NCBI GenBank assembly: GCA_903847285.1
Contig: CAINDH010000274.1
Span: forward strand, 1 to 32,944
Direction: 5' to 3'
DNA from: an uncultured Verrucomicrobia subdivision 3 bacterium
Lineage (GTDB): Bacteria; Verrucomicrobiota; Verrucomicrobiae; Limisphaerales; UBA11358
Length of the DNA: 32,944 bases
The notes beneath the pieces were generated by a model. The model was not told the origin of the DNA. It saw only the letters and a list, made by a program, of their open reading frames with translations, and ran no database searches. Positions within the stretch are counted from its first letter, which is position 1, and each line of letters begins with the position of its first letter. Shown here one piece after another: positions 1 to 32,944 of this stretch. The position numbers and the translations under genes are program-made.

Positions 1-1024
1 CTTCCTGCACGAACAACCGCGACCCGGCGCAGCAGACGTGCCCCTGGTTGAAATAAATTCCGTTGATGACACCTTCGATGGCCTGATCAATCGGCGCGTC
101 CTCGAACAAAATGTTCGCGGCCTTGCCGCCAAGTTCGAGCGTGAGCTTCTTCTTCGTGCCCGCGACCGCCTGCGCGATGCGCTTGCCGACCTCGGTGCTG
201 CCGGTGAACGCGAGCTTGTTGATGTCTGGATGATTGACGAGCGCCGCGCCGGTCTCGCCCGCGCCGGTGACGATGTTCACGACGCCTTCCGGCAATTCCG
301 CTTCCTGAAAAATCTGCGCCAGCCGCAACGCAGTGAGGCTCGTGGTCTCAGCGGGCTTGAGCACGACGGTGTTGCCGCACGCGAGCGCGGGTGCGATTTT
401 CCACGCGGCCATGAGCAGCGGAAAATTCCACGGAATGATCTGCCCCGCGACGCCCAGCGGCTGCGGCGTTTTGCCGGGGAACGCGTATTTCAATTTGTCC
501 GCCCAGCCCGCGTAATAAAAAAAGTGCGCGGCCACGAGCGGCAAATCCACGTCGCGGCTTTCCTTGATGGTCTTGCCGCCATCCATCGTTTCGAGCACAG
601 CTAGCTCGCGGGCCTTTTCCTGAATGATGCGGGCGATACGGTAGAGATATTTGCCCCGTTCGCGTCCCGGCATCTTGCTCCAGACTTTGTCGTAGGCCTT
701 GCGAGCGGACTTCACGGCCGCATCCACATCCGCCTCATTCGCGGCAGCAATCGTGGTAAGCTGTTGTTCCGTGGCAGGATTGATGGACGGAAAATATTTA
801 CCAGAAGCTGGCGCAACGAATTTGCCGTTGATGAACAACTCATGCTGCGGCGCGATGACGTAGTTCTTGGAATCCTCCGGCGCAGGCGCAAAGTCCCACT
901 TGTTGCCGAAGTTGAGCTTACGGTCTTTCAACGGCACGACCGGTAAAGCGGCGTGCGAAGAAGTTTTGGCGACAGCGCGTTTGACAGAAACTTTGCGGGA
1001 GACGGGTTTCAATTTCGTTTTCAT
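1..1024 (-). CDS. Aldehyde dehydrogenase (NAD(P)+-dependent), 3'-truncated by the window edge
   Basis: This is the N-terminal two thirds of an ALDH-superfamily enzyme, which oxidises an aldehyde to the carboxylate with NAD(P)+. Read on the reverse strand from the ATG at 1022-1024, it opens with a basic tail of about 25 residues ([16 protein letters not shown]), then the 'LFINGKFV' and 'INPATEQQL' segments typical of class 1/2 ALDHs. The cofactor segment '[19 protein letters not shown]', '[12 protein letters not shown]' and 'FTGSTEVGK' follow, then the '[10 protein letters not shown]' glutamate motif. The reading ends at the window edge just after the catalytic cysteine motif '[14 protein letters not shown]'. 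No stop codon is reached, so the C-terminal domain lies outside. The substrate cannot be told. The basic N-terminal extension is longer than usual; a later start is possible. It is divergent from the RlmI-like gene, with 135 bp between the starts. Confidence 0.93.
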
Positions 1025-1159
1025 GGCAACCTTTCCGCCAGACTAAACACCTGTGCCGTTTTGCAAAAGAGAATAATGGCTTCGAGTTCCCGGCCTCAAC
1101 GGCCATTCGTCGATAACATTTGCCTTTCCCGCCACACCGTTGCCTGCGAACATACGGAT

Positions 1160-2374
1160 ATGTCTACAATCAATGATACCTTGCCAATTGTCACCCTACA
1201 GCCGGGCGAAGCCGACCGCATCCTTGCCGGCCATCCATGGGTTTATCAAAACGAAGTTCTCCGCGTGACTGACAACGTGAAGGATGGCGAACTCGTGCAA
1301 GTCCGCGACCATCGCACGCGTCTGCTCGGAGCGGGTTTCTACAATTCCAAATCCAAAATCACCGTCCGCATCCTTGCACCCGACCGCATCCGTCCTAACG
1401 AGGCGTTCTTTGAGGACCGCATCCGCGCCGCGCTGGCCGTGCGCGAACGCCATTTACCAAACGCCACTTCCTTTCGTGTAGTCAATGCCGAGAGCGATTT
1501 CTTGAGTGGCCTCATCGTGGACAAATACGAAGACGTGCTTGTCGTCCAGATTTCTGCGCTCGGCATGGAGCAGCGCAAGGAACACATTATCGCCGCACTT
1601 GAAAAAATTTTCTCGCCGCGGGCCATCATGGAACGCAGCGACGTGGCCTCACGCAAATTTGAAGGACTGGAAGCCGCGAACGGATTACTCACCGGCGAAT
1701 GTGACGGGAAGATAGCTGTGAACTTGAACGGCTTGAAGTTCGAGACCGACCTCATCGGCGGCCACAAGACGGGAATGTATCTGGATCAACAGGCAAATTA
1801 TCAGGCTGTGTCGCAGTTCGCGAAGGGCGGACAAGTGCTAGATTGCTTCAGCTTCCTCGGCGGATTCGGATTACACGCGGCGCGTGCGGGCGCAGCACAC
1901 GTGCATCTGCTCGACCAAAGCGCAGATGCCATCGAAGCCTCCAAACGCAACGCCGCCACCAATGGCCTCGCGGACAAGTGTTCCTTCGATACCATCAACG
2001 TTTTTGACTGGCTCAAGAATAACACTGCCGTAAATCCGCATGAGCGCGTCATCCCACGCTTTGACCTCATCATCCTCGACCCGCCTTCCTTCACCCGCAA
2101 CCGCGCGTCCGTGCCGGATGCGTTGCGCGGCTACAAGGAGATTCATCTGCGCGCGTTGAAGCTCTTGAAACCCGGTGGCACGGTGGCGACGTTCTGCTGC
2201 TCGCACCATGTCAGCACGGAACTGTTTCAAGACTCGCTGCTCTCGGCGGCGTTCGACACGCGCCACGTCCTGCGCCGTGTGGCGACTTACTCCCAAAGCC
2301 CCGACCATCCGATCATCCCGATGATTCCCGAGACGGAATATTTGAAGGGCTTCGCGTTTGAGAAGGTTCGGTAG
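1160..2374 (+). CDS. RlmI/RlmK-like SAM-dependent rRNA methyltransferase (copy 1)
   Basis: A 404-residue class I methyltransferase of the COG1092 family, whose characterised members make 5-methylcytosine in 23S rRNA. The N-terminal 75 residues look like a PUA RNA-binding domain ('ILAGHPWVYQNEV', then 'GAGFYNSKSKITVRIL'). A central linker carries 'SDFLSGLIVDKY'. The SAM-binding motif 'VLDCFSFLGGFGLHAA' is near residue 226, and the catalytic-loop motif 'LIILDPPSF' near residue 303. 'FCCSHHVS' supplies the late cysteine pair region. The open frame extends upstream to 953, but I chose the ATG at 1160 because the protein then starts just before the PUA fold and clears the divergent ALDH gene. Downstream, the SGNH hydrolase begins 8 bp after the stop. 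A second family member lies at 4370-5611. The exact target base is not known. Confidence 0.9.
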   Translation: MSTINDTLPIVTLQPGEADRILAGHPWVYQNEVLRVTDNVKDGELVQVRDHRTRLLGAGFYNSKSKITVRILAPDRIRPNEAFFEDRIRAALAVRERHLPNATSFRVVNAESDFLSGLIVDKYEDVLVVQISALGMEQRKEHIIAALEKIFSPRAIMERSDVASRKFEGLEAANGLLTGECDGKIAVNLNGLKFETDLIGGHKTGMYLDQQANYQAVSQFAKGGQVLDCFSFLGGFGLHAARAGAAHVHLLDQSADAIEASKRNAATNGLADKCSFDTINVFDWLKNNTAVNPHERVIPRFDLIILDPPSFTRNRASVPDALRGYKEIHLRALKLLKPGGTVATFCCSHHVSTELFQDSLLSAAFDTRHVLRRVATYSQSPDHPIIPMIPETEYLKGFAFEKVR

Positions 2375-2381
2375 GTTGCTG

Positions 2382-3209
2382 ATGAAAAGTTTTCTGCGTT
2401 CAGTTGTAAAAGTTTTTGCGCTGCTCCTGACAGTGGCAGAACTACACGTTGTAGCCGCCGATTCTCCTTGGTCACGCGTGGTGATGATTGGCGCGAGCGC
2501 GTCGGCGGGATTTGTTCTGACCGAACCATTCGGCGGAACGGAGACGGCGAAGTGCAAACTGAACCATTATCTGGATGCCGCCATCACCGCGCAGCATGCG
2601 CCCGTCAAAAATCTGGCGACCGCGCTGATGTTCATGAATCCCGAGGGGTTTGCGCCGGCGCAAATCGCCAGCCTCACCAACTCCAAACCCACGCTGGTCA
2701 TCGGCGTGGATTTTCTTTTCTGGTTTTGTTACGGCGAAGGCAGCACCGACGCTGAACGCGCGCAGCGTTTCGAGCAAGGTCTGAAGTTACTGGAACCAAT
2801 CCCCTGCCCGCTCGTTCTCGGCGACATCCCCGATGCTTCCGCCGCGACGAATACCGGCATCATCAGCATTGACCAAGTTCCCAGCGAAGCCGCCCGACGT
2901 GCCGCAAACCAGCGGTTGAAAACGTGGGCGAAGTCGCATCCGCAAGTCACCGTCGTGCCCCTTGCGGAATTCATGCGCGCCACGATGGCCGACGCTACCA
3001 TCAAGGTTCACAACGGAACGTTGCCCGCCGGCAAAACTCGCGCATTGCTGCAAGCCGACCAGTTGCATCCCAACCCGCAAGGCGCAACGGTGCTGTCGCT
3101 GGGGATTTTGGATGCGTTAGTAAAGTCGCAGAAAAAATTCTCAGCCGAGGAAGTGAACTGGAACGCGAAAGAGGTTTTGAAACTTGGACAGGTAGCAGCG
3201 GCTCGATAG
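2382..3209 (+). CDS. Exported SGNH/GDSL-like hydrolase
   Basis: A 275-residue protein with a clear signal peptide: a basic start (MKSFLRSVVK), a hydrophobic core, and a likely cleavage after 'HVVAA' near residue 26. The mature part begins 'WSRVVMIGASASAGF', which matches block I of SGNH hydrolases with the usual GDS replaced by GAS-A-S; the nucleophile would be one of the serines there. Near the C-terminus, 'ADQLHPNPQGATVL' matches the D-x-x-H catalytic block V. 'GDIPDAS' and 'VVPLAEFM' lie between. It is therefore probably a periplasmic esterase or lipase-like enzyme; its substrate is unknown. The ATG at 2382 is preferred over the upstream in-frame start at 2358 because it places the signal peptide at the N-terminus. 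It probably shares a transcript with the methyltransferase 8 bp upstream and converges on rnd. Confidence 0.78.
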   Translation: MKSFLRSVVKVFALLLTVAELHVVAADSPWSRVVMIGASASAGFVLTEPFGGTETAKCKLNHYLDAAITAQHAPVKNLATALMFMNPEGFAPAQIASLTNSKPTLVIGVDFLFWFCYGEGSTDAERAQRFEQGLKLLEPIPCPLVLGDIPDASAATNTGIISIDQVPSEAARRAANQRLKTWAKSHPQVTVVPLAEFMRATMADATIKVHNGTLPAGKTRALLQADQLHPNPQGATVLSLGILDALVKSQKKFSAEEVNWNAKEVLKLGQVAAAR

Positions 3210-3250
3210 CACACCGCATTTTCCGTTGCCGGCTCTCTGCCGAAGATTCG

Positions 3251-4309
3251 CTACGCCTGCAACAAATTCTTCTGCCAGGTCATCAATCCAGCCGCGTGCT
3301 TGTCCCAGTCGCGCGCCAGGCTGCCGATGACCGACTTGGGCGCGATGAGCGTGGGATCAAGTTGCAATTCCTGAGCGTGCGCATCCCGGATTTTTTCCAA
3401 CTCGCGAAAACGGCGAAACTCCGCCTCGCTGGGACGCTGCGAACGATGGAGGATTTTTCCCGGGAATTTTTCCGGCGGCACGGCCTGCGCGGCCCGAACG
3501 GCTTCCAGCAAATTCCCCCGACGACGCGGATGCATCCGGGGCGGGATGAGTTGCTCAAACGGTTTTTGCTCCGAGACGAGTTGGGAAATCGCCGTCATCG
3601 TCTCGTGCGATAAAACAAAGAATGGCGGGCGGCTCGCGGCGATCGCCTCGTGTTCGCGCCAATGCCACAGTTCGCGCAACACGGCGAGCGCCGGCGCTTC
3701 AAGAAACGAACTGCCCTTGATACGCCAGACTTCATCCGGATCAACCACCGGCGGAATGGAGCTTTCGGCGATCAGCCGTGCGCAACTTTCCTGATGCCAT
3801 GTGAGTCGGCCTTTGGCGACGAGTTCCGCGCGCAACTTTTCCTCCAACGTCTTCAGATAGCGCGTGTCGTTGCGAGCGTATTCCTCCATGCGCGGCGTGA
3901 GCGGACGTTGTGCCCAGTCGGCTTTTTGCGGCCCTTTGTCCAGCTTCACACCGAGAAATTTTTCCACGAGTGCCCCGAGGCCAAACTGTTTTTCGCCCAG
4001 CAACCGGGCGGCGAGCGTCGTATCGAAAATTTCCGTGGGCGCGAAATCGTGGTGCTTCCGCAGCAGACGCAAATCGTAGTCCGCAGCGTGAAAGATCAAT
4101 TCGCGACCCACCAGCGCATCAAGGAACGGGTTGATGTCCATCTTCGCCAGCGGATCTACGAGCTGTTCGCCCGCTGAGGTGCTGATCTGGATGAGGCAGA
4201 CTTTTTCCGGATAGGCGTGGAGGCTGTCCGCCTCGGTGTCAATCGCGAGCCAGGCGGCAGACTTCATCACCGGCAGGAACGCGAGGAGCTTTTCTTGGGT
4301 ATCAATCAC
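3251..4309 (-). CDS. rnd: Ribonuclease D
   Basis: A 352-residue 3'-5' exoribonuclease of the DEDD family, acting in tRNA 3'-end trimming in the cytoplasm. The exonuclease motifs are visible in order: Exo I 'AIDTEADS' (metal-binding D and E), Exo II 'FHAADYDLRLL', and Exo III 'YARNDTRYL' (the Y-x3-D of the DEDDy type). After 'HQESCARLI' comes an HRDC-like helical region (about residues 205-300) with 'LAVLRELWHWRE', which in this family binds RNA. Its length is normal for RNase D (about 375 residues in E. coli). It is transcribed leftward, in the same direction as the RlmI-like gene and trpS, but a 60-bp gap separates it from the former, so co-transcription is only likely. It converges on the SGNH hydrolase, with stops 41 bp apart and no obvious terminator hairpin. 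Confidence 0.92.
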   Translation of the reverse strand: MIDTQEKLLAFLPVMKSAAWLAIDTEADSLHAYPEKVCLIQISTSAGEQLVDPLAKMDINPFLDALVGRELIFHAADYDLRLLRKHHDFAPTEIFDTTLAARLLGEKQFGLGALVEKFLGVKLDKGPQKADWAQRPLTPRMEEYARNDTRYLKTLEEKLRAELVAKGRLTWHQESCARLIAESSIPPVVDPDEVWRIKGSSFLEAPALAVLRELWHWREHEAIAASRPPFFVLSHETMTAISQLVSEQKPFEQLIPPRMHPRRRGNLLEAVRAAQAVPPEKFPGKILHRSQRPSEAEFRRFRELEKIRDAHAQELQLDPTLIAPKSVIGSLARDWDKHAAGLMTWQKNLLQA

Positions 4310-4369
4310 TGGCGCGCAGTGTGCCGTAAACTCGCCCGTTTGAAAAGTTTTCCCAGAAAAAACCTCTTA

Positions 4370-5611
4370 TCAGGCCATAAAACGCAGGTAAATCACCTTC
4401 AAATACTCCGCTTCCTTGAAGCCGGCTGGATGATCCGGCGGATGCTGCAAGGTTTTCAGCTCGGAATATTTCCGCCCCGACTTCAATGCCGCGCGCCGCA
4501 CGGCTTCAAAAAATTCTGCCGCCGAAACGTGTGCCGAACAGGAACCTGCGACCAGAATCCCCCCCGGGGAAAGCCGTTCGATGCCAAGCGCGTTCAGTTT
4601 TTCGTAGGCGCGGATGGCACCCTCCCGTTCCGTCGCGCGCTTGGCCAGCGACGGCGGGTCGAGCACAATGAGGTCGAATTTTTCTTTCGCGGAAGGCAGC
4701 CATTCAAACGTGTCCGCCTGCACCGTTTCGTGGCGGCAAGCGGCCACGGAGGGAAAGTTTTGGTTCAGCGCAACATTTCTTTTGGCTGATTCCAAAGCGT
4801 GCGCGCTGATATCCAGATCGGTCACGGATTTCGCGCCGCCGCGCGCGGCATAGACCGAGAAGCCGCCGGAAAAACTGAAGGCATTCAAAACTGTTTTCCC
4901 GCGCGCCAGCGTTTCGACTTCCGCACGGTTATCACGTTGGTCGAGGAAGAATCCGGTCTTCTGTCCGCGCACCACATCCGCTTCAAAGCGAATCCCATTC
5001 TCCTGAAAAACAACCGAAGCACCGAGCGCTGTCTCTGCGTGTTTTGAGAAAACAATGGCCCCGTCCCGCCGAGGTGGTGTTCGACGCTCCGCTGCCGTCT
5101 GAATGTTACGGCTCAAACGGAGGATGATTCTTTCGCACGGAATTTCTTTGGTGAGTAGCGCGAGAATTTCCTCCAGCCTCGGCAGCCACGCGGCGGTGTA
5201 AATCTTCAGCACGAGCGTCGTGTCATAACGATCCAGCACTAGCCCCGGCCAGCCGTCGCTCTCGCCGTTAATGAGGCGATAGCCGGTGGTCGTGGCATCA
5301 AAAATCCCGCTGCGCCGAGCAAGCGCCTGTGCGAGCCTCGCCTGCCACCACGCTGCGTCAATCGTCGTGGGCTTGCCCGCGTGTAAGATGCGCACGCGGA
5401 TTGGCGACTCCGGATCAAACAAGCCTACCGCGAGAAACTTGTCCTTGCGGTCGTAGATGACCGCCAGTTCGCCAGCCTCACCAGCGCGGTTCGCTTCGTT
5501 AATGCTATCGGCGAACAGCCATGGATGACCACCGCGCACGATGGTTTCGGCAGCGGTGGTGATTCGCAGACGAAGACGCGCCGCTGTTTGATTGGCGGCA
5601 GGAAGGCTCAT
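4370..5611 (-). CDS. RlmI/RlmK-like SAM-dependent rRNA methyltransferase (copy 2)
   Basis: A second COG1092 family methyltransferase, 413 residues, similar in architecture to the gene at 1160-2374 but clearly diverged. The N-terminal PUA-like domain contains '[14 protein letters not shown]' and '[14 protein letters not shown]'. The middle has '[14 protein letters not shown]'. '[14 protein letters not shown]' leads into the SAM-binding motif '[16 protein letters not shown]' near residue 240, and the catalytic '[11 protein letters not shown]' is near residue 313. 'AGSCSAHVS' and a C-terminal '[16 protein letters not shown]' complete the family pattern; the equivalent C-terminus in copy 1 reads 'SPDHPIIPMIPETEYLK'. 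The start overlaps the trpS stop by four bases (ATGA), indicating translational coupling. The rRNA target is unknown; the two copies probably modify different positions. Confidence 0.9.
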
Positions 5612-6573
5612 TCCAACCCGCTCGCTTTGCGGGCGCGTTTCAAAACGGTTTGCGCCAGCGTTCGGGCTTTCGTTGCGCCATCGGCGAGGACGCTGTTGAC
5701 GTAATCCAGATTGGCCGCGAGTTCGGCGCGCTTTTGGCGGGCGGCAGCAAAATGATTCCAGTAGTTCTCGAACAACCCTTTTTTCAAATCACCATAACCA
5801 AGGCCACCTGCGCGAAGACGGCTTTCAAAATCCGCAGCGGTCTCAGCAGACGCGACCAGTTTGAGCAATTCGATGGCAAGATTTTTTTCCGCGTCGGGCT
5901 TAGGTTCCTCCGGCGTGCGGGAATCCATCTTGATCCCCATGACTTTTTTGCGGAGTGGTTTTTCTTCGCCGAAAATCTCAAGTGTGTTGCCGTAGCTCTT
6001 GCTCATTTTTTCGCCGTCGAGGCCGGGAACTTTCGCGGTCGCGCCCTTGATCTGCGGTTCGGGAATCACAAAGGTTTCGCCGTAGGTCTCATTGAACTTC
6101 ACGGCGATGTCGCGCGTCATTTCGACGTGTTGCTTCTGGTCCTGGCCGACAGGAACGACATTGGAATCGTAAATTAATATGTCCGCCGCCATCAGCACGG
6201 GATACGCGAACAGACCATGGTTAATGGGAATTCCCTTCGCCGACTTGTCTTTGAAGGAATGAGCTTTTTCCAACATGGACATGGGTGTCAGGGTGGACAG
6301 CAGCCACGCGAGTTCGCAAACTTCCGGCACATCAGATTGGCGGAAGAAGACGGATTTTTTTGGGTCCAGACCGCACGCGAGAAAATCCAGCGCGACATCG
6401 AGGGAATTTTTCCGGCGCTGCTCCGCGTCAAACAGCGAGGTCATGGAGTGATAATCCGCGATGAAATAAAACGCCTCGCCTTTTTCCTGGAGGGCGATGG
6501 CGGGCTGCATCATCCCGAAATAATTTCCGAGGTGCAGCGCGCCGCTGGGCTGGATGCCGGATAAAATACGCAT
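5608..6573 (-). CDS. trpS: Tryptophan-tRNA ligase
   Basis: A 321-residue class Ic aminoacyl-tRNA synthetase that charges tRNA-Trp. The N-terminus '[20 protein letters not shown]' carries the HIGH-type signature as HLGN, and '[12 protein letters not shown]' carries the KMSKS loop. '[18 protein letters not shown]' is the tryptophan-pocket and dimer region typical of bacterial TrpS. The length matches the family. An in-frame TTG lies two codons upstream (6577-6579), but the ATG at 6571-6573 places the N-terminus where the family normally begins, so I use it. The stop overlaps the start of the downstream RlmI-like gene by four bases. About 420 bp upstream is non-coding, and any promoter should lie there, although no clear -35/-10 pair is visible. 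Confidence 0.96.
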
Positions 6574-6991
6574 TGGCAAAAGTTAGCAGCGAACAAAAGG
6601 AAGCGAAAGACTTGAAACACTCCATCCCGAAATCAAAAGGAGGAAGCCGGTCATACAGGCTAAAATTTACCACCAATAACCTGGAACCGAAGTTGAGGGA
6701 GTCTTTGTATGAAAGGTCATGCTATCAAATCTTTCCTATCCCACATGTGAACCCAGCATGAGCAGTCCCCCGTAGTGGCTAGCTCCCAAGCGCGGTTGCG
6801 GTGCGCGGGTTTTAAGCCCACTTTCATCCGGCCTACAAAACCGGCGGACAACCTTTTGAAACATCACGCCATAACATGAGCTTGCAGTGAATGGCAACAG
6901 GCCGTTGCCGGGCTTGGGTTGTTTGAAAACAGCCGAGCTTTTATGGCTTCGGTGCTGCGCCTGCTTCACGGTTTGGGTATTCTTGAGATAG
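6574..6991. other. Intergenic region between divergent trpS and comB, no gene recognised
   Basis: This 418-bp stretch separates two divergent genes. Open frames cross it on both strands, but none resembles a known protein and none has a convincing start. The trpS-proximal part is A-rich, as expected for a promoter. No long inverted repeat or riboswitch-like structure was seen. Promoters for both genes are expected here but not resolved. Confidence 0.5.
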
Positions 6992-7777
6992 ATGAACATC
7001 AAAACCATCCTCTCGCCCGCAGAATTGCCGGCGCTGGCGCGGCACGATTTGAGCGGCACGGCGTGCGTGGTGTTCGATATCCTGCGTGCAACCAGCACGT
7101 TCGTCACCGCGCTACACAATGGCGCGGCAGCCATCATTCCCGTCAGTGAAATTTCCGAGGCGCTGGCTCGTAAGAAGTCAGCCGCAGCAAGTCAGCCGTC
7201 AAAATTAATTTTGCTCGGTGGCGAGCGCGACGGGGTTCGCATTTCTTCAAACGGAATTGATTTCGACCTTGGCAATTCGCCGCACGAGTTCACGCCGGAA
7301 CGCGTGCGTGGCCAAACCATTGTGAGCACGACGACGAATGGCACGCGCGCGTTGCAAGCCTGCGCGAGCGCGCAATGCGTGGTGGCGGCGGCCTTCCTGA
7401 ATCTGGGAGTGACAGCTAAGTTTCTTCAGCAAAAAAAATTCGCGGAGGTGTATCTCATCTGCGCGGGCACGGGCGAAGGGGTGGCAGACGAGGATATGCT
7501 GGCAGCGGGCGCGTTGATTGAACTGCTGGTGGGTCAAGGCTCCGTCGACTCCAACTCAACCGGGGAAGTTTCTGAATCATCACGGCTGGCGTTGGAAAAA
7601 TTTACAGCGGCGAAAACGGATTTGGCGGCGGCTATCGGTGCGGCTCAAAACGGACGGCGGCTGCTGGCGAACCCAGAGCTGCGCGCGGACGTGGCGTTCT
7701 GCGCGCAGCGGGATATTTTCAATCTGGTGGCCGTGATGAACCCGGACGGTGCGTTACGGACAGTTACGGCAGATTGA
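6992..7777 (+). CDS. comB: 2-phosphosulfolactate phosphatase family protein (ComB)
   Basis: A 261-residue protein of the ComB family, which removes phosphate from 2-phosphosulfolactate to give sulfolactate; it belongs to coenzyme M synthesis in methanogens and to sulfolactate formation in some bacteria. Visible family motifs are 'VVFDILRATST' with 'TALHNGAAAIIPV' near the N-terminus, 'LLGGERDGV', 'FDLGNSPHEFTPE', 'STTTNGTRAL' in the middle, and 'ICAGTGEGVADEDMLAAGAL' with the acidic ED pair. Its length is slightly above the usual 230-240 residues because of a 'SNSTGEVSESSRLALEKF' region. No other sulfolactate or coenzyme M gene is nearby, so its physiological role here is open. The ATG at 6992 fits the usual N-terminus. 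Seventy-five bases separate it from the prepilin-like gene downstream. Confidence 0.88.
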   Translation: MNIKTILSPAELPALARHDLSGTACVVFDILRATSTFVTALHNGAAAIIPVSEISEALARKKSAAASQPSKLILLGGERDGVRISSNGIDFDLGNSPHEFTPERVRGQTIVSTTTNGTRALQACASAQCVVAAAFLNLGVTAKFLQQKKFAEVYLICAGTGEGVADEDMLAAGALIELLVGQGSVDSNSTGEVSESSRLALEKFTAAKTDLAAAIGAAQNGRRLLANPELRADVAFCAQRDIFNLVAVMNPDGALRTVTAD

Positions 7778-7852
7778 TTCACAATTTCGTGACATCCATG
7801 TGAGATTCCGGTTGCGATTGTAGATGGCGGCGATACTTTTAATTCCATCAGC

Positions 7853-8698
7853 ATGAGCCGACCACCCACAGGCCAGTTGCCGCCGCGCAAAACTTGCGAT
7901 GCCTTCACGCTGATTGAATTGCTCGTGGTCATCGCCATCATCGGGATTCTCGCGGCGATGCTACTGCCATCATTAAGCAAGGCCAAGGATCGCGCCTACA
8001 CGATTGGTTGCGTCAACAACCTGAAACAACTTTCCGTTTGTTTTCATCTTTACGCGGGCGATAACTCGGATTTCATGCTGCCAAATAATTTTGTCTACAA
8101 CCTCTCTACGTTGAAGGCGTTTCCGGGCAACGAGGGGCCTTCCTGGTGCACGAACGTAGCCCCGTATGAAGCCGACCCAACCGGCATCCAAGGCGGACTC
8201 CTCTTCCCCTACAACACTTCGGTCGGCATCTACCGTTGTCCCGGCGACCGTTCCACTTTAGAAACACCGGCGGGAGTAAAGCTGCCGACGCCGCGTTTGC
8301 GCAGCTACAACTTGAGCCAGTCGGTGAACGGTTTGAGTTACTCCGGCCAGATCGCCGATGCCATCCCGCACTACAAAAAGTTCACCGGGATTCGCAAGCC
8401 GTCGCCGGTAGATCTCCTGGTGTTCATCGAAGTGCATGAAAATGAAATCATGGATACGCAGTTCGGCATACCGGTAGAACCGGACTGGTGGAGCGTGGGC
8501 AACTGGTGGGATGTTCCCGCGAACCGCCATAATCGAGGCGCCGTTTTTTCTTTTGTCGATGGTCATGCCGAACGCTGGCATTGGAAAACACCAAAAGCCG
8601 TCACCGTTCCGCGCGGCTATCAACAGGCGGTAGCCAACGATGAATGGGACGATTACAACCGCCTCCAGCGCGGCTTCCGGCAGAATTTCACCGACTGA
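7853..8698 (+). CDS. Prepilin-type N-terminal cleavage / H-X9-DG domain protein
   Basis: A 281-residue type IV pilin-like or pseudopilin-like protein. A short basic leader ([17 protein letters not shown]) precedes the hydrophobic helix '[13 protein letters not shown]', with the conserved Glu at mature position 5. The residue before the cleavage site is Ala, where Gly is usual. The stem continues '[13 protein letters not shown]', a form characteristic of Verrucomicrobia and relatives. After the '[19 protein letters not shown]' segment comes a globular domain, ending with the H-X9-DG motif '[17 protein letters not shown]'. These proteins are very numerous in this phylum; their cargo and partners are not known, and no secretion gene is adjacent. 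A free-standing gene between comB and rlmN. Confidence 0.9.
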
Positions 8699-8747
8699 AC
8701 CGCACTCGCCGCTTGGTTTCCAGACGCCTGACGCGTAACTTCTGCGC

Positions 8748-9902
8748 GTGCCGACTGACATCAAATCCCTGACCCGCGAAGAAATCGAAGCGCAGTTCAA
8801 AGACTGGGGCGAACCCGCTTTCCGCGCCGCGCAATTGCTGGACTGGCTTTACACCCGCCGCGTCACGACTTGGGATGCGATGACCAACCTGTCGAAATCG
8901 CTGCGCGAAAAACTGCGCGAAAATTTTTCACTGCAAACCCTCGAACTCGCGCGCAAGCAAGGCTCCTCGGACACTACGCAGAAATTTCTCTGGAAGCTGG
9001 CAGACGGCGCCTTCATCGAGAGCGTTTTGATTCCGGCCAACCCGGCGCTTTACGGCGAGGCGAGCGACCGCCACACGCTCTGCATTTCCACGCAGGTCGG
9101 CTGCGCGTATGGCTGTCGCTTTTGCGCGAGCGGTCTCGATGGTTTCAAGCGCAACCTCGGCGTGCATGAAATCGTGGAGCAAGTTTTGGCGGTGGAACGG
9201 TGGAACCTGGCGGAGAGCAAGCTGAAGGCTGAAACTGGCCCGTCGGATGAAGGCAAACCAGCCGCCAGCCACCAGCCACCGGCAGCCAGTGACCGCCTCA
9301 TCAATAACATCGTCGTCATGGGCATGGGCGAACCGTTGGCGAATTACGACAACTTGCTCAAGGCTCTCAAGACGTTGAACGCTCCGTGGGGCGCGGGCAT
9401 CGGCGCACGGCGCATCACCATCTCCACCAGCGGCCTCGCCCCGCAAATCCGCAAGTTGGCGAACGACCCCATGCAGTTCCGCCTCGCCATCTCCCTGCAC
9501 GGCGCGACGGATGAAGTCCGCAACCGCATCATGCCGGTGAACAAAAAATATCCGCTCATCGAACTCACCGCCGCCTGCGAGGATTACCAGATGTTGAAAG
9601 GCCGGATGATCACGCTGGAATATATTTTGATCGCCGGCATCAACGATTCACTGGAACAAGCGCGTCCGCTTGGCGTGTTAGCCAAAAAACTTTACGCCAA
9701 AGTGAATTTGATCCCTTACAACAAAGTCGAAGGGCTGCCATGGGTGCGGCCCGCAGAAGAAGTCTGCGAACGTTTTCTCGCCGCGCTGGAAAAGAATGAT
9801 GTCACCGCCACGCTCCGCCGCGAAAAAGGCGGCGACATTGATGCCGCCTGCGGACAGTTGCGGCTCAAAACCGAACGGGAACTGGCAGAAATTAAAAATT
9901 AA
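8748..9902 (+). CDS. rlmN: 23S rRNA (adenine-2503-C2)-methyltransferase, radical SAM
   Basis: A 384-residue radical SAM enzyme that methylates A2503 of 23S rRNA and, in characterised members, A37 of some tRNAs. The N-terminal domain includes 'LTREEIEAQFKDWGEPAFRAAQLLDWLY'-type sequence. The 4Fe-4S cluster motif is C-AYG-C-RF-C, followed by 'ASGLDGFKRNLGVHEIVEQVL'-type sequence, then 'NNIVVMGMGEPLANYDN' and 'ITISTSGLAPQI'. The substrate-side cysteine is in 'LRREKGGDIDAACGQL'. A proline- and alanine-rich insert of about 25 residues ('GKPAASHQPPAAS') sits between the cluster region and the GEP motif, where E. coli RlmN has a short linker. The start is GTG at 8748. The last codons (EIKN) run into an AT-rich inverted repeat before hisH. 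Confidence 0.95.
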   Translation: MPTDIKSLTREEIEAQFKDWGEPAFRAAQLLDWLYTRRVTTWDAMTNLSKSLREKLRENFSLQTLELARKQGSSDTTQKFLWKLADGAFIESVLIPANPALYGEASDRHTLCISTQVGCAYGCRFCASGLDGFKRNLGVHEIVEQVLAVERWNLAESKLKAETGPSDEGKPAASHQPPAASDRLINNIVVMGMGEPLANYDNLLKALKTLNAPWGAGIGARRITISTSGLAPQIRKLANDPMQFRLAISLHGATDEVRNRIMPVNKKYPLIELTAACEDYQMLKGRMITLEYILIAGINDSLEQARPLGVLAKKLYAKVNLIPYNKVEGLPWVRPAEEVCERFLAALEKNDVTATLRREKGGDIDAACGQLRLKTERELAEIKN

Positions 9903-9981
9903 AAATGTAAAATTAAAAAACTCCCGGTGACACTCCGGACAGTTTTTCATTTTTAATTTTGAATTTTTCATTTTTAATTAC
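9890..9981. repeat. AT-rich imperfect inverted repeat between rlmN and hisH
   Basis: Left arm (about 9890-9923) is built of AATTAAAAA words and right arm (about 9944-9980) of TTTTTAATT words, around a GC-rich centre 'CTCCCGGTGACACTCC'. The arms can fold into a long A-T stem. It supplies the last codons of rlmN and lies immediately before the hisH GTG. It may act as a transcription terminator or be a dispersed AT-rich repeat; it is not a simple rho-independent terminator because the stem itself is A-T. Confidence 0.65.
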
Positions 9982-9984
9982 TTC

Positions 9985-10599
9985 GTGATCGCCCTACTCG
10001 ACTACGGCTCCGGCAACCTGCGCAGCGTCCACAAATCGCTGCTCAAGGTCGGCGCGGATGTGCGCCTCGTCCAGCATCCCGAAGAGATCGGCGACGCCTC
10101 CGGCCTCGTGCTACCCGGCGTCGGCGCGTTCGACGATTGCATCCACGCGCTCCGCCAACAAGGCTTGCTCGAAGCCTCCAAGGAATTCATCAAGACCGGC
10201 AAACCGTTTCTCGGCATCTGCGTCGGCTATCAGGCGCTGTTTGAGAAGAGCGAAGAATTTAATTCCTGCGCCGCCGGCCTCGGCGTGTTCGAGGGCAAAG
10301 TCGTGCGCTTCACGGAAACGCCCGGGCTGAAGATTCCGCAGATCGGCTGGAACCAGTTGGAGATTGTGCGGCCGGATTGCCCGCTCTATCGCGGCATCGC
10401 CAATGGCAGCTACGTCTATTTCGTGCACAGCTTTTATCCGCAGCCGGTGGATGCAAGCATCGTCGCCACGCGCACGGATTACGGCGGCAACTTCGCCTCG
10501 TCCGTCTGGCGCAACAATGTTTACGCCACGCAATTTCACCCGGAGAAAAGCCAGAAGGTCGGCCTGCAACTGCTGAAGAATTTTGTGGGGCTGACGTGA
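9985..10599 (+). CDS. hisH: Imidazole glycerol phosphate synthase, glutamine amidotransferase subunit
   Basis: A 204-residue class I glutamine amidotransferase that supplies ammonia to HisF for the fifth step of histidine synthesis. The start 'IALLDYGSGNLRSVHKSL' is diagnostic for HisH, followed by 'LVLPGVGAFDDCI', the nucleophile motif 'GKPFLGICVGYQALF' (the usual form is GICLGMQ), 'PQIGWNQL', 'YFVHSFY' and the catalytic His and Glu in 'ATQFHPEKSQ'. Its length is normal. The start is GTG at 9985, directly after the AT-rich inverted repeat. No other his gene is in the window, so its partner HisF must be elsewhere. Confidence 0.95.
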   Translation: MIALLDYGSGNLRSVHKSLLKVGADVRLVQHPEEIGDASGLVLPGVGAFDDCIHALRQQGLLEASKEFIKTGKPFLGICVGYQALFEKSEEFNSCAAGLGVFEGKVVRFTETPGLKIPQIGWNQLEIVRPDCPLYRGIANGSYVYFVHSFYPQPVDASIVATRTDYGGNFASSVWRNNVYATQFHPEKSQKVGLQLLKNFVGLT

Positions 10600-10671
10600 T
10601 TTTTGTTTAGCTCGAAGGCAAGAAATAAAAGTCTTGTTCACATCAGGGACAATACCTGTTACAAACGCGCT

Positions 10672-12003
10672 GTGAGGTTTCATCTCAAACTCTTGGTAGC
10701 CGGATTGGCGCTGCTGATTTTGCATCTCCAGAGTCACGCTCAAGTCGCATTCACAAAGGCGACTAATTATGTTGTGGGTGCTAAAGCCCTTTCGGTCTTG
10801 GCTACTGATGTGAATTACGATGGTAAGGTGGATCTGGTCGGAGTTGTCAATAGCTACACTCCCTTATTGGTATTCACTAATAACGGCAATGGCAACTTCG
10901 GCTCCAATGCCGCTTATGCAACGGGCTATGGAACCACTTCAGTTGCGGCGGCTGATGTGAATGGTGATGGAAAAGTAGACTTGATTTGTGCGAATCAAGG
11001 TCTCCAGTTTGTTGTATTATCTAATTCGGTTACGGTGTTCACCAATAATGGAAATGGTGGCTTTACGCTTTCAGTCACTCTGAACGCTGGCACTCGCCCT
11101 CACTCAGTGGCGGCAGCCGATGTGAATGGTGATGGTAAAGTGGATGTGGTCTGCGCAAATGCGAGCTCGTCTTTTCCTGGCGGCAACACACTTACGATTT
11201 TTACCAACAACGGGAATGGTAATTTTGCGCTTTCCACTTCATTTGGCATTAACAGTCTACTTTCAGTCATCGCAGCCGATGTGAATGGGGACGGTTGGAT
11301 GGATTTGATAACCGGTGGCGGAGCACTTTCCGTTTTTACCAATAATCAAACCGGTGGTTTTGTGCTCGCCTTTTCGCAAGCCGTGGCGCGCAACCCGCTT
11401 TCCGTCGCTGCTGCGGATTTAAATCGAGATGGTCGGCTCGATTTATGTTGTGTGAATTCTACAACGACCACGCTTACGATATTCACAAACAACGGTGGCG
11501 GTAGCTTTGTCCTGTCCTCAACGCCAACAGTGGGGTTTGAACCTGCTGCTGTTACCGCTGCGGATGTAAATGGCGACGGCTGGCCGGATTTAATCAGTGC
11601 CAACTTTGTTGCCAATACACTATCGGTGTTAACTAACGACGGCAGCGGTGGTTTTGCGCTCGCCAATACATGTGCCGTAGGCTTGTCACCTGACAGTGTC
11701 GCGGTGGCTGATTTAAATAGAGACGGTCGGGGAGATTTAATCTGCGCGAACCAAAATTCTTTTTCTGTTCCCGGCACACTTTCGGTGTTGATGAATGTGC
11801 CGACGTTGACCATCAAACCTTCCGGCAATAATGTGTTCGTGTCATGGCCGTCTTCTTGGACGAATTGGACATTGCTGCAAAACTCTGATTTAAGAACGAC
11901 CAACTGGATACCCAGCACCGGCATTGCCGATGACGCAACGAACAAGATTCTTACCTTGGCTCCAACGATGGGAAACTTGTTCTTCCGCCTATTTCATCCT
12001 TAG
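10672..12003 (+). CDS. Secreted FG-GAP/VCBS repeat protein
   Basis: A 443-residue exported protein. From the GTG at 10672 the N-terminus is a typical signal peptide (MRFHLKLLVAGLALLIL, cleavage after 'SHAQ'). The frame is open back to a TTG at 10603, but that start would bury the signal sequence. The mature part consists of about seven repeats of roughly 55 residues, each with a calcium-loop-like core: DVNYDGKVDL, DVNGDGKVDL, DVNGDGKVDV, DVNGDGWMDL, DLNRDGRLDL, DVNGDGWPDL, DLNRDGRGDL, with 'VFTNNGNGNF' between cores. This predicts a seven-bladed beta-propeller of the integrin-alpha/FG-GAP type. The C-terminal 65 residues ('VSWPSSWTNWTLLQNSDL', ending 'LFFRLFHP') form a separate small domain of a kind common at the end of verrucomicrobial surface proteins. 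The ligand is unknown. Codon use is more AT-rich than in neighbouring genes. Confidence 0.87.
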   Translation: MRFHLKLLVAGLALLILHLQSHAQVAFTKATNYVVGAKALSVLATDVNYDGKVDLVGVVNSYTPLLVFTNNGNGNFGSNAAYATGYGTTSVAAADVNGDGKVDLICANQGLQFVVLSNSVTVFTNNGNGGFTLSVTLNAGTRPHSVAAADVNGDGKVDVVCANASSSFPGGNTLTIFTNNGNGNFALSTSFGINSLLSVIAADVNGDGWMDLITGGGALSVFTNNQTGGFVLAFSQAVARNPLSVAAADLNRDGRLDLCCVNSTTTTLTIFTNNGGGSFVLSSTPTVGFEPAAVTAADVNGDGWPDLISANFVANTLSVLTNDGSGGFALANTCAVGLSPDSVAVADLNRDGRGDLICANQNSFSVPGTLSVLMNVPTLTIKPSGNNVFVSWPSSWTNWTLLQNSDLRTTNWIPSTGIADDATNKILTLAPTMGNLFFRLFHP

Positions 12004-12037
12004 GTGCAGGTCGCAAGGGTAATTTGAGTGTTTTTAC

Positions 12038-12146
12038 TTACTTCTTTGCCCCAAGCAACGCAGGCAAATCACATTTCACCAAATCACCAATGCGTTCCAG
12101 CGTGATGTCCGCCGGAAGATAGGTGGCGTGGCCTTGGGTTTGGACG
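12038..12146 (-). pseudogene. Decayed copy of the 3' end of the HAD hydrolase gene at 13580-14254
   Basis: Read on the reverse strand, this stretch gives 'ATYLPADITLERIGDLVK' followed by 'CDLPALLGAKK' and a stop (TAA, complement of 12038-12040). The real HAD gene ends 'ATYPPADITLERIGDLVK', 'CDLAALLGKK', stop. Over about 75 bp the two DNA copies differ at about eight positions, several of them synonymous. Further upstream the match continues with a one-base deletion ('CCAAGGCCACGCC' against 'CCAAAGCCATCGCC') and then fades. It is a 5'-truncated gene fragment, not a gene. With the intact gene it brackets the 21-bp array and FN3 gene. Confidence 0.85.
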
Positions 12147-12202
12147 AGTTTCCAAATGTCTTTCCCTCCAACCGAAGCAAAAGATTCAACAACCACGCAA
12201 AA

Positions 12203-12682
12203 GTAGTCTCAAAAAGGGTTGTTTTGATCAGTTCTTTAAGAATTCCAGCTCATCCCGCAAGAAAAGCCATCAATTCCATTACAACTCGTGGCGCTATATT
12301 TGTTTTAGCGCCATGGAAGATAGTTTTGGCAATCAGGATTGTCGTTCCGCCAATCGGTTCTTAAGCAGTTCATGGAGCTATTTTTATTTTAGCGCCATGA
12401 ACTGTTTTAGGAGCAATCGCTTTTGTCAGGATGCCGATCGCATCTCATCGGGTGCGTGGAGCTGATTCAGATTTAGCGCCACGAGCAGTCTTGACGGCAA
12501 TCGACAACGTGGGTATGCATGGGGCTGAAATCATTTTAGCGCCACGATTTTTGGCGGTGTGCATCAGGTTTTTCACGGGAGCGATGGCTTTTCTTCCGTG
12601 GTTGATGGCTTCCGCCGGGTTTGCGATGGAAACCTGAACGATTGAAATCGTTTTTCCGGGCGCGGCAACTGGAGATTGGTTT
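12203..12682 (+). repeat. Degenerate 21-bp tandem array, about 23 units, with embedded hairpins
   Basis: The stretch divides cleanly into consecutive 21-bp units that end exactly at the ATG of the FN3 gene. Examples are GCAATCGCTTTTGTCAGGATG (12413), GCGATGGCTTTTCTTCCGTGG (12581) and TTGATGGCTTCCGCCGGGTTT (12602). A longer-period pattern is superimposed: units beginning CRTGGNGCT and ending TTTTA at 12287, 12371, 12455 and 12518 (spacing 84, 84 and 63 bp, all multiples of 21) are each followed by GCGCCAYG. Each pair forms a hairpin with 9-base arms and an 11-base loop, for example CGTGGCGCT...AGCGCCATG. The period is a multiple of three, so both strands read as heptapeptide-like repeats, but stops interrupt every frame (TAA 12362, TGA 12398 and TGA 12635 in the frame of the FN3 gene). 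It is probably not translated. Confidence 0.8.
12671..12674 (+). promoter_or_regulatory. Ribosome binding site of the FN3 protein gene
   Basis: GGAG lies 8 bases before the ATG at 12683, inside the last unit of the 21-bp array. It supports this start and implies that the array is the 5' leader of the gene if transcription begins upstream. Confidence 0.5.
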
Positions 12683-13306
12683 ATGGCAAGTTTCAAACTC
12701 ACCTTCCGCAACAAGTCGGCGCTGGAACAGCTCACGCTTTGCGAGCAAACCATCGCCGGCATCGTGGCCAAGCCGGAACATCAATATGAACCGACATATT
12801 TGACGGAGGCACAGGTGGCCACGGCGGAGGCGCGCACCAGTCTGGAGCGGGCGGAAAGTCTGCGCGGGGAATTGCGGATGGAGATCACGCGGCGAAATCA
12901 ATTGCTGGCTGAGGCCCGCAAAAGAGTTCTCCGCGCCTCGCTGGGTGTGGTGGTGAAAACGAGCGGCGATGTTCACAAGATGATGGAGGCGGGGCTGGCG
13001 TTGCCGGCATCCAAGCAGGTGAAGGTCGGCAAACCGGACGCGCCGACGAATCTGCGGGCGAAGCCGACGGACAAGGAAGGCGAGGTGAAACTGATGTTCG
13101 TGCGTCCAGTGCGGCGTTGTATATTCACCATCGAATGTCGGCGCGATGATGAACCGGTTGGCTGGAAGCATCTGGATTCCTGTGGCTGTCAGATTTGGTT
13201 GGTGGAAGGTTTGCAGTCGGGCGTGAAATACTGGTTCCGCGTGAGCGCAACGAACTCGCACGGCACCAGTCCGTGGAGCAATCTCGCCGTGGCGCGGGTG
13301 AAGTGA
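12683..13306 (+). CDS. Fibronectin type III domain protein with N-terminal helical domain
   Basis: A 207-residue protein without a signal peptide. Residues 1 to about 115 are mostly helical and charged ('ALEQLTLCEQTIAGIVA', 'EAQVATAEARTSLERAESL', 'RRNQLLAEARKRVLRAS'), probably a helical bundle or short coiled coil. After 'VGKPDAPTNLRAKPT', residues about 120-207 form a single FN3 domain, with 'IECRRDDEPVGWKHL', 'LVEGLQSGVKYWFRVSATN' and 'GTSPWSNLAVARVK'. Proteins of this layout, an N-terminal helical part followed by one FN3 domain, recur in Verrucomicrobia, Planctomycetes and Bacteroidetes with no assigned function. The ATG follows the 21-bp array without a gap and has a GGAG 8 bases upstream. 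It sits between two copies of the HAD gene tail, which suggests that it belongs to an acquired or duplicated module. Confidence 0.8.
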   Translation: MASFKLTFRNKSALEQLTLCEQTIAGIVAKPEHQYEPTYLTEAQVATAEARTSLERAESLRGELRMEITRRNQLLAEARKRVLRASLGVVVKTSGDVHKMMEAGLALPASKQVKVGKPDAPTNLRAKPTDKEGEVKLMFVRPVRRCIFTIECRRDDEPVGWKHLDSCGCQIWLVEGLQSGVKYWFRVSATNSHGTSPWSNLAVARVK

Positions 13307-13370
13307 GGTAAGCGGCGCAGAATGCTTTTCAATCCGGGATTGTGGATTTGATGGAAGCGAGTGGTGGGTC

Positions 13371-13497
13371 CTGCCGCGCTGCGGCGGGACATTGACTGCG
13401 CAGCAGTCACTTTATGGGGTGGCTGTTTTTTTGATTCGCGAATGATTCCGTCGCCTGACGCTACGCTCGGCGACGGGTTTTTCGCAGCGCGAAAAAC
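13371..13497. repeat. Cluster of short-loop hairpins (REP-like) downstream of the FN3 gene
   Basis: Four perfect inverted repeats follow one another: GCCGC-GCT-GCGGC (about 13374-13386), GACTGC-GCA-GCAGTC (about 13394-13408), CCGTCGCC...GGCGACGG (13448-13476, loop 13) and GTTTTTCGC-AGC-GCGAAAAAC (13477-13497). Three of the four have three-base loops. The cluster lies between the convergent ends of the FN3 and HAD genes and could terminate transcription from both sides; it also resembles repetitive extragenic palindromes. Confidence 0.65.
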
Positions 13498-13579
13498 ACC
13501 ACCGCAAGCAAAGTATAACCACCGGCGTGGTTGACATCCGCAAACGCAGAGCCCCTTTTTTTACACCTCTGGTTGTGGT

Positions 13580-14254
13580 TTATTTCTTCCCCAGCAACGC
13601 CGCCAAATCACACTTCACCAAATCCCCGATGCGTTCCAGCGTGATGTCTGCCGGCGGATAGGTGGCGATGGCTTTGGGATCCAGCGCGTAATGGCCCTGG
13701 CGCGGGAAGACGGTGGTCAGGCGGTCGCCCCAGATTTTTTTCATCGCGGTCAGGATGCGCAGCTTGTCATCCATCATCACATAATGTTCCGCCGGGAAAC
13801 GCTGCTCCACGTCGTCGAGTTCATGTTCCTTGTGGACGTAGATGAGCGCGTTGCCATCCACGGCCTCGAGCAGGCCGGAGCGTTCCACCTTGCGCGGCTG
13901 GAAGACGACGTCGCCGTCCGAGAGGATGACGGCGGGGCCCCATTGCTTGACGTGTTCGATGGCGTCGAGCGAGTTCGGATAAAGCCGGTTGGCGAAAGGA
14001 TAGTTCACCAGAAAATTGGAGACGGTCAGCAGCTTCGGGTCGCGCGGATGTTCGATGCGGTAGCGTTGCAAAGCGCCGAGGTAATCGGCGTAACCAAGTT
14101 CGCTGCGCAACTGTTCGAAGATTGTCCAGTAATGCTGGGCGCGTTCGGGGCCGACTTCGCGCTGAAGGTAACGCTTGAGATCGGCGGTGACGCGGTCGTT
14201 GTCGAGGAGCGTGTTGTCCACGTCGAAGAGGAAGATGATTTTGTGCGCAGCCAT
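13580..14254 (-). CDS. HAD-superfamily hydrolase
   Basis: A 224-residue haloacid dehalogenase-fold hydrolase, cytoplasmic, probably a phosphatase of unknown substrate. HAD motif I is 'IIFLFDVDNTLLDND', with the nucleophile Asp and the second Asp both present. A helical cap follows ('RYLQREVGPERAQHYW', 'ELGYADYLGALQRY'). Motif II is 'AVILSDGDVVFQPRKV' and the motif IV acidic region is 'HYVMMDDKLRIL'. The reading frame stays open upstream to 14866, but that part is antisense to the M3 peptidase; the ATG at 14252-14254 fits the HAD start. It is divergent from the peptidase gene, with 150 bp between starts. The last 100 bp are duplicated as a decayed fragment at 12038-12146. Confidence 0.85.
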   Translation of the reverse strand: MAAHKIIFLFDVDNTLLDNDRVTADLKRYLQREVGPERAQHYWTIFEQLRSELGYADYLGALQRYRIEHPRDPKLLTVSNFLVNYPFANRLYPNSLDAIEHVKQWGPAVILSDGDVVFQPRKVERSGLLEAVDGNALIYVHKEHELDDVEQRFPAEHYVMMDDKLRILTAMKKIWGDRLTTVFPRQGHYALDPKAIATYPPADITLERIGDLVKCDLAALLGKK

Positions 14255-14404
14255 GAACGCGATGTTGCCGGAGTCAGTGCCGACCCGCAACTGCTGAAGA
14301 TTTTTTGGCGCTGGCAAAATAGAATCATCCCAACGCAGCGGACAAAGAGCTCCCGGCGTGAATTCATCTTGCCACCGGATTGCGTGAGCCGATACGTTGC
14401 AGCG

Positions 14405-16591
14405 ATGAATTTTAGAATCCTTGCCCTGCTGCTCGCCATCGCCGTCGCCGCCGGTTGCTCCACAACGACCAAGCCAAAAGCCATCCCCACTGGTTCGCTG
14501 AAAAAGTTTGAGAAGCGCGCGGCGAAATTCCACGAGGTCGTCACGCTGCCGACGTTCGAAACCACCACGAATGCAGTCAACGTCACGGCCAACAAAGTCA
14601 TCAAGGACGGTAACACAGCGCTCGACACCATTGGCGCGCTCAAGCCGGGCGAGGTGAATTTCGTCAACACCATCCGCGCGCTTGATGATATGGGGTATGA
14701 ACTCGGCCTCGCCATGAGCCGCCTTTCGCTCATCGAACAGACCAGCACCAACGCCGACATGCGCGATGCCGCCACCACGGCCATCAAGAAGATTTCCGAT
14801 TGGTCGGTCGGCACGGATTACCGCGAGGATGTTTATGCGGCCATCAAAGGTTACGTCGCCATCCAACCGCAGCTTGAGGGCGAGGATAAAAAACTTTTTG
14901 ACTACACCCTGCGCGATTATCGTCGCGCCGGTTTGGATTTGCCCAAAGCCGAACGGGACGAGATTGAAAAACTCCGCAAAGAACTCACGGTGCTGGAAAC
15001 GGATTTCGAGAATAACATCACGAAGGCGAAACAGGCGTTGAAGTTCACCAAGGCGGAGCTAGAAGGCGTGCCGGAAGATTTTCTCTCGCAGACCGGCATC
15101 AAGACCGGCGACGATGAATACACGTTGATGGCCAATATCACCTTCCACTACGCGATGGTGCAGGACAACGCCCGGCTGGAAGCCACGCGCAAAAAGATGC
15201 TCACCACGCAATGCAACCTCGCTCGCGAACAGAACATTCCCCTGCTCCAGAAAATTCTCGTCCTGCGTGACGACATCGCGCATCGGCTCGGCTACGGAAG
15301 CTATGCGGATTACGCCACCGAGACGCGCATGGCCAAAAACGCCCAAGCCGCCATTACGTTCGAGGAAAACCTGAAAGTGGGTTTACAGCCGAAATTCGAC
15401 GCGGAGCTGGAAGAATTCCGCCAGTTGAAAATCAAAGACACCGGCGACGCCAACGCGAAAATTTTTGTCTGGGACTGGCGCTATTACGCCAACCAGTTGA
15501 AGAAGACAAAATACAATGTGGATGCCGAGCAACTGCGCGTTTATTTCTCCTACGACCGGGTGTTGGAGGGGATGTTCGCGATTTACCAACGCATCTTCGG
15601 CTTGAAATTTGAGCGCGTGGAAGCGCCCTACAAATGGGTGGACGACCTGCAACTATTCGCCGTTTCTGATTCCAAGACCGGAGAGCCGCTCGGCCTTTTC
15701 TATCTTGATATGTTTCCGCGCGACGGCAAATACCATCACTTCGCGCAGTTCGGCCTGGTGGACGGCAAGCGTCTGCCAGATGGTCGCTACCAACGCCCCG
15801 TCTGTTCGCTCGTCTGCAATTTCCCACCGCCGCAACCTGGCAAGCCGTCGCTCATGTCGCACGACGAAGTGGAAACCATCTTCCACGAGTTCGGTCACGC
15901 GATGCACACGATTTTGACGCGCGCAAAATACTCACGCTTCTCCGGCACGAGCGTGCCGCGTGATTTCGTGGAAGCCCCGTCGCAGATGCTGGAGAACTGG
16001 GTGTGGGATAAAAAAGTTTTGGACAGCTTCGCCGCCGACTATCGCAACCCGAAGAAAAAAATCCCGGCGGAAATTCTCGCGCAACTCAAGACCGCGCGGC
16101 TCGCCACCGAAGGCATGCGCTATCGCCGTCAGCTTTCGTTCGGGCTGATGGATCTGACGCTACACACGGAAATCCACGCGACCAACACCGAAGATGTTCT
16201 CCCGCTCTCGAACAAAATTCTCAGCGAAGTTTCACTGACGCCGCCGCCGGACAGCGCGTTCATCGCTTACTTCGGCCACATCATCGGCTACGGCGCAGGC
16301 TACTACGGTTACGCTTGGGCCGACGCCATCGCAGCGGACATGGCGACCGTGTTTGAAAATTCCCCCGACGGTTACTTCGACAAAAAAGTTGGCATGAAGA
16401 TGCGCAACGAAATTTATGCCGTCGGCGATTCGCGCGACATCAACCAGTCCATCGAAAAATTCCTCGGCCGCCAGCGTTCCTTAGAACCGTTCTTCAAGAA
16501 GATCGGTATTGGCAACAACCAAACAGAAGCTGCAGTTACGCCTGCGAAAAGCAGTCACTGGCATTGGTTATGGCCGATTGGCCGCTCATGA
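14405..16591 (+). CDS. Lipoprotein M3-family zinc metallopeptidase (oligopeptidase)
   Basis: A 728-residue oligopeptidase of the thimet/Dcp (M3) family. The N-terminus '[18 protein letters not shown]' is a lipoprotein signal peptide with lipobox VAAGC, so the enzyme is probably anchored in the cell envelope, whereas many M3 enzymes are cytoplasmic. The long helical N-terminal domain contains '[18 protein letters not shown]' and '[16 protein letters not shown]'. The zinc site is '[15 protein letters not shown]', HEXXH at residues 494-498, and the downstream glutamate ligand is in the '[12 protein letters not shown]' motif. '[18 protein letters not shown]' is the family's C-terminal substrate-binding motif. 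The open frame begins at 13691, but the ATG at 14405 gives the lipoprotein signal and clears the divergent HAD gene. It probably cleaves short periplasmic peptides. Confidence 0.92.
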
Positions 16592-16664
16592 TGCGCGAAA
16601 CACAGGGCCGCAGTTGAACCATACTGCGTTCTTGGTGTCGAACCATCAGCAACCCACTAAAATT

Positions 16665-17390
16665 ATGATGACCCGCCGCCAAGCCATTCAAACCACCGCA
16701 CTTGCCGGAATTGCGCTGGCCACCGCGCCCAGCGTGATTGCCCAGACCAATTCGCCCGCGCCAGTCGCCGCGCCGAGCGGGCCGTTCACGCTGCCGCCGT
16801 TGCCCTACGCTTATGACGCGCTTGAGCCGTTCATTGACGCCCCGACGATGCAGATTCATCACGACAAACATCATGCGGCGTATGTGGCGAACTTGAACAA
16901 GGCAACCGCAGGAATCACAGAGCTGGGCATCTTGGACACTGAACATCTGTTGAAGAATTTGAATGCTTTACCTGAAAACATTCGCAACCCTGTCCGCAAC
17001 AACGGCGGCGGGCATTACAATCATTCACTCTTCTGGCTAATGATGAAAAAGGACGGCGGCGGCGTGCCCGTTGGCGAACTGGCCAAGGGGATTGATACGT
17101 CGTTTGGAAGTTTCAGTGCTTTCAAAGATAGCCTCACCAAAGCGGCGCTAGGACAGTTTGGTAGCGGCTGGGCTTGGCTGGTCCTCGATGGCAAACAATT
17201 GAAGATCGAAGCCACCGCCAATCAAGATACGCCCTTGAGCGCCGGACGCACGCCGCTGCTCGGTGTGGATGTCTGGGAGCACGCCTATTATCTCAAATAC
17301 CAGAACAAGCGAGCCGATTACATCGCCGCCTGGTTCAACGTGGTGAATTGGGATTTTGTTTCCGAACGCTACGCGAAAATTGAAAAGTAA
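16665..17390 (+). CDS. Superoxide dismutase, Mn/Fe family, with Tat-like signal
   Basis: A 241-residue superoxide dismutase. The first 27 residues look like a twin-arginine signal ('[21 protein letters not shown]', cleavage near 'VIAQ'), so the enzyme would be exported folded. The mature enzyme starts '[18 protein letters not shown]' and carries the metal ligands in '[11 protein letters not shown]', '[10 protein letters not shown]' and '[11 protein letters not shown]'. The glycine-rich '[10 protein letters not shown]' and the glutamine in 'ANQDTPL' favour the manganese type over iron. The frame is open to 16509, overlapping the peptidase gene; the paired ATGs at 16665/16668 are the natural start. 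It lies 73 bp after the M3 peptidase, and both products would be in the envelope. Confidence 0.92.
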
Positions 17391-17468
17391 CTCCGCCCGC
17401 GACTCTAAACTCCGTAAAATATTCTAAAATCTATTTGCCGCCGTCCGGAAATCTGGCTTTCATCCGAC

Positions 17469-17927
17469 GTGCTTCGAATTCCGAAATTCCTGCTCTACTG
17501 GTTGCCCCTGCTCGTGTGGATGTGCGTCATCTTCACCGCGTCGAGCGACGCCGAATCGTCACGACATTCCTCTATTTATTTTGAGCCACTCATGCGCTGG
17601 CTGTTCCCGTCCATGACGCAGGTGCACATTGAGGAACTTCATTATGCCTTCCGCAAATGTTGCCACATGATGGAATTTGGCGTCCTCGCTGTGCTCGCGT
17701 GGCGCGCCATCCGCCAGCCAAAGCGAAACGATTTGCGGCCTTGGCGATGGGATGAGGCTGGCCTGTCGCTGGCCATCGTCCTGCTCTACGCGGCGAGCGA
17801 TGAATTACATCAAGTCTTTATCCCCTCGCGCACCGGACAAATCTCCGATGTGGCGGTGGATGTCATCGGTGGAACCATCGGCCTGACACTGCTCTGGCTG
17901 GCCGGAAAGAAATTCAAGCTCTGGTAA
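17469..17927 (+). CDS. VanZ-like membrane protein
   Basis: A 152-residue integral membrane protein of the VanZ-like family. About four membrane helices are visible: 'FLLYWLPLLVWMCVIFTA', a segment around 'MMEFGVLAVLAW', 'GLSLAIVLLYAASDELHQ', and 'GGTIGLTLLWLAG'. The family signature is present: 'SSDAESS' after the first helix, the 'KCCHMMEFGVLA' segment, and 'DELHQVFIPSRTGQISDVAVDVIGG' split over the third and fourth helices. VanZ confers low-level teicoplanin resistance in enterococci, but most family members have no known role. The start is GTG at 17469. The stop is one base before the comEC ATG, so the two are translationally linked. Confidence 0.88.
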   Translation: MLRIPKFLLYWLPLLVWMCVIFTASSDAESSRHSSIYFEPLMRWLFPSMTQVHIEELHYAFRKCCHMMEFGVLAVLAWRAIRQPKRNDLRPWRWDEAGLSLAIVLLYAASDELHQVFIPSRTGQISDVAVDVIGGTIGLTLLWLAGKKFKLW

Positions 17928-17928
17928 A

Positions 17929-20337
17929 ATGAACCGTCCCCTTGTCAGCGTCGTCATCGCCTACGCCGCCGGCCTACTGCTCGCGCAGTTGTTTCATCCG
18001 TCACTGGCAACACTATTTCTCTCGTCGACCCTCGCCCTTGTTCTCGTCCTTGCTCTTGAAAAACTTCGCCAAATATTGATCTGGCCGTTGCTCACACTGG
18101 TCGGCTGGACAAACTTCGCCGTGCAAACCGCCGCACTCGCGCCCGATGACTTGCGCCACATCGTTGGCGAAAAGCCCGCGCTCGTCACTGTGCGCGGTAA
18201 TTTGCTGGAGACGCCGAGCCTGCGGGTCTATGTGCGCGATGAAGAAACTGTTGAACGCGTAGTCGCTTCCGTGCGGGTGAAAGAAATCCGCGCCAACGAG
18301 AAGTGGTTGTCCGCTCGCGGCGACATCATCGTCACCACGCCCGGCGTGCTGGGGGAAAGGTTTTTTCAAGGCCAACCGGTGGAAATCTCCGGGGTGTTGG
18401 CGCGCCCTGACTTGCCCGTAGCTGAAGGCATCTTCGATTACCGTTCCTATCTCGAAAAACTTGGCGTCTATTATTCGCTCAAGGCCGATGGCACAAACGA
18501 TTGGCAGCTTGGCGCAAACCCACTTTCCACCCCGCCCTACTCCGCCCGTTTCATCGCGTGGGCACAAAGAACCCTCGCGCTCGGCCTCGATCCGGCGGAC
18601 AAATCCACGCAACTCCTCCTCGCCATGACGCTCGGCCAGAAGACCGCGCTCACGGATGAAGTTAGCGAACCATTTATGCGTTCTGGAACGATGCATATTT
18701 TTGCGATCTCGGGGTTACACATTGCACTCATCGCCGGAATTCTTCTCGCAGTTTTACGCGTCCTGCGGTTGCCGCGTGCCGCGTGCGGATTCATTGTGCT
18801 GCCACTGATCTGGTTTTACACCGCCGCGACCGGTTGGCAACCATCGGCCATCCGCTCGACCATCATGATGAGCGTCATCATCGTCGGCTGGATGCTCAAG
18901 CGGCCAAGCGACCTGCTGAACTCCCTCGCGGCGGCGGGACTCATCATCCTCGCCTGGGACCCGCAGCAATTATTTCAAGCGAGCTTCCAGCTTTCATTCT
19001 TCGTTGTGTTGAGCATCGCGCTGTTCTCGCCGCCGCTGGAAAAAATCCGCGACCGCCTGCTGCAAACTGATCCACTGCTGCCGGAGGATTTGCTTCCACG
19101 CTGGCGGCGCTGGCTGAATGGCCCGCTCCGTTTTCTGACGACGAGCCTCACGACCTCACTCGCCGCGTGGCTAGGCTCACTGCCGCTAACGGCGTATTAT
19201 TTTCACATCTTCAACCCCGTCTCTCTTCTAGCGAACGTCATCATCGTGCCGCTTTCCAGTCTCGCGCTGATGGCGAACCTCGGCGGCATTCTGTGCGGCA
19301 CCTGGCTGCCGTGGCTCACGGAAATCTTCAATAACGCTGCGTGGTTCTTCATGTATCTCATGGTGTGGTCCAGTGAAGCCTTCACGAAAATCCCCGGTGG
19401 CTGGATAAACATCCCCGCGCCAACGCTCGTCGGCATTGCAATTTATTTTACGCTCCTCATCGGCATGACCAGTGGCTGGCTATTCGCAGAATCGCGCCGG
19501 AAAATTTTCATCGTGTTCTTGCTGCTGCTTGGAGTGGCGGGCATCTGGCGCTGGCAAAGTTTCCGCGACCAAATTGAACTGACCGTGCTGCCGCTCAACG
19601 GTGGCCACGCGATTTACGTTGATGCCGATGGCCGCGCAAACGACTGGCTCATCAACTGTGGCAACGAAAACGCAGTGCAATTCACGCTCAAAGATTTTCT
19701 CCGCGCACAGGGCATGAACAGGATTCCCCGACTGATCCTGACCGAGGCTGCAACCCGCAACTGCGGCGGTGCTAAGCTGCTTGATGAAATCTTCGGCATA
19801 GGCGAACTGTGGACGAGTGGCGTGAGATTCCGCTCTTCGAATTATCGCGAGACGGTGACAGCGTTTGAAAAATCTTCGCGGCACAAAATTATGAGCGCCG
19901 GTAACAGCACCGGTCCGTGGCAGGTTTTGTTTCCAATGACAAACGCGCTTGCCAAAGCCGACGACCAACCGCTCGTCTTACACGGCAAGTTTCACGGCGC
20001 GAGGATTCTGCTGCTCTCCGACTTGAGCCGACCGAGCCAAAGTGAATTACTGAATCAAGGTGGTGACCTGCGCGCAGACATCGTCGTAGCTGGACTACCC
20101 AATGCAGGCGAGCCGTTATGTGATGCTTTGATTGATTCGATTCAGCCGCGGGTCATCGTCATTGCCGATTCCGAATACCCGGCCACCCGACGCGCACCGT
20201 CGGCTTTGAAAGAACGACTGGACCAGAAAAAGATTCCCGTGATTTACACCCGCGATTCCGGCGCGGTAAAGATTATTGCCCGCAAATCTAGTTGGAACCT
20301 GTCTACGATGGATGGTCGGAAGTTTTTCTCTAATTGA
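17929..20337 (+). CDS. comEC: ComEC/Rec2-family DNA uptake channel, degenerate C-terminal domain
   Basis: An 802-residue inner-membrane protein of the ComEC family, which carries single-stranded DNA across the membrane during natural transformation. The N-terminal hydrophobic helices are followed by the DUF4131 OB-like region (about residues 80-190; 'VTVRGNLLETP', 'GVLARPDLPVAEGIFDY'). The competence domain (about 230-500) contains 'GTMHIFAISGLHIALIAG' and 'QPSAIRSTIMMSVIIVG', both diagnostic. The C-terminal 260 residues occupy the place of the metallo-beta-lactamase-like domain, but the metal motif that normally reads HxDxDH is replaced by 'LILTEAATRNCGGAKLL', and the 'DVGQGD' motif by 'PLNGGHAIYVDA'. 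The presumed nuclease site is therefore lost. It overlaps no gene and follows the VanZ-like gene after one base. Confidence 0.9.
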   Translation: MNRPLVSVVIAYAAGLLLAQLFHPSLATLFLSSTLALVLVLALEKLRQILIWPLLTLVGWTNFAVQTAALAPDDLRHIVGEKPALVTVRGNLLETPSLRVYVRDEETVERVVASVRVKEIRANEKWLSARGDIIVTTPGVLGERFFQGQPVEISGVLARPDLPVAEGIFDYRSYLEKLGVYYSLKADGTNDWQLGANPLSTPPYSARFIAWAQRTLALGLDPADKSTQLLLAMTLGQKTALTDEVSEPFMRSGTMHIFAISGLHIALIAGILLAVLRVLRLPRAACGFIVLPLIWFYTAATGWQPSAIRSTIMMSVIIVGWMLKRPSDLLNSLAAAGLIILAWDPQQLFQASFQLSFFVVLSIALFSPPLEKIRDRLLQTDPLLPEDLLPRWRRWLNGPLRFLTTSLTTSLAAWLGSLPLTAYYFHIFNPVSLLANVIIVPLSSLALMANLGGILCGTWLPWLTEIFNNAAWFFMYLMVWSSEAFTKIPGGWINIPAPTLVGIAIYFTLLIGMTSGWLFAESRRKIFIVFLLLLGVAGIWRWQSFRDQIELTVLPLNGGHAIYVDADGRANDWLINCGNENAVQFTLKDFLRAQGMNRIPRLILTEAATRNCGGAKLLDEIFGIGELWTSGVRFRSSNYRETVTAFEKSSRHKIMSAGNSTGPWQVLFPMTNALAKADDQPLVLHGKFHGARILLLSDLSRPSQSELLNQGGDLRADIVVAGLPNAGEPLCDALIDSIQPRVIVIADSEYPATRRAPSALKERLDQKKIPVIYTRDSGAVKIIARKSSWNLSTMDGRKFFSN

Positions 20338-20349
20338 CCGCGTCATAAA

Positions 20350-20443
20350 GCGCGAGGGGACTCGCGCACTCCAAGACACTTCGCGTCTGCGATGGCACTT
20401 GGCAACCTCGCCAGCGTCTTGGACTGCGGCAGCCCGCTGCCGC
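20350..20443. repeat. Triple hairpin element between convergent comEC and folB
   Basis: Three perfect inverted repeats: GCGCGAG-GGGA-CTCGCGC (20350-20367), CCAAGAC (20371-20377) pairing with GTCTTGG (20416-20422), and GCGGCAG-CCCG-CTGCCGC (20426-20443). No T-tract follows. Its position between two converging stops fits a bidirectional terminator, but the compact three-hairpin design also fits a dispersed intergenic palindrome. Confidence 0.65.
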
Positions 20444-20460
20444 TTTCGCCCGAACTGAAG

Positions 20461-20808
20461 TTAACTCTTTTTCATCAGGCTCACCGAAACATACCGCGCC
20501 TGTGGGATGATGAATTTCTTCACTTCCACCGAAACCGCCTGCGGTTTGAATTCCTGAAGCACGACATCGGCGATGTCGGCGGCGAGTTTTTCAATCAGCT
20601 TCCATTCGCGTCCTTCGCCGAATTTCAGTAGCCGCTGTGTGACGGCGTAATAATCAATCGTGTCCGCGATGCCGTCCGAATTGGCGGCAGCCGTGAAATC
20701 CGATTCCAGCACGACGGTGAGCAGCAATCGCTGCTGCTGCGCACGCTCGGCATCCGGCACGCCAACGCGGTAAAAGACTTCAAGTTCAACGATGGAAATC
20801 TTGTCCAT
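20461..20808 (-). CDS. folB: Dihydroneopterin aldolase
   Basis: A 115-residue folate-pathway enzyme that splits 7,8-dihydroneopterin into 6-hydroxymethyl-dihydropterin and glycolaldehyde. The family pattern is clear: 'VELEVFYRVGVPDAERAQQQ' (the catalytic Glu and the GV..E motif), 'DTIDYYAVTQRL', 'WKLIEKLAADIADVVL' with the pterin-anchoring Glu, and a late lysine in 'VSVEVKKFIIPQARYVSV'. The length is normal. It starts 3 bp after the stop of the HAD-Nudix gene on the same strand, so the two are surely co-transcribed. That association is suggestive, since Nudix enzymes remove pyrophosphate from dihydroneopterin triphosphate earlier in the folate pathway. Confidence 0.92.
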   Translation of the reverse strand: MDKISIVELEVFYRVGVPDAERAQQQRLLLTVVLESDFTAAANSDGIADTIDYYAVTQRLLKFGEGREWKLIEKLAADIADVVLQEFKPQAVSVEVKKFIIPQARYVSVSLMKKS

Positions 20809-20811
20809 GGG

Positions 20812-21882
20812 TTACTTGCCTCGTTTCGATTTACCCACCGCCTCCAACAAAATCTTCGTCGGCTTGTTCAGCTGGAGCTTCTTCGCATCGGCGATTTTCA
20901 TCCAGCGGAATTCCTGCGCCTCGTGGTTCAGCTTCACGTCCGCTTTGCCGACGACGCGGCAGGTGTAATTCAGCAGCACGAAGTGCGCGTCCTTGTAAAA
21001 TTCCTTCGAGCGGATGCAATCCTGCACCAGCACGAATTCAATCTGGTTCACCTTGAGATTTGTCTCCTCCTTGATCTCGCGACGCAACGCAGCTTCGCTC
21101 GTTTCACCCCATTTGATCTTGCCGCCGGGGATGCCCCATTTATTCGACCACTTGTGTGTGCGCAACATCAGGACTTCCTTTTTCGCGTTGAAGATGAGCG
21201 CGCCGACGGTGGAGATCGGCGGCATGGCGACCTCATCAATCGGAGGTTTAAGACGGAAATGATTCTTCTCCAGAATCGTCCGCAGATCGGAAAGATGCTC
21301 TACGATCACATCCGGTTTGGCCGCGCGCAATTGCTCCAGCGTGTTGTAACCGGTCAGCACGGCGGCGGAATGAATTCCTCCGTGCTTGGCCGTGGCGATG
21401 TCGTGTTCCATGTCGCCGATGAACAAGGTTTCATCCGGCTTGAGATTGTTATCGCGGAGGATCTCGTGGATTTTTTCGCGCTTGTCCCAGACATCGGTGT
21501 AAGGCCGGTCGAGAAACAAATCGAAGCGGTTGCCCTGACATTGCACCTTGAAATGGTCGGCGTGGACGGTGCTCAGGAGAAACGTCCGCAACTTGTGTTT
21601 GCGGCAGAATTCCAGAAACGCGCGCGCGTGCGGTAGTTCCACCACGGAAGTTTGCGAGCGACGGAACTCAGCGTGAAACCACTCCTCAAGTTGCGCCATC
21701 GGCACATCCGGCGTGTGGCGGTCGTAGAACGTGGTGAAGGGCAGTTGAAACTCGGCGCGAAACGTATCCAACGTCATCTCCTGCTTGCCCGCTTGTGTGA
21801 GGACGTAGTTGGAAGCTTTCAGAACTGCGGGCAGGTCGTCCACCAAAGTGCCAGACCAATCGAAAATGATGTTGCGAATCAC
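20812..21882 (-). CDS. HAD hydrolase fused to a Nudix hydrolase
   Basis: A 356-residue two-domain protein. Residues 1 to about 215 are a HAD phosphatase of the phosphoglycolate phosphatase type: motif I 'IIFDWSGTLVDDL', motif II 'TFLLSTVHADHF', and motif IV 'TLFIGDMEHDIATAKHGGI'. The second Asp of motif I is Ser (DWS in place of DxD), as in phosphonatase-like HADs, where it is Ala. Residues about 225-350 are a Nudix domain, with the complete Nudix box 'GGKIKWGETSEAALRREIKE' followed by ETNL (Gx5Ex7REUxEExGU). The two halves are joined by 'NHFRLKPPIDEVAMPPI'. Nudix enzymes hydrolyse nucleoside diphosphate derivatives. The operon partner folB makes removal of phosphate groups from dihydroneopterin triphosphate an attractive guess; a nucleotide-pool clean-up role is equally possible. 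Confidence 0.88.
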   Translation of the reverse strand: MIRNIIFDWSGTLVDDLPAVLKASNYVLTQAGKQEMTLDTFRAEFQLPFTTFYDRHTPDVPMAQLEEWFHAEFRRSQTSVVELPHARAFLEFCRKHKLRTFLLSTVHADHFKVQCQGNRFDLFLDRPYTDVWDKREKIHEILRDNNLKPDETLFIGDMEHDIATAKHGGIHSAAVLTGYNTLEQLRAAKPDVIVEHLSDLRTILEKNHFRLKPPIDEVAMPPISTVGALIFNAKKEVLMLRTHKWSNKWGIPGGKIKWGETSEAALRREIKEETNLKVNQIEFVLVQDCIRSKEFYKDAHFVLLNYTCRVVGKADVKLNHEAQEFRWMKIADAKKLQLNKPTKILLEAVGKSKRGK

Positions 21883-21975
21883 GCGGACAATTTAACCGCC
21901 AAGATGCTAAGAGGCCAAGACAAACAAATTTTTCTCTGTGTTCTCGGTGACTCTGTGGCAAATTTCCGCCGCGCA

Positions 21976-22623
21976 ATGCTCATCGCATTCAACAAACCTT
22001 ACGGCGTGCTCTCGCAGTTCACGAGCGACGGCTCGCCGAACCGCCCGCTCGCGGCATTTGGTTTTCCGAAAAATGTCTATGCCATCGGGCGGTTGGATGG
22101 CGACTCGGAAGGCTTGCTGCTGTTGAGCGACGAAGCGCAGTGGAACGACCGCCTCCTCAACCCGCGTCACGCGCACGAACGCGAGTATTGGGCGCAGGTG
22201 GAAAAGATTCCCGCGCGCGAATCCTTGGCCAAGTTGCAGCATGGCTTGGTGATCCAAGGCCACAAAACTTTACCCTGTCGCGCGTGGTTATTGGATCCGC
22301 AGCCGGAAATTTCTGACGTAGCAGCCGACGTGAGTCGGCTCCAAAATCCAAACAGTCGGAGCGGATTCACGTCCGCTACTACGGCTATTAAAATCCCGCC
22401 GCGCGTCCCGCCGATCCGTTTCCGCAAGTCCGTTCCCGATTGCTGGATTGGACTCGAACTTGTCGAGGGCAAGAACCGTCAGGTGCGCCGCATGACGGCG
22501 GCCATCGGCCATCCAACATTACGGCTGATGCGCGTGCGGATTGGAAACTACTGGATTGGTGATTTACCGCCGGGAAAGTGGAAACCGCTTTCCGTGGAGG
22601 AAATCAAACTCGTCGGCGGCTGA
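21976..22623 (+). CDS. rluE: rRNA pseudouridine synthase, RluE type, carrying an in-frame palindrome insert
   Basis: A 215-residue RsuA/RluE-family enzyme that converts a uridine of 23S rRNA to pseudouridine. It begins 'LIAFNKPYGVLSQFTSDGS', as in RluE, and has the catalytic Asp motif 'AIGRLDGDSEGLLLL'. 'REYWAQVEKIP' and 'VEGKNRQVRRMTAAIGHPTLRL' complete the fold. There is no S4 domain, as expected for RluE. Between 'RAWLLDPQPEI' and 'PPRVPPIRFRKSV' lies an extra stretch of about 27 residues ('SDVAADVSRLQNPNSRSG', then 'FTSATTAIK'). It is encoded by a palindromic repeat and lacks an equivalent in E. coli RluE as I know it. The ATG at 21976 is chosen over the longer frame from 21652, which is antisense to the HAD-Nudix gene. 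It converges on the HIT gene, with 3 bp between stops. Confidence 0.88.
   Translation: MLIAFNKPYGVLSQFTSDGSPNRPLAAFGFPKNVYAIGRLDGDSEGLLLLSDEAQWNDRLLNPRHAHEREYWAQVEKIPARESLAKLQHGLVIQGHKTLPCRAWLLDPQPEISDVAADVSRLQNPNSRSGFTSATTAIKIPPRVPPIRFRKSVPDCWIGLELVEGKNRQVRRMTAAIGHPTLRLMRVRIGNYWIGDLPPGKWKPLSVEEIKLVGG
22318..22382. repeat. Palindromic element, copy 1, inside rluE
   Basis: The left arm 22318-22342 begins GTAGCAGCCGACGTGAG and the right arm 22358-22382 ends CACGTCCGCTACTAC. The arms match at 21 of 25 positions around a 15-base loop. The same left arm recurs at the end of truA (22 of 24 positions). It is translated as part of rluE, with no stop in this frame. Confidence 0.85.
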
Positions 22624-22626
22624 AAA

Positions 22627-23112
22627 CTATTTCCCCAGTTCTGCCCGCAGCTTGGCGGCAATTTCTTTCAACGCATCCGGCACCACACTCGTTTGACCAA
22701 TCACCGGCATGAAGTTCGTATCACCATTCCAGCGCGGCACGATGTGGATGTGCAGATGTTCTGCGATGCCCGCACCGGCGACCTTGCCGAGATTGATGCC
22801 CACGTTGAAACCATCCGGCTTCATCACGGCGGTCAGCGCGTTGCTGCAACGGCGCACCAGCTTCCACAAATCCGCAAGTTCGTCGTCCGTCAGGCCATTC
22901 ATGTCAGCAACTTCTTTGTAAGGCACGACCATGAGATGGCCGCCGTTGTAGGGATAGCGGTTCAGCAGCGCGTAACAGGAGCGGTCGCGCACGATGACGA
23001 GATTTTCCACGTCGTCGCCGGACTGCGCGATGCGCGTGAAGAGGCTGGTGTCGAGCTTGGGCTTGGGCGCGAGGATGTATTCGATGCGCCACGGCGCGTG
23101 CAGTGAGTCCAT
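22627..23112 (-). CDS. HIT-family nucleotide hydrolase/transferase
   Basis: A 161-residue histidine-triad protein. The active-site motif HxHxHxx is 'EHLHIHIVPRWNGDTNFMP', near residue 119. 'LLNRYPYNGGHLMVVPYKE' is the conserved nucleotide-binding strand, and 'NVGINLGKVAGAGI' the loop before the triad. Length and the extended N-terminus ('APWRIEYILAPKP') resemble bacterial Ap4A phosphorylase-like HIT proteins, which act on dinucleoside polyphosphates or AMP derivatives. The exact substrate is not shown. It is on the reverse strand, like lpxB, with 36 bp between it and the small membrane protein gene upstream, so it may be the last gene of that transcript. Confidence 0.92.
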   Translation of the reverse strand: MDSLHAPWRIEYILAPKPKLDTSLFTRIAQSGDDVENLVIVRDRSCYALLNRYPYNGGHLMVVPYKEVADMNGLTDDELADLWKLVRRCSNALTAVMKPDGFNVGINLGKVAGAGIAEHLHIHIVPRWNGDTNFMPVIGQTSVVPDALKEIAAKLRAELGK

Positions 23113-23148
23113 GGCGCAGGTTAGTCGCGAAGCAAATGAAAGTCAAAA

Positions 23149-23400
23149 TCAGCGCCGCCGGAATAGATACTTGGCGAAATCAATCAGGCCGGAGAATTTG
23201 TATTTTGAATCCACGTATTTTTCGATGACGTAGAACGCAAAATAATAAAACCGGCAGAAACTCCAGATGGCCAGCGCGAGCAGCACCGCCGTCTGCCACT
23301 TCGGGTTGTCGAGAAAAACCAAAACCGCCGCCACAATCCCGATGAACAGAAACAGGATTCCCTTGAGCTTGATCCAGAACGGACTGGAGAGGTCTTTCAT
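23149..23400 (-). CDS. Small two-helix membrane protein coupled to lpxB
   Basis: An 83-residue protein beginning MKDLSSPFWIKLKG. Two hydrophobic helices are visible, 'GILFLFIGIVAAVLVFL' and 'WQTAVLLALAIWSFCRFYYF', followed by a basic tail ending 'YLFRRR'. I do not recognise a named family. The ATG at 23398-23400 overlaps the lpxB stop by four bases, which strongly supports this start over the longer open frame from 23706 and shows translational coupling. The context suggests a role in the envelope, perhaps beside lipid A synthesis, but nothing in the sequence proves that. Confidence 0.78.
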   Translation of the reverse strand: MKDLSSPFWIKLKGILFLFIGIVAAVLVFLDNPKWQTAVLLALAIWSFCRFYYFAFYVIEKYVDSKYKFSGLIDFAKYLFRRR

Positions 23401-24539
23401 GCGAGCAATGACACGATTGAATCCGCCGCGCGATTCGTGGCACCGGGTTCGCCGAGCGAGGCGATGATTTTGTCCAGTTGCGCCCGCATCTTCGCTCGAC
23501 GGTTTTCGTCCTGCAACAATTCCAGTGTGGCGCGCGCAAGATTTTCCGCCGTCAAATCGTATTGGAGAAACTCGGGAAACACTTCCTCGCCCGCGAGGAT
23601 GTTTGGCATAGTGAACGACTTGATTGTGACAACGCGGCGCGCGATCTGGTAGTTGAGCCATGACCCTTTGTAGAGCGTCACCGTCGGCACGCGGAAGAAC
23701 GCGCACTCCATCGTCACCGTGCCGGTCTTGGCGATGGCAACATCGGCGGAAGCGAGCGCGGCGGGGAGATTGCCGGTTTGAATGGGCATGGTTGCGCCGA
23801 GCGCCCGGGCCAGCTGTGCTGTGGATTCATTGGGCACGACCATGCTGGCTTTTGATTGCGGAATCTTTTGGCGAATCAATTCCAGCGCACCGAGCATCGC
23901 GGGCAGATGCTGTTTCAATTCACTCCGCCGGCTGCCGGGCAGGAGCAGGATTTGCGGCATGATGTTCTCAGCTTTCGATTCTTTGCCAGCCGTGTTTTGA
24001 AATCGTTCCACCATCGGATGCCCGACAAATTCCACGCGCAATGAAGGCACACGTTTGGCATACCAATCCTTCTCGAACGGGAAGATGCTCAAAAGTAGAT
24101 CGTAATCACCCGCCATGCGGTCGGCGCGTTTTGGCCGCGATGCCCACACCTGCGGGGAGATGAATTGAACGACCTTGGGCTTCCAGTCGCAGAACGGATT
24201 GTCGCGAAGGTATTGTTTGATGGCGTGGCCAAAACGCAGGTTGAACCCGCCGTAATCCACGCCGATGAAAACGTCTGGCTTGCGCTTGATGGCTTCGGCT
24301 AAAAGTTGTTTCTGCACACGGCGGATCTCAAAAAGATTTTTGATGACATCCGTCACCCCGACAACCGACAGCCGCGCCATGTCATAGACCACATCAACGC
24401 CTGCCGTCCGCAATTGCGCGCCACCCGCACCAAAAAACACCGCACCCGGCGACCGCGCGCGCAAGGCGGCGACGAGTTCCGCCGCGAGTAAATCGCCGCT
24501 CGCCTCACCGGCGATGAGCATGAAGGTTTTGGGTTTCAT
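23397..24539 (-). CDS. lpxB: Lipid-A-disaccharide synthase
   Basis: A 380-residue GT19 glycosyltransferase that joins UDP-2,3-diacylglucosamine to lipid X to form the lipid A disaccharide at the inner face of the cytoplasmic membrane. The family start 'FMLIAGEASGDLLAAELV' is unmistakable, followed by 'FFGAGGAQLRTAGVD', 'LSVVGVTDVIKNL', 'PDVFIGVDYGGFNLRF', 'VQFISPQVWASRPKRADRM' and 'FVGHPMVERF'. The donor-binding region has 'ILLLPGSRRSELKQHLPAML' and 'AIAKTGTVTMECAFFRVP'. The length is normal. Its presence shows a Gram-negative envelope with lipid A. It is divergent from ruvX (105 bp between starts) and coupled to the small membrane protein downstream. Confidence 0.96.
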   Translation of the reverse strand: MKPKTFMLIAGEASGDLLAAELVAALRARSPGAVFFGAGGAQLRTAGVDVVYDMARLSVVGVTDVIKNLFEIRRVQKQLLAEAIKRKPDVFIGVDYGGFNLRFGHAIKQYLRDNPFCDWKPKVVQFISPQVWASRPKRADRMAGDYDLLLSIFPFEKDWYAKRVPSLRVEFVGHPMVERFQNTAGKESKAENIMPQILLLPGSRRSELKQHLPAMLGALELIRQKIPQSKASMVVPNESTAQLARALGATMPIQTGNLPAALASADVAIAKTGTVTMECAFFRVPTVTLYKGSWLNYQIARRVVTIKSFTMPNILAGEEVFPEFLQYDLTAENLARATLELLQDENRRAKMRAQLDKIIASLGEPGATNRAADSIVSLLA

Positions 24540-24644
24540 TTTGAACCAGACTGACGCGCGATGTTAGCCCACGCCCCAGCCCATTGAAATATGTTTTCCG
24601 GCCCGCAGCATTGAGTTTTTACGCGCAAGCTGCAAACATTCGCC

Positions 24645-25052
24645 ATGCGAATCCTCGCCTTAGATCACGGAACCAAGCGCATCGGCGTCGCGGTGAGCGA
24701 TGAATTAAAAATGATCGCGCAGCCGCTGGAATATATTTTGGCCGAGCCCTTCGCGGACTTTCTGGTGCGGCTCAAAAAAATTCTCATCGAGAAGGAGATT
24801 GATCTCATCCTTATCGGCCAGCCGCGCAACATGGATGGCAGTTACGGCCCGGCGGCGGAAAAAGTGCAGACCTTCGTCGGGGTTTTGAAAACCGCCATCA
24901 CCGTGCCCATCAAGCTGTGGGACGAACGCCTGACCAGTTCGCAGGCGAACAAGATTTTGATCCAAGGCGGAGTGCGCCGCGACCAACGCAAAGAGAAGGT
25001 GGACAAGATGGCGGCGGCGATCTTGTTGCAGAGTTATCTGGACGGGATTTAA
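24645..25052 (+). CDS. ruvX: RuvX/YqgF-family nuclease (putative Holliday junction resolvase / 16S rRNA maturation)
   Basis: A 135-residue RNase H-like protein of the YqgF family, linked in different bacteria to Holliday junction resolution and to 5'-end maturation of 16S rRNA. The first strand 'RILALDHGTKRIGVAVSDE' holds the catalytic Asp. 'LILIGQPRNMDGSYGPAAEKV' and 'VPIKLWDERLTSSQANKIL' supply the other conserved Asp and Glu positions; 'KVDKMAAAILLQSYLDG' is the typical end. The length is normal. truA begins 9 bp after the stop, and trmL follows, so these three form one transcript. The RNA-modification partners fit the rRNA-processing role better than recombination. Confidence 0.93.
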   Translation: MRILALDHGTKRIGVAVSDELKMIAQPLEYILAEPFADFLVRLKKILIEKEIDLILIGQPRNMDGSYGPAAEKVQTFVGVLKTAITVPIKLWDERLTSSQANKILIQGGVRRDQRKEKVDKMAAAILLQSYLDGI

Positions 25053-25061
25053 TCTCCAGTT

Positions 25062-25868
25062 GTGGACACACTCAAATTCAAACTCGTCATCGCCTACGAC
25101 GGCGCGGCTTATCAGGGCTGGCAGGTGCAGAAAATCGGCACGGGCGTGCAGGAGAAGATCGAGGCGTCACTCGCGCAGATGTTTCCAAGCGTGAAACGCA
25201 TCCACGGTTCCAGCCGCACGGACACCGGTGTCCACGCGCTCGGCATGGTGGCACATGTCGAAATTCCCAAGGCCGAATTCAACATGCCCGTCCGCCGGCT
25301 CGCCATCGCCATCAATGCTTTTCTGCCGGACGACATCCGCGTGTTGAAGGCTTCGCGTGTGCCGGACAAATTTCACGCGCGCTTCCACGCCACCGGCAAA
25401 CAGTATCGTTACACCGTCTGGAACGACACCACGATGAATCCCCTGCTCCGCCATCACGCTTGGCACGTCCCGCGTCCGCTGGATCTGAAGATCATGCGCG
25501 CAGCGTCGAAAACACTCATCGGCAAGAATGATTTCAAATCCTTCGCCGCCACGCACAATTACGAGATGGCGTCCACTGTGCGCACATTGACACGCTGTGA
25601 CATCAAGAAATCCGGCGAGCAACTCACCTTCATCATCGAAGGCGACGGCTTTCTTTACAAGATGTGCCGCGGCATCGTCGGCACGCTGGTGCAGATCGGC
25701 TACGGACGTTTCCCGGCTGACATCATTCAATCCATGCTCGCCCACAAAGACCGCCGCACCGCCGGCATGAGCGCCCCGGCGCAAGGCTTGGTTTTGTGGA
25801 AAGTTTTTTATTCAAAATCGCTTCGTAGCAGCCGACGTGAGGAGGCTCTAAACAATGATTTAGAATGA
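25062..25868 (+). CDS. truA: tRNA pseudouridine(38-40) synthase, C-terminus built from a repeat
   Basis: A 268-residue enzyme that isomerises uridines 38-40 in the tRNA anticodon arm. It starts (GTG, 25062) 'FKLVIAYDGAAYQGWQVQ', with the catalytic Asp in 'GSSRTDTGVHALGMVAH'. Family motifs 'RVPDKFHARFHATGKQYRY' and 'FLYKMCRGIVGTLVQIGYG' follow. The native protein would end soon after 'GLVLWKVFYS'; the last 14 residues, RSSRREEALNNDLE, are encoded by the left arm and loop of a palindromic element (25824-25890). It lies between ruvX and trmL in one transcript. Confidence 0.95.
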   Translation: MDTLKFKLVIAYDGAAYQGWQVQKIGTGVQEKIEASLAQMFPSVKRIHGSSRTDTGVHALGMVAHVEIPKAEFNMPVRRLAIAINAFLPDDIRVLKASRVPDKFHARFHATGKQYRYTVWNDTTMNPLLRHHAWHVPRPLDLKIMRAASKTLIGKNDFKSFAATHNYEMASTVRTLTRCDIKKSGEQLTFIIEGDGFLYKMCRGIVGTLVQIGYGRFPADIIQSMLAHKDRRTAGMSAPAQGLVLWKVFYSKSLRSSRREEALNNDLE

Positions 25869-25890
25869 GCCTCATCACCGCGGCTGCGAC
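25824..25890. repeat. Palindromic element, copy 2, at the end of truA
   Basis: The left arm from 25825 begins GTAGCAGCCGACGTGAGG and the right arm ends ACCGCGGCTGCGAC at 25890. The outer 24 positions pair at 20, with a short A/T-rich loop. It shares 22 of 24 left-arm positions with the copy inside rluE. It carries the truA stop codon and ends 9 bases before the trmL ATG. Confidence 0.85.
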
Positions 25891-25899
25891 AAAATCAAA

Positions 25900-26382
25900 A
25901 TGAACATCGTCCTCGTTGAACCAGAAATCCCGCCGAACACCGGTAACGTGGCGCGGCTCTGCGCGGCCACTCGGACGACGCTGCACCTCATCGAACCGTT
26001 CGGTTTCAAACTGGACGACACGCAACTCAAACGCGCGGGCATGGATTACTGGCAGCAAGTCGAGTGGCACCGTTGGAAGAACTGGACGGCGTTCGCGGAA
26101 AAAATTCCGGCGACCGCGCGGCTTTGGTTCATCGAATCCGACGGCGCGAAAAATTACAGCGAGGCAACATTTGCGGAAAATGATTATCTGGTGTTCGGCC
26201 GCGAAACGGCGGGTCTTCCTAAACAACTGCTAGCGCAACACCACGAAAGCTGGCTGCGGATTCCGATGTTTAACGCCCAATCGCGTTCGCTGAACCTGTC
26301 CAACTGCGTCGCACTGGTTTTGTTTGAGGCGCTGCGGCAACAGGGATTCAAAGGCGAAATCCACGGCGAGAATTTTTCCTGA
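25900..26382 (+). CDS. trmL: tRNA (cytidine(34)-2'-O)-methyltransferase, SPOUT family
   Basis: A 160-residue SPOUT methyltransferase of the TrmL type, which 2'-O-methylates the wobble base of tRNA-Leu isoacceptors. It begins 'MNIVLVEPEIPPNTGNVARL' with the conserved N-x-G-N-x-x-R motif. 'RAGMDYWQQVEWHRW' follows, and the knot region contains 'YLVFGRETAGLPKQLL', 'RIPMFNAQSRSLNLSNCVAL' and 'VLFEALRQ'. The length matches E. coli TrmL. It is the third gene of the ruvX-truA-trmL group; the palindromic element occupies the gap upstream of its ATG. Confidence 0.94.
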   Translation: MNIVLVEPEIPPNTGNVARLCAATRTTLHLIEPFGFKLDDTQLKRAGMDYWQQVEWHRWKNWTAFAEKIPATARLWFIESDGAKNYSEATFAENDYLVFGRETAGLPKQLLAQHHESWLRIPMFNAQSRSLNLSNCVALVLFEALRQQGFKGEIHGENFS

Positions 26383-26533
26383 CCCGGCGCTGCCGTGCGC
26401 TTTGGGCTTACTTTCGCGCCAGTTCGCCGGAACCATACGCCATCATTCATCAGTAAATCACCGACGCTCATAAACACGCAGACCGTTCCTGCTACGCCCG
26501 AGAGCCTGACGAGATATTTTGCGTTGCTACCGT

Positions 26534-26896
26534 TCAGTCCTTGACTGCGTGAGTTTTCAGCGACTCCAGATCCACGAATTCAAGCACAGAGATGTGGCAC
26601 GCCTCCAGCACCACCGGCGACGCGTGCCCCGCCTCAAACGCTTGCGCCCAACTCCGCACGCAAACGCACCAGCGGTCGCCGGGCGTCAGGCCGGGGAAAT
26701 CATATTCGGGCCGGGGCGTGATCAAGTCGTTGCCTTGGAGCGCCAAGTATTCGAGAAACGGTTGGGTGACCTGACAACACACCGTATGCAGTCCGCGATC
26801 CTCCGGCCCCGTGCGGCAATAACCATCGCGATAAAATCCCGTCAAGGGCGCGAAACAGCAGGCTTGTAATTCTCCACCCAAAACATTCGAAGGCAT
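26534..26896 (-). CDS. DUF2237 family protein
   Basis: A 120-residue protein of the DUF2237 family, of unknown function. The family pattern is well conserved: 'PSNVLGGELQACCFAPLTGF', 'YRDGYCRTGPEDRGLHTVCC', 'FLEYLALQGNDLITPRPEYD', 'FPGLTPGDRWCVCVRSWAQA' and 'VVLEACHISVLEFVDLESL'. Several conserved cysteines suggest metal binding or redox chemistry. The frame is open eight codons further to a GTG, but the ATG of 'MPSNVLGG' is where the family starts. It stands alone: 151 bp separate its end from trmL, and about 330 bp of non-coding sequence lie upstream. Confidence 0.88.
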   Translation of the reverse strand: MPSNVLGGELQACCFAPLTGFYRDGYCRTGPEDRGLHTVCCQVTQPFLEYLALQGNDLITPRPEYDFPGLTPGDRWCVCVRSWAQAFEAGHASPVVLEACHISVLEFVDLESLKTHAVKD

Positions 26897-27223
26897 GACG
26901 GAAGTGTGCCGCAACCGCACGAGCGGTCAAGCGATGGCTTGGTGAACCTCGCTCGGACAATTGTATCCTAGCTCGGACTGGAACAACCCGAGGCCGGGAT
27001 GGAATCCCGTTGAAATTTGGAACGGGCGCCACCTACAGGTCGAATCAGCATGAGAATATGTGAGGTGTGGAAGAATTCGGATGCCTGCTTCAAAGCGAAC
27101 GATGAAGTGGCGTGAATGCGACGCGACGCCGCAGTGAGTAGCGGCGACTCGGTAGAGCGCCGCAAATATGACGGAGTTTTTTAGATGGCCAATTTCTGCC
27201 GAAAGCAGCTACGCCGCACGAAA
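26897..27223. other. Intergenic region upstream of the DUF2237 gene
   Basis: About 330 bp with open frames but no recognisable protein. GC-rich direct word repeats occur (GCTCGGAC at about 26951 and 26972; GACGCC/GCGGCGAC words near 27120-27150). No terminator with a T-tract, riboswitch or RNA gene was seen. The promoter of the DUF2237 gene should be here. Confidence 0.4.
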
Positions 27224-28762
27224 CTATTTCACCTTTTCGACAATCAAATAATTGAAAGCCTCACGGCTGGGAATGAATTCAAGACCTAATTGATCCAGCA
27301 CCACCCTTTTGAATGCCTCATCTTCAGTTTCCGATGCCCCTTTCTGCCATTGAAGCGCAATGTCATAGCGCCCCTTTATATCGGTTTGATTTATGACGCG
27401 CGTTTTGAGAAGTGCGCCAAAGCATCCGGCTATGCCAGAAAACTCTTGGTTCTTGATTGCGATTTTATTTTGCGGGCTTCGCGTGGGAAACGAAGGCAGT
27501 CCTCCTTTGGTAACTTCGAGTGCTGGCCCAGCGGGATGTTTGACTTTTAAGATCAAAACATTTGTTTCGATTACTTCCTGGTGCGCCACAAAACCAAATT
27601 TATTTTTTATTTCATCCTTCAATGTTTCTATCGGTTTGGCCTTAAGTGTCAGCAATAGATCAAAATTACCCCTCGGAAAATCTGTCGGCAAAATTGAATT
27701 ATTGGTAAAGTTTGGATCGTAGGCGAGTCTGATTAGCTGCAACAAACTTTGTCCGCGCGCAATAATCTTATTGTCAGTGCTCACCATTCCCAGATTCGTT
27801 TTGAATTGAGATGGACGAAGTATGAGCACCGGCGGAAGACGCCCGATGTTTTTGTCAAAAGCCCTCTCTCTGGCCTGCATAGTTGCAATCCGTTTTTGTG
27901 GGTCTGGATCGCCAAAATCGATTTCCCAATATTTTGGATCATTCGCCCACGAAAGATCACTGGCGGACGGGGTTGTCATTTTTGTAACCACAATACTTGT
28001 TGTGCCAGCCGCCAAGATGATTGCGGCGCCCGTTAGGATTGCCATTTTCGCCTTTGTCCAAGCCATAATTTTCAATGCTCCTTTTGCCAAAGCTAACGTT
28101 GAACCGCCCGCCGTCGCGCCTTTGGTTATCGCGATGACGGAAATTGTTTTTGCCAAGCCCAGCGGCGCGGCTTGCACGGAGTTCGCGGAAATCGCCGCCG
28201 TCAACACCGTCGCCGTCAGCGTCACGCCGCGTTTGGTGAACCAGCCGCGCAGCTTTTCCACCGCGCGGGTCACGCGCTTCTTGGCCGCGTCTTCGCTCGC
28301 GCCCAGCGCCGCGCCGACTTCGCCCAGGCTCTTGCCATCGAAATACCGCAGCACGACGGCGTGACGATCCGCCGCGCTCAACCCGGCCAGCGCATCATCC
28401 AGCAGCGGCGCGATGTGCGGCCACGCGGCGTCGGCATTTTCATTCAGGGCGGTTTGCATGTGGGCCTCCTGTTCGCGGTGGACGCGGCGGATTTCGCTGC
28501 GGATGTAAGTCACCGCCGTGAGCCGCGCGGTTTCATACAGCCAGCCAGCAAGTATCACTTTCGCGCCGAGACGCCCGGATTTCTTGGCGAGGATGACAAA
28601 CACAGCCTGCGTGATTTCCTCGGCAGCGTGGGCGTTGCGAGTGTGGCGCAGCGCAGTGGAATAGACCTTGTCCACATGACGCTCAACGAGCGCGGCAAAG
28701 GCGGTCTCGGAGTTTTGCTCCGTGAATTGTCGCAGCAGTGCGTGGTCATCCAGTTCGTGCAT
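27224..28762 (-). CDS. ECF-type sigma factor fused to a membrane anchor and a TIGR03435-like domain
   Basis: A 512-residue fusion. Residues 1 to about 175 form an ECF sigma factor: region 2 contains 'AFAALVERHVDKVYSTALRH' and 'AEEITQAVFVILAKKSGRL', and region 4 contains 'LSAADRHAVVLRYFDG', 'KSLGEVGAALGASEDAAKKR' and 'VTRAVEKLRGWF'. An Ala/Thr-rich linker leads to a membrane helix near residues 237-260 ('MAILTGAAIILAAGTTSIVV'). The C-terminal 250 residues resemble the TIGR03435 family found in soil Acidobacteria and Verrucomicrobia ('SLLQLIRLAYDPNF', 'FDLLLTLKAKP', 'IKGRYDIALQW', 'VLDQLGLEFIPSREAFNYLI'). If the membrane topology is right, the sigma part is cytoplasmic and the C-terminal domain periplasmic, so release of sigma would need proteolysis. 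No separate anti-sigma gene is adjacent. It is divergent from the acetylesterase gene. Confidence 0.85.
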   Translation of the reverse strand: MHELDDHALLRQFTEQNSETAFAALVERHVDKVYSTALRHTRNAHAAEEITQAVFVILAKKSGRLGAKVILAGWLYETARLTAVTYIRSEIRRVHREQEAHMQTALNENADAAWPHIAPLLDDALAGLSAADRHAVVLRYFDGKSLGEVGAALGASEDAAKKRVTRAVEKLRGWFTKRGVTLTATVLTAAISANSVQAAPLGLAKTISVIAITKGATAGGSTLALAKGALKIMAWTKAKMAILTGAAIILAAGTTSIVVTKMTTPSASDLSWANDPKYWEIDFGDPDPQKRIATMQARERAFDKNIGRLPPVLILRPSQFKTNLGMVSTDNKIIARGQSLLQLIRLAYDPNFTNNSILPTDFPRGNFDLLLTLKAKPIETLKDEIKNKFGFVAHQEVIETNVLILKVKHPAGPALEVTKGGLPSFPTRSPQNKIAIKNQEFSGIAGCFGALLKTRVINQTDIKGRYDIALQWQKGASETEDEAFKRVVLDQLGLEFIPSREAFNYLIVEKVK

Positions 28763-28946
28763 CTGCTAGTAAATGCCGCCAAATGCGGAAAGGGGACAGA
28801 ATATTATTCCAGGCAGAACAATTTTAACCGCTGATCTCCACCAATCAGTGCTGATAAAAACCAATTCACAGCGGTTGAAAAAAACCCGGCACAAATTCCG
28901 AGGTGAAAAGTTTTGCCAAGTTGCCTGCGTTGCGGAGAATGGGTGG

Positions 28947-30437
28947 ATGAAACTTCACCGTCTAGCCACTGCTCTGGCTGTTGCCAGCGCCGTAATTTTT
29001 TCCAACGTGTCGTCCGCCGCGCCAAGCAGTGAGACACCAGTGCGAGCGGCAGACATATTTGGCGACAACATGGTTTTGCAGCAGCAGCAGCGTGTGCCGG
29101 TTTGGGGCTGGGCGATCCCGGGCGCGAAAGTCACCGTGAAATTTTCTGGCCAGACGAAATCCACCCGCGCGGATGCCGACGGCAAGTGGCTGGTGAAACT
29201 CGGCAAACTCCAGGCATCGTTCACGCCGCAAACGCTCGTCATTGAGTCGGGCGAAACCAAGACGTTCACCAACATCCTCGTCGGCGAAGTGTGGCTCGCC
29301 TCCGGGCAGTCGAACATGGAGAAGCCCATCGGCAAACAGCCGGGGCAAAAGCCCACGCTCAATGCCGAGGCTGAACTGGCGGCGGCGAATTTTCCCGACA
29401 TCCGACTCTTCAAAATCGAAAAAACATCCGCCGCCACGCCGCAAAGTGAACTGAAAAAGTTTTCCGGCTGGCTGCCGTGCAGTTCCAATTCGCTTGATGG
29501 CGTCAGTTTTTCCGCCGCCGCCTATTTCTTCGGACGCGAAATCCATACCAACCTCAACGTGCCTGTCGGCCTCGTGGAATCTTCCTGGGGCGGCACACGC
29601 ATTGAACCGTGGACACCACCGATGGGATTCGCCCAGGTCGCCTCGCAGAAAAAATTTGCCGCCACCAAGATCACCGAGACGAACAAGATTCCGAACACCC
29701 GGCCCACGGCGATTTACAATGCGATGATTGCGCCCATCGCCGGCTTCGCCCTGCGCGGCGCGCTGTGGTATCAGGGCGAATCAAATCTCATGGGCACGAA
29801 CGACAGCAACGACTACCGCGAATACGCCGACAAGATGGCCGCGCTCGTCGGCGGCTGGCGCGAGCTTTGGGGTGAAGGCGCGTTCCCGTTCTACTTCGTG
29901 CAAATCGCGCCATTCAAATACTACGGCGCAAAAACCCGCCGGGTAAATTCGCCGGAGCAGCTCGCAGAATTTTGGGCGCTGCAAGCGCGCGCCGCCCGTC
30001 AGATCAAAAACACCGGCATGGTCGTGACCACCGATCTGGTGGACAATCTGGACGACATCCATCCGCGCAACAAATCCGATGTCGGCCACCGCCTCGCGTT
30101 GCTGGCGTTGGAAAAAACTTACGGCAGCAAAGTGGAAAGCTCTGGCCCGGTTTTTCGTAAAATGAAAATCTCCGGCAGCAAAGTCGTGCTGACGTTCAAC
30201 CACGCGCAAAGCGGGCTCGTGAGCAAGGACGGTCAGCCGCTGACGTGGTTCACGATTGCCGGGGCGGATGGAAAATTTATTCCCGCTGACGCCACCATTT
30301 CCGGCGATACAGTGGAAGTTTCCGCCGCCGGAATTGCCAAGCCCGCCGCCGTGCGATTTGCGTGGAACGAGACGGCGCAACCGAATTTTTTCAACGCCGC
30401 CGGCCTCCCCGCCGAGCCATTTCGCACGGATGATTGA
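28947..30437 (+). CDS. Sialate O-acetylesterase family protein, exported
   Basis: A 496-residue exported SGNH-fold esterase of the SASA family, which removes O-acetyl groups from sialic acids or related sugars. The signal peptide 'MKLHRLATALAVASAVIFS' is cleaved near 'SSAAP'. An N-terminal beta domain follows ('ADIFGDNMVLQQQQRVPVWG', 'DGKWLVKL'). The catalytic Ser is in 'VWLASGQSNMEKPIG' (about residue 122), 'VESSWGGTRIEPW' and 'GALWYQGESN' are the oxyanion and substrate blocks, and the Asp/His pair is in 'DDIHPRNKSDVGHRLALLAL'. The frame is open to 28773, but the ATG at 28947 gives a normal signal peptide. Its 5' region, shared with the divergent sigma-factor gene, is 184 bp. Confidence 0.92.
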   Translation: MKLHRLATALAVASAVIFSNVSSAAPSSETPVRAADIFGDNMVLQQQQRVPVWGWAIPGAKVTVKFSGQTKSTRADADGKWLVKLGKLQASFTPQTLVIESGETKTFTNILVGEVWLASGQSNMEKPIGKQPGQKPTLNAEAELAAANFPDIRLFKIEKTSAATPQSELKKFSGWLPCSSNSLDGVSFSAAAYFFGREIHTNLNVPVGLVESSWGGTRIEPWTPPMGFAQVASQKKFAATKITETNKIPNTRPTAIYNAMIAPIAGFALRGALWYQGESNLMGTNDSNDYREYADKMAALVGGWRELWGEGAFPFYFVQIAPFKYYGAKTRRVNSPEQLAEFWALQARAARQIKNTGMVVTTDLVDNLDDIHPRNKSDVGHRLALLALEKTYGSKVESSGPVFRKMKISGSKVVLTFNHAQSGLVSKDGQPLTWFTIAGADGKFIPADATISGDTVEVSAAGIAKPAAVRFAWNETAQPNFFNAAGLPAEPFRTDD

Positions 30438-30487
30438 TGGGCGAACGGGCGGCGAAGGCGCAGAGCGACTTCTGGGGATAGCCCGGC

Positions 30488-30555
30488 ATTTCAATGCTGG
30501 GTAGAATTGAAATCAACGTCAAGTCGCGCCGGGGCTTAACGCCAACTTGTTGGCG
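30488..30555. terminator. Two perfect hairpins after the acetylesterase gene
   Basis: ATTTCAAT (30488-30495) pairs with ATTGAAAT (30506-30513), and CGCCAAC-TT-GTTGGCG spans 30540-30555. Neither is followed by a T-tract. They sit 50-120 bp after the acetylesterase stop, so a role in transcript ending is plausible, but they may also belong to the repeat region that follows. Confidence 0.4.
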
Positions 30556-30567
30556 CACAATTTCAAT

Positions 30568-30714
30568 GCCTCCGGGCTCGACCCGAACCCCTCCGGATTA
30601 AATCCGGAGACCTCCAGACTCAATCCGAACGTCTCCGGACACAATCCGGAGGTGTTTCGGTTCAACCGAAAGGGGTTGCGACCAAAGCAAAAGCCGTTGC
30701 GGTCGTTCCGAAAT
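30568..30714. repeat. Second 21-bp tandem array, about seven units
   Basis: Units of exactly 21 bp start at 30568, 30589, 30610, 30631, 30652, 30673 and 30694. The first five share a TCCG..........TCCG core, for example CCCTCCGGATTAAATCCGGAG (unit 2, without its first base it contains the palindrome TCCGGATTAAATCCGGA) and GTCTCCGGACACAATCCGGA. Later units drift to TTCGGTTCAACCGAA and GTTGCG words. One frame reads as heptapeptides (PSGLNPE, TSRLNPN, VSGHNPE), but it runs antisense into the next gene and has no plausible start. The sequence differs from the array at 12.2 kb while the period is the same. Confidence 0.78.
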
Positions 30715-30719
30715 AGCTT

Positions 30720-31706
30720 TTACGCCGCGCCGCCGGTGAAATCGCCTTCAGAAAACTGGTGCAGGAGGATTTTTTCCTCGTCGGACAGCCAGTCATTCAT
30801 CCGCTCGCAGGATTGCACCCACGGCGTTATCAGGTTTTTGGCGTAGGGGTCGCTCAAGGAACGAACGCCCATGGCGAAGAGTAACGAGGTGAGATGCCGG
30901 AGCTGGTTATGCGCGCCATCGCGGAAAAGCCATTCATACACGGCGGCCTCATGGGCGATGGTGATGTGGTAAACGGCCATGAAAAGGAGGTGCAGCCCGG
31001 TGGGGAACAATTCGTGCGGCTGACTCTCCGCCATGGCGATGGTGCCGGGTTCGTTCGCAAAATCCACGGCGGAGGCGAGCGCGGCGCGGGCGTTTTCCAA
31101 CAGGCCATCGTCAAACTCATGCGCGGGCAATTCCCCGTGGCGCGCGACGTGGCCGGTGGTGTAGAGCAGGCCGCTGATGAAAATCATCAAGGGACAGTAT
31201 AGCTTGGGCTTCTTGCCGGCGGCGGCAAAACGTTGAAGTGCGGCCTCAAGAAATTCATACGGCACGCCGTGGATGGTCGGGGTGAGTGACGGTTCATCCG
31301 CGTCGGTGTCGGCGTCTTCTGGATGTTTCAAATCCTCGGCGGAGAGCGGACGGATAGGTTCGCCGTAACATTCGCGCCAGAGCTGGAAGTAAAGCCGGTA
31401 GTCGGGATACCACGGATGATCCGGCACGCGGGCATAGAGAAATTTCAAGACAGCTTCCATGCGGCGGAAAAGTTCGGGTTCCAGTTCCGCCTCTGCCGCG
31501 CGAAGTTCGGAAATTTTCGGCGGCTGTTTGCCGGGCGGGTCGGACAATTCAGACAAGGCCATGAGATGATTCCCCGCCCAGCGATACTCCTCATCGAAAG
31601 CAAATCCGTCGTCGCGGAGCGGCTGCTCGAAGTTGGAAAGGAGGCTGTGGAAGCGGGCCACCTTGCGGGCGACCGAATGATATGCGGGATGCTCGGTGTT
31701 GCGCAT
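30720..31706 (-). CDS. Conserved-looking protein of unknown function
   Basis: A 328-residue soluble protein that I do not recognise. It starts 'MRNTEHPAYHSVARKVARFH' and is largely helical. Visible features are a tryptophan/tyrosine-rich stretch 'VPDHPWYPDYRLYFQLWREC', an acidic linker 'LKHPEDADTDADEPSLTPT', and histidine-containing helices ('LYTTGHVARHGELPAHEFD', 'LHLLFMAVYHITIAHEAA', 'AHNQLRHLTSLLFAMGV'). The many histidines could hint at metal binding, but no known motif is present. No signal peptide or membrane helix is clear. Codon use matches neighbouring genes, which supports real coding. The stop is six bases from the end of the 21-bp array. Confidence 0.72.
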   Translation of the reverse strand: MRNTEHPAYHSVARKVARFHSLLSNFEQPLRDDGFAFDEEYRWAGNHLMALSELSDPPGKQPPKISELRAAEAELEPELFRRMEAVLKFLYARVPDHPWYPDYRLYFQLWRECYGEPIRPLSAEDLKHPEDADTDADEPSLTPTIHGVPYEFLEAALQRFAAAGKKPKLYCPLMIFISGLLYTTGHVARHGELPAHEFDDGLLENARAALASAVDFANEPGTIAMAESQPHELFPTGLHLLFMAVYHITIAHEAAVYEWLFRDGAHNQLRHLTSLLFAMGVRSLSDPYAKNLITPWVQSCERMNDWLSDEEKILLHQFSEGDFTGGAA

Positions 31707-31826
31707 AGGCCGGAAGAATAATCCGGCGCGGTGAATCGGGCAAGCGGGGCCAGTTTCTTTTCAACGCTCGACAAGGATGGGGGCGGGAAATAAAGTCTGG
31801 AACGAAAAACAAATTCTTATTCTGCT

Positions 31827-32072
31827 ATGAAAATTCAAATCGACTTAAAAAGTGCAGTGATTGGTTTGCTGGCGGGGATCGTGGTCGTTCTTTTAACTGG
31901 AGCTGGGGCATCTTCCAATCCAGTTGGGAAATACCAAGTGGATGTTGCGGCCACTGGCGGCGGATGGGGTGGCATGGCGGTGATAGTTGACACACAGACC
32001 GGTGAGTCGTGGGGTGTCGACTTCACCAAGGATTTTAATGCGAAGTCAGAAAAATTTTGGGGCGCAAAATAA
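31827..32072 (+). CDS. Small secreted or membrane-anchored protein
   Basis: An 81-residue protein with an N-terminal hydrophobic segment ('SAVIGLLAGIVVVLLTGAGA') that serves as a signal anchor or signal peptide. The remainder, 'SSNPVGKYQVDVAATGGGWG' and 'MAVIVDTQTGESWGVDF', looks like a short beta-rich unit ending 'FWGAK'. Similar small 'VGKYQV...VDTQTGE.W' proteins are familiar from this phylum, without a function. The ATG at 31827 is well placed. A membrane reading frame begins 8 bp after its stop on the same strand, so the two are probably co-transcribed. Confidence 0.72.
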   Translation: MKIQIDLKSAVIGLLAGIVVVLLTGAGASSNPVGKYQVDVAATGGGWGGMAVIVDTQTGESWGVDFTKDFNAKSEKFWGAK

Positions 32073-32080
32073 TTGAGCGT

Positions 32081-32512
32081 ATGGCGCTTTTTTTAATTGG
32101 CGTCAAAGCAGCGGCAATTGCGGTCCTCCTGATTGCAGTTCTAATCAACAAATAACTCCCAGCGCTATCGCTGACAGCATGGGGCATCTTGTTCTGGTGG
32201 GGAATTGTAGCGCTTAAAAAAGTGCCGGAGGATAACCCTTTCAAAAAGTCCTTACATTATTTGACTGTTCCTTTTTTGACGTTGGCTGCCGGATGGAGGG
32301 GCTATCTTGAATCATTCTGGCAATTTTTCACGGCCACCTCGTTTCACACCATGAAAATGTTTATCTGTGGCAAACCCCTGATGGTGACGATTATATTTTA
32401 TCTCTGCTTCGTCATTTACTTTCAAAGAATGCAAAACAAAAAAATTAAAGATGAATCGCGGATAGATAAGTATCGCAATCGTATTCTAGGCGACATAACC
32501 CGGCAGAATTAG
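32081..32512 (+). pseudogene. Small membrane protein gene interrupted by an in-frame stop
   Basis: From the ATG at 32081 the frame reads 'MALFLIGVKAAAIAVLLIAV' LINK and then TAA (32153-32155). The same frame continues without another stop to 32512: 'LPALSLTAWGILFWWGIVAL', 'VPFLTLAAGWRGYLESFW', 'MVTIIFYLCFVIYF', ending in a charged tail. Together this would be a 143-codon protein with about four membrane helices. The part after the stop has no ATG or GTG near its beginning; only a TTG at 32189 inside a helix. The simplest reading is a nonsense mutation in a single gene. A genuine 24-residue membrane peptide followed by a second gene is the alternative. Confidence 0.55.
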
Positions 32513-32571
32513 TTCTATGAGCCAAAGCCTGACGCTCGACAGTTCACTTCCCGGTTGTTAGCGTTTCTCCT

Positions 32572-32944
32572 ATGAATTTTCTCGTCACCGGCGGCGCGGG
32601 CTTCATTGGCTCGCACGTGTGCGAACGACTGCTCCGCGACGGCCACAGCGTCTGGGCTTTCGACGACCTGAACCCGTTCTACGACCCGCAACTCAAACGC
32701 GCCAACCTTCGTGACATCCAGGCGCTTGCCAAGCCTTTTGAATTCATCCACGGCGACCTCGTGGATGCAAACGCGGTGAACGAATTATTTTCCTCCGTGA
32801 AGTTCGACCAGGTCATCCATCTCGCTGCGCGTGCTGGTGTGCGGCCGAGCCTGGAGCAACCGGCGCTTTACCAGCGCGTGAACGTGGAGGGCACGGTTAA
32901 CATCCTCGAGGCCGCGCGCAAGTCGGGCGTGAAGAAACTCACCA
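32572..32944 (+). CDS. NAD-dependent nucleotide-sugar epimerase, 3'-truncated by the window edge
   Basis: The first 124 residues of an extended short-chain dehydrogenase. It begins 'MNFLVTGGAGFIGSHVCERL' with the NAD-binding GGxGFIG motif, then 'FDDLNPFYDPQLKRANL', 'FIHGDLVDANAV', 'VIHLAARAGVRPSLEQPALY' and 'VNVEGTVNILEAARKSGVKK'. The 'LNPFYDPxLKR' and 'AARAGVRPSLE' segments are typical of UDP-glucuronate 4-epimerases, which supply galacturonate for surface polysaccharide. The catalytic Tyr-x3-Lys lies beyond the window, so the exact subclass is not proven. Confidence 0.92.
   Translation, partial: MNFLVTGGAGFIGSHVCERLLRDGHSVWAFDDLNPFYDPQLKRANLRDIQALAKPFEFIHGDLVDANAVNELFSSVKFDQVIHLAARAGVRPSLEQPALYQRVNVEGTVNILEAARKSGVKKLT

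Follow-up and report, generated by a model that had tools for sequence, protein, structure and literature searches.

Small FN3-domain genes of Verrucomicrobia-related genomes are preceded, at dozens of loci, by arrays of palindromic DNA units that follow each other at a step of 21 bp. Regulatory DNA is normally recognised via conserved sequence; here, the period and the mirror symmetry persist and the sequence is replaced, both between relatives and among the paralogues of one genome. Related arrays appear to differ by whole units, and selection on base pairing is not detectable in them. The arrangement is described here starting from the window, by which we mean the whole 32,944-nucleotide stretch of DNA that was analysed (contig CAINDH010000274.1 of an uncultured Verrucomicrobia subdivision 3 bacterium).

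The array and the gene in the window

Between positions 12203 and 12682 of the window, the sequence matches itself best at a lag of 84 (0.419; no lag in any of 200 dinucleotide shuffles exceeded 0.354), with a weaker signal at a lag of 21 (match 0.320 vs 0.255 in shuffles, with a standard deviation of 0.021 and a highest value of 0.325 among 1000 shuffles). These two lags bear out the 21-bp periodicity that had been claimed in a preliminary description of this DNA, and the four longer units, said to be spaced by 84, 84, and 63 bp, were located at 12286, 12370, 12454, and 12517. The stop codons at 12362, 12398, and 12635, reported as lying in frame with the ATG at 12683, were likewise found on reading the sequence. 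The array was also held to extend over all 480 bp and to divide without remainder into 21-bp units. This had to be corrected, as 480 bp correspond to 22.86 units, a recognisable array does not begin until about 12284, and the final ~100 bp are degenerate. The features of the locus are as follows.

12284-12556, no strand: 21-bp array core, recognised by its periodicity, the long-dyad repeat family, and homologous arrays in the loci L001 and L002
12286-12315, no strand: long dyad 1, TGGCGCTA-N9-TAGCGCCA, from the repeat family, homologous loci, and arm comparison
12370-12399, no strand: long dyad 2, close to TGGCGCTA-N9-TAGCGCCA, from the repeat family, homologous loci, and arm comparison
12454-12483, no strand: long dyad 3, close to TGGCGCTA-N9-TAGCGCCA, on the same grounds
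12517-12546, no strand: long dyad 4, close to TGGCGCTA-N9-TAGCGCCA, on the same grounds
12557-12661, no strand: degenerate end of the array next to the gene, whose units have GCGATGG/TTGATGG-like cores in register; the 21-bp rows are weak by themselves
12671-12674, plus strand: GGAG, a candidate ribosome-binding site located 8 nt upstream of the ATG, read from the sequence
12683-13306, plus strand: gene of a 207-aa protein with helices followed by one FN3 domain, from protein searches, Pfam, and AlphaFold2

The core comprises 13 units, namely the four double units that form the long dyads and five single units in between. Tandem Repeats Finder (TRF) did not report the window's array, and the unit-extent rule applied to the family rejected it as too short, so that the evidence for it consists of the periodicity statistics and the homologous loci; it is degenerate and does not belong to the 62 well-defined arrays described below. 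The distance from the first long dyad to the ATG is 382 bp in the window, 445 bp in L001, and 402 bp in L002, which corresponds to 4, 4, and 3 modulo 21. This phase is not general, as L063 and L066 differ in it. Elsewhere in the window, two tandem 42-bp units at 30569-30651 (TRF score 103) give rise to an unrelated period-21/42 signal.

The protein encoded behind the array matches Pfam fn3 at residues 119-200 (E 1.4e-5). AlphaFold2 predicts helices at residues 13-29, 37-93, and 97-102 and then an FN3 fold with a mean pLDDT of 91; the pTM of 0.47 makes the placement of the helices relative to the FN3 fold uncertain. When the full protein was submitted to Foldseek and VIA-align, the matches listed were all FN3 domains, with VIA-align covering residues 115-207, and NCBIfam gave no match for four family members. 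In a protein search with the window's gene, 19 of the 24 matches were exactly 207 aa long. A distant member retrieved 364 matches, and many of the 120 listed have 237 aa because they carry a 30-residue YD-rich leader. Such a leader of 30 aa, with YD about every seven residues and placed ahead of the 207-aa core, is present in L063, L061, L075, and many database homologues; the window's gene is without it.

Among the matches listed, the named taxa of the homologues are Verrucomicrobiota, apart from one Bryobacteraceae and one Akkermansiaceae entry. A scan of genome contigs delivered five loci, four of which are titled Verrucomicrobia subdivision 3 and one Limisphaerales. The family is patchy and was found in 3 of 145 phylum-sample and 29 of 245 order-sample genomes (E 1e-12). 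A phage or plasmid origin of the gene was considered and rejected: tblastn with the L063 protein gave no match in the two collections searched for such an origin, and no relative of the window-type alignment was found in viral contigs. The wider family alignment yielded eight partial matches there; five of these, which had sufficient DNA upstream, are ORFs of 369-1518 aa that lack the 21-bp periodicity (h21 ≤1.42). Three members queried against PHROGs showed weak matches of the FN3 region to phage tail proteins (best E 8e-9).

Occurrence and anatomy of the arrays across the gene family

The survey covered 101 family genes, that is, the window's gene and those in 100 chosen regions (L049-L148) of Verrucomicrobia-related genomes. 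Forty regions hold matches with a frame of about 200-300 aa, apart from one gene that is truncated by the end of its contig, another 20 came from further genome searches, and 40 were picked from 84 order-sample matches, preferring ones with upstream sequence; L095 has no usable start. The preliminary description had named, in advance, homologous genes without upstream 21-bp periodicity as one observation that would speak against the element. When the homologues were tested, periodicity above the 99% level of 791 control windows was present in 82 of the 99 scoreable family genes, the score of a gene being the best of three overlapping 500-bp windows and that of a control being a single window. 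With a single upstream window per gene, the best period was 21 for 75 of the 100 genes scored and 42 for 6, compared with a best period of 21 in 56 of 649 control windows from the same loci. Other FN3-domain genes behaved differently. Fifteen regions around FN3-domain ORFs were taken as controls, one of which is a family member (h21 about 5) and two of which are too short upstream; the 12 that remain (404-1109 aa) all stay below the threshold (maximum h21 1.48 vs 2.01). The array is real and part of something larger.

An upstream 21-bp array was not detectable in 17 of the 99 scored genes. One of these, L069, has a clear 20-bp array at about -620 to -380 of the gene, with a 60-bp superperiod. 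The second gene of the L119 tandem pair scores negative, its upstream DNA being the first gene.

An array was called well defined when it had at least nine units and passed a size and score rule, for which 62 genes qualify. The remaining 39 of the 101 genes, including the window's, were omitted from the palindromy, compensation, similarity, codon, folding, and AT/promoter analyses. The 62 arrays contain 9-29 units (median 15), start a median of 513 bp before the ATG, and end a median of 180 bp before it, so that the exact end at the start codon, which had been presented as special in the window, is not a feature of the element. The unit consensus of 49 of the 62 arrays shows more palindromic symmetry than column-shuffled controls do. 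Examples of palindromic units are GtTTTCGanGCGTCGAAAgnG in L066, cttTTCCTTGCAAGGAaagCt in L124, and CTTGGGAAGTCGTTTCCCAGT in L061. The arrays have an AT content of about 0.47 and the DNA directly downstream one of 0.54, a change of composition that is compatible with a promoter there. Promoter-consensus scores past the array lie barely over those of shuffles (8.09 vs 7.68, n = 58), and no promoter-consensus match was found in the window. A reading of the arrays as phased bends was discarded, as the A/T signal at 10-11 bp is absent, and even slightly negative, in the 62 arrays.

Arrays of this type also occur ahead of genes without FN3: two full-length collagen-like genes (208 and 223 aa) from two other genomes are preceded by 21-bp palindromic arrays (h21 4.6 and 3.0).

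L172:1501-2124: collagen-like gene with an upstream array
L176:1501-2169: collagen-like gene with an upstream array

Four partial collagen-like relatives from the same search showed no array (h21 0.6-1.7). At their ends, the collagen-like proteins are similar to small proteins that carry the motif SAELRxQFxxLK in the N-terminal and NELIxALRR in the C-terminal part. Genes for such small proteins lie behind the FN3 gene, within 900 bp and on the same strand, in 22 of the 95 cases with enough downstream DNA; loci with the small gene directly downstream include L064, L065, L109, L110, and L116. None was found behind the window's gene, and the six stand-alone small genes that were scored have no upstream array (h21 0.28-1.87). 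FN3, collagen-like, and small partner proteins are tied in this manner into one possible system.

Unit sequence, base pairing, and coding

The length of the unit is conserved, and its sequence is mostly private to the locus. Grouped by the identity of their genes, pairs of arrays have a mean unit similarity of 0.64 above 75% (8 pairs), 0.57 at 65-75% (11 pairs), 0.40 at 55-65% (22 pairs), 0.37 at 45-55% (52 pairs), and 0.30-0.32 below 45%, with a column-shuffled level of 0.28. Single pairs can lie far from these means. L063 and L064 have genes that are 85% identical and dissimilar arrays (0.40), L063 and L066 have genes that are 67% identical and similar arrays (0.84), and L061 and L083, with genes that are 30% identical, have a unit in common (0.77), as do a few other distant pairs. 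Sequence-specific binding of the FN3 protein to its own array is disfavoured by the dissimilar arrays of L063 and L064 and by the unit shared between L061 and L083. The shuffled 99% level is exceeded by 6.3% of between-genome pairs, so some unit sequences recur. Among pairs of at most 45% identity, similarity is 0.305 within a genome (46 pairs) vs 0.306 between genomes (1752 pairs). Since the sequence is private within one genome as well, one sequence-specific regulator cannot serve all arrays, and a regulator common to all arrays of a genome was rejected because paralogue arrays are no more alike than arrays of different genomes.

Among orthologues, the layout can persist: two boundary dyads are present in each of L054, L055, and L057, with blocks of units in between. 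Relatives also appear to differ by whole units, as a gap of exactly 21 bp occurs in the alignments of 9 of 9 orthologue pairs, next to gaps of other lengths and with the reservation that the alignment of periodic DNA favours such gaps. Private sequences, fast turnover, and whole-unit differences are what would be expected of a satellite with little or no function, in which a nuclease, replication pausing, or palindrome slippage amplifies 21-bp steps and the sequence drifts freely. In the order-sample genomes, contigs end less than 800 bp upstream of family genes more often than downstream of them (14/39 vs 6/42, one-sided p 0.022), as repeats break assemblies, which also agrees with a satellite. 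On its own, however, a satellite does not explain why distant relatives have one and the same unit length, why the units are dyads, or why, in the regions examined, the arrays are confined to this gene family, and the boundary dyads and block layout kept between L054, L055, and L057 speak against it. We assign it a minor, though appreciable, probability.

The whole-unit differences, the range of 9-29 units, and the contig breaks upstream, all observed with one genome per species, could also reflect a contingency locus, in which cells would differ in unit number and expression would thereby be switched or tuned, with 21-bp steps preserving the helical phase. The arrays, however, have diverged, the units of many loci are too different for easy slippage, and the palindromy is left unexplained, which makes such a locus very unlikely in our estimate.

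Palindromic units (49 of 62 arrays) would also suit a structured RNA leader, a noncoding RNA, or extruded DNA hairpins, with base pairing under selection. Folded as RNA, window positions 12263-12662 are more stable than all 100 shuffles (z -7.5), as any palindromic array would tend to be, and the 62 arrays reach a median z of -4.2 against column-shuffled arrays. Furthermore, G-T mismatches are slightly more frequent than A-C mismatches (801 vs 692), T is in slight excess over A on the gene strand (p 0.012), and an early summed covariation score over 26 arrays was positive (p 0.002). Counting double changes directly gave another picture. In cells where both partners deviate from the consensus, pairing is compensatory in 0.397 of cases within units (238/600 cells) vs 0.395 between units (2736/6926), the control taking the two arms from different units of one array, and in the second dyad the partners still pair in 0.368 of cases vs 0.402 in the control. 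Such an absence of excess compensation within units is expected for protein dyads rather than for base pairing. The long dyads of the window and of two homologous loci amount to 12 copies. One pair of the arms is broken in 5 of them, two pairs have changed on both sides (a number reached by 55 of 500 shuffles), and covariation is no higher than in shuffles (88 of 500 are as high). The preliminary description had set compensatory arm changes as a check on its hairpins; they are enriched neither within units nor in the long hairpins. Its statement that all copies keep both arms stands as regards the retention of the arms, while their variation is mostly uncompensated. Selection on the hairpin was thus rejected in spite of the early score, and we infer that this score reflects degenerate units losing both arms together.

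Moreover, folding shows no strand preference, as the plus strand folds better in just 32 of the 62 arrays, which gives a strand-specific RNA no support, and Rfam gave no match within the window. For the structured 5' leader proposed earlier, the slight G-T excess speaks in its favour; strand-specific folding found no support, and compensatory changes are not enriched. We consider selected base pairing in RNA or extruded DNA distinctly unlikely.

The unit length is a multiple of three, and a decayed or alternative N-terminal coding repeat of seven codons per unit had also been proposed. Open frames are twice as frequent as expected by column shuffle (91 vs 45.8, of 372), which we read as the probable result of dinucleotide bias, and the YD-rich 30-aa leader of many homologues, together with a few database entries that appear to translate array DNA, speaks for such a repeat. 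A codon period in the variability of the units, however, reaches p < 0.05 in only 1 of the 62 arrays, 21 of the 62 have no open frame, the gene's frame is not preferred (11 of 81 open frames), and a 20-bp array exists in L069. The coding repeat is barely credible after these tests. Uncompensated changes and the lack of a codon period and of a strand preference together leave both the hairpin-RNA and the decayed-coding readings weak.

Possible function, known systems, and gene neighbourhood

Among the four readings offered earlier (a structured 5' leader, a phase-variable promoter spacer, a protein-binding array, and a decayed coding repeat), the protein-binding array fits best, the binding itself being something that we infer. 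The palindromic sites stand in a row, one per 21 bp, and would all face the same way because 21 bp correspond to two helical turns. The row lies just upstream of an AT-richer, possibly promoter-bearing stretch ahead of the small FN3 gene, behind which some loci have a second small gene. A DNA-binding protein that dimerises or polymerises may sit cooperatively on the array and set the expression of the gene, and the gain or loss of whole units would alter the strength of this effect and leave the helical phase undisturbed. That the array is a cis-acting DNA element of cooperatively bound dyad sites setting the expression of the FN3 gene is put forward tentatively, with a likelihood that we place somewhat below an even chance.

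What stands most in the way of protein binding is the private sequence. It points to a protein that responds to spacing or shape or to a partner matched to each locus, unless nothing reads the array, as in a satellite. To account for the arrays, one has to assume such a protein, such a locus-matched partner, or a process that makes repeats in 21-bp steps, each of which would be unusual. As no neighbouring gene is common to all loci, a protein sensing spacing or shape may be the simplest guess for what reads such differing arrays. A bolder proposal, which we consider unlikely, is a class of DNA elements that inherits unit length and dyad symmetry rather than sequence, with the private array serving as the address of its gene, read by a spacing-measuring or locus-matched protein and renewed by copying in two-turn steps.

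Several known systems share parts of this design. The iterons of plasmid origins and the multi-site ends of transposons are phased arrays of protein sites of about 20-22 bp, in which the cognate Rep protein or transposase reads one sequence. The arrays described here are phased as well and have a similar unit size, but no Rep protein or transposase was seen as a common neighbour. Contingency VNTRs are tandem repeats upstream of surface-protein genes that change by whole units; to our knowledge, their units are not palindromic and do not keep a constant length across a gene family while the sequence changes. Tandem repeats ahead of a gene are common to both, as whole-unit differences appear to be; a unit length fixed across the family, a variable sequence, and palindromic units set the present arrays apart.

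According to PMC6640053, the ARG boxes in the ArgR operators of E. coli are 18-bp semi-palindromes that lie 3 bp apart, so that the family arrays resemble them in having palindromic sites at a 21-bp step (18 bp + 3 bp). This step was found for the family, the array of the window itself being degenerate. Unlike those operators, which have two boxes and one consensus each, the arrays have a median of 15 units and a sequence that differs by locus (PMC6640053). A shared site consensus for one regulator, as in the ArgR type, was not found, the units being private also within a genome. The TAACTGA intergenic direct repeats of Beggiatoaceae form arrays of short repeats that are mostly located upstream of start codons, as described in the abstract of PMC4679880, and are similar in being intergenic and ahead of start codons. 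They differ in consisting of one 7-bp non-palindromic sequence, for which that abstract reports no common class of downstream genes (PMC4679880). Among the titles and abstracts listed in searches of open-licence PMC full text, none describes an element like the present one.

Neighbouring genes of at least 100 aa are mostly not common to different loci. In the window, a HAD hydrolase gene lies at 13580-14254 on the minus strand, and its 3' end (13580-13678) is duplicated at 12038-12138 (85% over 102 bp), so that the FN3 gene and its array lie between the HAD gene and the duplicate. A HAD gene with 93% DNA identity to window positions 13580-14254 is found at L050:58-477, where the FN3 gene (71% identical) and its array lie on the opposite side of the HAD gene compared with the window. 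These two arrangements, the partial HAD duplicate, the mostly differing larger neighbours, and the patchy distribution of the family (3/145 and 29/245 genomes) could be accounted for by a small gene cassette for which the arrays provide recombination or mobility sites. A shared boundary motif was, however, not found in a crude 13-mer scan, and no recombinase was seen as a common neighbour. We regard a cassette as highly improbable. Nor did the 13-mer scan, crude as it was, lend support to ends of a mobile element, as it gave dispersed repeats only. One dispersed repeat of 33-34 bp is 97% identical in three genomes (window 13444-13477; L144:2651-2684 and 5019-5051; L071:5068-5100) and is probably a REP-like element.
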